NCBI GenBank assembly: GCA_963931865.1
Contig: OZ007511.1
Location: 11,111,396-11,175,395 of the forward strand
Source of the DNA: Axinella damicornis
Lineage: Eukaryota; Porifera; Demospongiae; Axinellida; Axinellidae
Length of the DNA: 64,000 nucleotides
Direction: 5' to 3'
Part shown: one piece after another, positions 1-64,000 of the stretch
Layout of the letters: each line of letters starts with the position of its first letter
Position numbering within the stretch: position 1 is the first letter of the stretch
Program-made: the position numbers and the translations under genes
Notes under the pieces: model-generated
Databases searched by the model: none
Seen by the model: the letters and a program-made list of their open reading frames with translations, nothing else
What the model was told of the DNA's origin: nothing

Positions 1-227
1 GTAAAACATCCCAACAATAATGATGGGTTTAGCTGATTCACCCTTCCTATGAGTGTCTCATTGGACTGATGGGACACCCATGCATGGGAGCAATTGCAGT
101 CATTACAGTTCTGCCACAAAGATATACAATGCTATTGCTCAACGACGTGGATATTGTTCAGGCAGGAAGTACATACTTTAGGTATAGGTATGTACCGGAA
201 ACGCGCATATCTATATTATAGAACCGG

Positions 228-1095
228 TGTCACGGTAGAATGGGGCCCCCCTAAATTGGGGCCCCCCGGGCCCCATTCTACCGGTAATATGGGGCCCGGG
301 GGGACCTAGTTCACCAGTGAGATGGGGCCCCTTTCGTGAGAATGGGGCCCCCTCTCCATAATGGTGAAAGGAGCCCATACTAGGATACTACTGGCCTTCT
401 CTCCACCAGAAGGACTGCATTCAGTCACAATCATTATCTTGACCACAATCAGTAACACAATCGTGGTCTTGTATAATCTTGTACGAGTATCATGTAATCA
501 TGCAGTAGGGCCCAATATTACTGTTGTATAGATGGGCCGTGCAAGAAGGTAGTGTTTAACTGCTGCACAGTAATGCATTGGGTGCCCATTAGCCTCAATC
601 CCAGGCTCCCCTCTGTGCGCGCGGTGAAGAGCCTAGGAATGAGGATATTTAAAGATAGGGTCCCCAAGAAGCAACATCTTGTGCTAAACTACTGAAGATA
701 GGACCCTCAATACATACAAGTTGTATTGTTGTATACAATGCCACAACTATATATAGGCATAAATTACTATAGCGGTAAAATAATAATTTGGCTGTCCAGT
801 AAACAATACAAGCACAGTTTCCGAAAATCTTCGTTCGCTTTTGCATGCAGCATCCATCCGCTGCATGAGTCAATGCTTGTCATTGCTCATAGAAAAGTGC
901 CTAAGCATCATGGTATCATGCATGGAGAAGATCAAGAAGGAAGGCCAAATCACTTAATATGCTTAATTCGACGTCGTTTATGTCAAAGATGGGAACGTCT
1001 GAGGGGGCCCCATGTTCACGGTGGGGGCCCTAACCTACCGGTAGTATGGGGCCCTGGGGGGCCCAATCGCATGGGGGCCCCAAAATTTTATGACA
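228..1095. mobile_element. Nested DNA element with TGTCA ends and GGGGCCCC-rich subterminal blocks
   Basis: The short copies of the host MITE lack this 868-bp block. It begins TGTCA and ends TGACA, and CCGG lies on both sides (224-227 and 1096-1099), as expected for a 4-bp target duplication. Each subterminal region contains many GGGGCCC/GGGCCCC palindromes and an ACCGGTA(A/G)TATGGGGCCC motif (about 238-360 and 1003-1090). The middle has no recognisable coding sequence. The superfamily is not identified. Confidence 0.6.
590..647. repeat. Degenerate TAGCCTC-family element
   Basis: TAGCCTCAATCCCAGGC at the left and AGCCTAGGAATGAGGATA at the right are decayed versions of the TAGCCTCGTTCCCAGG ends seen intact at 3584-4709 and 7523-7619. 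No target duplication is visible. It lies inside the nested element at 228-1095. Confidence 0.45.
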
Positions 1096-1160
1096 CCGGC
1101 CCTGGCCCTAATATACCCTAACCCATTGCCCTACTTCCTGCCAGACCAATATCCACTTTG

Positions 1161-1917
1161 ATTACCCAAAGTCAAGTCATTAAAGGGTGTGCACGTCATC
1201 AGAGTATTAAAGTACCTGCCAATTTAATACCCAGTCACGGGGTCACATAATGATTGTGAGATCAGCCTTCTCATTTCTGCGTTCCTCGGAGACTTTGGTC
1301 TTGCTCCCTCTATTCTATAGTACCGATCGAAGGAAGGCGTTGTCTGCAGTTTCAACTTTAATACAAGGACGCAGATCGAGACATCATCGGCATGCAGTAA
1401 GAGTTGTGCAAGCCTAAAGCTAAAATGTCATACATGCGGGGCGGGCGTTTGTATTTCTGGCATTGATCATCCCCTCCCTCTCCAATTTCTTCGCGCTGAC
1501 TGAATTATTTCAGTATTTAACTACATGGCAGTAGCTATATAACTAGCTATAGCCTACCACGGCAGCAAGATGTCGATGTTCGATGTACGTGGAGCGAAAG
1601 TACTGAAGTCTTGATACGAATCATTGATATTCGGTGACGTGAATTTGCTTATGTCGCTAGCTGTGTTGTGGCATCATTTTAAAATGAAAAGTCTCCTCCT
1701 TCCCTAAACGTTTTGTGAAAAGTAGGATGATAAACGTTTCTTTTACTTGGCCTAACCTACTGAGTAGCTATTAGAAAGCATTCAGTTTCAAAATTCAACT
1801 AGCCTCGTCTCCTATCACGATCTGCCTGGAGCAACTACTGTAGCCTTAGTTACTTTGATCCTTTTATCTACAAAATGTATTAGCTGCACTAATAATTCTG
1901 ACCCGTTCCTGTGAAAC
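1161..1917. other. Noncoding spacer with a partial dispersed repeat
   Basis: No gene is seen. About 1357-1500 matches the dispersed repeat best preserved at 8228-8985 and 19550-19840 (shared blocks ACAAGGACGCA, CATGCAGTAAG and CATACATGCGG). About 1808-1840 resembles the start of the 5' block upstream of the methyltransferase genes (CTATCACGATCTGCCTGGAG), in line with the methyltransferase remnant that follows. Confidence 0.5.
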
Positions 1918-2287
1918 AGGTGCACGATTTCTATCAGTCTTGCAATTCAATTGCGTCAAAACTTAAGATACTTGACATTGGCACTGCATGGACCTGTTAT
2001 TGCCCTATCAGTGCCAGCGCTGCCAGCACTGCACCAAATAGCTATACATCTGAGATCGTTCTCTCTGAGTGTATATACTGAGGCAAACCGCAATGCAATG
2101 TTGCAGTGGCTGATCGAAAATGATCCTGGACATTCGTCTTAAGATATGTTGAGGTAGATCTCAAGGGCAAGAGTGGTGAAGTGCCAGTTCAAGCAGAACT
2201 GGTATGCAAAGTCGTCAAACCTGTTGTGCCGTGTGATGTTAACAGTGATCCACCAATTCCCACACAATATATGTGGATCAGTATGCA
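1918..2287 (+). pseudogene. NNMT/PNMT/TEMT-type methyltransferase remnant
   Basis: The translation, spread over several frames, matches the middle of the intact methyltransferases at 12340 and 20815. It covers the helix before motif I (HDFYQSC...KLKILDIGT), the EIVLSE and YTEANRNAMLQWL stretch, and a decayed copy of CDVNSDPPIP. Small insertions and stop codons break the frame after motif I and after the NDP segment. The N-terminal exon and the C-terminal half are absent, and the match stops about 25 bp before a small palindromic insertion at 2311. This is a dead paralog. Confidence 0.8.
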
Positions 2288-2310
2288 ACAACAAAGGGGT
2301 TACCTTTAAC

Positions 2311-2354
2311 CATGGATAATAGAGCACGGGAACTCCCGCGCTCTATAATCCATG
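2311..2354. mobile_element. 44-bp palindromic micro-MITE, CATGGATAAT family
   Basis: The sequence begins CATGGATAATAGAGC and ends GCTCTATAATCCATG, and the arms pair along nearly the whole length. Flanks are CTTTAAC (2304-2310) and TTTTAAC (2355-2361), a 7-bp duplication with one mismatch. It shares its terminal ten bases with the elements at 8133, 8416 and 15444. Confidence 0.7.
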
Positions 2355-2361
2355 TTTTAAC

Positions 2362-2518
2362 CCAGCTAGGGTTATATACAGCTTCAATACCAGGAAACAA
2401 TGATTGTGCATACAAGCAGATCAATTACATTACTATATAAGTCCTCCTATTAGAAGTCACATAGCTATACAGGTGTTTGAAATGAAGCTGAACTTTGCTG
2501 CCAGTAAGAGAACGAGAG

Positions 2519-2555
<37 letters not shown>

Positions 2556-3574
2556 CACCATCATAATGCAGATTTGTGACTCCCTCAAAGATGCTCTGAT
2601 GATTGTCAGTGCATGGTTGCATATGTGCATGTGTGTGTCAGTTTTAGCCCATATAGTATGGTTGTAATATGATCTGTACCCGGGTGTTTACATTGTGAAA
2701 GCTACTTGTTTGTTTTAACACAGTGGTTACCTTGGTTGCAGACGAGCTGGAGCCGGTGGTTATGAGAGGTTCACTTAGGCCTTGTAGAGTAATTGCATAA
2801 GACAACCAACTGGCCTAGATCATGATCATCTTGGGAACACCTGCAAGGTCACTATCATACTGGTTGTCATGGAAATTTTCATGTCCTTGATGGCAGCACA
2901 GATGAGGGGGTGCAAGCTTATGGAGTTTTGTATTCGCCTGTTACTTCTTCCATTATGGAATTGGAATTATGCGATTTCCGTGTAACGAAATAGCCATGTC
3001 AGACGACTTTGAGAAGCAGATTTTGGCACCAACTGTTCCAAGATATGTTCATGCGAATGACTTATCCTTCGATATTTCTGGTGGTCAAGAGTCTATACAG
3101 CTATCAAGAGTGTTGAGACTGCTCCCGCTTTTGCGTGAGAACGCTGCAAATTCGGGTCTAGCTTGAAGCTTCTCAATATGGTCAGATTCAGGCGCATGTA
3201 GTGCAAGAATGCAGGGAGCTATGAAGACCGGACCTGTGCCAGATGAAAGCCCCATTTCTGTACTTTCAGAAAATAGTCACATCATGGGGTGACAACCGCA
3301 TCAGATTTGGAGCTATGAGCTCCTGAAGTTAACCATAATTATTGCATGAGTTTGGCCATGCGTGGCTAAATTCGTGTGGCCATATCTCCTGAACCATACA
3401 CCCTATGGACATGAGACTTACACCATTTTAGTTGACTACACATGCACGCACCCATTTCATCTGTTTGCTATTATGAAATGATTGTAGTTGACTATTATTA
3501 CTTATTTAATAGTAAACTTAATTGTTTACTGGCTTGGTGCCTGCTGTGGTATAGTTTGGATCTTTTGCTGACAT
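2362..3574. other. Noncoding spacer with a GA microsatellite
   Basis: A (GA)n microsatellite occupies about 2513-2551. No splice-bounded or family-matching coding sequence is visible in the rest; the longest open stretch (2969-3166) has no recognisable motif. Confidence 0.5.
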
Positions 3575-3583
3575 AACAGAGAG

Positions 3584-4709
3584 TAGCCTCGTTCCCAGGC
3601 CGTCTGCCAGTCGCGCGCGCATCGCATTCGTGACCTTTGAACCCTTGTCAGATAGCTGGCAGAAGGCCGCGGCCTGGTACCACTCCTACGTCATTTACAT
3701 TAAGGTTACGGGTACCCGCGTATCATGCAATAACTGGAGCAATATTCATGCAAGCCATGCCGAATTCTTACAGCGCCTAGCACAAAGTGCGGTGCTGGAC
3801 TCGAACCTATTCAGACCCGCCTACTTCTCAACAGACGAACTTCCTGCAGAGGCGTGGCTACATGGACGCCTTGACCCCTCCCATACACATTTATAAATTC
3901 TGAGCGCATTCTACAAACTGTACTCGTTACACGCAGAATTGCACCTTCAGCTTCAGGAAGCAGCTAGAAGACATGAACTTCGAGTGCGAGAGCTATAAAT
4001 GAACAAGTCATTCGCCGAACATCTCCCGCTAGCAGCCAAAGCACACAGTAAAAATGGCGTCCAACGAAGGGTGTGGCGACAATTCACTTCGCTAGCAGTG
4101 GACAACAGCCTACACAGACTCCCAAACATAGCTCTCGCACTAGATATATGATAGTAGCAGTTATATAAATGCCTATTTCCATCTCAATTACCTTTTCTGT
4201 GACAAAAGTTGTAGAATGCGTAGATAAGTAAATTCGCACGGGAATCGCTGAAATAACATGCAGCTGCCCGTAAACAGGCAAATTAAATTTTACTTCCGGT
4301 CAACGGGTACCCGTAACCACGAAGACAGCAACTTGATGCCAACTCAGCGCTATCGGGAATACAGCATCATCGGCACTAATGTTCAACTACTCAGGCGTTC
4401 CAAGCGCTTGGTAGTACTACGGAGGTAAGCTATTGTAGTTACCTAGGCTACTAGAACCGTACAACAAGGAGTTCCATACCTGACGCCTCCAGCGGTCCAC
4501 CACGGTAGCGTAAAAGCCAACAATAACTCGCTAGGAAACCTGCCGTTAGCCCGTGAACTTCTGGCACGCCGCCATTTTACATGAAACCGTGTCCACTTAA
4601 TGTAAATGACGTAGGAGTGGTACCAGCCTTCTGCCAGCTATCCGACAAGGGTTCAAAGGTCATGAATGCGATGCGCACGCGACTGGCAGACGGCCTGGGA
4701 ACGAGGCTA
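3584..4709. mobile_element. 1126-bp TIR transposon, TAGCCTCGTTCCC family
   Basis: The ends TAGCCTCGTTCCCAGGCCG and CGGCCTGGGAACGAGGCTA are exact inverted repeats. The arms extend about 115-120 bp (3584-3704 against about 4596-4709) with few mismatches. An exact 9-bp target duplication AACAGAGAG flanks it (3575-3583 and 4710-4718). The core also has an ATGGCGTCC motif and a GGGTACCC palindrome, but no transposase; the 88-codon frame at 3630-3896 mostly follows the left arm. It is a non-autonomous, probably MULE-like element. It sits about 140 bp before the main exon of the methyltransferase pseudogene at 4855, so it probably landed in that gene's intron or promoter. Confidence 0.85.
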
Positions 4710-4854
4710 AACAGAGAGCACTGCAAGGGCACAATATCACCAAACCCTCAATTTTGCACAGACAAGGACCGTTACAGTACTAAATACGATGGGAATAGCA
4801 AATGATTGTCTGTTGGTTGACTTGGAGCTGTATAATTTACTCTCATTCAAATAG

Positions 4855-5668
4855 ATGCACTGCAAAACCGTTATTTGGAGAAGACTACCATGACAAGTTT
4901 GACCCTCAGGCTTTTCTGCAGATGAATTGGCCAGGCGATCCTCCAGGTCTAGATCGGCTCTTCGCACTAAACAGTTGCACACATTGTACCAGTGTTAAAA
5001 GTCAACTGATGAACAGGAACAGCTCAAGATACTTGACATTGGAACTGGGCCTGTCATTGCATATACCATCAGTGCCGCACCCTACGCATCTGAGATTGTT
5101 CTCTCTGAGTATACTAAGGCAAACCGCAAAGCACTGTTGCAGTGGTTGAAATATGATCCAGAGGCTTACAATTGGATTCCCTATTTCAAACATGTTGTGG
5201 TTGATCTCGAGGGCAAGAGTGAGGAAGAAGTGCCAGTACGAATGGAGCTAGTCCGCAAAGTCATCAAAGCTGTTGTGCCATGTGACGTTAACAGTGATCC
5301 ACCAATCCCTACAGAGTATGTGGATGAATATGATATTGTCACATCCTTTCTGTGCCTGCTATGTGCTTGCGCCACAGAGGAAGATTATGCAGCTGCCCTT
5401 GTCAGGCTGCACACTCTCTTAAAGCCTGGAGGTACGATTGTGTTGTTCTCAGTTGAAAGAAAACCATCTACACCAACCCCATCTATACCCTGTAGGGTCC
5501 CAGAAATTCTTTGACTTGAACCTCTCAAGAGAATTCATATCCAAGTCACTGGAACGTGCAGGTTTCTCTGATGTAAATGTGATGTCATTTACAGACCATG
5601 CATGGCTGGCAGGACCAACTTCCAGAGATTTTTGCCTTTAATTTTTATACAGCTCATAAGATGTTCTA
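4855..5668 (+). pseudogene. NNMT/PNMT/TEMT-type methyltransferase pseudogene, second copy
   Basis: The match starts after an AG acceptor-like site (CAAATAG) with the shared peptide KPLFGEDYHDKFDPQAFLQM. It runs almost to the normal C terminus (EFISKSLERAGFSDV), closest to the copies at 14362 and 36122. A frameshift near 4945-5010 moves motif I (LKILDIGTGPVIAYTI) out of frame. A second lies near 5485 at the PYPVGS segment, and a 4-bp insertion near 5600 shifts the tail. The 3' flank keeps the AAGCTCCTGAACAGAATGAT segment of the paralogs. At least three lesions make a functional product unlikely. Confidence 0.85.
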
Positions 5669-5797
5669 GTTTCTTGATGACACTATAATCATAATGACAC
5701 TCAGTTATCAACTCTTTTACTGGCTGAATTAATTAAGCTCCTGAACAGAATGATCCAGCTACTATAATTATAATTATAGCTATATATTTTTGCTATT

Positions 5798-6365
5798 ACG
5801 AGGGGCAACCGCACTCCTGGTAGCCGCGGTTAAACGGTAGCACAAGCTAAGTGTGACAGTTCGTTCCAATTATCACACATAACGGGAGTACCATGATAGC
5901 TATATACAGGGAAGATCAGAAATTATTTAGAGTGCTCTCAAGTACCATTTTCCGCGTTGCAACCTGCCGTAGCGCAAGCTAAGTAGTGCAATACGTTCGA
6001 ATTAACGCACATGCCGCGTAGCAACCACGCTCAGTCGATCGCGAGCAATGGCGACCAAAAGGAAGACAAGACATTATTACAGCACTCACAACTTAGCCAG
6101 CACGGTGAGTTTCGGCATGTAAGCGACAGCGATCACGGCCCTGTGGTCAGAATCTTCGTGTGCCTTTCACTGCCACCGGAAGTCGAAGAGAGCGCTCGAG
6201 CAATGGCGGCCGACGGCGAGACAAAAGCGGTCATATCTCCACCACCAAGGTGAGTTTCAGCACCAACTTTTACGTTCAGGTCAGTACATGATAGCGATCA
6301 CGGCGGTGTAGTCAGAATCTCTGTAGGCCAATCCTAAGTACTCAAACATTATATTATTTATGTTA
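5798..6365 (+). repeat. ATGGCG-repeat, tandem copy 1
   Basis: This is the first of three tandem copies of a repeat of 500-620 bp that starts ACGAGGGGCAACCGCACTCC. Inside are two related half-units, each with an ATGGCG(A/G)CC start, a short open stretch and a GGTGAGT splice-donor-like end (6048-6104 then GTGAGT; 6203-6249 then GTGAGT). Each half-unit is followed by GCGATCACGGC and GTGGTCAGAATCT-like blocks. The first open stretch would encode MATKRKTRHYYSTHNLAST. The ATGGCGGCC context resembles YY1/downstream core promoter motifs. Confidence 0.65.
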
Positions 6366-6366
6366 A

Positions 6367-6990
6367 TCGAGAGGCAACCGCACTCCTGGTAGCCGCGGTT
6401 AAACGGTAGCACAAGCTATGCAAGCTAAGTGTGACAGTTCGTTCCAATTATCACACTGAGTATCATGATAGCTATAATACATAGGGAAGATCAGAAATTA
6501 TTTAGAGTGCTCTCAAGTACCGAATAAAACCATTGAGTCATGCATAGCCGCGTTGCAACCCCAGTTGCTTTCCAATTAACGCACATGCCACGTGGCAACC
6601 ACGCTCAGTCGATCGTGAGCAATGGCGACCAAAAGGAAGACAAGACATTATTACAGCACTCACAACTTAGCCAGCACGGTGAGTGTCGGTATATAAGCGT
6701 CAGTGAACGACAGCGATCACGGCCGTGTGGTCAGAACTTCGTGTGCCTTTCCTAAGAACGGTACTGCCGCCGGAAGTCGAAGAGAGCGCTCGAGCAATGG
6801 CGGCCAACGGCGAGACAAAAGCGTTCATATCTCTACCACCAAGGTGAGTTTCAGCACAATTATTTTGATTTTGTGTCACTGCATCATAGCGATCACGACG
6901 GTATAGTCAGAATCTTTGTAGGCCATTCGGAAATAGTCAAACGTTTATTATTTAGAATACATTACGCGGCACAATTTTCTCTATACCAGG
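6367..6990 (+). repeat. ATGGCG-repeat, tandem copy 2
   Basis: Same architecture as the previous unit: GAGGCAACCGCACTCC start, two ATGGCG half-units with GGTGAGT donors, and an AT-rich tail ending in TTACGCGGCACAATTTT and CCAGGAGTG. It joins the third copy directly. Confidence 0.65.
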
Positions 6991-6996
6991 AGTGTA

Positions 6997-7497
6997 ACGA
7001 GGGGCAACCGCACTCCTGGTAGCCGTTGCAACGCCGGCTGCGACTCGCCGTAGCGAAAGCTAAGTATCGCAGTTAGTTCCAATTAACGCACCACGCTCTG
7101 TCGATCGCTAGCAATGGCGGCCAAAGGGAAGACACGAAGTTACTACAGCACTTACAACTTTGCCAGCACGGTGAGTTTTGGCATGTAAGCGTCAGTGAAC
7201 GACAACGATCACGGCCATGTGGTCAGAATCTTCGTATGCCTTTGCTAAGAACGGTCTGCCACAGGAAGTCGGAGAGAGCGCTCGAGCAATAGCGGCCACG
7301 GCGCGACATAAGCTTAAGCGCTTGTATCTCCACCACCAAGGTGAGTTTCAGCACAATTATTATAAGTTTGTCTAACTGCATGATAGCCATCACGACGGTG
7401 TTGTCAGAATCTCTGTTGACTTTTCCTGCGAGCTATGAGGTTTGATTAATTAATTAATTAATTAATTACGCGGCACAATTTTTCCCTACCAGGATGT
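6997..7497 (+). repeat. ATGGCG-repeat, tandem copy 3
   Basis: The third direct copy has both half-units but more decay; the second ATGGCGG has become ATAGCGG. It ends in an (AATT)n run and a TTACGCGGCACAATTTTTCCC tail. The ends AACGAGGGGCAACC and CTACCAGGA are shared with the inverted copy at 40511-41026. Confidence 0.6.
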
Positions 7498-7522
7498 ATG
7501 TAATCACAGAGTCGGTAGACTC

Positions 7523-7619
7523 TAGCCTCGTTCCCAGTCCCACGCCCAGCTTTCCGTCGTTGCTTAGTACGGTACTAAGCAGCGACGGAAAGCTGGGCGT
7601 GTGACTGGGAACGAGGCTA
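7523..7619. mobile_element. 97-bp foldback copy of the TAGCCTCGTTCCC family
   Basis: The two halves form a nearly complete hairpin: TAGCCTCGTTCCCAGTC at the left and GACTGGGAACGAGGCTA at the right, meeting at GGTACTAAGC near the centre. An exact 9-bp target duplication GGTAGACTC flanks it (7514-7522 and 7620-7628). It lacks the internal region of the 1126-bp relative at 3584. Confidence 0.9.
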
Positions 7620-7628
7620 GGTAGACTC

Positions 7629-8125
7629 TGTATAATGTAGGGATACGACGTACACGCAATATATGCTAATACAAACGAATCTCTCCAAATCTCAGAAACG
7701 GTACACTTATAAGCCTTTATAACCACATACCGTTCATCTTCGAGTGTTTCATGACCAACAAGACTCCTCGCGTCGCGAAAAACCGTCACGAAAGTACATG
7801 TACCACACCAGGTACTCGCAAAGCGGGCAAATTGTTTTTCTTTCTTCTTCTTTCAGACGGGCTAGCTCAACGTCGACTCAATCTCTCATGATGGTTTTCG
7901 CACGAAACAGCAGCATTTCACACCGACTATAGTAGTATAGTGCACCTGGCCATCGCTTTTTCGCAACCTCCATGTTTTCACCAGGCGGCAGCAGACCGTG
8001 TGGGTCTGGCAAGGGTCAAAAAATCGTGCGGTCTTCTCTGGGTGGGGCGGGCGGAGGACATGCAGGAAACGAAAGTTTAGTTTGGAACGCCCTTTTCTCA
8101 TTTCTCATTTCCGCGTTCCTCGCCG
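7629..8125. other. Noncoding spacer
   Basis: No gene, RNA or clear repeat boundary is supported here. The open frames on both strands are short and lack motifs. About 8100-8120 (TTTCTCATTTCCGCGTTCCTC) resembles the left flank of the partial dispersed repeat near 1270. Confidence 0.4.
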
Positions 8126-8132
8126 ATGATAT

Positions 8133-8182
8133 CATGGATAATTAAGACTACGTAAACGTTTACGTAGTCTTAATTATCCATG
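8133..8182. mobile_element. 50-bp perfect-palindrome micro-MITE, CATGGATAAT family
   Basis: Every base pairs with its partner across the centre, between CATGGATAATTAAGACTAC and its reverse complement; with the flanking AT the palindrome is 54 bp (8131-8184). An exact 7-bp duplication ATGATAT flanks it (8126-8132 and 8183-8189). There is no coding capacity. Confidence 0.85.
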
Positions 8183-8415
8183 ATGATATCTATGCTACCC
8201 CTAGACTAGTTGGCTACATTGTCGAGTCTAACTCACGCGCTGCCAGGACGGCTACAGAAGGTGTTGTCCGGACAAGGACGCAAAACCATCACCATGCAGT
8301 AAGATTTGTGTAAGGCTAAACCGTCCATCCATACATGCGGGCGGGTGTTTTTTCATTGCTATAGATAATGCTATTTCGTTTTAGTTTCTTGCCCCGCTGA
8401 CATAGTTTTGAGAAC

Positions 8416-8455
8416 CATGGATAATATAGACTACGTCTAGTCTATATTATCCATG
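8416..8455. mobile_element. 40-bp palindromic micro-MITE with exact 7-bp duplication
   Basis: The arms CATGGATAATATAGACTA and TAGTCTATATTATCCATG are perfect reverse complements around a 4-bp centre. TGAGAAC is duplicated exactly (8409-8415 and 8456-8462). The paralogous segment at about 19730-19745 reads GACAGTTTTGAGGGTTTTAGCG with no insertion, which supports true mobility. Confidence 0.9.
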
Positions 8456-8512
8456 TGAGAACGTACCGGGTATTAGCGCAAGTAGTACATGGCACTGTTT
8501 GTTGGTACCATG

Positions 8513-8910
8513 GGCCGGGACTATTTCACGGAACGGAACGGAACACTTGAAAACACGGAACAGCTATGCAAGTCCTCACTGCACAGTTTAAACTCCACAA
8601 ACTGCATACCACTGGATAGAGCGCGACGAGCTCTACACGCTGGTACCCTTTTTGCTGGAATCCTTGCTGCTGGAAAGAATTGGCTTAGAGTTCTACGAAA
8701 TCGCGTGGGCGGAAGCTCGCGTATGGCTAACTCTGGTCGTAACTCTAACACTAACCATCGTGTTCCAACAATATGGCTACCAGCATGTAGGACTCGTCGA
8801 GCTCTGTCCATTGGTGTACAGTTTGTAGAGATCAGACACTGCAGCGAGGACGTGCATAGCCGTTCCGTGTTTTCCAGTGTTCCGTTCCGTTCCGTGAAAT
8901 AGCCACGGCC
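8513..8910. mobile_element. 398-bp foldback transposon, hAT-like by target duplication
   Basis: The element begins GGCCGGGACTATTTCACGG and ends CCGTGAAATAGCCACGGCC, and the arms of about 150 bp are long imperfect inverted repeats. Both strands therefore show similar open frames (the NGTLENTE and DRARRALHAG peptides), which are an artefact of symmetry. GTACCATG is duplicated exactly (8505-8512 and 8911-8918). The empty paralogous site near 19783 reads GTAACATG. An 8-bp duplication is typical of hAT elements. No transposase is present. Confidence 0.85.
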
Positions 8911-9099
8911 GTACCATGCAACTAGCCTGTTATCAAACAAGGTACCGTCTATAAGTGATAAGTCAATCATGCGTATTTATATAATAGTCTCGCTCGCATG
9001 GCCGGCCAGACCCTGTCCCGCGCTCGGCGAAGGCGAAGTCCACCGTTCTTCATGCAAGTACCGCCACCATTTGATCGCGTAGTACAAGGTGTGAGCTAA

Positions 9100-9356
9100 T
9101 CGCTAGAAAATCACGTGGTTAGTTATCATTCCTAGCATTCTTGAATGCATATAAAAATGTGTACTCGGTCATAGCAGTGGACTACACCAGGCGCTCGATC
9201 TGTAAATGCTCTACTGAGTATCACGACTGCAAAAATTGGCAGAGGGCGCCCCAACTAAATCGACTTCGCAGCTCAGTGTCAGTGAGTTCGAGTGTACAGC
9301 CTATAGTTTAACGAGCTCACCTAAAGTGCATCATGTGATCGTGTCCTCCCTCTGAT
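9100..9356 (-). repeat. Inverted copy of the methyltransferase 5' block
   Basis: Read on the minus strand, this matches about 12000-12240 and 20460-20710, the segment upstream of two methyltransferase exons. Shared blocks are AATCACGTGGTTAG, CATTCTTGAATGCATATA, GGCGCTCGATCTGTAAA, AACTAAATCGACTTCGCA and GATCGTGTCCTCCCTC. No methyltransferase exon accompanies this copy, so the block is either a mobile repeat that carries promoter sequence or a trace of a lost gene. Confidence 0.6.
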
Positions 9357-9784
9357 TGCATGCCAACACCCTATTGTGGGTTAAGGTAGGAAGCAAGGCA
9401 TCGGCGAAATCGCGCAATTTTGCTCATGAATAATTAATGAGATGACGTCACTCGCATACGGTTATTTAGAGTTATTCATCTGTTTACGTTTTCCCATGGC
9501 GGCAACCGGAATAAACAAGGGGGGCTTCTCTCTTTGATGCGGCTAGCGGCCCTTTCAAGTTTCAAATCGGTACTCTGATGTGGCCGTGCGGTACTTTGAA
9601 GATTTGTTTTTTTTTTTGTTTTTTTTTTACGTAAGAAGCTATTCTGGCTTATTGAATGTAGCGATGGGCTATCTGAGTGTGAATAGCTAGGTGGAGTGAG
9701 CAGGAATGTTTGTGGGTCTGCTGAAGTGGCCGAAGAACAGGCTGGAAAGTGAACAGCATCCGACAGCTCCCTGACCAAGGTACT

Positions 9785-10336
9785 CTAGAGAGTTGACCTT
9801 TCGGCATTACAGGCCCCGCCCATTTTCGTGTTAGGGCGAATTTGGCTGGTTTGGTAGCTGGACTGGGCTGGTGAGAGGGAGTAGATGTGTGGCCAAAACT
9901 CTGTAACCGAGAGGTGAATGTGGAAAAGCATCCCTAGTTTTGCAGGGGGTAGGTTGACCTTTTGGAAAATGGCCTTGGCTTGAGTCGGTTTTAGTTGGTG
10001 TGCGTCGAATTTTTTTTGAAAGCCTAGGGTAGCCAAACCTCTGTTTTTGAGGGTGACAGTGAGTTTTGGGCTGTAGCCTGCAAGTGAGGAGAGCAGGTGG
10101 TAAATCCATCCGTAGTTTTTGGGCCTGTTTTGTGTGTGTATTGATGATGGGGTCAGAGTGTGGGTGGGGCCTTGGAGAGGGTCCAAATTTTCAGTTTCGT
10201 AGAGGGCCTTAAAATTGAGTTTTAGGGCATTTTCAAGCAGAGGGAGCAGTTTGATGCAAAGTATTGCTGAAACTTGTGTACGCTTTGATGCTGCCCATTT
10301 ATCCATCAACTTGGTTTCGGAGATCGCGGTACCCAT
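9785..10336 (-). CDS. Unrecognised 183-aa open frame next to a truncated LTR
   Basis: The frame starts at an ATG with a favourable AAACATGGG context and begins MGTAISETKLMDKWAASKRT. No family is recognised: there is no signal peptide, zinc-binding pattern or clear domain, and the C-terminal half is rich in Pro, Gln and Ser. It begins almost exactly where the truncated LTR of the neighbouring retroelement stops; TATTTAAG at the LTR edge would be only about 14 bp upstream of this ATG, too close to drive it. An A-rich run on the coding strand (9607-9631) about 150 bp after the stop could be the tail of an old retrocopy. It may not be a real gene. Confidence 0.25.
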   Translation of the reverse strand: MGTAISETKLMDKWAASKRTQVSAILCIKLLPLLENALKLNFKALYETENLDPLQGPTHTLTPSSIHTQNRPKNYGWIYHLLSSLAGYSPKLTVTLKNRGLATLGFQKKFDAHQLKPTQAKAIFQKVNLPPAKLGMLFHIHLSVTEFWPHIYSLSPAQSSYQTSQIRPNTKMGGACNAERSTL

Positions 10337-10337
10337 G

Positions 10338-11445
10338 TTTACTACCTTAAATACAGAGCAACAACAAAAGACCATACAGAACAGCAACAAAGGTAAGGAC
10401 AATACACAAAAGGAGTCGCCCTGCGCACAAAGGGGCTCCCTCCAATGTTGAGCAAACACTAATTAACACTATTTCACAGTTCTGGTCCTCCACACTCCAC
10501 CCCCCTTCTCCTGCAGCAAAACTGGTTTTGCTGTGATGGGTGCAGTCTTCACGATACTTCTCACTTGTGCAGCTTCAGCTTCGAGCTCCTCCCGAGCTCC
10601 CAAACACGGCCCCGGCCTGCAACACATGCAGACATGGCACACACGGCACACCTGGCACACGTACGGCGACACACGCCCCTTTCCGACCGACAAACACACA
10701 ACAATACAAACGCATGGCGACACACGCCCTCTGCGCTTTCTTGAACCACTTGCCCCGGCGACTTTTGCTCCTCAGCGTCCCTTGCCCTCTCTGGCAGCAA
10801 CCAGCGTCCCGCTCAGCGACCTCGCGCACTCTTGCGGCAACCCTCCGCTCCTGACGACCTTCGCTCTCTCGGCAGCTCACGCCTGCACAGTCGGTTTCGG
10901 TCTCGCTGCCTTCGCTCTCCTCGGCAGCCATGTCGCTCTTTCCCTGACTCGCGCTCTCTCTGTAGTTCTTGCGTTCCCTCTCTCTTGTGCTCAGCAGCTG
11001 TCGCACTATCAGCAACTCTGGTCTGCTGTTGCACTGACGCTGCTCTCGCGGGCCTCTCTCCTCGCTCTCTCGATGTTCCTGCTGCACACTGCGTGTGGGC
11101 CCTGCCTCCGACTGGCGGGCAGTGGATCCCTGTGGGCCCTGCCGCCGACTGGCGGGCAGTGGATCCCACCGCTGCCACCAAATGTAACAGACCCGAGCGG
11201 TATTAACTTGCAGCAGAAGAGTAATAACTGAATCGACTTCACAATCTTCACAATCCCAGAATCTCAGAATCTAACTACATACAAACCAAAGCAGTACTTA
11301 AATACAGAGCAACAACAAAAGACCATACAGAACAGCAACAAAGGTAAGGACAATACACAAAAGGAGTCGCCCTGCGCACAAAGGGGCTCCCTCCAATGTT
11401 GAGCAAACACTAATTAACACTATTTCACAGTTTTGGTCCTCCATA
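10338..11445 (-). mobile_element. Internally deleted Ty3/gypsy-like LTR retroelement
   Basis: Read on the minus strand, the 5' LTR (11445-11183, about 263 bp) starts TATGGAGGACC and ends TCTGTTACA. It is followed by TTTGGTGGCAGCGGTGGGATC, a layout common after the 5' LTR in invertebrate Ty3/gypsy elements. The internal part of about 690 bp encodes only a charged Glu/Arg/Ser-rich stretch that may be a gag remnant. A purine tract (GGAGAAGGGGGGTGGAG) then precedes the 3' LTR (10494-10338), which starts TGTGGAGGACC and is cut off after about 157 bp. The shared LTR portions are almost identical, so the element is young. No protease, reverse transcriptase or integrase remains. Confidence 0.65.
11095..11167. 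repeat. Two tandem 36-bp units (37-bp period) inside the LTR element
   Basis: The unit GTGGGCCCTGCC(T/G)CCGACTGG continuing to GTGGATCCC is present twice with one difference, immediately inside the presumed primer-binding end of the retroelement. Confidence 0.7.
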
Positions 11446-11857
11446 CTGCTAGCTAAGTCGATCTCTACACTAGGGTAGACCTTCCGCATTCGGTCTGGCC
11501 ACATGAGACTACGTAGCTTCCTGGTTTGCTTCGTTTCTTCGTTTTGTTTTATTTCTTACCTGTTTTGAGACGGCAGGAGGCAATAAAATTTGCATACCTT
11601 AAAATTGCCATGCTCATAAGATTATGACTGTTTATTCTCACAACTATAATTATAGCTAGCTATTACCATAGTACATCTATACATTTTCATTCTGAAATGT
11701 AATTTCTCTTCACTGAAAAACTAACACTTCTTAGTCAGAAGGCTATTGTGCAGTAGCTGTAGTATGGTAATTGGCCACTGGACAGGAGATCATGAGTGGC
11801 GGTTGTCAGTTGGTAGAATGTAGCTATAGTGCCAGTGTAAGCTGTGTGTGTGTCATC

Positions 11858-12339
11858 GATGCAGAAAGATATGTAGCTATTGGTTTTCAGTAACTGTGGA
11901 TTGCAGCCTTACATGCAGACTATAGCTATATATAGGCATCTATCACGATTTGCCTGGAGCAGATAGGAGATATAGCTACAGAGGGAGGACACGATCACGT
12001 GATGCACTTTTAATTGCGCTCGTAAGTATAGGCTGTACACTTGCACTGCGAAGTCGATTTAGTTGGGGCGCTATCTTCCAATTTTGAAGATTTTTGCAGT
12101 CGCAATACACTGATACTCAGTAGAGCTTTTACAGATCGAGCGCCCTGGTGTAGTCCACTGCTATGACCGAGTATTATTATTATACATTTTATATGCGTTC
12201 AAGAATGCTAGGAATGGTTACTAACCACGTGATTTTGTCAAGACATGATGTTGTGTCCTCCCTCCTCAAACCAACTCTGATGTAACTGGGTAGTATAATT
12301 ACTGCCAGCAGCATACGTGTGTAATATTCTCTTATTCAG
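11858..12339 (+). repeat. Conserved 5' block of methyltransferase gene A
   Basis: About 480 bp here is nearly identical to 20336-20814 upstream of gene C, up to and including the splice acceptor. It contains two CACGTG E-box cores (GATCACGTGATG, ACCACGTGATTT) and a GTAAGTAT donor-like site. Because it ends at the acceptor of the main exon, it should hold intron and perhaps promoter and first exon, but no convincing ATG-to-donor first exon is seen. An inverted fragment lies at 9100-9356. Confidence 0.6.
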
Positions 12340-13156
12340 ATCTACTACAAAGCCTTTATTTGGAGAAGAATACTCTGACAAGTTTGACCCTCAGGTGTAT
12401 CTGCGAATGTATTACACTGATAACTCTGACCCATTTCGGCTATTTCTTATGAAACAGTTGCACGATTTCTACCAGTCTTACGATTCAACTGCGTCAAAAC
12501 TCAAGATACTTGACATCGGCGCTGGGCCTGTCATTGCCTACACCATCAGTGCTGCACCCTATGCATCTGAGATTGTTCTCTCTGAGTATACCGAGGCAAA
12601 CCGCAATACTCTGTTAAAGTGGCTGAACAATGACCCTGAGGCTCACAACTGGACCCCCTTCTTCAGGTACATTGTGGTTGATCTCGAGAGCAAGAGCGAG
12701 GAAAAAGTGCCAGTTCGAGCAGAACTCGTACGTAAAGTTGTCAAAGCTGTTGTGCCGTGCGATGTTAACAGTGATCCACCAATTCCAGCACAGTATGTGG
12801 ATCAGTACGATATCATTACAGCTTTTCTTGTCCTTGCAGCAGCTTGTGCCACACAGGAAGATTACGTAGCTGCATTGGTTAGACTGCATGCCCTCCTTAA
12901 ACCTGGAGGTGCTATTGTGCTGTACGCATCTGAAATGAATGAACCACCTACACAACCTCCATTCTCATATCCCGTTGGGTCTCACAACTTCTTTGACTTA
13001 CAGCTTCCAAGAGGATCCATATCCACGTTGCTGGAACAGGCTGGCTTCTGTGATGTGAAGATAAGACCACTAGCAAGGCAGGGCTTACAGGTTGCAGAAG
13101 ACGAATACCCACCTTACGTCAGCTTCAACTTTGTAACTGCTTACAAGATGAATTAA
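12340..13156 (+). CDS. NNMT/PNMT/TEMT-family methyltransferase, copy A (main exon)
   Basis: The product is a class I SAM-dependent methyltransferase of the nicotinamide/phenylethanolamine/thioether N-methyltransferase family, which methylates small cytosolic amines or thioethers. The exon encodes about 272 residues. KPLFGEEYSDKFDPQVYL matches the family's N-terminal substrate-binding region. LKILDIGAGPVIAYTI is SAM motif I, followed by EIVLSEYTEANRNTLLKWL, then CDVNSDPPIP and the LHALLKPGGAIVLY post-motif. No in-frame ATG precedes KPLFG; upstream of it is an acceptor (TTATTCAG, then phase 2), so about 8-20 N-terminal residues lie in an unidentified first exon. An AATAAA follows at about 13226. 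The substrate cannot be told from sequence. Confidence 0.85.
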
Positions 13157-14361
13157 CTAAGCTCCTAACAATAATTATCACCAATATTGATGTCATGATC
13201 AGTTTGTATAGCTGCATGCTTGGAAAAATAAATATTGTGGAATGCTATAGTATAAATTTCACTAGGTCTATTAACACAGAGTGGTTATCGCGATTAGCAA
13301 CACAATACATACTTCAAGTACTTCACTTCCAAGGAAGAGGTTACTAATTTTTACTACATGTAGTGCTGTAGTCTTCAGTTAACAGGGCACATGCCACACC
13401 ATGCTACTTATAAACAGCGTCTGTGCATGACAATGTCATTGCACAATGTAAGCTACTAAATTGTCTAGCTAGTAAAACATGCATGATCGATGGTCCTATA
13501 CTCAGGGGTCTCGGTCCACTGCTGCTGCCTAACTACTGTCTCCAGCCAGTGGCAGGCTACATCCTGCAGTGTCTTGTTGGGAAATGACAATGGACGCTGG
13601 TGTCCATGGGAAGCTAAATTCAGGTAGACCCCGCCGTTGCAACCTTGAACATAGCTCTGCACGTACTACATCTTCCTTTGAGAGGAATTTGTAAGAGTCT
13701 AGCATGTATAGGATGCCTACCTGGTGGCGCAGGAGTAATAACTAATGGGCATATAATATAATCACTTGTAGGAATTCGAAGGTTGTCAAGGGTGTAGTCT
13801 GAGACTAATATATTTATCCACAGGTGATTATTTGAGGGCTGGATAGATCTCCATAGCATGCGTACCTGCTTAGGCTTCATAGACCATACTCCATTGCTAT
13901 GGTAAATGGTCTAAGTAAGATAGAGCCTGGAAGATAACCCATGCACATGAACATCATTGGGACGCTCGGCCAGTGTGTCATAATTGTTCTCGGGCTGTGC
14001 CCTCATCCAATTAACACTGCCCTCGGTTCCCAGAGTGTTTTTATGGCTCACATCAGGGCTCTATCCTTATACCATGGAATATGGAAACTATTTGATGTAC
14101 CACAGGTGATATATTATACCCATTACTCCCATTCCCAGGGGTTGACATGCACAGCTGTTGTATGTATACAGTGCATGAGTAATTTAGTATACATTGATAG
14201 ATGAATTACTGAGAGAGTACTGCATGGGAAATATCACCAAAACCTAACGCAGGTAAACAGACAAAGACTGCATGCACTGTCTGGTATCAGCTATAGCTAG
14301 GTATTGTAGCGGAGTGTCTGTTGATTGACTTGCAGCTGTATAATTCACTCTCATTTAATAG
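13157..14361. other. Spacer and presumed 5' intron between methyltransferases A and B
   Basis: The first part keeps the 3' flank shared by the family (CTAAGCTCCTAACAATAATTAT). The last 130 bp matches the sequence upstream of the pseudogene at 4855 (GTCTGTTGATTGACTTGCAG, then the TAATAG acceptor). No other gene is supported. Confidence 0.5.
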
Positions 14362-15169
14362 ATGCACTGGAAAACCCTTATTTGGAAAGGACTACCATGA
14401 CAAGTTTGACCCTCAGGCTTATCTGCAGATGTATTGGCCAGGCAACCCTCCACTATTTCGGCTCTTTGTACTGAAACAGTTGCACACATTGTACCAGTCT
14501 TACAAGTCAACAAGTGATGAACAGCTCAAGATACTTGACATTGGCGCTGGGCCTGTCATTGCCTACACCATCAGTGCTGCACCCTATGCATCTGAGGTCA
14601 TTCTCTCTGAGTACACTGAATCAAACCGCAAGGCACTGTTGCAGTGGCTGAAAAATGATTCAAAGTCTCACGATTGGATTCCCTATTTCAAACATGTTGT
14701 GGTTGATCTCGAGGGCAAGAGTGAGGAAGAAGTGCCAGTACGAATGGAGCTAGTCCGCAAAGTCATCAAAGCTGTTGTGCCTTGTGACGTTAACAGTGAT
14801 CCACCAATCCCTGCAGAGTATGTGGGGGAGTACGATATTGTCACATCCTTTCTGTGCCTGGTGTGTGCTTGCGCCACAGAGGAAGATTATGCAGCTGCCC
14901 TTGTCAGGCTGCACACTCTCTTAAAGCCTGGAGGTACAATTGTGCTGTTCTCAGTTGAAAGGAAACCATCCACACCAACTGCAGCTTCATACCCTGTAGG
15001 GTCTCATGAATTCTTTGACTTGCACCTCTCAAGAGAATTCATATCCAAGTCACTGGAATGTGCTGGTTTCTCTGATGTAACTGTGATGTCACTTACCGAC
15101 CATGGCTTGCAGGACCAACTTCCAGAGATTTTTGCCTTCAATTTTTATACAGCTCGTAAGAGATTGTAA
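14362..15169 (+). CDS. NNMT/PNMT/TEMT-family methyltransferase, copy B (main exon)
   Basis: Same family as copy A, but a distinct subgroup shared with the 4855 pseudogene and copy D. It reads KPLFGKDYHDKFDPQAYL at the N terminus and QLKILDIGAGPVIAYTI at motif I. Its middle carries EEEVPVRMELVRKVIKAVVP and CDVNSDPPIPAEYV, then LHTLLKPGGTIVLFSVE, and it ends in EIFAFNFYTARKRL. The exon is open from the acceptor (CATTTAATAG) to the stop, about 268 residues. The start codon must be in an upstream exon because the in-frame upstream starts are TTG-type only. Its 3' flank retains the TGGCTGAACTAAGCTCCTGA segment of the paralogs. Confidence 0.85.
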
Positions 15170-15443
15170 TCTTCAGTAGTGACATTAATTCACTTTACAA
15201 AATAATGTCATGTCTTTGACTGGCTGAACTAAGCTCCTGAACATAATGATCTGACTAATGTACATGTAGAAATCAAGGACACCTTTCAAAAAGTGCAGTG
15301 CGAGGGGGAAATTTCTCCCATCATTTTTAGGGCCTGAAACAAACTGAACTGTGAACAATGCCAATAAATTGCTAGAATAGCAGCATGCTGAATACACTAA
15401 CTGTCCAAAGTTTATAAGTGGACTATGAACGAGCAGCTACGAC
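15170..15443. other. 3' flank of methyltransferase B
   Basis: Contains the conserved family 3' segment near 15220-15245 and no further coding signal. Confidence 0.4.
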
Positions 15444-15491
15444 CATGAATAATAGCCGCTATAGACTACGTAGTCGGCTATATTATCCATG
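15444..15491. mobile_element. 48-bp micro-MITE, CATGGATAAT family, decayed
   Basis: Left end CATGAATAATAGCCG, right end CGGCTATATTATCCATG, central GACTACGTAGTC palindrome. The arms pair with small indels. The flanks (CTACGAC and CTACTGT) share only four of seven bases, so this copy is older than those at 8133 and 8416. Confidence 0.6.
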
Positions 15492-15768
15492 CTACTGTAC
15501 GACCAAGTATGCGTGACTATCTATATTGTGTGTGATTAATTCGGCGACGGAAAGGCAGCTGGTTGTTGCTGGTTGCTGGTTGTTGCTTTGCAGTAACTTT
15601 CTCCACGGAAAGAACGGAGCGGACTCGAGTAGCAAAGCAAACGTCCGTAAACTAGCTAGCTAACTGCTTCACGCAAATTGAATCGGAAGCGTGTCACCGC
15701 AGTTGAACCGCACCCGTACCGTATCACGTTAGGAAACGGGAGTTTTATTTTGTCCGCGCTCGACGTTG

Positions 15769-15776
15769 TATAAAAG
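15769..15776 (+). promoter_or_regulatory. TATA box candidate (TATAAAAG)
   Basis: A consensus TATAAAAG lies about 180 bp upstream of an ATG that opens a signal-peptide-like exon at 15953. The surrounding sequence is GC-rich, unlike most spacer here. Confidence 0.4.
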
Positions 15777-15952
15777 GAACATCATTTCACTACTTCCCGG
15801 ATCGGAACCAACCTTCGTTTAGCTCCTTTTCTTATCGCTTTTCAACTCTTTCGACTCAGCAGGCTGCTACTTTATTTAATATACGTTACTTGTATGAAGA
15901 AACTAGCTACAAAATATGTAAAACATACATGTAGATTGTGGCCGAAGCCAAC

Positions 15953-16034
15953 ATGTACAAAATGATAGCATCTGCAGTGAGTCTGCACATCGCCGTTTTT
16001 GCGGTCATACTATCAACTACTTGCAGCTGCAAAG
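15953..16034 (+). CDS. Orphan first exon encoding a signal peptide
   Basis: An ATG opens MYKMIASAVSLHIAVFAV, continuing ILSTTCSCK, which is a classic hydrophobic secretion signal. It ends at an AAAG/GTGGGA donor-like junction. A TATA box lies upstream. No downstream exon could be recognised before the dispersed repeat that starts near 16180. The same repeat follows the secreted DUF4430-like gene at 24533, so this may be the start of a decayed or diverged secreted-protein gene. No homology is visible in this short peptide. Confidence 0.35.
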
Positions 16035-16409
16035 GTGGGAGTGCCTAATGGTGCCATAAATTGAACTGTCCCAAAATTCTCCACGAAGAAATACAAGTAG
16101 TAATATTATAGCTTGCAGGCATGAAATAAAATTTAATGACACTGCAAGGAATGCAAAAATGTACTGCTCTATACAGACACCGGTCACTACACTGAAGTCT
16201 TGGATCTTGAAGCACTGAGGTGGAATGTAAGCTCTCTACTAGCATGCCAACTGTGAGGTGTAGACGTCTCATTCATTCACTGTCAGCATGCTGCACATCA
16301 ATTCCACCCTGATATTCTCTCTTGTGTGTGTGGTGTGGGGTGTGTGTGGTGTGGGGTGTGTGGGGAGGGGAGGAGTTGTTACATTTAGTGTCTCTTCCCG
16401 GAAATTAGA

Positions 16410-16690
16410 TGATCTAAGATTGTTCAGGAATTGCCGAACTCTCCACCAATTCCAGAGTACTAGTATGGAACAGCAGAGTTATGCTAGCTGGCACTTCTAT
16501 TATCAAGGGGCCACCTCATCTGCCCCCCCCCCCCCCCCCCCCCCCCCGAGAGTAGTATCCACTGGCAGTCCTGTGTATCACACCATAATAGCTACATTGT
16601 AAATCTATATAGCTACACTACAATGAAAGCAGGAAATACGTCCGGTACAATAATCACAAGGTGTAATGATATCCCAGTCCAGCATATTCC
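16410..16690 (+). repeat. Dispersed repeat, copy 1
   Basis: Matches 26505-26830 in the same orientation. Shared blocks include AGGAATTGCCGAACT, ACGCTAGCTGGCA-like, GAGAGTAGTATCCACTG, ATAGCTACATTGTAAATC and ACTACAATGAAAGCAGGAAA. There is no coding capacity. Confidence 0.7.
16523..16547. repeat. Uninterrupted run of 25 C
   Basis: A homopolymer expansion inside the dispersed repeat. The paralogous position near 26595 reads GGCCCCACCCCC. The length is error-prone in any assembly. The run could form i-motif or G-quadruplex structures. Confidence 0.85.
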
Positions 16691-17245
16691 TACTATAAAT
16701 GCTCTGGCTGTGTCTCCAACCAATATCAATACATTTTATGTGAAGTTCATCTCAGGGAACATTATTTTGTGTGTGCCAGGGATGTAAAGGGAGCCTGCGC
16801 ATGAAGGATTACTCAGTACCAATGCCACCATTTGATTAATTTTGGTGGTCACCTGTGCGGAACGGTAACACCTCGCTCTGAACAAGCTGTGCATTACCAT
16901 CTAAACATTCAGTGTGTCGGGCTGTGGAGCCCACATTTGTGCCTCAGAGCTTCAAAAATTCCTGCAAATATCCTTCCTAAACTTACGGCCATATACACCG
17001 AGAGTATTTGCGACTAGTTTACCAAGTACTTGTACCCGGGTAACCAACCAAACTGGAACAGTGTTTTGCCAGTGTTTCGTCTTGTTGCCATCATTACTCT
17101 ATATTGGTTTTCTTTTGATACCCTTCATTAACTTACCATCATTATTGTACTGTCATTGCTGCCTCTCTATGTTTCATGATCAGCTGCAGGCTTTGTAGTA
17201 TTAGAGTGCTAGGTTAGGGAGTGCCAGCCTAATAAATTACAGCTG
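16691..17245. other. Noncoding spacer
   Basis: No gene, RNA or repeat boundary recognised; open frames of 60-95 codons overlap each other and show no motifs. Confidence 0.4.
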
Positions 17246-17254
17246 ACATTGCAC

Positions 17255-17285
17255 TAGCCTCATTCCCAGGCGAGGAACGAGGCTA
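17255..17285. mobile_element. 31-bp minimal TAGCCTC-family element with exact 9-bp duplication
   Basis: The element is only the two ends, TAGCCTCATTCCC and GGAACGAGGCTA, joined by a few bases. ACATTGCAC is duplicated exactly (17246-17254 and 17286-17294). It is the shortest family member in the window. Confidence 0.85.
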
Positions 17286-17529
17286 ACATTGCACAAGCGC
17301 ATGAGTAGGGATATTAGTCTAGCTCGTTACAGTGGTGTTTGGTAGCAGATGTACAGCTGTATCCAACCTAGTGTGCCATAGTTGATGTGACCTAGCTACG
17401 TGAACTAATCTCATGTGGGTCAGACCCTTCCCGTGGCAATATAATTATACTGCTAGTCCAAATTGCGGTCCAAATTGCGGTCCAGAGTCCAGTCCACAGT
17501 CCAGAGTCCAGGTTTTACGATTACCCATT

Positions 17530-17670
17530 GGTATGTGGCCCTCCGTATTTCCTGGAACGGATCGGACCAGAACGTTCCGGATCGGAAACACCACCTTATT
17601 CCACGGAACGGACACCACCTTATTCCACGGAACGGACAAAGGTCAAAGTACAGTAGGACTGTCGCCCTGA
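17530..17670 (+). repeat. CACGGAACGG repeat, forward copy
   Basis: Contains two tandem CCACCTTATTCCACGGAACGG units and is the inverted partner of 19380-19535 (shared CTGTCGCCCTGAA, CTTTGACC, CCGTATTTCC). GGAACGG motifs also recur at the ends of the foldback at 8513-8910. Confidence 0.6.
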
Positions 17671-17935
17671 AGAAAGGTGAACTGAAGCTGTCATGAGGAA
17701 CGGGGGGTTTTGGACACACTTTTGACTTACACGCAGGATAGAGTGGACGAGTGTTTATGGAAGTTGTAACAGAGACTGAAGGAGCTGGTATTTGCCACGG
17801 AAAGACCCCATGAACTCAGCCTGACTTGAAACTGGCACCCCTGATTATTACTTTGTCATGGTAGTCATTCATTCAACTGTCAATGGCAGGTTTGTATTTG
17901 GTTGGAATTAGTTGAACTTGAGCCCATCATGTGCA

Positions 17936-17990
17936 CGAGCTAGTCTGGCGCATCGCACGGGGAGGGTCTGGAATCAAAACTGTATGCGTT
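17936..17990 (-). repeat. GGTCTGG hairpin repeat, copy 1
   Basis: CTAGTCTGGCGCATCGCACGG followed by GGAGGGTCTGGAATCAAA is the inverse of 18165-18225 (TTTGATTCCAGACCCTCC and CTGCGCCAGACTA). Related short hairpins occur at 60258-60312 and 62466-62522. Confidence 0.55.
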
Positions 17991-18164
17991 TTGTCGCTGG
18001 GGAATCTAATTAGCGTTCGTGAATACATTTTAAGGATCATGAATACATTTATACATGCAGCAAACACTTAGGCTTCAGTTCAAACCACAGGAAGTAATGC
18101 CGTAGTGATAGCTGGTTCTGCAATCTGATTGGGGCTTCACTCATGGTTGCAGCGCGACAAAAAT

Positions 18165-18225
18165 GTATAGGTTTGATTCCAGACCCTCCTTCCCGTGCGA
18201 GGGTCTGGCTGCGCCAGACTACACA
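18165..18225 (+). repeat. GGTCTGG hairpin repeat, copy 2
   Basis: CCAGACCCTCCTTCCCGTGCGAGGGTCTGG forms a local hairpin (arms CCAGACCCTC and GAGGGTCTGG), followed by CGCCAGACTA. Target-site duplications are not resolvable. Confidence 0.55.
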
Positions 18226-19100
18226 TGAGCATGGTAATACTGTACAAAATAGTTTTGCAACCAGTCCTGTACGCATCTTCTTTCTTCAGCCACCCACACT
18301 GGCCATAACTTTGCTTGCTGCTTTACATTCGGCTCCAGGTAGTAGGTTTCTGCTGGTGGCAGTCAACAAGTCATCTGTGTAAAGAATGAAATTCATAAGA
18401 AAATGAATCGGTAACTCAAATTAAGCCTGTCCTCAAGGGGGTTACCCCGTTTTAAGTTACGGTACTACACTTGTGCAGTAATCATCCTGAAGTATGCGTA
18501 CTTGTGCATGTAGACTCGTGCATGCCAGTGACTGGTGTATGCATACATGTGGATGCATCATGTCATCTTGTACTGTCCATGTGAGTTGAGTTATTGTGTA
18601 ACTGTTCTCTATGGACATCAGTTAGCTACTGGAGTACTCTGAACCCCTAACTCTATACTCACCATCATCACCCCTCCCACAGTAGACGCAATGCTTTGGC
18701 ACCGACAAGATCTCCAAAGGTGCTGGGTGCATGGCAGAGTGGGATCACGTATGCACGCTGTCATTCTGTGAACATTTTCCCCATGGGAGAAGGCTGCTCT
18801 GCACTTTCAAAGCGGTCTTATACTGACTGTGAGTAAATTACTTACAGACAACTATGTGCCTGTGCTCAAAACATTATGCAGCATCACCAAGAATATCAGG
18901 TTCAAGTCACTGATATGATAGTTGAGTCCAGTAGAGGTCTGCGTTTGCCGTCATTGTCAGTAGACACAGTACTACAGCAAAATTCTTTCAGTGTGCTGCT
19001 ACCTTTGTCAAGGTATTCCATGTCTACTATTGTACTACATGTCCAAGATCATTGGTACGTACAAGTAACAAGGTCAAGATTCTCCTCAGGACAAACTTTG
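18226..19100. other. Noncoding spacer
   Basis: No gene or repeat is supported. The 77-codon open frame at 18876 has no recognised motif. Confidence 0.4.
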
Positions 19101-19106
19101 GTAAGG

Positions 19107-19309
19107 TAGGGCGGGGTAATTCGGGCCACTTCAACGTCGCAACAGGAAAGAAGCATCCATTGGATTCTTGCTTCTAGTGAGTTGTAGGCAGGTTGAGTCC
19201 CTGGATATACATGGCCAGAAGTTTGCCTAAAGTCTGTCCGTTTTTAGTTACCGTTGACCTGAAGTTGAAGTGGCCCGAATTACCCAGTGGCCCGAATTAC
19301 CCCGCCCTA
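19107..19309. repeat. Foldback repeat, TAGGGCGGGGTAATTCGGG ends
   Basis: The left end TAGGGCGGGGTAATTCGGG is inverted at the right end as CCCGAATTACCCCGCCCTA. The right arm also holds a second internal GTGGCCCGAATTACCC copy. Arms of about 30-45 bp enclose about 110 bp of unique sequence. No clear target duplication is seen. Confidence 0.6.
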
Positions 19310-19379
19310 CTTTAGTCTCACGGGGCCAGACCTAACTGGTGGGAAGTTGTGAAGTCACATTCAATCCATCTTCATTGTT

Positions 19380-19535
19380 TCTGTCTGTCGCCCTGAACAA
19401 AGTAGTGGGCCTGGGGAGTGAAGTTGTAGTCCGAGCTGTACTTTGACCCTTGGTCCGTTCCGTGGAATAAGGTGGTGTTTCCGTTCCGTTCCGTTCCGTT
19501 CCGTTCGGGAAATACGGAGGGCTTTGGTATGTTAT
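19380..19535 (-). repeat. CACGGAACGG repeat, inverted copy with (CCGTT)n
   Basis: Inverse of 17530-17670. It carries a run of TTCCG units (about 19480-19506) that is absent from the partner, suggesting local expansion. Confidence 0.6.
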
Positions 19536-19549
19536 CTATCGTTAGTCTA

Positions 19550-19840
19550 TGGTCTAACTGACGCGCTGCCAGGACGGCTACTGGTGGTGTTCCCGGAATT
19601 TAACCGACAAGGACGCAAAACCATCACCATGCAGTAAGTAAGATTTGTGTAAGGCTAAACCGTTCATCCATACATGCGGGCGGGTGTTTCAGTTTCCATT
19701 GCTGATTTCGTTTTAGTTTCTTGCCCCGCTGACAGTTTTGAGGGTTTTAGCGCAAGTAGTACATGGCACTGTTTGTTGGTAACATGCAACTAGCCTGTTA
19801 TCAAACAAGGAACCGTCTATAAGTCAATCATGCGTATTTA
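19550..19840 (+). repeat. Dispersed repeat, empty-site copy
   Basis: Paralog of 8228-8985 lacking both the 40-bp and the 398-bp insertions. It stops where the large inverted repeat begins (19841). Confidence 0.75.
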
Positions 19841-19975
19841 TTAAGATTTTAACCGTGTGTGTGTCTGTGTGTAACGGAAGTGGGATGTTCGTGGGGCGGG
19901 ACTAGACTAGTGACGCGCGACCTTTGTACTTCAATTTACTGAACCTCGAACTCTGTGAAGATTGAGCATGGGCTG

Positions 19976-19988
19976 GAATCTTCCAGAA
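19976..19988 (+). promoter_or_regulatory. Heat-shock-element consensus 1
   Basis: GAATCTTCCAGAA fits the GAAnnTTCnnGAA three-box pattern exactly, in the left arm of the foldback. Confidence 0.4.
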
Positions 19989-20079
19989 CAGCCGGCGGGG
20001 AGCAGCAGTCAGCAATCGGGGAGCTGCAGTTGAATCGGACGCAATCGGGGCTACAGTAACTGCTGCTCCCCACCGGCTG

Positions 20080-20092
20080 TTCTGGAAGATTC
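20080..20092 (-). promoter_or_regulatory. Heat-shock-element consensus 2
   Basis: TTCTGGAAGATTC is the mirror of site 1 in the right arm and also fits TTCnnGAAnnTTC exactly. Confidence 0.4.
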
Positions 20093-20108
20093 CAGCCCAT
20101 GCTCAATG

Positions 20109-20121
20109 TTCTTGAACATTC
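20109..20121 (+). promoter_or_regulatory. Heat-shock-element consensus 3
   Basis: TTCTTGAACATTC is a third exact match. It lies on a short insertion present only in the right arm, 17 bp from site 2. Confidence 0.4.
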
Positions 20122-20216
20122 TTCACAGAGTTTGAGGTTCAGTAAATTGAAGTACGAAGGTCGCGCGTCACTAGTCTAGTCCCGCCCCACGAACATCCCA
20201 CTTCTGTTACACACAG

Positions 20217-20248
<32 letters not shown>

Positions 20249-20335
20249 GGTTAAAATCTTAATATATTGATATGGAAGCGCTGTAGTTCATAGCTACACC
20301 CGGGTGGGTGTCAGAACAAGTTTTATATGGGCAGA

Positions 20336-20814
20336 GATGCAGAAAGATATGTAGCTATTGGTTTTCAGTAACTGTGGATTGCAGCCTTACATGCAGACTA
20401 CAGCTATATATGGGCATCTATCACGATTTGCCTGGAGCAGATAGGAGATATACAGAGGGAGGACACGATCACGTGATGCACTTTTAATTGCGAATCAGTG
20501 AGCTCGTAAGTATTGGCTGTACACTTGCACTGCGAAGTCGATTTAGTTGGGGCGCTATCTTCCAATTTTGAAGATTTTTGCAGTCGCAGTACACTGATAC
20601 TCAGTAGAGCTTTTACAGATCGAGCGCCCTGGTGTAGTCCACTGCTATGACTGAGTATACATTTTATATGCGTTCAAGAATGCTAGGAATGGTAACTAAC
20701 CACGTGATTTTGTCAAGACATGACGTTGTGTCCTCCCTCCTCAAACCAACTCTGATGTAACTGGGTAGTATAATTACTGCCAGCAGCATACGTGTGTAAT
20801 ATTCTCTTATTCAG
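20336..20814 (+). repeat. Conserved 5' block of methyltransferase gene C
   Basis: Nearly identical to 11858-12339, ending at the same TTATTCAG acceptor. The main differences are small indels, such as a 9-bp TAT-repeat difference near 12170/20655. It probably contains the first intron and promoter, but no first exon is recognised. Confidence 0.6.
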
Positions 20815-21646
20815 ATCTACTACAAAGCCTTTATTTGGAGATGAATACTCGGACAAGTTTGACCCTCAGGTGTATCTGCAAATGTATTACACCGATAACT
20901 CTGACCCATTTCGGCTATTTCTTATGAAACAGTTACACGATTTCTACCAGTCTTACGATTCAACTGCATCAAAACTCAAGATACTTGACATCGGCACTGG
21001 GCCTGTCATTGCCTACACCATCAGTGCTGCACCCTATGCATCTGAGATCGTTCTCTCTGAGTATACCGAGGCAAACCGCGATACACTGTTAAAGTGGCTG
21101 AAAAATGACCCTAAGGTTCACAACTGGACTCCCTACTTCAGGCACATTGTGGTTGATCTTGAGGGCGAGAGTGAGGAAAAAGTGCCAGTTCGAGCAGAAC
21201 TCGTGCGTAAAGTCATCAAAGCTGTTGTGCCATGCGACGTTAACAGTGATCCACCAATTCCAGCACAGTATGTGGATCAGTATGATATCATTACATCTTT
21301 TCTTGTCCTTGGATCCGCTTGTGCCACACAGGAAGATTACGTGGCTGCATTGGTTAGGCTGCATGCCCTCCTTAAACCTGGAGGTACTATTGTGCTGTAT
21401 GCATCTGAAATGAATGAAACACCTGCACAACCTAGATTCTCGTATGATTCGTATCGCGTTGGGTCTCACAACTTCTTTTACTTACAGCTTCCAAGAGGAT
21501 CCATATCCACGTTGCTGGAACAGGCTGGCTTCTGTGATGTGAAGATAAGACCAATAGCAAGGCAGGGCTTACAGGCAGCAGATGACGAATACCCACCTTA
21601 CGCCAGCTTCAACTTTGTAACTGCTTACAAGTCTGAGATGAATTAA
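20815..21646 (+). CDS. NNMT/PNMT/TEMT-family methyltransferase, copy C (main exon)
   Basis: The closest paralog is copy A: same KPLFGDEYSDKFDPQVYL start, motif I LKILDIGTGPVIAYTI, CDVNSDPPIPAQYVDQYD and LHALLKPGGTIVLYASE. The exon is open for about 276 residues from the acceptor to the stop. Against copy A it has a small insertion (RFSYDSYRVGSHNF) and two extra residues near the C terminus. GAGP in motif I has become GTGP. As in copy A, no ATG precedes KPLFG, so the start codon is in an upstream exon. The foldback with heat-shock-like motifs lies upstream. Confidence 0.85.
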
Positions 21647-24095
21647 CCAAGCACCTAACAATAATTATTATGTCATGATCAGTTTGTATAGCTGCTTGTG
21701 CTTGAAAATAATATTAACTCATTATTATTGTGTATGCTAGACACTGCCCTGAACTTAATTTCTGAATTGGAAGGCTCTAACTTACTTAGACCATACACCA
21801 TAGCAATGGTGTAGCGTGTAGTAAGAAGACATGCTGTGGAATTAGGGGCAGTGGTTATACTGCATGAGTATACTTTAGGTATTGAGGACTAATTGCATAA
21901 CACAACCTCAGAAGAAGCAGGCACTTACAACCATATGCATGCATATCTAAACCACTGAACATCTGTGAGAGTCAGCATGCATGCTGCCATTAGTAGAATG
22001 GGTAAGTTCTCCACCATACTGCAACATTATAAGAATGCAGATGTAAAGTGACTGTACTCCCGCACAGATGCTCAGATGATTGTCGGTGCATGGATGCATG
22101 TGTGTGTCCGTGTGTTTTAGATGATTATGGTTGTAACATGATCTGCATGGGTCACATTTGTGTTGGTTTGTCTCATAATCTATGCTTCCTCATGCAACAG
22201 CACTAATTATGTGATCGCAGCAAGTAAAAATGAAACATTAGGCACAAATCCCAGTTGGCACCCCCCGAAATAGGAGTCCTGGCAAAAATATTAATGTGTT
22301 TTAGAATGTTCTGAATTTAAATTTGAGGAATTTTTTTCAAAGGGTGTACGATTTTTATGCCTTTTTGCACAATTTGGATAATTCCCCACAATAAGATATG
22401 CCTAATCAATGTTCCATTTCTACTTGATGCGTTCACATATGGTTCCTCATGCAACAGCATAATTATGCTTCCTCATGCAAGAGAAGGGTTAAGTACATGT
22501 AGTTGGGGTAAATAAAGCGCATATTGATTGCCCTATATAGCTTTCCTCAGTAGCTTGCTGTTAATCAAAAATCGTATACAAACGATTATAGCTAGTTGAT
22601 TATATATAACACATCATTTCATCAGTATAATTTGAGTACAATGTGCTTATAAAATAAGTTATCCCTTATAAGTTAAACATTAGCATGCACTGATGATCGC
22701 TAACGTAGGGTAGAGGAGCTAGTAGCTAACTCTCCTTCCAGTGTTAACATTGTGACTTCCCAACATACTCTCATGTCTCCAAGCTGCAAGTTTATTCTCA
22801 ATCAGGAACTCGGGGTCTTTCAAAGTTTTCATCTACCTTGATTCTGAAGACCTGCAACTCTGGTATATACAGCCAGACACTTATTGAAATATCATATTAG
22901 CTGTTATAGAAAAAAGAACAGCCGCCGCCGCCGCCGCCAAAGTTGGAGGAAAATTGCTATTCACACCCATAGTGGGGAAATTAGCAGTTCGATGACAGGC
23001 ACATACACTGTTTCCCTGAAAAGAGTGGACTAAAATGCCTAAAAATGGTATTCAAGGTTGATATTTGAATGCTGACAAGTTTGCCCTGGTACCACAGTCA
23101 TGTATAGCTCCTGCTGAGTGTACCCATACTAGTTATGCAACACTCAGCCATTGTTCTGTTCCGTCAAAACAGCAGTATATATGAAGGCTTACAACCACTC
23201 CAATAGACCTAAGTACTTGAAGCACTTCACTTCTTGTACCTATCCAAAGAAACTGGCTATGAATGTCTACTAGACTACTGCATCACATTTTCCCGCCCCT
23301 CCCAAGGAAGCACAGCTTATGGATTCGAGTAGCACTGGTTTCACAAGGTTTCAAGCTTATTTAGGTCCGTCATTTTTGGGTAGTTTGTCATAATGAAGTT
23401 TTACTATACATACATAGTATACTAGATGCAGCTACCTCAAACTGTTGTTAGCACCTCTCTTTAGTGTGAAAAACAGTTACCCTTTGATCTGATATAGTTC
23501 CTTTTCTGGCACAAACTTCCTCATATAGCATGCACAGTGATTGAGAATGTAGCTAGCTATATATTATTGTGACAAAGATCCAAGATTAGTACAGCCATTG
23601 ACATGGATTGCAGAAGATGTGCAAGAAAGTTGCAGCCTAAGTTATGACAGCTTCCAATATAGCTACTACTTATATTGATAGTACATGTATAGTGTCAGTG
23701 ATTCCAACTTCATAATTTAATCTAGCTGCATGGGTGATTGTTTTGAAGTAAATTCACTTCTAAAAGTATAGCTATGCATGTTGTAAATGTGTGCCTGCAT
23801 GACATTTCTAAACAATCATTATGTGCGCACTCTGTAGCACTTGCTTTGTGCGCAAGTAAAAGACAAGCATCTGATCATGTATGTGGGTGAGCAGGGTAAG
23901 TCTGAACATAGATAATAGGTCGGCTCTAGTCTGAACCAACCACCGTGCACCCTCCACCGGGGACTCAAGCAGCAAAAGCTGAGTGTGGATGCCTTATAGA
24001 ATAAGCCACAGCATTATCCTTTCGGTAACTGCAATATCCAGTACAACCAGGCCAAACTGTTAGTGTCTGGCGATGCGAGACGAAGTGGTTCTGGT
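21647..24095. other. Long noncoding spacer
   Basis: No coding exon with family similarity is seen in 2.4 kb. A (CCG)n run lies at 22921-22938. A short TTCCTCATGCAACAGCA motif is repeated near 22187, 22442 and 22470. The rest is AT-rich sequence with TATAGCTA-like words. Confidence 0.45.
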
Positions 24096-24102
24096 GACCG
24101 AA

Positions 24103-24141
24103 CAAGCGACGAAAGCTGGGCGGGGCCTGGAAACGAGGCTA
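24103..24141. repeat. Right-end fragment of a TAGCCTC-family element
   Basis: AGCGACGAAAGCTGGGCGGGGCCTGG followed by AAACGAGGCTA matches the right halves of the elements at 7523 and 33002. No left end or duplication is present. Confidence 0.55.
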
Positions 24142-24532
24142 GCGTGGGCGGGCCGGCGGGTGGGAGGTCATGTTTGTAAAGGCATTCATGCGCAGCAGGT
24201 ATTCGTTTCAGAGTTGTGAGTCTGTGCCAGTAAACAACTTACGAATCCCGAGGTAAGCACACTGGTACTGCGCGCCATGTAGTTTCAACTAGGATTCGGG
24301 CTCTGTGCTCGAACCATATCACTGAACGCCCGCGCTACGCGCGCTGTGTTCCATAGTGGGCGTGTCAAAAGCTCTACATGTACTAGAACATGATTGACCC
24401 ACGGCGAGGTTCCTTGTACTAATACGCCTGTTTTGTCCTCCAAGCAACTGTGTAGCTAGTTTTACTATGTGTTTATTGTTGAAGCATAACAATACCACTT
24501 CCTTGTTTCCAGCCTTGACAGAGAGTTCCAGG

Positions 24533-26082
24533 ATGGTGACTATCAAGGAAAAGTTGCTACTTCTGTTGTTTCTCCTGGTGATCGGTGTACAGTACTCTCT
24601 GCAGCAGGTAAACAGCCATTGCTAGGGAGATAATAGTATGAATGGCAATGCTCTATGAAGGTTTGAACTAACACTGAGTGACCAAATCTACAGCTATTTT
24701 AGCTAAAGCCAGTTCCCTCCATCATTTCATTCTGTGAACTGTTGCCCATATCCATCTTCTCGTAGTGCACAGTTACAGAAACATACCATACTCATGCATT
24801 ATATATTAATTAATTAACCCTTTAAGACCTAACGTTGCATATCTGCAATGTGAGCCGGACTTTCAGCTTCATGATGTCACATCCGACAATGTCCTTGGGA
24901 GATAGGTTCTGCGACAGCAGAAAGGGCGGGACAGGGGAGGTGGGTGGGTGCACCCGAAGGGTGCAAACAGCATGGCCGTGTCTGGGCTCCACGGTAGAAA
25001 GGTCTTGGTCGGCACTGGGAAGGCCATTTCTGCCGTTTTTGGCATAAATGGACTTAGAAAGTAGCTGTCTTGCCTTGTAGGGCCTCCATTTCCAGCGTTC
25101 ATGATCCGTTTTTTAGCTACGGCAAGTTGGCATTTCTCGGGAGGCTTGATTGCAAGTTCGTTAATTGGTGGGTGTGGTTAAGTCACGTATATGCTTAGTG
25201 TAGCTGAAATTACCTGTGTGAGCCGTTTCGAGCCCAGCAATGCCAGGGAACAGAAATTATGGTATGTTTAAGTGTTCTATAGACTGAAGATGACCTAGAG
25301 AAAGAAACCTGGGCCCTAAAGAGTTAATTAAGTGCAGCTCACTTAATCGATAAGTTATAACGCATAAATTATAGTGCATGTCCAAATCGCATAACTAGCT
25401 ATGATGCCAAGTGGTGAAACAGTAATGCATGGTTCATGCCACCTACGGGCTATTCAGTCATAATATTACCAGTGAAAATCGTTCTTTGCCAGGTAGAGGC
25501 GATAATTATCATTTCTTAACCCTGCATTACACATGCTGAATGTGATCTCCTTTCCAGGAGGTCAACTGCACCCTGCTCAGCACCTACCAGGTTGATTACT
25601 TCCTCGACTTTCCAGAGGTCAATTGCTCTGGAGGTAATGAGAGCATTGTCTCGAGGCCAGCTCCCCTCACTATGGATATATCTTGTGGCAGCAGTGCGCA
25701 GCAAGTGATGGAGATGGCCGCGAATGCTGACCAGAGTTATGGTTTCACTGTCACCTATCCTGGAACGGCAGTTGGTTACACAATCGATGCCATAAATGGA
25801 ACTGTAAATAGTGACCCTTGCTTCTGGTTCTTCTACCACCAAGTACCTGGTGGGGACGCAGTCTTAAGCGACAGCATTACAAACTTTATAATACCTAGCA
25901 ATGGAAGTCAGGTGATCATGCGGTACCAGACAACACCTGTCCCTCCTCCATCTCCATCTCCATCTCCTTCTCCCGTACCTTCACCTACAGCAAACCCTAG
26001 TGGGGGGGACAATGCTGCCTCGCTCTTGCAGGTCAATGTGTACCTTGTCCTCCTGCTATGCCTCGGGATGTTCATACAGTAA
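24533..26082 (+). CDS. Secreted, Pro/Ser-rich, probably GPI- or membrane-anchored DUF4430-like protein (2 exons)
   Basis: Exon 1 (24533-24607) encodes MVTIKEKLLLLLFLLVIGVQ then YSLQQ, a signal peptide, and ends at CAG/GTAAAC. Exon 2 (25558-26082) follows a CTTTCCAG acceptor in phase 0, giving about 199 residues. EVNC repeats are followed by a domain with GYTIDAINGTV and DPCFWFFYH, which fits the DUF4430/transcobalamin C-terminal-like fold in which a Gly-Tyr-x-Ile core precedes an aromatic Tyr/Phe-rich strand. A PSPSPSPSP linker and a C-terminal hydrophobic stretch (VYLVLLLCLGMFIQ) suggest GPI or membrane attachment. AATAAA overlaps the stop codon. N-glycosylation sites (NCT, NCS, NGT, NGS) fit an extracellular protein. 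The ligand is unknown. Confidence 0.75.
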
Positions 26083-26504
26083 TAAATGATGCATGTTCCT
26101 TGCAGTGCTGGATGTGGAGACTCCTGCAGTTATGGCTTTGCTACATGTATGATTGATTTAAAGATGTGCATGCTTTATATACTAGGTCCTATAAATGTGA
26201 TTTGTCAAATGTAGAGAAGCAAAACTTTCATTAATCAATTGACGAGTAGTGGTGTGTGATATACCCAGGAGTATTTACGGTACCAATAGTTTCTATATAG
26301 CCAGGGATGAATGATCATTTCATGTCGCCAAAGATCAATACTGCGGCCGGTGACTCAAAAGTCGAATCCTATAGCATGCATTTACGGTAGCAATTAAACA
26401 CCGGTCACTAGTATGGCAGAGTAACACCTGCAGGATCATCCAGGGACATACTGTCTCACCTTGATCTTGATTACACCAGAATGAGTTCACTGTTAGTCCT
26501 AAGA
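26083..26504. other. 3' flank of the DUF4430-like gene
   Basis: No further coding sequence. CACCGGTCACTA near 26400 is shared with 16180-16195, so the 16410 repeat may extend this far in a degraded form. Confidence 0.4.
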
Positions 26505-26830
26505 TTGTCCAGGAATTGCCGAACTTCCCACCAATTCCATGCTATTCTGGAACAGCGGAGTTACGCTAGCTGGCAGTTCTATGGGGCCACCTCATTCCGG
26601 CCCCACCCCCTTTGTCACATCTAGAGTAGTATCCACTGCATGGCATCCCTGGGAACCGTATTCGGACCCTGTCCCACAATAATTATGTGTATCATACCAT
26701 GATAGCTACATTGTAAATCTATATAGCTACACTACAATGAAAGCAGGAAATTCCGGCCGGTCCAATTAATCATAAGGTGTAATGATATATCCCAGTTCGG
26801 CATATTCCTACTATGAAATATATAGAAAGT
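26505..26830 (+). repeat. Dispersed repeat, copy 2
   Basis: Paralog of 16410-16690. It contains an insertion of about 30 bp (GGGAACCGTATTCGGACCC region) and lacks the poly-C expansion. Confidence 0.7.
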
Positions 26831-28150
26831 GCAAGTACGGAGCATGCATGCATATAATGATTTCACCAAGAATGTGCTGAAAGGACTAGCTAGCCGCTGA
26901 AAGTAAACCTTCAATTGCAGATCATTGGGTTTCACATCTATTGTTGTATGCCTACTGTACATGATAGTTTCAGTTTTCAAGCAGATGTTTACCTCATAAA
27001 TCCTAATACAGTTACTGTTACATATAATTATGTATGTAGAACGGGTGTGTGGTCCCCGTAGCTAGAATGGAAATTGAAGGCCTCAGTCTGCCTGCTAGGA
27101 ATGCAATACTTATAATAGAAGTACTACCTATACTCTGTAATTCGAACAACATCAAAACAAGTGAGAACAGTAACAGAAACAGGATATTTTGGTTGTTGGT
27201 TGAGGAAAAAACTGGAGCAGTCACTTGCACATGCTGCTTGGACAACTACAGTAACGGTCAGGATGCAAACTGCAAATGGCTATAGATCGATGCATCATTA
27301 GCCTGTAGCAGCCAAATCAGCCCGGACTACCCATAAGCACACTATAGGAGTTTAATAGGTGTACATGTTCTTCTGCTTCTCCACTGCTTTCATTCTAATG
27401 GCTGCTGTCATGCTTTCCACATGCACCCTGTAGAAGGCACCTGGTGACACTCTGAAGCCAGCTGATCACGGATCAGGTTGCTCAAACATGCCGGCAACAT
27501 TCGGGTGGAATGTAAACATATATCAGTTGCAGCCTACCATATATGGTAATTTGGGAGAGTGTAGCTATTTTATGCTGTTTGCAATATGATTGTTACAGAG
27601 CAATTCAACTTCAGGTGCCCAACACGTACTACCTGATCAATTGGCCATCCACCAATGAAGATTGTGGCATCACCTTAATAAACCACATACCATGCCATAA
27701 TTGCGTGTAGTAGATGGTCTTTACCAACCATAAGAAACAGCTTAAGGAAGCAAAATCCTGTATTAAAGTATAACGCCTAGTAATAAATTCCCCATATAAA
27801 TTCTTATGGCTTATGAGAGCTCATGACGGCTTTTGCAGTCATTGGTTGGTAAAGAGTTAAACTATGGTGGACATGTGCCAGAATGACTGGCTATTCTAAA
27901 CACATATTTCTGCAAGGCACTGTCACGGCAGACCTCAACTACCAGTTGTATGAATAAACAGTGAGGCACTCCACATCATGTAAATCTGATTGATTCCAGA
28001 AGTGCAGTGTTTGTTGCTGTTTAACTGTTCAACTTTGACAACTGTCACAAACATTTCAAAACTCGACACACAATTGGTACAAGACAACAACTATAGTATG
28101 TATTATACAAGGTTAATTTGCTTCCAGTGATATTTTCTCTGTGTACAGCA
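26831..28150. other. Noncoding spacer
   Basis: No gene is supported. About 27773-27860 shares TAACGCCTAGTA, TAAATTCTTATG and CATTGGTTGG with 37697-37764, a short dispersed repeat. Confidence 0.4.
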
Positions 28151-30196
28151 CTAAAACACCTGAATACGGTTATTTAGTAGCTCACAAACATAAACCATGC
28201 CACTCCTGTTTGTAACAATACCCATTGGAAAGTTCAGTTCATTCACACTCTTCCCTATCCTACCAAAACTTGCAATGAACTCGTGAGGAGCACTGCTTCG
28301 GAAAATGGATACACGATGGTTGTGTGATTCTGTGACGTAAATCATGTCCTTGTCTATATGGATATTCTCTGGTCCTGCCAAGCATCCTTGACGAGTTCCT
28401 TCACTTGAAAAAGAAAAGAGATACTTCTCCATCGTATTAAACGCGAGAATACAGTTGTTGGCATAATCGGTAATGTACATATTGCCTGACGGATCGAATG
28501 CTATATCATTTGGCATGCTTGGCTTTAGTAAACCTTCATCTATATTTCTGAGGTTGATGATTCGAACGTATACGAGTCCTGAGCTGAACACCTGAATACG
28601 GTGGTTGTCTCGGTCACAAACAAAAACTTCAGTTCTGCTGTTCACTGCTATACCTCGAGGTTTCTTAAATTCACCTCTATTGGTACCTTCCCTTCCCACA
28701 GAGCTCATGAGGTCGCCACGATTACTGAATTTATTCACGCAACTTCTCCCACCAGCTGCATCGACTACGTAGAATGTTCCTTGCCAGTTTATAGCCACAC
28801 TAGCTGGGTATATTAGTTGGCCAGAACCGAAGGATCCAACTTGCCGACCAAGATCATCCAGCTCAACAACCCTTCCTCTGTTCCACTCGCACACTAGAAG
28901 ATTGCCATTCGGTTTTAGAGCTAGTCCCCGGGGATTTGTAAGCCCTTCAATTATCGTATGGCACTGTCCAAGTTGGGTCACTGGTTGCAATACAACAATA
29001 TTGAATGGACTTCTGGGGATCATTTTATCATTTACGCGGATTGTAATTTCATGCTCACCTCGGTATTTTGGGCAGAAAGAGACTTGGTACTCTGCCATCC
29101 CTGTAGCAGTAACATCAGCATGAAATTTATCATCATTGCTGAGACACTTCACCTCAACCGAAACGTTCTGAGGAAACTTGCACGGTTCGCCACCCTTGTC
29201 AAGCGCTGTGACAGTCAACTTTTCGAATTTCATTGTCTCTGCTGATACGAGTCCTGGTCCTTCAGCGGTGCACTTAGACGAGTCAGCTTGTGTAGTGATA
29301 ATACCAGCGTGTTTCTGGAATATTTCTTGAAGATGGGAACCACACGGCATCTTAATAGCAAGGTTTGGCATCTCAACTGGTTTGATATTCACCCTGGAGT
29401 ACTGTTGTAGTATCTGTGATATTCTTTTTTGCAAGAATACGTAAAGTTGCAGCAATTCCCTATTGATAGGCGCTTCGATTTGTAGGCAGCTTGTAACAAG
29501 TTCTTCCAGTCGCTGCATTTCTGCAGAGATACGTTCAAACTCCAGTCGTTGCTCATCGAGCTTTCTCACTTTGCTCTTTGTTGTTTGAGAGATTTTTCTC
29601 CTCATGTTCGTCTCATATCTATCAAGGGTTTGACGGAACCGTTTAAGTGAACTTTCAAGAGAATGTGTCAAGGACTTTTCCTGCTCTTCAATCCTATCCT
29701 TGATGTCCGAGATTTGTACGGCAGCACCTTTCACTCGCTTGTGTACTAATCTAACACTGGGGAGTTTGCCATCAATTTCTTTTTTGGTTTCCTTGACCAC
29801 CTCACTGAGGCACTTGCAATCGTGTTCTTTGTGTTTCACCTGAATCGTACAACTTTGGCAAATCAGCTCGCTGCAGTCACAGCAATAGCGTGCATGTTGA
29901 TCTTGGGCACAAACCCTACGAGAACATACGTCACATTGTAGATCATCTTCTGTACCACCGCTCCCCAGCTTCAAGCACATACTGTGATGAACTGGTGGTG
30001 CATCAGGCAGCATTTTGACATCGTCGTCCGGAATATTGACATCCTTGCAGCACTCCGGGCAGTGGAAGTCCCTGTCGGGTATACGCAGCGATACAATACA
30101 GTCTTGGCAAAAGCGGTGAATGCATGGCAGCAATTTTGGATGGTGATATTGCTCATTACAGATTGAACATTTTTCAGGGACATACACTTCTGACAT
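28151..30196 (-). CDS. TRIM-NHL protein (RING, B-box, coiled coil, filamin repeat, NHL propeller)
   Basis: A single exon encodes 681 residues from an ATG to TAG. The RING finger (about residues 10-49) has the C3HC4-type spacing CSIC...CIHRFC..C...CPEC. A cysteine/histidine-rich B-box region (about 88-130) follows, then a long heptad-rich coiled coil (about 140-280). A filamin/ABP280-like Ig fold (about 310-400, with GEHEITIRVNDKMIPRSPF) and NHL repeats to the C terminus (NPRGLALKPNGNLLVCEWN, FKKPRGIAVNS, FPMGIVTNRSGMVYVCE) complete it. This is the TRIM2/TRIM3/TRIM71 architecture: a RING E3 ubiquitin ligase whose NHL propeller binds protein or RNA. The exact ortholog cannot be assigned because such genes are expanded in invertebrates. 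It is intact, with no frameshift. Confidence 0.9.
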   Translation of the reverse strand: MSEVYVPEKCSICNEQYHHPKLLPCIHRFCQDCIVSLRIPDRDFHCPECCKDVNIPDDDVKMLPDAPPVHHSMCLKLGSGGTEDDLQCDVCSRRVCAQDQHARYCCDCSELICQSCTIQVKHKEHDCKCLSEVVKETKKEIDGKLPSVRLVHKRVKGAAVQISDIKDRIEEQEKSLTHSLESSLKRFRQTLDRYETNMRRKISQTTKSKVRKLDEQRLEFERISAEMQRLEELVTSCLQIEAPINRELLQLYVFLQKRISQILQQYSRVNIKPVEMPNLAIKMPCGSHLQEIFQKHAGIITTQADSSKCTAEGPGLVSAETMKFEKLTVTALDKGGEPCKFPQNVSVEVKCLSNDDKFHADVTATGMAEYQVSFCPKYRGEHEITIRVNDKMIPRSPFNIVVLQPVTQLGQCHTIIEGLTNPRGLALKPNGNLLVCEWNRGRVVELDDLGRQVGSFGSGQLIYPASVAINWQGTFYVVDAAGGRSCVNKFSNRGDLMSSVGREGTNRGEFKKPRGIAVNSRTEVFVCDRDNHRIQVFSSGLVYVRIINLRNIDEGLLKPSMPNDIAFDPSGNMYITDYANNCILAFNTMEKYLFSFSSEGTRQGCLAGPENIHIDKDMIYVTESHNHRVSIFRSSAPHEFIASFGRIGKSVNELNFPMGIVTNRSGMVYVCELLNNRIQVF

Positions 30197-31356
30197 CTCT
30201 GTAGCTAGTAAGCTAGACTAAATTAAGACAAACACTCAGCTCTTTATATAACAAGTAGCTAATTGCACTTAACTTTTGGTTTCCAAGTAAAGAGATACCT
30301 TTCCATAGCCTTGTGTATTTCACTTTTAAGTGTTACTGTAGTTACAGTTAATGGAGGGAGTTTTGTGAAAGGTTGCAGGAGTCAGTTTCACTGGAGACAT
30401 GGCTCAAGCTTCCTTGTTAATTAAAGACCACTGCTCAAACTCCAGTATCTTTCAACCGTTATCCAACCACCCTCTAGTTCCACTATAGCGTGCATAGTAG
30501 AATGGGGAGCAGTGTATCCATTACTGTGAATAGGAAGCGGCCGGAGTGCACTTGCAATCACCCTCTTCTTTTACCTCACAACCATCCCAGTTTACATTAG
30601 CTATGAGGCAACCAGTTATTACAGCTACTGCATGCATGGAGAGTTTGGAGACACAACCAAGACAATGCACTTTCTTACCACTGAGCCAGCACTCCCATCA
30701 CAGCTCAGATTTGCTACATCAATATGTAGCTACAAGGCTGATAACCTTGGTGCCTTCTGTGCTACACACCAGCCTGACTACAACGGAATTTCAGTTAAAT
30801 GGAAACGTATTAGTATAATGAGGCCAGATACTAAGACCCAGCACTGCCGCAAGTCATAGCAAATATTTTTATGGTGTTTGGAATGTGGAAATCCTCATGT
30901 GGAAATCCTCATTCTCATTCCCACAAACCAGTTTCTGAGGTGTTCAAATCTGGTAATAAGCAGCGAACTCCTTAGGCTAGCTAGTCTTGTCCCAGACCCT
31001 CCTCCCTCCATACATGCACAGTGCTGCTGCATGCGTGGAGGACAGGGTGTGGGGATCTGAGGACGAGACGAATGAACTCCTGAGATTTTAGTTCTACAAT
31101 GGTATGAGTTAGCTATGTCAATATTAGGACAGGGGACATAGATTTCAATATTTAGGGGTACCTAGATCGAGTGCACATTAGCAGCTGGAATCTTGCCAGT
31201 TTGGCATGATAGCTACTATGAAATGGAAAGTGTAATTATATATAGCTTCAACAAGAATGTGGTAGTCATTGAAAGCAATTTCTGTAATTGCAGATGATGG
31301 GGTTCCATATTGTTGTTAGTTTCACTGAACTAATTTCACTTTTCAAGATGCTAATC
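30197..31356. other. Noncoding spacer 5' of the TRIM gene
   Basis: The promoter of the TRIM-NHL gene should lie here. About 30975-31075 is an imperfect foldback (GTCTTGTCCCAGACCC against GGATCTGAGGACGAGAC) resembling the GGTCTGG hairpin family. No other gene is supported. Confidence 0.4.
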
Positions 31357-31960
31357 CCTTCTTCTTCTTCTTTGTATCCTCCTTTCTAGGAGAGTATCCC
31401 AAGTTGGGCTAAATAGGGCCAGACTGGAGCAGGAGAGAGTTGCGGTACGCACGTAGTTGGTCAAGGAAATCGATGATGAAAACTGGTGTTGAGTGGTCCT
31501 TGATCCATACACAGCCCAGCATGACGTCAGCAAAACGGTCCGGTTCCTGCACCATATCCGGGAGCAACGGCTTGACGTGGGCGGGAGCATCTGAAAGTAA
31601 TTCGAGGCGACGAGCAGAGAGGGATGGGCAACGCAAGATGAAATGGGCGGAGTCCTCGGGTTCAGTGCGGCATAACTTGCAGGTGGGATCACCAGGTAGA
31701 GCCTCCGACGAAACCTCGAGGCGTCAGCCTCCAGACCATCACCCCTCGATGAGCTCGATGTAATGGTTGATGTTGAGGAGCCGTTTGGTGGAGTTTTTCC
31801 AGGATGTTTTACCTCTTGGGTTGGTCAGGAGATGCTCAAGGGATGGGAGGTGGAGGCTGTCCAGTAGTCGGCTCCACAGTGGGATAATCCCTGAGAGTAG
31901 AGGGGCTGACAACCACGTGTACAGTAATTGAAATGTTACACGATATTTATAGCTATTTGC
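31357..31960 (-). mobile_element. 3' end of a non-LTR retrotransposon (ORF2 C terminus)
   Basis: On the minus strand the translation contains YTWLSAPLLSGIIPLWSRLL and, after a frameshift, CKLCRTEPEDSAHFILRCP, the CxxC...H...C zinc knuckle at the end of many LINE ORF2 proteins. It continues to a stop just before a (GAAGAA)n microsatellite tail near 31357-31372. It is strongly 5'-truncated and frameshifted. It is a different family from the LINE at 49190. Confidence 0.7.
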
Positions 31961-32992
31961 CAATGATTTTAGCAGTAGCTAGCTATATCTGGGACAGTCC
32001 ATGCATGCATGAATTCGATACCGGGTAGGAACTGATGTCCTGACTGGACTTTTCTTGCCAAAGATTACGAGGTCTACTGTACACTAAATCTCTTCAACAA
32101 GTGGAGGTTGGGCATGCACTTCGATTGATTACTCTGTAGCTAATAGTTGTTGCATGCACCTATAGCTATACAGCTGTCCATCATTCCCATCAGGCTCCAG
32201 ACTGCCAATAATTATAATGCTTCATGCAATAGTTAGTAAATTACTAATAATTATTATGCAAATCAGGAGAAGCTGGAGTGTGACCATTCTACCCTTCGTA
32301 CGATTATTAGGGATACTGATTTCATTTTTGATTTGTGATTGCTATGGTAACTTTCAATGGAGTGTAGCTACTCCCTGTTATCTCTGTTACCTCTGCTTGC
32401 AGGACCCATGCCCACCATCAGTACTAGCAGCTCAAAAAGCTGAAGCAAGATTAACTCAAAGTAGCTAACTTATAGGTAGCTATAAGCAGATGTGAAACTG
32501 ATGTGAAACGAAACGAACCTATATTAATGAGCCATTCAGCAACTGCTCTTCTATAACTGGGTTGGTTTACCTCGGCTGATCTTCAAAGTTCCCGGCGTCA
32601 ATCCACATGGCTATAGTGTAGTGCCGCCGGTCCACATTGGCTCGACTTGGCCACCTAGTACTCTCGTGCCCAGACCACACCTAGCCTCGAATCGTTCCTC
32701 TGGCACGGCTGCAAGATAAAATCTAGCTGGGCAGAGGCCTGGGGACGACAGTATAGTCACACCCGCGCGATCGCGCGAGGGATCGAGTGTACGTGCATGG
32801 TAACATGAACAGGGAGTACACTCCATTGAATTGCCAGAAGTTTTCATACTTTATGGTCGTTTAGTTTTAATTATCCTTGGTCGATCTGCATGGGCATATC
32901 CCATAGTATGGTATGAGGCGCTGGTCACGTGTCTCCGAAGTAATTATGCGCGCTATTATATAGAGGATCAGTTGTCATAGAAGGTGATCTCT
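31961..32992. other. Noncoding spacer
   Basis: No gene, RNA or repeat boundary recognised apart from a short GCGCGATCGCGCG palindrome near 32765. Confidence 0.4.
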
Positions 32993-33001
32993 GGAGTTTA
33001 A

Positions 33002-33057
33002 TAGCCTCGGTACTAAGCAGCAACGGAAAGCTGGGCGTGGGACTGGGAACGAGGCTA
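33002..33057. mobile_element. 56-bp TAGCCTC-family element, left arm mostly lost
   Basis: TAGCCTC is joined directly to the right half of the 7523-type element (GGTACTAAGCAG to GGGAACGAGGCTA). An exact 9-bp duplication GGAGTTTAA flanks it (32993-33001 and 33058-33066). The insertion interrupts a copy of the TTTAATACAAGGACGCAG repeat. Confidence 0.85.
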
Positions 33058-33120
33058 GGAGTTTAATACAAGGACGCAGGCGGACATCATCATGCAGCAG
33101 TAAGATTTGTTTGGCAGTGT
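33058..33120 (+). repeat. Partial dispersed repeat (GGACGCA family)
   Basis: TTTAATACAAGGACGCAG and CATCATGCAGCAGTAAG match about 1357-1410 and the start of 8228-8985. Confidence 0.55.
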
Positions 33121-33276
33121 CTATTCACTAGACTGGACTACTGCAGCTGGACTCACTCCAATATGCATGAAATGCCTTTTCCATCCATTTCAGTGTAGGA
33201 CAGAAGTTAAGCATTCTAAAGTTGTTTAAGCGTCTTTCAAGCCTTTCTCAAAGGTCATGCGGATATTTATTAAATA

Positions 33277-33410
33277 CGCCGTGGATATTGGTCCGGCAGG
33301 AAGTACATACTTTAGGTATAGGTACCGGAAATGCGTGCGCATCTAGAACTGGCCTGGCCCTAATTTACCCTAACCCATTGCCCTACTTCCTGCCGGACCA
33401 ATATCCACTT
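33277..33410. mobile_element. Short MULE-like MITE, CGACGTGGATATTGG family
   Basis: Ends GTGGATATTGGTCCGGCAGG and CCTGCCGGACCAATATCCAC are perfect inverted repeats. The interior carries TTTAGGTATAGGTACCGGAAA and CCCTAACCCATTGCCC, as in the 46251 copy and at both ends of the 143-1160 copy. AGAACTGG lies where the large copy carries its nested insertion. The target duplication is no longer clear. Confidence 0.8.
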
Positions 33411-33941
33411 AATAATTAGTCGTAGACTGTGAATCTTGTTTTAGTGTGATGGAATAGTATTTCTGCTTCAGCAAAAGGCTGGAGTTTGGTTTCTGCACTA
33501 AACATTGTAATCTTTTTGTTGAAGCTCATTGAATATGCATGTGACCTTTGTCAAGTGAGGGAACTTATATACATACTCAGTGTTGTTGTTGTTGTTGTTG
33601 TTGTTTGTTTCTTTGTTTGTGTGTGTTTACCTTAATACGTAAAAAAAATTCTTCAATATGTCTAACTAGGCATGTAATGTTTGATAGCAATTAGATCTTG
33701 GACGATGACGGTAGTTTGCAACAAATTTTATTTGCAACAAGATCTAATCGCTATTGAATACTGCTGAGCATGGTAACATGACACTGGAAGTTTAGGGAAC
33801 TAATAAGCTGAAAATGGCAATTTTGGGTGAGTAAAGTAGTCCAGTCCAGTGATTAGACACTGCCTTGCTTCTTTGCTAGCTACTGCAGCTGTCAGCACAA
33901 TAATAAGCCAGTTGGATGCAAGCGAAAGTATTCATGGAATG
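33411..33941. other. Noncoding spacer with (TTG)n
   Basis: A (TTG)n microsatellite lies at about 33582-33606, followed by T/G-rich sequence. GCAATTAGATCTTG near 33688 is inverted near 33740 (CAAGATCTAATCGC), forming a small imperfect foldback. There is no gene. Confidence 0.4.
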
Positions 33942-35505
33942 TATGACGTCACATCCGGTTGCTCTATTGCAGTGAATGGTGAAATCGGTAGGTGGGCATT
34001 TGAAATGTGCGCGTGATTAAAACTATACCGATCACACAATTTAAGTGACCGCGGTGATAAACAAAAGTCTTGGACGTTCAAGACGGTGAGCGAAGTGTGA
34101 GAATCGGTTGAAGTACGAACGAGAACAAAGCGGTCTAGCTATGTCTACGGCCCCCCTGGCTCCAGTGTTCAGGCTCTGTTCCTGCATAGCTAGATTATTA
34201 TACTTCGAAAGTATTAGCTACGGTTTCTGTGACGCTTACTGCCGCGGACATACCGGGAGCAGACCTGAACGACTCGGCTGTTGGTTCTCTTTTGGCATTG
34301 CTATAGGGAAAGTGCCAGGAACAAGCTCGCGACTGCTCAGCATTACTAAGGCATGGGAAATCAATTTCACGTCACGCGGAGAATAAATTATAGTCTACGA
34401 AAATATTCATTTAGTGTACGGAGAAAGATAATGGCGGCGCGATGAAACGAGCAGAGTATAGTCTACTAGTGTGTCTCTCTGGATGATAGTTGTAGCTTCG
34501 CTTTGTGCTAGTTGTAGCCTATACCTTTGGTAGTTGCTTGTGTGACTACGTGGTGCTGCTCCTGTGTGGATTTCGAACGGTAGTATATGCCTGAACTTTA
34601 CACTGTGTGCTGCCGACTGTGTACATGGAAAGTGTTGGACGAAAGGCGGAGGTGAAGAACGCTACACAAAGTTGTCGGATATGGCTTGGGGGGTTGAGTA
34701 TGAATCGGCAATAGCAAAACTTGCTACATGGAAGTGAGTTCACCGTTGATACTCGTTTAAGGGCGTGCTTTGTGTCGTAACGCTACTCGATGTTGATGAC
34801 TTTCGGCATCCAGCAGGAGTGTTGTTGGTGACTGCTGATTCATGTAGATGGTTCCGTGTGTAGTACCATGAGCTGAACGTGTACAGAAAGTTTGGTCGCG
34901 GACAAAAGTTGTCTTCACCTCCGCCTTTTGTGATTTATTCTTAAATATTGGACGATTGATGTGGGCCGCAATTACTAGCCACGCCCACATATGGGGTTTC
35001 CATGGTAACGTGCATATAGCTTGGGGTGTCTATTATATAGGTATCATCATACTCCATCTGATTCCTTGTACTTTACAAAATATTGATGAAAGTGTACCTG
35101 TATGTCTAGAACTCAAATTATGCCAGTCCCATGCCTTAGTTCGCCTGAGTGCGACCTCAGCTGCCTCGCATCCATCCAAAACACGCTGAACCATCTCGGT
35201 CTCCTACCTGGATCGCTTGGAAATTAGTGGAAGAAGGCGCTCGGATCCTGGCTTGAGTTGTTGCCACAACATGTTACATGTATGTCCAGCATACTGCGTT
35301 GTTCTCGTTTGTACTTCAACCAGTCTCACTCTTTGCACACTGTCTTTACTGCGAGGTCCCTTGTCAAACACCACAGTCACATGAACTGCATGTGTAATCG
35401 GTATGGTTTTAGTCACGCGCAGGTTTCAAACCGCCCCCTGCCAATTTTGCCATTCATTGCAATACTTAACGTGGCTATAAAAGAGCAACCGGATGTGACG
35501 TCATG
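33942..35505. mobile_element. 1.56-kb TIR element with ATGACGTCACATCCGGTTGC ends
   Basis: ATGACGTCACATCCGGTTGC near 33949 is exactly inverted near 35505 (GCAACCGGATGTGACGTCAT). Similarity continues inward for about 190 bp: GCGCGTGA(T/C)TAAAAC(T/C)ATACCGAT and GGTTGAAGTAC(G/A)AACGAGAACAA occur in both arms. A second inverted pair (GGCGGAGGTGAAG near 34645 and CTTCACCTCCGCC near 34914) lies inside. ATGGCGGCGCG near 34430 is YY1-like. No transposase is recognised. The 5' part of the right arm reads as a 70-codon minus-strand frame (MTKTIPITHAVHVTVV...). Confidence 0.6.
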
Positions 35506-36121
35506 TCAATCAAATTCCTTCGCTCTTGTGTGCAAATGGCTTATTAGCTAGCTAAAAGATAATGTGGCCGCGACGTGCAGTGTCGACCTGGCTGTTTATA
35601 GCAGAAAGCCTATAGCGGCTACTAATGGGCTGGGCACTTCCTGAGGTAGCCCAGAACCCAATGAGCAAAGTGCCTGGAGCCTCCATGAGGACCATTTATT
35701 TGCAAGTACAGGTAATAAGTGTATCATGGGTTACTCCATACGGCTAACTTAGTACCCTAAGTGTAGATTTATGTATTACACCCCTAAACCTTTGGTACCA
35801 TTTTGAAAAGGACACCAGAGTTGCCGTGGAGCTGTCGGGTACACTAGCCTTGTTCTTGTTCCCAGCCCCCGTCCAAAAACACTTCCGTGTTATGAATCTG
35901 TCACTGCATGCATGCACATGTCATCAAACACGTGCTACAGTAGGACACCTTGTGCTGTAGTGGGTGGGTACATGCAGTTCAACAAAGGACAGAACCTAAG
36001 CAGTGCCAGGTAGCAGCATGCCCTGGTTATGAAAATTGAATAAGGCTGGGGCCTGTTAGCACACTTAATGTATCATTTTTGTGAGCTCAAATTTGTAGTC
36101 TTACTTAACTTGTTCAAATAG
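35506..36121. other. Spacer and presumed 5' intron of methyltransferase D
   Basis: No other gene is seen. The sequence runs into the acceptor GTTCAAATAG of the next exon. The expected short first exon is not identified. Confidence 0.4.
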
Positions 36122-36926
36122 ATCCACTGCAAAGCTCTACTTTGGAGAAGACTACCATGATAAGTTTGAGACTCAGGCTTATCTTCAGACATATAGCCCC
36201 AGTGATCCTCCCCTATTTCGGCTCTTTGTACTGAAACAATTGCACACATTGTACCAGTCTTACAAGTCAAGCAATGAACAGCTCAAGATACTTGACATTG
36301 GCGCTGGGCCTGTCATTGTCCACACCATCAGTGCTGCACCCTATGCATCTGCGATCGTTCTCTCTGAGTACACCGAATCAAACCGCAAGGCCCTGCTGCA
36401 GTGGCTGAAAAATGATCCAAAGTCTCACAATTGGATTCCCTATTTCAAACATGTTGTGGTTGATCTCGAGGGCAAGAGTGAGGAAGAAGTGCCAGTACGA
36501 ATGGAGCTAGTCCGCAAAGTCATCAAAGCTGTTGTGCCATGTGACGTTAACAGCGATCCACCAATCCCTGCAGAGTATGTGGATGAGTACGATATTGTCA
36601 CATCGTTTCTGTGCCTGCTAGATGCTTGCGCCACAGAGGAAGATTATGATGCTGCATTGGTCAGGCTGTGTGCTCTCGTAAAGCCTGGAGGTACAATTGT
36701 GCTGTACACACTCGAAGATGAACCGTCTGTACCAATGCCAGTTTCATACCCCGTAGGTTCTCACAGGTTCGCTTACCTGCATCTCTCCAGGGAATTCATA
36801 TCCAAGTCACTGGAACGTGCTGGTTTCTCTGATGTGAAGTTGATGTCACTTACCGACCATGGCTTGCAGGACCAACTTCCAGAGATTTTTGCCTTCAATT
36901 TTTATACAGCTCGTAAGAGGATGTAA
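36122..36926 (+). CDS. NNMT/PNMT/TEMT-family methyltransferase, copy D (main exon)
   Basis: Same family and subgroup as copy B. The exon starts after GTTCAAATAG with KLYFGEDYHDKFETQAYLQT, then QLKILDIGAGPVIVHTISAA (motif I), VPCDVNSDPPIPAEYVDEYD, LCALVKPGGTIVLYTLEDEP and the C-terminal EIFAFNFYTARKRM. The exon is open from acceptor to stop, about 267 residues. ATP-like changes against copy B include KLYF for KPLF and HTI for YTI next to the SAM site, so it has diverged more than A and C have from each other. The start codon is in a missing upstream exon. The 3' segment TAAACTAAGCTCCTGAACAG is conserved. Confidence 0.85.
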
Positions 36927-38633
36927 TCGATCGGTTGATGATACCACTCACTTTAAATGTCTTTCACTGGCTAAACTAAGCTCCTGAACAGAATGGTCGG
37001 GCTAATTGTATAGTAGTTAGCACAATACACCACGCGTGTTACGCATTATTTGTTTATACTTTTACTGTCATGATAGCGTGATACAATAATTATTGTAATG
37101 TTTATGTAGTTTGTATATCGTAGTGAGGTATAGCCCTAGAACTGATATTAAATTTTTATCAAGCATGCATGTGGATTTGCATGCATGCCTGCACCCCTTG
37201 GAGTTCGATAGTGCTTTGTGAGCTTGTATATAGGCAGGTGGGGAACATGTTTGACGCTCTCATAGACAATAATAATAATTAGCTAATGTCACTTGCTACA
37301 GTTATTCCATTTTGGCTGATTTGTAGGTTTGTACGTACTGTTGAATCTCGCATGCAGAGAGATCGCTCCTGTATAACCTATGCATGCAGGTATAAACACA
37401 CTACACACTTTCCCTGCTTCATGTTGTGAGTGTAGATGGTGGCTCCCGGCCGCTAGCGCTATCACTGTAGCAAGATCCCGAATGGAGATGAGCAAGTGGA
37501 GAATGGAAACCTGGAACCAGACACAGCCAGTAGCTCCAGTCCAGACTGATGTGCATGCATCTCAGATGAGCAAACAGACCAAAGGAACAAATGGCCTGAT
37601 AAAGTTTTACCTTACCTAACACAAGCTCAATCGGATAAACACCACAATGGAAGCAATCTTAACAACTCATTGTCTTAGAAGTTTATGCATATATATAACG
37701 CCTAGTATAAATTCTTATGACCGCATTTGCCTTCATTAATGATCATTGGTTGGAATAAGAGTTAATTGGTTCCTTTAATTGTGATAACCGCAGGCAATTG
37801 TATCTTGAATCCACGTCACTTTGCCTGTTTCTTGCTGCTCCCATGCACTCATTCCTCTTGTGCTGCGCTAGTGAGCTGATTGCTAGGGGACCCCCTGCAA
37901 TAGCAGAGACAGCAGACATGTACAATGTCTTATATCATTGCTGTTATGCAGCTGCAGAAGTGCATTTTAGTGCATCATGTAGAAACCATAAAGTGCCACC
38001 ATAGTGGGCCTTGTGGTGTTGTGGTGTTGCTATGCAGACAGGTGGCCACAGACTGAGAGGAGAGGGTGCTGCATGCAGGAACCTCGTCCATGGGACCTCC
38101 AAGAGACCAGTTCCATTCCAAGAAATGGGACAAGAAGCGGGACATGGGTAGAACGGAGGACGATCAGGTGTTTCGGAGGAGACACTTAATTGGAAGAAAA
38201 ATTGTATAGTTTTAGCTTATTGAATGTCTTAGGGACAGTTTATATTAGCTTTGGGGGTGTACATTATAACCCGACTGTGTATGCACGTGACCTTTGACCT
38301 CTACCGACTTGTGGAAAGACAGGCTATGCAAACAACTTTAGCTTCTCTCCTACACTGAATAAGGCATGGGTCCAGTGAATAAGGACACACTACATGTACT
38401 ACCATATTTTTCTCCCCATTTTCCATTTTCCGTTTCCGTTTTCCATTTCGGTCGTTTCCGCGAAGTCCACATGCCCCATGCATATGGTGTGGATCTAATG
38501 TAACGCATAGAGTGTGACTTATAATTCATTGATCTAGTGTAGAGTTTATTCATGGTGCAAACCATATATGGTCAATACGGCTGACTGGACACAGCTATTG
38601 TACATATTATATTATATCAATCAATCAGACTAC
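36927..38633. other. Noncoding spacer
   Basis: No gene is supported in 1.7 kb. About 37697-37764 matches the short dispersed repeat at 27773-27860. Confidence 0.45.
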
Positions 38634-38745
38634 TAGCCTCATTCCCAGGCCTACTCCGTTCTTGGTTTGCGTTGACAACACACAAGATTGATTGAGTGTA
38701 TGCAAACTGAAGAGCGAAAGATGAGTAAGCCTGGGAATGAGGCTA
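38634..38745. repeat. TAGCCTC-family element without visible duplication
   Basis: TAGCCTCATTCCCAGGC at the left and GCCTGGGAATGAGGCTA at the right are exact inverted ends around about 78 bp of unrelated sequence. The flanks (TCAGACTAC and TGGGTCCAC) match in only five of nine positions. Confidence 0.65.
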
Positions 38746-38941
38746 TGGGTCCACCACAGCCAGAGGTGAGTTTACTAAGGCATCTGAGGGCCATCAAACA
38801 CAGCCTTAACGTCCTCAGCATTAGATGCCGAAATGAAATGATTGGCCATCCATCTTCCTGGATCTCGAGCATTATTATATAATTATTATAGCATAATATA
38901 AACATAGCCATTAACAACGTAGCATACTAACTTTATAGTAA

Positions 38942-41025
38942 CTAATCTGCAGCAGCTGTCTGTTGGATAATACTATCTAAATGATTTTCAAGCACAGCCT
39001 TAACATCGTCAGTGTTAGTTGTGGCAATGAAATGGTAGCCCAGTACCCTGGAGGAACTATCGCCAAGACACCGTGACTCGAACATTGCACGTAGGAACTG
39101 TTTTACATCGTCCAGATTGTGTGGGTCACCAGTAAAGTCCGGGAAATGATCCTTGATGCTGCTGTGCCTTATCTTCTCCATTAGGTGGTCGGCCTTGGTG
39201 AAAAGTACCACGAAGGAAGTACGTGCGAAGTGTCTGTTGTTCACAATGGCCTGAAATAAGTTGGCACCCTCGTCCAGTCGATTTGTCTTAGTATCCTCAG
39301 AAAGCGTTTGATCAAATCCATTGGAGGGTACGAAAAAAAATATTGCTGAGACATCATCAAAACAGTGGATCCATTTTCTCCTCTCTGATCGGGCACCACC
39401 CACATCAACAACTCTGAAAGTCGTGTTCTTGATGCGGAAATGATTCTCAATGATTCCAGTAGTTTGACGCCGGCAATAAAGGATATCCTCCACAGACGTG
39501 GTGTAATCCTGCAAAATTTTAAAAAAATCTACTATGATTATTTGTACTATAGTGCGTAGGAGGTTCAAAGGCACCGGCTGTGGTTTACATTCCGAAGCCA
39601 TGCAGCCGAGCAACAGCTGTGGGTTTATAGAAATTAGAGCAGGATGATTCAGCGTTTATGGAAATTAGACCACAGCTCAGCGCATTCTGAAGTGTTGGAG
39701 CGTGCAAGGATCTCTAATTCAGGTAGCTATAGTACAAGCCAGTTAGACTATGCCCTTTTGTGGTTTATGGGAAATCCCACTGGAGGCTGTTCACTTGGCT
39801 GGGCCTCGGTGTCTAAATAAACAGCCTAAATAAACAGCCTCTCGTGGTTATTTCCCATAAACCACTCAAGGCCATAGTCTAACTATACTAGCCTGAGAAT
39901 GCAGGACATTGTGGGGCAGCGAGTACATGCAGGTGCTGAATGTGCATGGAGCAGTTGCATGTGAATGTCATCAGAATGTGAGTCTTACAGAGAGCATAGC
40001 ACAACTTTAATAAGGACACAGATCACACCAGAAGTTATGACACTAAAAATATACTCGTGCATGCACTTCACAGCGTTGAAGCAGTCTGGCAGGTAGGTCC
40101 AGGAGCGGTCTCTGTCTCCGTTGTTGCCACCGAGGATGACTTCCTCGTTCTCTGCTAATGCCAGATCTGTCATGACTGGTCACAGTGAGTTTAGTGCTAC
40201 CGTGTGCAGGGCAGTCAATTTCCGAGTCTGGCGATACTGAAGCAGTCTAACAGGCACATCACTGCATGCAGGACATGCGATGGCTTGAAGCGCTCTCCCC
40301 GTCTTCATGAAATGCTTTAGCCACTCACCGCCCCACTATAGTCTCCATCCTTGCAAGGCCTTGCTGTTCATAGTTCGCGTCTCAGTTGGACAGTCTCCGC
40401 AACATCATGAGCAGGAAGTGAACTCAGTTTGGAAATAACGCAGATGCAAGAACACGCAAAATACGAAGTGATTTACGGCACGACGTACGATATATATATA
40501 TATATATATATTACACTCCTGGTAGGGGAAAAATTGTGCCGCGTAAATAAATAATTAATATAATATAATGTTTGAGTACTTAGGATTGGCCTACATAGAT
40601 TCTGACTACACCGCCGTGATCGCTATCAAGCACTGACCTGAATGATAAAAGTTGGTGCTGAAACTCACCTTGGTGGCTGAGATATGAGCGCTTTTGTCTC
40701 GCCGTTGGCCGCCATTGCTCGAGCGCTGTCTTCGACTTCCTGTGGCAGTACCGTTCTCAGGAAGGCACACGAAGACCACACGGCCGTGATCGCTGTCGTT
40801 CACTGACACTTACATGCCAAAACTCACCGTGCTGGCTAAGTTGTAAGTGCTGTAATAATGTCTTGTCTTCCTTTTGGCTGCCATTGCTCGCGATCGACTG
40901 AGCGTGGTAGACTCTACGTGGTTGCCACGTGGCATGTGCGTTAATTGGAACGAATTGCAATAATTAGCTTGCGCTACGGCGAGTCGCGGGGTTGCAATGG
41001 CTACCAGGAGTGCGGTTGCCCCTCG

Positions 41026-41065
<40 letters not shown>

Positions 41066-42388
41066 GAAAATTTGCAGCAAACTCGTCTAAGTGGGGCTCG
41101 CTCAGGCTCGCCCCAATGACCCACTCACTCAGGAATGTTACGGCTGGGACCTTCTCCACAGCTGCTCATGTAGTAACCACAATATCATAGATGATAAGAG
41201 AATTGCTTAGAACCAAGATATAACCACCAATGCCTATGGTTCTGAAAGTTGACTACTATGCTGTAGTTCACGTGCACGTTTCAATTACGTAACTGATGAT
41301 TGTGATCGCATCCATTGTAAATCGCACAGAGGTAACTCCCTTTGTACATTCGTTAGCTGACTAAACTACTAGTCCCACTGTGCTCATGCCTGTTACAGTA
41401 GCTTCCTAATTGTCACTTACTGTACTTTCCTGTCAAATTATTGTGTGGTTGGTATTATAATAAATTTACCCGATACCTGTATGGGAGGGCAATGTGGCGA
41501 GGTATTGCACCCTTGTGTAGTATTTTCCCTCACCTTCAGCTCAGGAAAACACATACACACTCTTGCAATATACCTCACCATATTGCTCTCCCACCTGGTG
41601 ACAATAAATTATAGTGGATGCTGGCAAGCCTTTGAACCACCATACACACAGTATATAGATTATAGTGTTCCCAGTACTCTCAGGTACCTTTGCTCCAATT
41701 CTATTGAGATGATTCAGAGAGTAGACAAGAGATTCCTGTAGTGGATAAAGTAGGAGACAGATGACAACCCATCACATAGCATATAAATTATACATGCATT
41801 ACAAGCTGCACATGGCTGTCTCTGATCCACTTTCGTTGTAAGGCCGGACTATTATGCAGAGAATGGTGAAAGCCACATACGTATCTTAGAATTGTACTCA
41901 GCAATTGTACTAACCATATCACTACCACTGAATTTGCTGGTGTGTCGGAGCGTTTCCTGGATGCTCTCATCTTCCCACAGTGACTTCAGAGCCGGAGCTA
42001 AGCGGACAAAGGACTCCAAGTCTAGATTGTACTCATCTACGTCCAAAATCGTTTCCTTGTGCTCCTTGTTCTTGGGGTTTGACAGTGGGGTTTCCAGAGC
42101 TTTGATCAAGATCTTCATTGTTTCTACTGTGCGTCGGTAGACAACTTCCCGATGGGAGAGCCGCGATTCATCAGAGAACCAGCCTGCAGTCTCATAAAGG
42201 AAATACATCTGCTTAAGGAATGTGGATTTGCCTGATTCGCCCTGGCCTAGCAAGAGGACTTTTCTTGACCTTTCGTATTCCTTTGCTTCAGACCTCAGCA
42301 GTTTGTCAATCTCTTTGCGCCTTTGAATGGCTTCCCTTTCCATTTTTTTGTTTGATCTCCATTCCTTCCACCATGTCGACAATCGTCC
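38942..42388 (-). CDS. Divergent heterotrimeric G-protein alpha subunit, probably the C-terminal part of a kinase-Gα fusion
   Basis: Exons on the minus strand: 42388-41881, a probable small exon 40151-40072, and 39508-38942 (stop TAG). VLLLGQGESGKSTFLKQM is the Gα P-loop. LWEDESIQETLR is the helical-domain signature. TSVEDILYCRRQTTGI is switch I with the catalytic Arg, and VVDVGGARSERRKWIHCFDD is switch II with Ala where nearly all Gα have the catalytic Gln. The NKxD guanine-specificity motif reads TKAD and the TCAT motif reads IATTNT, so nucleotide binding or hydrolysis is probably altered. The 42388 exon opens at an AG acceptor with GRLSTWWKEW and no ATG; the first ATG is 15 codons in. Between the LPDCFNA and DYTTSVED segments about ten residues of helix αF seem missing, so a small exon may be unplaced. 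Confidence 0.75.
39741..39884. repeat. Foldback repeat, GTGGTTTATGGGAAAT family, in a Gα intron
   Basis: AGTTAGACTATGCCCTTTTG and GTGGTTTATGGGAAAT at the left are inverted at the right (ATTTCCCATAAACCAC and CATAGTCTAACT), with AGGCTGTT/AACAGCCT nearer the centre. It lies in the intron between the last two Gα exons and is related to 45210-45370. Confidence 0.65.
40511..41026 (-). repeat. ATGGCG-repeat, inverted copy in an AT microsatellite
   Basis: Minus-strand copy of the 5798-7497 repeats, with the same ACGAGGGGCAACCGCACTCC start (right end), two ATGGCG half-units with GGTGAGT donors, and the TTACGCGGCACAATTTTTCC tail with ACACTCCTGGTAG at the left end. It interrupts an (AT)n microsatellite, with AT repeats on both sides, which suggests insertion into a TA-rich target. 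It lies in the long Gα intron. Confidence 0.7.
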
Positions 42389-43019
42389 CTATTAGTAAAT
42401 GTGCCATAAATTGGAATGCTCAGTTGTAATGCAGACAGCCATCTACATGGCATATTAACCACCAGTTGCAAGCAGTGAAAACGACTACATTTTTGTAGTG
42501 ATACGTAATTGCTGCTGACTTACGTACATGTCTGTAATATAAGTAGGGATGGGCGACATATTGTATATCGAGGAGCCCACAATAATCATATTGTGAATTA
42601 TCGCCATATCGTTTTCACATTATTAGTGGTGTTTTATTTACAGAAGTCCGTATGCATGCACAGTAGCGAATTAGTGTATGCACACAAACTATGACAACAA
42701 CAATAAACGCTTGGTTTTGTAGAAATACTAATTTGGCATGAGAAGTGCGCAAAAGCATTATCTTGATTTTGTCGAATAATGTGATATTAACACATGATAT
42801 ACCTATCGTCCACTCCTATATTATAAGCTGATGTATGTTTACTGATCTTGACTGAAAGGACTACCTTCACAAACCATATATCTGGGCTGTAGGAGCCACT
42901 ACGGCCAGTCCTGCCATGGCCGTACCAATTTTTACCATACATAAGAAAAAAATCTATTGCGTGGGTATGCACGAAAGTGCGAGCGCTCGAGCGCGAGACA
43001 GTCCGTAGTCTCGTTCCCA

Positions 43020-43170
43020 CCGGGACCTGCAATCCTCGTACATCTGAAACTTGCAGTGCAAATCACGAAGGTGCCACGAGAGCCTATCCTGATAACTGAA
43101 AAATGAAGACGAAATTTTTTTCGTGCTTTGCGCATTCTGATCGGCACTACACACTTCTATGCACTGCCTT
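43020..43170. repeat. Intronic dispersed repeat, copy 1
   Basis: AATCCTCGTACAT, GAAGGTGCCACGAGAGCC, ATCCTGATAACTGAAAA and GCACTGCCTTTGGCAG-like blocks are shared in order with 44490-44650. It lies in the intron joining the coiled-coil and Gα parts. Confidence 0.6.
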
Positions 43171-43249
43171 TGGCAGCGTGTAATTGTGCCATTATAATAT
43201 TGGCCGGACAAGTTATTTTGCTTTCTACTGCCCTGTATATTATACTAAC

Positions 43250-46200
43250 CTCAGAATCTTTAGCTGCAGGTTTAGGTTCGGGCACCACTGGAGCCCTTGT
43301 CTTCTCTGATCCACTGACTGGTGACTTCTGATCTTGGATATCATCCCGCCCCTCATTCGCCTGCTCTAGCTCACTCTTCTTTGTGACACTCTCAAGTTGA
43401 CTGAGCTGGTGCTTCCTGAGGTCAATCTGGATTTCAAGGTCTGATAGTGCTTGCTTAGCTGCTTCAACCTGTAAACATTAGTATAGGACACTATTTCACA
43501 CAAGGTATAGGACACTATTTCACACAAGGTACATACTCTTTCACGATAGTGAACTGCATACAAGGTGAACATTGGTATATAATGTGACCAACCTTAGCCA
43601 GCAACTCTTTAGCCCGGGAACCATGCTGGTGCTCTCCATTCAGTTTCTCAATGGTTCCCTTTAGCTTTTCCCTCAGAGCGTCCAGCTTTTGCTGCATACC
43701 GCAGAGTTGTGAGCTCTTGGTCTCAAGTTGGCTCTTTACATCAGACAGCTCTTCCTATATGATTTTAGAGTAAGTACTAACCATTATACATTCTTGAGGG
43801 TTTACAATCTCTACCCATAATTATACCACAGTTTGTTGATGCAAAGCATTCCACACACAATTGTTATTTTAACAAAAGTCTTACTACTTAGCTGTATACA
43901 TAGAGCGAATGTTATGGGGCAGGATTTGTCGGAGGTTACCCATGAGCCAGACCAACATTGAGCGCAGTGGCGGATCTAAGGTAGGGCCTGGTAGGGCCTA
44001 GGCCCTACCAACTGGTGCAAGTGCCCTACCAACTGGAGCCCTACCATCAGTGGAGTAGCCAAGCCGGCCTGGTAGGGCAACGCCCTACCAATATTAGGCT
44101 ATAGGCCCGGGCAATGAGAATGGCAACTAAAGTGCAGAGCACCCAGCCAGTGTGAATGCCACCGAGCCAGGCAAACAGCAAACGTACGGAAACAGTACCT
44201 CCGGCGTGAGGCGATGGCCGGCCTAGGTGCGGCACCTAATATTTCTATCTACGTTCTGTATAACCACGCGACTAGCTATGAATGTCTGGCAAGTGAGGCA
44301 ACTGACGGTATTCAAATGCAGCAAGAGTAACAGTGAGTCTGGTTCTGATGATAATCAGTCAGATGATGATGAGCAGCCAGTAAAAAAAAACTCGTGTCAG
44401 TTGTGAAGAGACATCCGGAGCGACTCTTCTCAGCGGTCCACCAGCGACTACAGGTGCTCCACCGGTTCAGGCGAACAAAACGTCTCTCTGCAGCATCGAT
44501 CCTCGTACATATGGAACTTGAAGTGAAAAGCATGAAGGTGCCACGAGAGCCCATCCTGATAACTGAAAAGTTAAGGTGAAATTTTTTTTCCACGCTTCGC
44601 GCGGACTGATCAGCACTCCACGCCTCTATGCATTGCCTTTGGCAGTGTGCATAAACAGTGCCCTACAAATTCAATATTCCTGGCTATGCCACTGAGACCT
44701 TACAAGTTAGTTTTTGCACTGCCATGAGCCTTTTAATATTGTTTTGTAGATGAGGATCCCACACTGCACAGTAATAAATTATTCCAGAAACGGGCGGACT
44801 AGGGTAGTTTGCATTTGGTGAACATTCCAGCCACTATATACATCCTCGATGCAAGAAAGCGTGAACTGTCTACCGGTTCGATGGATGATGGCAACAACAA
44901 TAACAGAGACCACTCGTGGACCTACCTATCCATTTGCTAGAACAATAGGCGAACCATGAACAGTCTACCTGGTGACAACAAAGACGGGGACCGCTTGTGG
45001 AGTAGTGGACCTACTGCCATGCATGGGTGGCGTACCTGCTAGACTGCTCCAGCTAACCGACTCACAGTTCTGGTGATGTGAACAAGTGTCATAATTTGTT
45101 TGGCCTACTATGCTCATTGCATTCTGATGGTAGTCATGTGCATGCACTCGCTCAGGCTCGCCCTCCAATGCCCTCTATATAGTAGCTAAGCAGTGTGTGA
45201 ATAAGTTATAGTTATACTACCAGCTGCTGTGGTTTATCAGGAATACACGAGGCTGTTATTCAATTAGAGGCTGTTATTCAATTAGAGGCCGAGGCGCAGC
45301 CGAGGCTTCTAGCTAATTGAATAACAGCCGAGTGTGTTCCTGATAAACCACAGCAGCTGGTAGTACAACTGGCTTGTACTACAGTGGCTTCTAAGTGCAC
45401 TTCCTAAAGTGGCTTCTGTACACTAATTTGTGCTGACAAGGGTGTATGTAGTTAGACGACGGGTGTATGGGTGTATGGTAGTTAGACGACGGGTAGCAGA
45501 TTATGCTATATAAACTGTGGTCGGCACCTTTCAAGTGCGTCATCACTGTAGTACAAATTAGCTATAGTTAACCCTTATCTTTAGACAGGTGGATGTTGTG
45601 GGAGGATAATTATATGTCTATCACAGTAACTGTTATTCTAACTACTAGCATAGTAGTGGCATGTCCAAACAACTGTGAATTCTATTTGAAATGACTGCAA
45701 AGTGCATGTGTTGTGAATAACAGGAGAAGCAACAGGAAGGCATTTGTACTATACCTGGTCACAGTATCTTACCTGCAGCTGCTTAAGTTGAGCCTGTGCA
45801 CCAATTTCTGCCTCTTCCAGGGTTTGAATCATCTCCAGTTTGTTCACATGCTCATACGGATCTTCAATTTGGGACTTCATCTCATCTAGCTGCTGCAGAG
45901 CTTCTCTGGCAGAGGGGCGCTTTCTGGGGTCGTTCTGTAGGCACCGTGTGATCAGATGGACTAGAGAATGTTCATCACCCAACATCTCCTTTAGCTGACC
46001 AATGAATCGAGCACGGCGTTGGACTTCTGAACGACCCATGATCATTCCCGGGTTGTCTGGGTCCATACAAGTGGGAGCAACAGGTAGGGGCAACTCTTGG
46101 ATACCAGTGAAGAGAGAGAGCTCTCCAAATGCAAACATGTCAATTGCAGCATTGTACTTGGGGTTTTCCTCGAGCGCTTCAGGAGGCATGTAGGCCAGCG

Positions 46201-46998
46201 TGCCTGGGGTCTAAAAGCATGACTAACTGTAAAATGACTGTTTATAATTTCGAAGTGGATGTTGGTCCAGCAGGAAGTAGGGCAATGGGTTAGGGTATAT
46301 TAGGGCCAGGGCCAGTTCTAAATGCATGTGCGTTTCCGGTACCTATACCTAAAGTATGTACTTCCTTCCGGACCAATATACACGTCGTTATAATTTACAA
46401 CAATCTTTTCCCTCACCTGAGTCATAGTAGCTGCTTGCTGGCCTGGGCGAAGGTTTAGGATACGAGCTACTCCAAGGTCAGCTACTTTGGCAACCATTGA
46501 AGAATTGAGCAGTATATTCCTCGATGTCAAATCTCTGTGGATTATCGGAGGAGAGTGATTGTGAAGGTAGACCAGACCACATGCAACATCACGGAGGATA
46601 GAGCGTTTCAGGTAGAGGGGTATGTTCGGTTTGCTCTCGAGCAGCTCATCGAGGCTGGTCAAGAGGTACTCCATGATAAGAACTGGCAAATTCGAGTCCC
46701 GGAGGAAGCAGATTCCTAAGAACTGTACGATGTGAGGATGACGCAGCCCTGACATCAGCTGGCATTCGTCCACAAACTTCTGGGTGATATCCTGCACCCC
46801 TGCATTGCCCGCTTCAACGAGAGCGTCATGGAGCTTCTTTCCAGCACACATAAGTCCGTCCACCTCCAGTTCCTCCACGCCGCCATAGGAGCCGACTCCA
46901 AGCTGCCTGCCAGTTGGACGAACATTTTCGATGACGAACCGCTGAAGCTGTGGAGATTCATGAAAACTTTGCCGCACTGCACGGCGCCGAACGGCCAT
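43250..46998 (-). CDS. TKL-type protein kinase with C-terminal coiled coil; probable N-terminal part of a kinase-Gα fusion
   Basis: Four minus-strand exons with GT-AG borders, all in phase 0: 46998-46417, 46210-45773, 43754-43593 and 43468-43250 (467 residues). The ATG opens MAVRRRAVRQSFHESPQ. The kinase domain has GVGSYGGV (Gly loop), CAGKKLH (ATP Lys), HRDLTSRNILL (catalytic loop), ADLGVAR (DLG in place of DFG, common in TKL kinases), AYMPPEA and an RKRPSAREAL end, so it should be active on Ser/Thr (or Tyr). EEAEIGAQAQLKQLQ, KSQLETKSSQLCGMQQKLDA and VEAAKQALSDLEIQIDLRKH form a coiled coil. A Pro/Ser/Glu linker (KTRAPVVPEPKPAAKDSE) then meets a GAG/GTTAGT donor in phase 0; the next phase-0 acceptor downstream opens the Gα exon at 42388. 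If that splice is not used, the frame would end about 27 codons later. Confidence 0.85.
43975..44110. repeat. CCCTACCA-rich intronic repeat
   Basis: Multiple GCCCTACCAA/TGGTAGGGC words in both orientations form short palindromes in the intron between the kinase and coiled-coil exons. Confidence 0.55.
44490..44650. repeat. Intronic dispersed repeat, copy 2
   Basis: Second copy of 43020-43170 in the same orientation, about 1.45 kb away, in the preceding intron. Confidence 0.6.
45210..45370. repeat. Foldback repeat, GTGGTTTATCAGGAA family, in a kinase intron
   Basis: TACTACCAGCTGCTGTGG and TTTATCAGGAA are inverted at the right (TTCCTGATAAA, CCACAGCAGCTGGTAGTA), with a tandem GAGGCTGTTATTCAATTA unit in the left arm. 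GTTGTACTACC with AACTGGCTTGTACT beyond the right arm matches, inverted, the left flank of the 39741 repeat. Both belong to one family. Confidence 0.65.
46251..46387. mobile_element. Short MULE-like MITE in a kinase intron, exact 9-bp duplication
   Basis: Inverted copy of the 33277 element: CGAAGTGGATGTTGGTCC at the left, GGACCAATATACACGTCG at the right. TTATAATTT is duplicated exactly (46242-46250 and 46388-46396). It occupies most of the 206-bp intron between the two kinase exons, so it may have enlarged a very short intron. Confidence 0.85.
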
Positions 46999-47296
46999 CG
47001 CAAGTTGGATGCGCAGAGCGGGGGTAAACTTTTAGCCTCGTTCACAGGCCATCGCCTAGCTTTTCGTAATTGACTCTATTCAGACTTCTGACCGGAGTAA
47101 CTAGTCCAGTCGTCGGACCAGCGGCCCAGATATGAGTAGCTAATTAACGCCCAGATAATGACTGAAGACCCTTCCGTGGTGGCGCTTCGAAGCTTCCGGC
47201 AGGGCATGCGCGACTGCGTGATTTTTGTGACCGAATAATAGCCGCGCCCTGTCAAATTACCATCGGTCAATAGTGTTTGACCTGATCCTGCCAGAG
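46999..47296. promoter_or_regulatory. Bidirectional promoter region between kinase and KMO-like gene
   Basis: Only about 298 bp separate the two divergent start codons. The region is GC-richer than the surroundings and also contains a TAGCCTCGTTCACAGGC fragment (47033-47050) of the TAGCCTC family near the kinase start. Shared regulation is inferred from geometry only. Confidence 0.45.
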
Positions 47297-48669
47297 ATGA
47301 CTGAACGCAGAGGCGGGATTAAAAAAGAGACCTCAGTGGCAGTCATTGGCGGTGGCTTGGTGGGTCCCCTCCACGCCATTCTGCTGGCCCAGAAGGGGCT
47401 TCTTGTGGATCTGTACGAGGCAAGGCATGATATTCGACAACTTCAGCATGTGGGCGGTCGCAACATCAACATAAGTCTAAGTGGGCGTGGGAGAGAAGCT
47501 CTGAGAGCTGCAGGATTAGAAGACGCTATGATCGAGAGTGGCGTTCCAATGATTGGCTTAATGATCCACGTCCCATCTGGGGAAACGCATGTAACTTACA
47601 GCCCTTTGGAAAGAAGGGCCAATTTATATACTCCGTTAATCGGTGGAAGTTGAATGAACTGCTACTCACAAAAGCAGAAGCCAAGTATGGAGTCTCAGTT
47701 CATTTTGAGCATAAATTGGCTCGTGCAAACCTTGAAGAGAAGACTTTAGTCTTTCAAGTGGGACAGGGAAAGGTTCAAGAGAAAATGGTGAAAACTGATT
47801 TTGTTTTTGGTTGTGATGGTGCGCACTCGACTGTACGACGGCAGATGATGCGATGGGGGAGGCTCAACTATAGCCAAGAGTACATTGATCATGGCTACAG
47901 AGAACTGACTATGCCACCTACTGCAAGTGGAGATTTTGCCCTTGCTACCAACTACCTTCATACCTGGCCTCGAGGGGAATTCATGATGGTTGCCCTCCCC
48001 AACTATGATCGCACGTTCACCCTGACTCTCTTCATGCCGTTTAAGGTCTTTGAGTCAATTGAAACAGAGGAGGATCTCCTCGTGTTCTTCAATAAACACT
48101 TCCCAGACGTGTTTGATAAGATAGGAGCGGAACGTCTGGTTCAGGATTATTTCCGCAACCCGACCGGAAAAATTATTTCCATCAAGTGCTATCCATACTT
48201 CATGGCTGGAAGTACAGTAATCCTTGGTGATGCAGCCCATGCTATGGCTCCCTTCTACGGTCAGGGGATGAATGCCGGATTTGAGGACTGCCTCATCTTC
48301 TACAACCTCCTGGAGCAGTTTGATAATGACCTTCAGAAAGCAGCTACCAAGTATTCTGAAACACGCTGGAAGGATGCAAATGCCATTGCCGATCTCTCCA
48401 TGAATCGCTATCTATTCATGCGTGCACATGTCAACCGTCCGATCTTCCTTCTGCGCACGTTTGTAAAGCATCTTGAAAATATCTTGCATGCCCTCTTCCC
48501 AAGAGCTTTCATCCCCCTGGAGTCCATGCTGGCATTCACAAGACTCCCGTACCAGACTGTCCATGAGCGAAATGAAAGGCAGATAAGCATCGTCAACAAG
48601 ACACTATTGTTCTTGACCATCTCATCACTAAGTGTATTGGGTTACGCTATTTTTCGTTTTGTTTTGTAG
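47297..48669 (+). CDS. Kynurenine 3-monooxygenase-like FAD enzyme, copy 1, with one frameshift
   Basis: KMO hydroxylates L-kynurenine to 3-hydroxykynurenine on the mitochondrial outer membrane, using FAD and NADPH. The ATG at 47297 is followed by the Rossmann FAD motif VAVIGGGLVGPLHAILLAQKG, the DLYEARHDIR segment, FGCDGAHSTVRRQMM, then GDAAHAMAPFYGQGMNAGFE (second FAD site) and a C-terminal hydrophobic anchor (LLFLTISSLSVLGYAIFRFV). The total is about 457 residues, near the family's usual 450-490. Near 47590 the frame shifts by two bases: the copy has 5 extra bases next to the PFGKKGQ segment compared with copy 2. The same spot contains GT...AG 11 bp apart, too short for an intron. No introns are seen. 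It could be a recent pseudogene or an assembly indel. Confidence 0.8.
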
Positions 48670-49189
48670 CTACAAGAGTACTGTGCGATACAGTAACTGT
48701 GGAGTGAATGTGCTGCTGTAATAATTATTTTCTCCCTATAATTACTCTCTGCCAGTCTGATTCGAGACACTGGTGGAAGGGGAATCGACAGATGACAGTG
48801 CAAAGGTGCATTCCCGTTTACATGCAGACCCTTGCAGGTTGCAAAATAGATAGGTGGGGTCTCTTATAAGGAGGGTGATTCAATTAGTTTATAGATCCCA
48901 TCCTCAAGACCCGCATACCTTTGCCTCTGGGAAACCAACCTGCAAAGGTCTGTAAACTTGCCGGTGTATCATTGTGATTTGAGAAGCCATGGCAACTAAA
49001 CTATAGCTACAACTGCTTCTGATGAATGTCTCAGTTCTCTAATCTCATAACCACAGTAATTAACCTTGAACTTTGGTTCCGCAAAGGAATGCTGGCATCA
49101 CGGGGCCACCGTTCACTTTTTTGCCGACGCAATCCCCCTTTTTGCCTTGACCTAGTACTGCGAACCATGTAACCAACCATGACGTCATA
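48670..49189. other. 3' flank of KMO copy 1 and LINE junction
   Basis: No gene is supported. The 5' junction of the retrotransposon lies near 49190-49260; no target duplication was identified. Confidence 0.4.
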
Positions 49190-52020
49190 ATGACGTTGCG
49201 TAGTATACGGAGGTATACGGTCCAAGAAATAAGATATACGGAGGTGCATCGCCCCTTGACTACAAAAATTAATACCAACAGCCATTCTACATTTCAATTT
49301 AAGATCCTGAGACGATCTGCAGACTCCCTCCTTGAAGAGGTCCTGGATAGATTGACACCCTCCGAACCAACATTCAACCATCAAATCCACTGGTCACCCG
49401 AGCTGATAACTGAATTGGAAGAATCCTTCTATACTGATACTTTCAAGCACAAACTCGCGAGCCTCATGTCCCAACTGGACACAGACAAAGTTAATGAGAA
49501 TATCTCTGGTTTCACTGACCTACTTCAGTCCACAATTCGCCTATGCTCAAATGCAAAACCAAAACCCAACAAATATACAGCACGACCCTTCCCAAGAAAC
49601 TCATGGTTTGATGCCGAATGCAAAGAAAAGAAGAGAGAGGTCAAACGTTTAGCCAAACATGTGCAAAAACGCCCAGGCTGTACGCTTATACTGAACAACT
49701 TCTGGAGGGCTAAGAGAGAGTACAAGGCCTTGACTAGACAAAAGAAACGCAGAACTACGGCAGAGCTACATGCTAAACTGGAGGCCATGAAAACTAACAA
49801 CCCCCGGGTTTTCTGGAGCAAAATAAGAGCCACTGAAAAAACTTCAGAAGAACCCATTCCAATAAACATAAAACATTTGCACATGCACTTCAGTGATTTA
49901 GCTGATGGACCTCTCCCAACTACAACAATCAAAGCTACCCTTGGGAACGAATTTAACATCCTGACCGACACCCCATTCTCAGAGGAGGAAGTGCTAATCG
50001 CTGTTAAGAGATTGAAACGACATAAAGCTCCAGGCCCGGATGGACTTCCCCCAGTGGTATTCAAACTCTTTAATAACTGTTTGATCTCACACCTCACAAC
50101 ATTATTCAATTCAATTCTGTCCACGGAAACTTTCCCGGAGGCTTGGAGCCTGGGTGCAATCAAACCCATATACAAGAAAGGGGACAAGAGCATCCCATCA
50201 AACTATAGAGGCATCACCCTTCTTAATGTGATGGGAAAGATCTTCACTTCAATTATACGAGACAGGATATCCAATTGGGCTGAATCCAACGGTAAACTGA
50301 ATGAGTCCCAATTCGGATTCAGAGCAAACCGGAGAACAACGGATGCTATTTTCATTATAAACACAATCACACAAATATTCAGAAAGAAGAAGAAACCACT
50401 CTACACATGCTTCATTGATTTTTCCAAAGCTTTCGACAAGGTACACCATGCTCTCTTATGGGAGAAATTGGCTTCCATTGGCATAAGCTCGAAGATGCTT
50501 TCCATCTTGCAAAGCATGTATGCACAGGCAACATCCAGACTATGTGCGAACCATGAGGAATCAGAAATTTTTGCATGCAGAAGAGGAGTCCGACAAGGAT
50601 GCAACCTAAGCCCTCTCCTCTTCAGTCTCTTCATCAATGACTTAGACCAGTTTCTGACTGATAACAACTCGGGTTCAGTACAGCTTGTGCAAACACATCT
50701 ACGGCTCCTCCTCTTTGCAGATGATCTTGTCCTGCTAGCCTCCTCTCCAGCAGAACTGCAGACCTCCATCAATCTATTAGGCAATTTCTGTGAAGCCTCA
50801 AATCTATCAATCAACTTTGAAAAAACAAAAATTGTCATCTACAACAACAAAAGGAACTCACAGGATACACAATTCAGTCTGAATGAACACCCTATTGAAG
50901 TAGTAAAAAGCTACAAGTATCTTGGAATTCTCTTATCTGATAGTGCCTCCCTCAAACCAGCTATCTCCACCCTCACCAATCAAGCACAGAAAGCAATGTT
51001 TTCTCTTTTCAAGAAAATTAGACTTCTGCAATTTCCCAAACCATCTCTCCTTTGCCATCTCTTCGACTCTCTGATATCCCCAATAGCCAACTATGGGTGT
51101 GAGGTATGGGGCCATGTGAAAGCAGATGACTTAGAAATAGTCCACCGTAGATTCTGCAAATTTGCGCTAGGAGTACCCAACACAGCAACGAACCTAGCAG
51201 TGTATGGGGAATTGGGCAGAGTCCCCCTGGAAATCAAGAGAAGAAGTGCAATCATAAAATATTGGCTACGAATTGTTTCTGACTGGAATACTCCAGTTCT
51301 GCTCAAAGAAGCATATCTCATGCAAACAGAAAGTGGTTCAGACTGGCTATCCTATATAAAACAAACCTTAGACAACTTGGGCTTCTCCAATATATGGTCA
51401 AATCCCTCATCGGCGCCCAAAGGTCCCTTTCTTGCCGAACTGGAACAAAGATGTAGGGATCAGTACGTCCAAACGTGGCATAGCCAACTAGCATCAACAA
51501 CAGGAAAATTGAGATTTTACAAGCTATTCAAAACAACATTCGAAAGAGAATCCTACCTCAACCTGCCACCTCACCTACGGGTCCCAATCACAAAGGTGAG
51601 GATCAGCTGCCACCCCCTCCATATCGAGACTGGCCGTTACAGGCTGCCCACTCCAATCCCCTGCGATGAGAGGTTCTGCTGGTACTGTGATGGAAGAGTG
51701 GAAGATGAGTTGCATTTTGTATTCCAATGCCGCCTGTACGAAGCTCTAACGGAACGAACCAGACTACTGCAGTATTGCCAAACGATAAACTATTCCTTCA
51801 ACTATCTAGAGGATATTGAAAAATTTAGGCTTATATGGAAGGCCAGGAATGGTCGTGCAATATACCTATTGGGTGTTTTTTTACTTAAGGCATTCCAATT
51901 AAGACAACTGTTTATAAGGAATCGTCCAACTACAACTTAGAGTTTATTGAGTTTTCTCACTTTGACTGTTGGGCCTTCTGGCCATTATCTGTCATTAAAA
52001 TTTATATATATATAGTAATG
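49190..52020 (+). mobile_element. Non-LTR retrotransposon (LINE), 5'-truncated, with a 916-codon open reverse transcriptase frame
   Basis: The frame is open without a stop from about 49190 to 51940. N-terminal residues 1-200 fit the linker after a missing apurinic-type endonuclease. RT motifs follow in order: KAPGPDGLPPVVFK, IKPIYKKGD, NYRGITLLNVMGKIF, QFGFRANRRTTDAIF, YTCFIDFSKAFDKVHH, GVRQGCNLSPLLFSLFINDL, LLLFADDLVLLA (FADD catalytic box) and YKYLGILLS. A C-terminal zinc knuckle (FCWYCDGRVEDELHFVFQC) follows. No tail signal beyond an (AT)n run at about 52003-52015 is seen. The lack of stops indicates a young insertion. The clade cannot be fixed without a tree. It is unrelated to the fragment at 31357. 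Confidence 0.85.
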
Positions 52021-52030
52021 GACACGTGCA

Positions 52031-52386
52031 ATGAAGGTTGACGAGCGCGTTGACGATCCGAGCGGCCGTGGAAGAAGCGCGTCCTCCTACCAAGAAGCTC
52101 TGCAGTTGTGGGGCAGATCTCTCATCACTGAGCGTATATCACGTCGGAAAACACTTGGCTGGGTCGAATCACTTGAAGGTACCGGCAGCGAGTGGGCTGC
52201 GGGCGCCCACGTCCACCCGAAGAGGACGCCTGTGGTGCAGCGCCCGTGCGCAGAGCTGAATTTGAGGTAGCGAGAGGGCCTAGGGGGGGATAGGGAGGCG
52301 GTTTTGACGGCATAAAAGGCTAGAATCACTGCAAGTACCAAATTGCCACTCCGAGTACTTTTTTGCCTGAGGGGAGAAACAACCAA
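52031..52386. other. GC-rich segment with a zinc-finger-like peptide, no start codon
   Basis: The frame at 52038-52259 encodes CSCGADLSSLSVYHVGKHLA with a C-x-C...H-x3-H pattern reminiscent of a small zinc finger, but it begins only with a TTG and has no clear splice signals. The other open frames here overlap it. It may be the 5' part of a gene, or read-through sequence after the LINE. Confidence 0.2.
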
Positions 52387-52574
52387 CCAACTAATTTAAA
52401 AGTGGCATTGCGTCTGGCAATTTGGTAACTGTGGCCCCGTGGCTGGCATGCAGTTTTGTCTTGCAACACAATTATTTGGACTTGGGGGTGTAGCTAGTAC
52501 ATAAACATCATAATGCAACTTGAGAGGCGAAGCTGGCCCAGGTTATCTTACTCAAAATTACAACCATAGAGGAT

Positions 52575-53060
52575 GTCAATGTCAATGCAGTCAATGTAAC
52601 TGAATGTCAACGCACCCAATGCACCCAATGTCAATGCACCCAATGTCAATGCACCATTAATGTCAATGGACCATTAATGTCAATGCACCCAATGTCAATG
52701 CACCCAATGTTAATGCAGCCAATGTCAATGCAGCCAATGTCAATGCACCCAATGTCAATGTAGCCAATGTCAATGCACCCAATGTCAATGCACCCAATGT
52801 CAATGCAGCCAATGTCAATGCACCCAATGTCAATGCAGCCAATGTCATTGCAGCCAATGTCAATGCAGCCAATGTCAATGCAGCCAATGTCAATGCAGCC
52901 AATGTCAATGCAGCCAATGTCAATGCAGCCAATGTCAATGCAGCCAATATCTATGCAGTCAGGAGCGCATCAGCTGCCTTCGGTGGCTCATGCACTCTTG
53001 ATGCCGTCAATGTCAATGCACCTATAATGCCGATGTAGCCAATGTCAATGTCGCCACACC
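52575..53060. repeat. 15-bp minisatellite, unit CCAATGTCAATGCAG
   Basis: About 30 units with C/G variation at one position (CACCC or CAGCC). Because 15 is a multiple of 3 and the units lack stops, both strands stay open: the plus strand as MSMHP/MSMQP repeats, the minus strand as AALTL/GALTL repeats. Neither looks like a real coding region. Confidence 0.9.
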
Positions 53061-54007
53061 TAATGTTAATGTATACTCAGCTAATTTCAAGCTAGCAATA
53101 ATCAGGTATAATCTCTCAGCCTGCCCAACTGTGGGTCCACTGTCTTACGTACTGTCTCTTGACTATGGTTTATAGAACCGTTCCAGGACCTCTCCTTCTG
53201 GACCATCCACAGTTGCTTCTCAACTCTTGGACCTAATTTTCGGTAGGTTTCATGACTCAAAGATCCCCACAGTTTTATTAGCTAGGGCCCCTAAGAGTTC
53301 TACTAGGTAGTGTATATATAGCCATGCCATCCATTCCATATCCCCTGTATCCTGATGTTACTGTTGAGTACACCATCTTTAAACAGATGAAAAAATTGAA
53401 CATCAACTAATGGGCCTTGATTTGGGGTCACACGTTATACTTTCTACAGGCCATAATATATTAAGTACTGGCTCTCAAAGTCTATGCAGATTATGTTGGG
53501 GAAAGTATTCCCAAAATCGTTTACCCCGGATTTACAAATTCTTCCTAGAATAAAATCTATTCATAAAACAGCAACTACTCTGAAGCAAATCAATGCATAG
53601 ATGGTGGGCTTGTACAGAAAATCAATGCAAAACTAATACAAGTTGCGTATGCAAGGAAGTACATGCAATACAGTTTACGTAAGTAGCTAATTCACAGGTG
53701 TGCATGATGACATTAAGCCTCAGTAAAACACTCCGCATGCAAAAACTGAAGAAAAAAACACGCACAAAAAACAGCAAAAAAACAGACAAACGTTTTAGGG
53801 TTGCAAAGTAAATGGATAAAGGGTTAATACAGTTAAAGTAGAAAATGAATCAAAATATAAAAACAAAATAAAATATATGAAACCAACAAAGTTAGGGTTA
53901 AGTAATAATAATTATAAAACAAAAGTGTTATTTGATCGGTGAAAGAAATTGCTACACCTTGAGTTGTAGTAGCTAATGGCGTAATGTGCATTAATTGAAT
54001 TACGATT
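53061..54007. other. Noncoding spacer 3' of the Pmp-like gene
   Basis: No gene is supported. A-rich blocks occur at about 53745-53880. The 3' UTR of the minus-strand gene should lie at the right end of this stretch. Confidence 0.4.
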
Positions 54008-57000
54008 TTAGCTGCAGTAGTCCAGTAATGGCTCTCGTAGCTCATTCGGTGGTACAATGAGGGGAGGTTGAGGGGGGTTAACATGACTTTCATTGTTTTC
54101 TCTCCTGTGCAAAATTTCTATAAGCATTTTCCACTGAGCAATGGCCCATTCTGTAAACCTCTCTCGTTGCTGTTCAGTGGTAACCCTCCATAGTGTATGG
54201 TAGAGGAAGATGAGCATAAAGGTGATAAAAGCAATGGACACTGATGTGTATACCACAGCAGCTTGGTCTCCATCAGTTAATGCTGCAAAAAGGGTCAGAG
54301 TGGAGAGAACGCTAAGGTTGAGAAAGAAGAAGTATTCGATTGCGTTCAGCAGTCTGCTTTTGTAGATACCTCCTCGACTAACTGTAGTGTAGAACATGAT
54401 ACAGGAGGTTGTAATAGCAACAGTACAGAGGTTAATAGCTGGGTCACCTGACACGTTCATTGCAAACACCATAAAGAGTGCAGCACGTACAACCAGAAGA
54501 AGTCCTGACCAGTAGCGATGTTTGTCTTTGTAAGGCCCTGTGTACGCATCAAAGAGAGGCTTTAGCCTCCGTACCCAGAGCAGTATTCTATACTTGGACC
54601 TACGTAGTAAGCATTGTATGAACACCAGTGCTGCTGTGTAGGGGACAGAGACGGTCAGAAGCAGAGTAATAGCAGCTAGAAAGAGTGCAATATGCTTGCC
54701 TTTCAGGTATTCAACATTGCCATCATAAAGCCAAACCCTCTTGATGTGATTTTCAGGGTACTCAAGGTGAGTGGAGGAGAAAGCAGTGATCGTAATTCGA
54801 AGCAGTTTTGCGTATGATAACAGGAACAGTGTAGCCAAAACTTGTACTGCATTTCTACCACTGAGCTTAGCAGCAGTGGTGGAGTAGTGGCTCGATACGA
54901 TGATTAGTATTACCATAGTCCAGACGTACATTGGAAATAAGAATTGAAGCCATGTCTTCGCATAAGCATCCAGGCCATCATAGAAGCAGGTCTCAATTCC
55001 AAGATCCAAGTTGAGCCAGGCTATGAAGATGCTGAGGAAGGAACTGTTGGTTGCAGGTGGAAAGAAAATGGCTTGGTTAGCTCTGACAATGTTAGCATAG
55101 AAAATAAGCCCATTGATTGTTCCTACCGATACTGTTAAGTTAAGCACCATTAGGAAGATCACGAGAACAATTCCTGCAATGACAAAGACAGGAACCAGCC
55201 AGAGAAGCTGCAAACTTGAGCATTCTCTGCAGTTGGAGGTCCCTAAGACTTGGCTGAGGTTCTGCTGGCATGATCCACAGAGAACACCAGAGCGAGAGAA
55301 GGCACATTGCTCGTCAGGATGCTCCATGTTGAGTTGAATGCTTTGATCTTTGCAGTAGTCAAAGGGACAGTGGTTATGAACTAGCACTAGAGTGTATGTA
55401 TCGTTCAGGAATGTTGCATTTATCCAGATGGAATTATCCCTGGAAACTGTTTGGGTGTCTATGCTGCAGTTGATCCCATTCTCTAACAGTTTAGGGTGGC
55501 AGATGCAAGTTTGAGAAACGAAGTTGAAAACAAATCCAAGCGGGCAAAATTGAACCTCAATATGTACAGAAAGATTTTGAAATTGCAACCAGAAACGTGT
55601 TAGGTACATTGGAATCAATTCCGCGGTGGTGCTACTGAGTTGCCTACGATAAGTGTAGTCATCCCAGTTAATGCCGCCATGCACCTCATTCAGTTTGACG
55701 ATTGCCTCTAAATCACTTAGTATCTTGTGACTTGGAGTGTTGATCCTGTCAAGAGTTAATAACATAATCTCAGTTCTGTTGGGTGATGACTGCACAGTGT
55801 AGGTAAGATCTGTACAAGTGGTGCTCACTAGCTGTGTACGTTGTAATGCCGGTATGTTGCCATACTTATTAGATGCAAAGTTACTCTGCACTATGGCTGG
55901 TACAGTTCCAAATCTCTGCCCTACAGCAACTGCGGAAATTGTAAATGTCTCTCCCGGGTAGGCTGTGACAGTGTACTTAGTGGTATTGCAGTCTGGAAAG
56001 GAGGTGTTGGTGCAAATGCACACTCGAGTTGGGTTGGAAGATACGATCGATAGATCTTGTGAGTACATGTGAAAATGGAACAGTGCGTCAAAAACTGAAG
56101 TACCTTCAATTATGTAACGAACTGGAGTGATCCCTGTATACGTTATGTACCACCCACACATATTTACCCAACCACCATAGATGGCAGTTCCAGCAAATCC
56201 AGCTGTGTTGTTGTGGAAATCTACGTTTGTGTTGTTTAATGTGTAATTAAAAAGAGCGTTGTAGCTTACACCAGGAACATCTGTTATCTTCAATTTGTAA
56301 AAACACACACGAAAATGCGCTTCATAAAATCTTGCATAATCGTCATCGCCTTTGTAATCATCCACAGAGTATATTGCACCACCAGAGTGGTGGGCATGGT
56401 TTCTTTCAAACGTGACTTGACTGTTTGTTTCCAATGTTATTGCAGGGTCAAAATCAACAACTGGAATTTCCAATTTTATTGGAGAGTCAAAATTAACAAC
56501 AGGAACTAAGGCCATAGCTCCACCATTGTAGGCTTCATTCTCCTCGAATGAGATGTTTCCTCCAATTAAAATTTGGGAACCCCTGGCATAAATTGCACCA
56601 CCAGATTCCCGGGCATAGTTTCCAACGAATCTGACCTCAGCAAGCGTTTCAAAAACAACTGAAACATTCTGATACAGTGACAAAGCACCACCATACTCTC
56701 CTTCATTCTCTAGAAGCAATGCATTTCCTTTGAAGATTATCTCAGAATTTTCTGCATAAATCGCAGCACCTGGGCTATAGCTACCTCTGTTTCTCTGAAA
56801 TGTAGTGTTGCCATAGAAGGTCACCGTGATATACGTCATTCCCAGTGCTGGCACACAGAGTGTGATTGAATTGCGATCACATTCATTACCAATGAAACTA
56901 TTAGAGCCATAAAATTCAGCCTTTGATGTGCCATCAGAGCCGAGCGTTATTGCATGTGTGTTGTAATGAAAGTTTACTTCTTTCAGCACAAAGAGTGACA

Positions 57001-58195
57001 TGTTATAGATGTCTGCTGACAGTGTTAGACCATGACGATTATTTTCCATTGTGACATGTTCCATTTTCACACTACAATATGCTGTCAAAGAAATAGCATT
57101 CCTGCCAAAGTAACAATCCGAAATTTGCAAAATATATTCAGGAGGCTGCTGTCTGAGAAATGAGAAATGAATAATTGTCTGGCAAGGAGGACATTTGCTT
57201 CAGAGCCAAACCTTGCGTTCCTCCTTCCGTGCAGTGGATTCTTTTCATTTGAATTGATACCAGTAAGCAAAACTTTATGTTGAAAAACATGCTTCCATAT
57301 GTACTTCCAATATTGTTGTGTGTTGTAACATTAGTGATGTAGATGCTAATTTGATATGTACTCTGTTCCGCTATTATGTTCAGACCTGAAGCAAATTCAT
57401 CATTTGGTGCGGATCCTGATCCAAAACTGAATTGTGAGTCAGTGATGTTCTGAACTGAAGGTAGTATTGGTGATAATGGTAAGAAATAATTGCTCTCCCA
57501 ATATGTAGTTATGCAATTTATTGTGTTATTAACAAGCACTGCTTTATGGATGGAAGTGATTCCCAATAGGTTAACCCCAAGAACCCCCACTCCTTTGGAG
57601 TTTCGTACGTCCACATTATGAATGTTGAGATTAGTGATGTGCGCCAGATACAGGGCTATTGGGGTAAGATCATAAAAACGTTCTGCAACATAGGAGGTTT
57701 CATTCAGTGTAAAATTCGTTATTGGAAACATTGGAACACCACACATTGAAAAGTGGAGATTTGATATAGTTAAGTTTGTGATGTTAATAAGGGCAAGACC
57801 GAATTGTCCTTTGCACTGGAGTACGGTGTTATCTCCAAACAAGGAGAGGTCATGAACATTCTGAATGATTAACTGACCTGAACTAATTGCATATTTCCCA
57901 GGAGGAAACACTGCTGATGTTTTTGGAGTGAAATACTGCGAGGGATTGTCCATAACCTGAGAGAGTGTGTAGCATGGCCATATTTGGCAAGTGGCATTGG
58001 GATGGGCAAAATGGTGAAGTCACTAATGCCTGAAGATATTGTGAGAACTAGTAGCTCCAGCACCAGCGTCGTTGCAGAGGGCATGGCGAGTCTGCAGCAG
58101 TGGAGCACAGGTGATAGAATGTCTTCTAAATGGCAAATCTGAGCTATAGCTATAACAGTAAGGATAAATTTTACATACATTGCAGATTGACCCAT
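54008..58195 (-). CDS. Pmp-like beta-helix receptor-type membrane protein, with two apparent frameshifts
   Basis: The ATG near 58195 opens MGQSAMYVKFILTVIAIAQI, a probable signal peptide. The main frame (57953-57138, then 57130-54008) has CYTLSQVMDNPSQYFTPK at the start. Parallel beta-helix repeats follow with GGA(I/L) and FxxN motifs (GAAIYAEN, ESGGAIYARG, FEENEAYNGGAMAL, HHSGGAIYSV), as in chlamydial Pmp autotransporters and sponge or other marine invertebrate proteins. Next come two cysteine-rich segments (CPLGFVFNFVSQTCICHP, CAFSRSGVLCGSCQQNLS), then about 8-9 hydrophobic spans (e.g. LLWLVPVFVIAGIVLVIFLM, MYVWTMVILIIVSSHYS) and a basic tail. One extra base near 57146 splits the frame (FLISQTAAS joins EYILQISDCYFGRN when it is removed). 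A second shift near 58020 separates the signal peptide. The ligand is unknown. Confidence 0.75.
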
Positions 58196-58228
58196 AAAAA
58201 TTATAATGACATTTTGTGCAACTGGCAA

Positions 58229-58777
58229 ATAGCTAGCTTCCTTACCTCTAACTCTGTGTGCAGCAATTGGACCGAAACACTAGCTTGACTGCTTGATGTT
58301 AGTTGGGCACCTTCCTATAGCTATATATGACAAATGTAATTTTTGGGACTTTGTGGGTTATTATAAGTTATCTATAAAACACATTCTTGGAAGTTTGGGT
58401 CTTCTAACAATGTGTTTTCAAAGCAGAGTGTGCTTAGCAACCACTCAACGAAGACAATCATAGTCTTAGCTATTGTACCACCCAAGTTTGTATAAACAGT
58501 TGCGTGTTCCTTTGTGTCCACTTTAACAGGTCATCATAAATAGTAGCCAATTGGAACCGGGTTGCTTAAACAGACTCTAGTCTCAAACCACTTCTGTCAA
58601 CAGCCAAGTAGCTAGCTAGCTAGCTAGATATCTCACTGTCTGCTGATATGTATAATAGAGTACAATGATATTATTAGTACACTTTGGTGCTGTTATGTAC
58701 ATTGAACTGGTCATTGGTTCGCTCAAAGCGAAAGCTTCTCTGAACTCTGTGGACAAAACGTGAAACCTTACTGTAGT
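58229..58777. other. Spacer upstream of the Pmp-like gene
   Basis: No gene is supported. A (CTAG)n run lies at about 58610-58625. GGTGCTGTTATGTACATTGAACTGG near 58690 is repeated near 62240. Confidence 0.4.
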
Positions 58778-59068
58778 ACTAGAGGCAAAAAATTTTCTCT
58801 GAAAGATTAAAAATGATTTAGGGATGGTCTGTCACATTCGGAATTATTCCACCCCTCGAAAAAGCTAAGAAACAAGGAGAAATGCCTTTAACCAGGCTCA
58901 GTCCCATCCCATTTTAAAATGTAGAATTTAGGGAGGGGATGGGACTGAGCCTGGTTAAAGGCATTTCTCCTTGTTTCTTAGCTTTTTCGAGGGGTGGAAT
59001 AATTCCGAATGTGACAGACCATCCCTAAATCATTTTTAATCTTTCAGAGAAAATTTTTTGCCTCTAGT
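58778..59068. repeat. 291-bp near-perfect foldback, 133-bp arms
   Basis: The left arm 58778-58910 and right arm 58936-59068 are reverse complements over their whole length with few or no mismatches, around a 25-bp centre. Ends are ACTAGAGGCAAAAAATTTTC and its complement. No coding content. Such symmetry implies recent origin; the target duplication is unclear. Confidence 0.9.
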
Positions 59069-59141
59069 TTGTGTACTTTTTCGAGCGCATGAAATGCCTT
59101 TTGCCTCTAGTTTGTGTACTTTTTCGAGCGCATGAAATGCG
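59057..59141. repeat. 43-bp tandem duplication adjoining the foldback
   Basis: CCTCTAGTTTGTGTACTTTT starts at 59061 and again at 59104, each followed by TCGAGCGCATGAAATGC. The first unit includes the right tip of the foldback arm, so the tip itself was duplicated. Confidence 0.85.
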
Positions 59142-59977
59142 TAACTTCTTAGTCATGGTACGTGCAACGTCACACCACCATAGGGTACGGGGTACTGGAT
59201 GTATGCCCTGATGTCAGATATTAATGTGTTGTTACTTAATTGCCACGTTAGCCTCGTTCCTAGGCCCGAGACAACAAGGCGATCACCACATCAACAAAGC
59301 TGAGATGGTCTCTCTTGACGGACGTGGACCTTCTGCTGGGCACTGAGCAGGCTTTAATGCTTCATTTAGTTCCCATTAATGATTTGATGTTGTTGTGTTG
59401 TGATCAATATTTATTGTTGCCTTTGGGGATGAGGGGGTGGGGCATTCACCCTTCATCAGATCAGAGAGCTCGATGGCAGCCATGTAGGTCATGTACTTGC
59501 AATGGCTCCAAGTAATCCAAAGCTCTAGCCTCACAGTTCTGCACTGTAGTTACGTCATGAAAAGAACGCCTCCATGATGGCATAGTCACAATACATCTTG
59601 ACAAGAGCAGGTTGGTAGAAATTCCTCGTAGCTGTAGGAGCCACCAGATGACGGATTCACAGGGATTCTGTTAGTATACCAAACGCAGCCATCACAAGCG
59701 AGAGAACACAAAAATAATGTGCTTGCTTTTGGATTGCGCATGCGCAATTGGCGAACGCGTGACCTCATTGCCTCAAAATGGCGTCGTGCTAGAATTTCAT
59801 AGGATTGTAGCTAGCTAAAACTGCTGGTCTTGCCAGTTTGCAGATAAAAGTGGTCATGGCGAGTACTACGGCGATAGCGGTGTTGACCTGTGCGTAAATT
59901 AGCTCAACAAGTGGTTTAGTTGGTAAGCTATCCTTGGGCAAAGCTTTGTATGAGAAAGAAGAAGAAGAAGAAAGAAG
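59142..59977. other. Spacer with a degenerate TAGCCTC end
   Basis: TTAGCCTCGTTCCTAGGCCCG near 59248 is a lone end of the TAGCCTC family. An AAAATGGCGTCG motif near 59775 is YY1-like and could mark a promoter for the small open frame that follows. Confidence 0.4.
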
Positions 59978-60178
59978 ATGACGAAATCGGAGTTTTCTCC
60001 GCGACTTGTTCATCGACTCCCGCGTGCTCTAAGGTACGTTTGTGAGTGTTTTTGTGAACTGCTAGGCAGTAACATTCTGTCTGCATGCTTGGTTTGGGGA
60101 TTTGTAGCTTCTTTGGCCGTTATCCTGCTGGTGCATCAGTATGGTAAAATCGAAATTTCCATGGCCATCCCTAAATAG
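59978..60178 (+). CDS. Possible small membrane protein or first exon
   Basis: An ATG frame of 66 codons begins MTKSEFSPRLVHRLPRALR and contains one hydrophobic span (ILSACLVWGFVASLAVILLV). Inside it, CTCTAAG/GTACGT at about 60033 is a strong splice donor, so the true product might be only the first 18 residues joined to a downstream exon. No homology is recognised. Confidence 0.25.
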   Translation: MTKSEFSPRLVHRLPRALRYVCECFCELLGSNILSACLVWGFVASLAVILLVHQYGKIEISMAIPK

Positions 60179-60199
60179 AGAACGCTACCGCGTTCTCTG

Positions 60200-60385
60200 A
60201 TTATCAGCATATATAGAACACTGCCTTGGTAGGTACTCTGCAGCACTGTCCATGGGGTGGATCAGTCTCGGAACCCTCCTTCCCATGTGAAGGGTCTGGT
60301 TCCGAGACTATAGGGTGATCATAGATGAACAGTGTGAGCAGGTGGGGAGAGAGGTTGGACGAGAATCGAACCCAAGGGAACCCCA
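60200..60385 (+). repeat. Direct repeat flanking KMO copy 2, left
   Basis: CACTGCCTTGGTAG, CTGCAGCACTG, the hairpin CTCGGAACCCTCCTTCCC with GGGTCTGGTTCCGAGACT, and GATGAACAGTGTGAGCAGG recur in the same order at 62334-62600. The hairpin belongs to the GGTCTGG family. Confidence 0.65.
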
Positions 60386-60805
60386 ACTCACTGGTTCCAC
60401 CTGAACCAGTGAAATCGGATTAAAATTCCACCTGGACCAGTGAACTGCATGAACCAGTGAACTGTAACTGAACCAGTGAACTACAAGAAGTAGCTAGCTA
60501 GTACTAGTGGACCTACCAGAACTGACAATGTAGCTAAGCGATGAGCATTCCCGGGAACAGTAGCTATGACATCAAGAATCACCCTTCAAGTTGTCCTATA
60601 GCAATAGCTACCAGCAGTGCGTTTTTCACTCATGCAATAGAATACAGCATAAATTGGTCAGAGTTAACTTGTCTGCTATTATCCCAACTTCATGAGAAGT
60701 TTTACATTTAGCTGAGTACAATCCTCTCATTAATTCCCCATCAATTTCTAATCAGCGGTGTTTGACCTGAAAAAAAAAATCGGCCCGAATCGCGAGCTGG
60801 TGGGG
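60386..60805. other. Spacer 5' of KMO copy 2
   Basis: ACCAGTGAA is repeated several times (about 60395-60482). GTGTTTGACCTG directly upstream of the start is shared with KMO copy 1 (47273), so the duplication includes some 5' flank. Confidence 0.5.
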
Positions 60806-62190
60806 ATGGCTGAATGCGGAGGAGCAAATAGGAAAAAGGCCTCTGTGGCAGTGATTGGCGGTGGCTTAGTAGGTCCCATCCAGGCCATTCTGCTGGCCCA
60901 GAAGGGGCTTACTGTGGATCTGTACGAGGCAAGGCGAGACATTCGACGATTTCAGCCTGTTGGCGGACGTAGCATCAACCTAGAAATAAACGGGCGTGGG
61001 AGAGATACTCTGAGAGCTGTAGGATTGGAAGACATTGTGTTTGAGAGTGCCATTCCTATGAAGGGCTTAATGATTCATTCCCTGTCAGGGAAAATGTTTG
61101 CACAGCCCTTTGGGAGGAAGGACCAATGTGTATACTCCATTAACCGCCTGAAGTTGAATGAACTGCTACTCACCAAAGCAGAAGCCAAGTATGGAGTCTC
61201 AGTTCATTTTGAACATAAACTGACTCGTGCAAACCTTGAAGAGAAGACGTTAGTCTTTCAGGTGGGAAAGGAGAATGCTGAAGAGAAGATCATCAAAACC
61301 GATTTCATTTTTGGTTGTGATGGTGCGCACTCGACTGTATGGCGGCAGATGATGCGATGGGGGAGGCTCAACTATAGCCAAGAGTACGTTGATCATGGCT
61401 ACAAGGAGCTGACTGTGCCACTTACTGCAAGTGGAGATTTTGCCCTTGCTACCAACTACCTTCATACCTGGCCTCGAGGGGAATTCATGATGGTTGCCCT
61501 CCCCAACTATATATGATCACACGTTCACCCTGACTCTCTTCATGCCGTTTAAGGTCTTTGAGTCAATTGAAACAGAGGAAGATCTCCTTGTGTTCTTCAC
61601 GAAGCACTTCTCAGATGTGATTGATAAGATTGGAGCAGATCATTTGTTTCAGGATTATTTCCACAACCCGACTGGAACACTTATTTCTGTCAAGAGCAAT
61701 CCGCACTTCATGGCTGGAAGTACAGTAATCTTGGGTGATGCAGCCCATGCTATGGTTCCCTTCTGTGGCCAGGGGATGAATGCCGGATTTGAGGACTGCC
61801 TCACATTCTACAACCTCCTGGAGCAGTTTGATAATGACCTTCAGAAAGCAGCTACCAAGTATTCTGAAATGCGCTGGAAGGATTCATATGCCATTGCCGA
61901 TCTTTCCCTGAACAACTAGCTACGTAGAAATGCGTGCACATGCCAACGGTTGGATCTCCCTTCTGCGTATGCAACTGGATAATATCTTGTATGCCCTCTT
62001 CCCAAGAGCCTTCATGCCCATGGAGACCATGCTGGCATTCACAAGACTCCCGTACCACACCATTCTTAAACGAAATCAAAGGCAGAGAAGGGTGATTAAC
62101 AAGGCACTATTGTTTTTAACCATCTTATCTCTGAGTGTGTTAGGATGTGCTACTTTTTGTTTAATTCTGCGCATTTGCCGGTGGTTGTAG
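60806..62190 (+). pseudogene. Kynurenine 3-monooxygenase-like, copy 2, frameshifted
   Basis: Starts MAECGGANRKKASVAVIGGG and matches copy 1 throughout: FAD motif VAVIGGGLVGPIQAILLAQK, YSINRLKLNELLLTKAEAKY, FGCDGAHSTVWRQMMRWGRL, GDAAHAMVPFCGQGMNAGFE, and the C-terminal span LLFLTILSLSVLGCATFCLI. Compared with copy 1 it has a 4-bp insertion near 61508 (AACTATATATGATC) that stops the frame, and a second 4-bp excess near 61910 with an in-frame TAG. No introns. It is probably nonfunctional unless these are assembly errors. Confidence 0.8.
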
Positions 62191-62333
62191 ACACTTACTT
62201 ATTGCCTATTGTTTACCTGTGTACAAAAGTACAGCTACTTTGGTGCTGTTGTGTATATTGAACTCTGGTTCATGACGATTTACTCATAGGGAAAGTGTCT
62301 CCAACTCTGTGTCATATATTCCATACCTGGCAG
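62191..62333. other. 3' flank of KMO copy 2
   Basis: GGTGCTGTTGTGTATATTGAAC near 62240 and ACTCTGTG near 62302 repeat a segment at about 58690-58755, suggesting a shared 3' repeat. Confidence 0.4.
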
Positions 62334-62600
62334 CCTATAGCACTGCCTTGTAGTCTGCAGCACTATAGCTGTGCATGGGTGGGATGTGTCTTGAAACTAA
62401 TGTCGGTCCCAACAACCCCGTTTCAATGTTATAAAATAGTACTGGTAGTGATATACGTGCTGGATGAAACATCTGGGAGCGAGACCCTCCTTGCTTCCCA
62501 TGCAAAGGGTCTGGTTGCAAGACTAGTGTGATCCAGCGTAGATGAACAGTGTGAGTGGGCAGAGAGCTAGAGGGAAGTGGACTGAGAATTAAACCCCATT
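62334..62600 (+). repeat. Direct repeat flanking KMO copy 2, right
   Basis: Partner of 60200-60385 with extra sequence between the CTGCAGCAC part and the GGTCTGG hairpin (62466-62522). It resembles a dispersed repeat more than a duplication breakpoint. Confidence 0.55.
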
Positions 62601-62895
62601 ATTCTTATCAGCTCGCGCTCGGTCTTGCTGCATGGCCAGACATCTTCGTCTGGCCCGCAAGACTACAACCTAGCTCACTGAGATAGATAGTCTTGGATCT
62701 GCTGTGCACAAATTGCAAGTGTCTGGTATTGAGATTAGTCCCTATCTCCCTGTACAAAGTGGCTACTGATCCTGTACCTCGTTCCAACACACAAACAACT
62801 TGGGAACGAGACTGCAATGCTCGGAACGAGGCTGGCTGCAATGCTGATTTGGCAACGCATGCGCACTCCACACGTGTTCTGATATTTCGAGGCAT
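62601..62895. promoter_or_regulatory. Promoter region of the importin gene with TAGCCTC fragments
   Basis: CTGCAATGCT flanks a lone GGAACGAGGCTGG (about 62814-62840), and CCTCGTTCC plus GGGAACGAG lie just upstream. These are fragments of the TAGCCTC family next to the first coding exon. Confidence 0.35.
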
Positions 62896-63884
62896 ATGGA
62901 CATACAAGCGCTAATCCAGGCTCTTACCAACACCCTCGACCACAATCTGAGGGAGCAAGCCGAGGCTCTTCTGGATGAAGTGAGCTCACGACCATATTGT
63001 TAATGGTGGTGTTGAACGGGTGCATTTTCTAATTAAAGCGCAGTTCTAAACTAGGATGGGTAGCGTATCCCTGTGGTATGTGCAGGTTGTGTCTGTACTT
63101 AGCCCTCCTAATAGCCACAAGAGACTGTGTAAGCAGTAACCCCTTGTACGTTAGCATCCTGTGTATGTGGTATATCCGCTCCTACATAGTCATGCATATG
63201 TAGTATATGCCACTGTATGTCTAACTGCTATGAGAGAAACCTTACTCTACTGCCTACGATGGAAATGAAAGAGAAATGATAAGTGGGCAGACTTAATGAA
63301 CAGACAATTCTGGATAGTTAAGAGTGCTAAGAACATCTCACTCGACTATGCAACACTGTGAGGTACATATTCGTGCAGCTAGGTATGTTACGATAATTTT
63401 GTTCCCGATTGGAGCTACTGTCCAGTGAGTTGCATCTTATGCACGGGCAGAATAGTCTTCCTTGACATTATCTAGTGAAAGCTTGTGATGAGTCTGGGGC
63501 TTGTTAGGGAGAATGTGATTCAGGAACGAGATGCACGAGATACACGAATGACATTCCTCGAATAGGTATTTAGTGTGCTTCAAGTTAAATTATAGCTTTT
63601 TCCACTCCGGAGGATTGAAATGATAGAGTTTGTGATAATGAGCTGAACCTGTGCCTAACAGCGAATATATGCACTTACATGTACAAGTACATGTGTAAGC
63701 TGTGCTTGGTAATGCGTGACTACAGTATCATATCACAGCTGCAGGTACATGTATGTTGCAGGTTTAATTGTGCATAAGTATGTAATCACTCTCTTGTTTC
63801 AGGTCCATCGTCTTCCTGACTTCTCACCATGCCTCCTGCAAATTGTGATGAATGATGGTGTGCCCCTCCCATCCCGACAGGCTG
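62896..63884 (+). CDS. Importin-7/8-like nuclear transport receptor (first two exons; gene continues beyond the window)
   Basis: Exon 1 (62896-62979) encodes MDIQALIQALTNTLDHNLRE then QAEALLDE, ending at a GTGAGC donor. Exon 2 (63803-63884), after a TTGTTTCAG acceptor, encodes VHRLPDFSPCLLQIVMNDGV then PLPSRQAG and ends at GTGAGG. Together they match the N-terminal HEAT repeat of the importin-beta family, closest to the importin-7/8 group (short helix, LREQAE, then LPxRQAG). Such receptors carry ribosomal proteins, histones and signalling proteins into the nucleus in a RanGTP-dependent way. Introns are phase 0 and phase 1. The intron 62980-63802 and the start of the next one (63885 to the window end) show no other features. 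Confidence 0.8.
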
Positions 63885-64000
63885 GTGAGGCTTATAGTGT
63901 GTGACTGTTCACCATTAGTGGAAGGGACTTGTCATGTGACGTGTGCAGTAAAATGTCTACACGTCAATGTATCACCCTGAAAGTGAATGGCTGATATAGA

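Follow-up and report, generated by a model that had tools for sequence, protein, structure and literature searches.

A TKL-type kinase gene that may continue into a probably GTPase-deficient Gα-like domain in the sponge Axinella damicornis

Gα subunits without the glutamine of switch II are blocked in GTP hydrolysis, the kinase of LRRK2 belongs to the TKL group, and plants possess extra-large G proteins in which a Gα carries a long N-terminal extension with no kinase in it. Among the described proteins closest to the gene considered here, those of the Roco/LRRK2 type have a Ras-like domain and a kinase on one chain, GPCR-TKL/K receptors are found in choanoflagellates and GPCR-TK in both choanoflagellates and sponges (PMC12716839), and preGNA12 is reported to have three coding exons in several phyla (PMC5896119).

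The window analysed here, a stretch of 64,000 nucleotides (C7:11111396-11175395) from the 226 Mb assembly of 120 contigs that also served as the genome searched, holds on its minus strand a locus that resembles each of these in part. As in Roco/LRRK2, a GTPase and a kinase, the latter in both cases probably of the TKL group, would share one chain, whereas Roc-COR precedes the kinase there and Gα follows it here; no Pfam match to Roc or COR was found in the window protein, for which only G-alpha, Pkinase, PK_Tyr_Ser-Thr and Arf are listed. The GPCR-TKL/K and GPCR-TK proteins also join a kinase to a component of the G-protein pathway, but that component is the receptor rather than Gα; plant extra-large G proteins share the N-terminally extended Gα, but without a kinase in the extension; and preGNA12 is reported to resemble the window's Gα part in having three coding exons, a likeness in exon number. 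Gα12/13 subunits agree with the window Gα in the P-loop, the switch-I Arg and Thr, and KWIHCF, while the window differs from them by Ala in place of the switch-II Gln, by TKAD, by the absence of both a Met-Gly/Cys start and a receptor-coupling tail, and by the probable join to a kinase.

A preliminary description of this DNA had proposed a new single-chain architecture. The pairing of a kinase with a Gα was indeed absent among the matches inspected; a chain that unites a GTPase with a kinase is not new in principle, because Roco/LRRK2 combine both. In searches of about 5.8 billion sequences, no protein with Pkinase and Gα occurs among the 73 Gα matches listed (length 456-1450), and none with both domains among the best 120 of 2710 kinase matches or the best 120 of 3285 Gα matches; when the joined protein was compared by BLAST with these 313, none spanned both halves. 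Long Gα proteins were considered as candidates and rejected: P0001, P0003 and P0195 appear by eye to be tandem Gα with no kinase domain listed, and P0070, another carrier of DVGGARSE, is extended at its N-terminus, again with no kinase domain listed. Orthologous DNA was absent from the prokaryote genomes and viral contigs searched, and a kinase–Gα protein is not described in the literature matches listed, whose scope mostly leaves subscription papers aside.

Seven minus-strand exons (Table 1) form a single open frame of 829 codons followed by a TAG stop; all six introns are phase 0 with GT-AG borders, the length of every exon is divisible by 3, and no stop interrupts the joined frame. In the joined protein, Pfam places Pkinase at residues 30-301 (E 1.1e-36) and G-alpha at residues 490-820, the coiled coil of exons 2-4 being inferred by eye, and exons 3 and 4 used together as a genome query returned self-matches alone. 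On re-reading, everything that the preliminary description had stated about exons, phases and coordinates was borne out, including the coiled-coil exons that stop at a GAG/GTTAGT donor in phase 0 and the run of phase-0 introns, stop-free in translation, from the kinase start to the Gα exon; only its estimate of about 850 residues gives way to the computed 829. Its proposal of a kinase–coiled coil–Gα fusion stands as regards frame, domains and donor, and is weakened by a poor acceptor and by a paralogue that looks like a stand-alone gene. On balance we incline, with slightly better than even confidence, to read the locus as one gene, in whose 829-residue product a TKL-type kinase is followed by a coiled-coil-like/linker segment and, at the C-terminus, by a Gα-like domain.

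Table 1. Features of the putative kinase–Gα locus and its immediate surroundings (window coordinates)
Feature	Position	Strand	Content	Basis
Exon 1	46998-46417	-	Start ATG; kinase from the N-lobe as far as the activation loop	Pfam, translation, junctions
Exon 2	46210-45773	-	Kinase C-lobe (PPEAL), then start of coiled-coil-like helix	Pfam, translation
Exon 3	43754-43593	-	Coiled-coil-like segment	By eye
Exon 4	43468-43250	-	Coiled-coil-like segment and Pro/Lys/Glu-rich linker; end GAG/GTTAGT, phase 0	By eye
Intron 4 (disputed junction)	43249-42389	-	861 nt	
Exon 5	42388-41915	-	Gα N-terminal helix, then P-loop GQGESGKST and helical domain	Translation, Pfam
Exon 6	41735-41688	-	Gα, 16 codons	Translation
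Exon 7	39508-38942	-	Gα from switch I to end; DVGGARSE, FTKAD, stop TAG at 38942	Translation
Possible small rival exons	near 42531/42524	-	Inside intron 4	
Repeat of about 150 nt, two copies	43032-43180; 44499-44649		Within the kinase–Gα locus, in intron 4 and intron 2	
Remnant of a second Gα C-terminal tail	38775-38882	-	HFISASNAEDVKAVFDGPQMP followed by a stop; just downstream of the Gα stop	

The kinase domain retains, by reading, a Gly-rich loop, the Lys (AGKKL), HRDLTSRN and DLG, and it is probably of the TKL group, as the preliminary description held. It belongs to an expanded family: the genome contains 152 or more matches to exon 1, with the exon itself counted among them, spread over many places (C1, C5, C8, C9, C14). 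When 149 listed kinase matches, the window's own set aside (from a total of at least 152), were compared with all 128 Kelch matches, 31 of the 149 had a Kelch match within 10 kb downstream on the same strand, against 9 of 149 within the same distance upstream; on the opposite strand there were none downstream and one upstream. Kinase and Kelch lie within one open frame of 790 aa at C14:1427309-1429426 and within another of 853 aa at C11:12602656-12605085, and in a cluster of kinases on C9 a Kelch exon recognized by Pfam follows one kinase, with further Kelch matches in the cluster. Among the 14 closest kinase matches, only four have Kelch within 10 kb. Near the end of the kinase/coiled-coil frame, seven of eight close paralogues examined by eye have a donor-like GTA in phase 0, to be read as a putative donor. 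The intron that splits the kinase in the window is missing in 8 of the 14 closest paralogues, where the match runs across in one frame, while four change frame there and the remaining two were left out. To judge from these frames, C-terminal modules are part of the repertoire of this kinase family, and Gα would be a second kind; members in the same genome have in common with the window gene the kinase, a coiled-coil-like segment, a donor-like phase-0 end and, in some, a C-terminal module, which is Kelch there and Gα here.

That the kinase transcript continues beyond exon 4 is indicated by codon use, scored after training on other genes of the window and with intergenic DNA outside the kinase–Gα locus as background. 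For the final 30 codons of exon 4 the score is 0.34, a value reached by none of 4000 sampled open background windows. It falls to -0.28 over the 30 codons that follow the donor, lower than in any of the 4000 coding windows sampled from the kinase–Gα locus; to the resolution of these windows, the coding signal stops at or near the exon-4 donor. This donor, at 43249, ranks first of 58 GTs in the intron 4 stretch. Because the coding signal ceases there, exon 4 very likely splices to some further downstream exon. Read-through of exon 4 to a stop at 43157 was rejected, as its codon use is non-coding and it runs into repeat DNA.

Which exon receives that splice is the point at which one gene and two must be weighed. 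The acceptor before exon 5 is a poor one, ranking 15th of 42 AGs and scoring below all 16 training acceptors. The preliminary description had drawn attention to an AG acceptor in phase 0 opening an exon with no ATG at its start; the sequence is as it said, and the AG argument is partly trivial, because an in-frame TAG always supplies an AG in phase 0. A possible if doubtful alternative is a pair of tandem genes, of which the kinase would end in a small exon within 43249-42389 and the Gα would have its own promoter and a small first exon there; intron 4 offers 41 AG-to-stop and 28 ATG-to-phase-0-GT stretches as raw material for it. Its top-scoring AG (42531) would give the kinase three codons and then a stop, and a single AATAAA lies at 42638, which says little either way since AATAAA and ATTAAA together average 0.7 per kb on the same strand. 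Four of the 28 ATG-to-GT stretches finish at a consensus-like donor, every time the same GTAAGT at 42523, but this scores -0.3, under all 14 training donors. By codon use no stretch of intron 4 stands out as coding: the best mean, among those listed of at least five codons, is 0.09, compared with a coding mean of about 0.17, although such stretches are too short for good judgement. Nor did intron 4 match, at protein or DNA level, the DNA examined at 20 loci, which comprised kinase paralogues as well as the C9 Gα. Two genes would further leave the matching phase of kinase and Gα to be accommodated. Against the fusion, a search for a processed retrocopy of the joined kinase–Gα mRNA, run exon by exon over the genome in two rounds, found none. 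One gene is the more economical reading, since two genes need two unseen exons and the fusion needs none.

Further evidence on how the Gα exon is entered comes from a Gα paralogue at C9:45630-47002, which is 42% identical over most of exon 5 and 57% over exon 7, and has introns at two places matching those of the window Gα (borders by eye). It opens with MKRWREWRTKRREEK, its in-frame start ATG giving MKRWREWR. Codons 7-15 of the window's exon 5, WKEWRSNKK, align without a gap on WREWRTKRR of the paralogue, and among 82,285 stop-free 9-mers from the six frames of the window no other reaches their score; given this homology, these codons must be translated now or have been so until recently. They lie upstream of the internal ATG at 42343 (Met16), which is the first in frame in the exon, and between the in-frame stop and codon 7 the only AG is the proposed acceptor, the TAG just before 42388. 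A second candidate acceptor inside exon 5 (AAG/GAA) was rejected because the conserved WK would be lost. With homologous codons 7-15, no in-frame ATG above them and one usable AG, the best account of the Gα exon is that the reading frame comes into it from an exon further upstream.

An ATG of the window at 42374 sits at the position of the paralogue's start but out of frame, with a 5-nt difference (a reading by eye), and our reading is that the Gα gene has lost the start it once had, a loss tolerated, presumably, because the frame is entered by splicing. It is very improbable that Met16 is instead the start of the Gα, behind an unspliced 5' leader and in a gene separate from the kinase. Codon use turns coding at Met16, and over the 15 codons before it is of non-coding type (5 of the 4000 coding windows sampled score that low), which runs counter to the homology of codons 7-15; the ATG at 42343 also has a good start context. 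Two ATGs likewise in good context, at 42374 and 42362, precede Met16 out of frame, in a frame of 22 codons overlapping it, and the conserved WxEWR codons would be left upstream of such a start.

The C9 paralogue itself bears on the alternative of two genes. No kinase match was found near it (in C9:25001-45600, a stretch that includes about 200 N), it lies close behind a gene that is SLC25-like by its motif, and it is apparently a stand-alone gene with its own ATG, a resemblance to a separate gene that favours two genes in the window as well. Its P-loop is degenerate (GESNSGRST) and ELGSARSE replaces DVGGQRSE, and the C9 Gα has perhaps lost normal nucleotide binding or hydrolysis.

The Gα part in the window is a nearly complete domain, covering positions 3-332/333 of the G-alpha profile PF00503, helical domain included, at 323.7 bits (cut-off 48.8). 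Its best matches among solved structures are a Gαi/13 chimera (E 9.4e-76) and Gα13 (E 3.2e-74), with Gα12 also among them. The P-loop is intact (GQGESGKST for GxGESGKST), the switch-I Arg and Thr are kept (YCRRQTTGI aligned to ARRPTKGI of Gα13; the Arg is not kept in P0199 and P0197), and so is KWIHCF of switch II, which we take to be the part facing Gβγ. In the site of the catalytic Gln of switch II, the window has Ala (DVGGARSE for DVGGQ). Across 193 compared Gα (the 73 listed matches and the best 120 of 3285), 180 show Gln alone there; Ala occurs in three, namely P0194 (the window ORF itself), P0199 and P0070, Val in P0197 and Ser in six. The guanine motif NKxD has become TKAD (FTKAD), the lipidation start Met-Gly/Cys is absent from exon 5, and the end SIIQQTAAAD is shorter than that of the C9 paralogue and other aligned Gα, so that the receptor-coupling tail is missing. 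The earlier idea of a Gα that senses nucleotide state finds no support here, given the losses of Gln, NKxD, lipidation start and receptor-coupling tail, on account of which the window Gα is unlikely to work as a cycling, GPCR-driven switch.

Losses of this kind raise the question of decay, that is, of a Gα copy with its start shifted, active-site residues lost and tail truncated, from which no functional product is made. We consider this quite unlikely. Catalytic Gln, tail and start are all gone, switch I has degenerated in the closely related P0197, and a Gα tail remnant (78% identical to the intact tail over 55 nt) lies downstream; on the other side, none of the three Gα exons is broken by a stop, and their borders are GT-AG. 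Exon 7 is identical at 141 of 188 positions to P0199, from another source, and the translated flank just above it is not alignable to P0199 (a short flank, judged by eye), which suggests that selection acts on the Gα protein of exon 7. Where the window and P0197 differ, P0199 is matched by the window at 10 sites and by P0197 at 2, with the three all unlike one another at 10 more, a weak test (p 0.04 with gap columns, 0.11 without) by which P0197, rather than the window, looks like the faster copy. P0197 was not found in the window's own genome; its exon 7 is identical at 168 of 188 positions, it has lost the switch-I Arg and Thr, and it has two one-residue insertions.

Returning to the favoured reading of one gene, its origin may be pictured as a kinase of the expanded family, some of whose members have a C-terminal Kelch, that began to splice into the Gα gene next to it, in which the original start codon had disappeared or no longer lay in frame. 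A joined transcript would run from kinase to Gα, and the coiled coil could pair two chains into a dimeric kinase. The Gα module, with P-loop, switch-I Arg/Thr and Gβγ-facing switch II kept, would be slow or non-hydrolysing because the catalytic Gln is missing, and would stay nucleotide-bound; it might dock on Gβγ or on effectors of the Gα12/13 type and so place or activate the attached kinase, a receptor-driven timer being unlikely because the tail is absent. A dimeric kinase with a nucleotide-bound, hydrolysis-deficient docking module would be the most likely product, an inference throughout. We hold it to be an even proposition that a GTPase-deficient Gα was taken from the GPCR pathway and now serves permanently to target or activate a TKL kinase, so that receptor, heterotrimer and downstream kinase are short-circuited into one polypeptide. 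If the two parts are joined, the Gα fold would prove recruitable as a built-in kinase module after the loss of GTP hydrolysis, the gene would be a natural test of the role of Gα without receptor coupling, and a route would be revealed by which an expanded kinase family gains new C-terminal domains.

As to the surroundings of the locus, a tRNA scan of the window and an Rfam scan of 38000-48000 gave no matches. A FAD monooxygenase-like gene, probably KMO, occurs in two plus-strand copies at 47231-48666 and 60752-61916, with FAD_binding_3 assigned by Pfam to one frame of each. The first copy starts about 300 bp from the kinase ATG in divergent orientation, and it changes frame near 47600, where it may be broken or contain an intron. 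Tandem NNMT/PNMT/TEMT-like methyltransferase frames lie on the plus strand at 4799-5511, 12299-13153, 14297-15166, 20774-21643 and 36099-36923, two of the five confirmed by Pfam and the others recognized by the likeness of their start.
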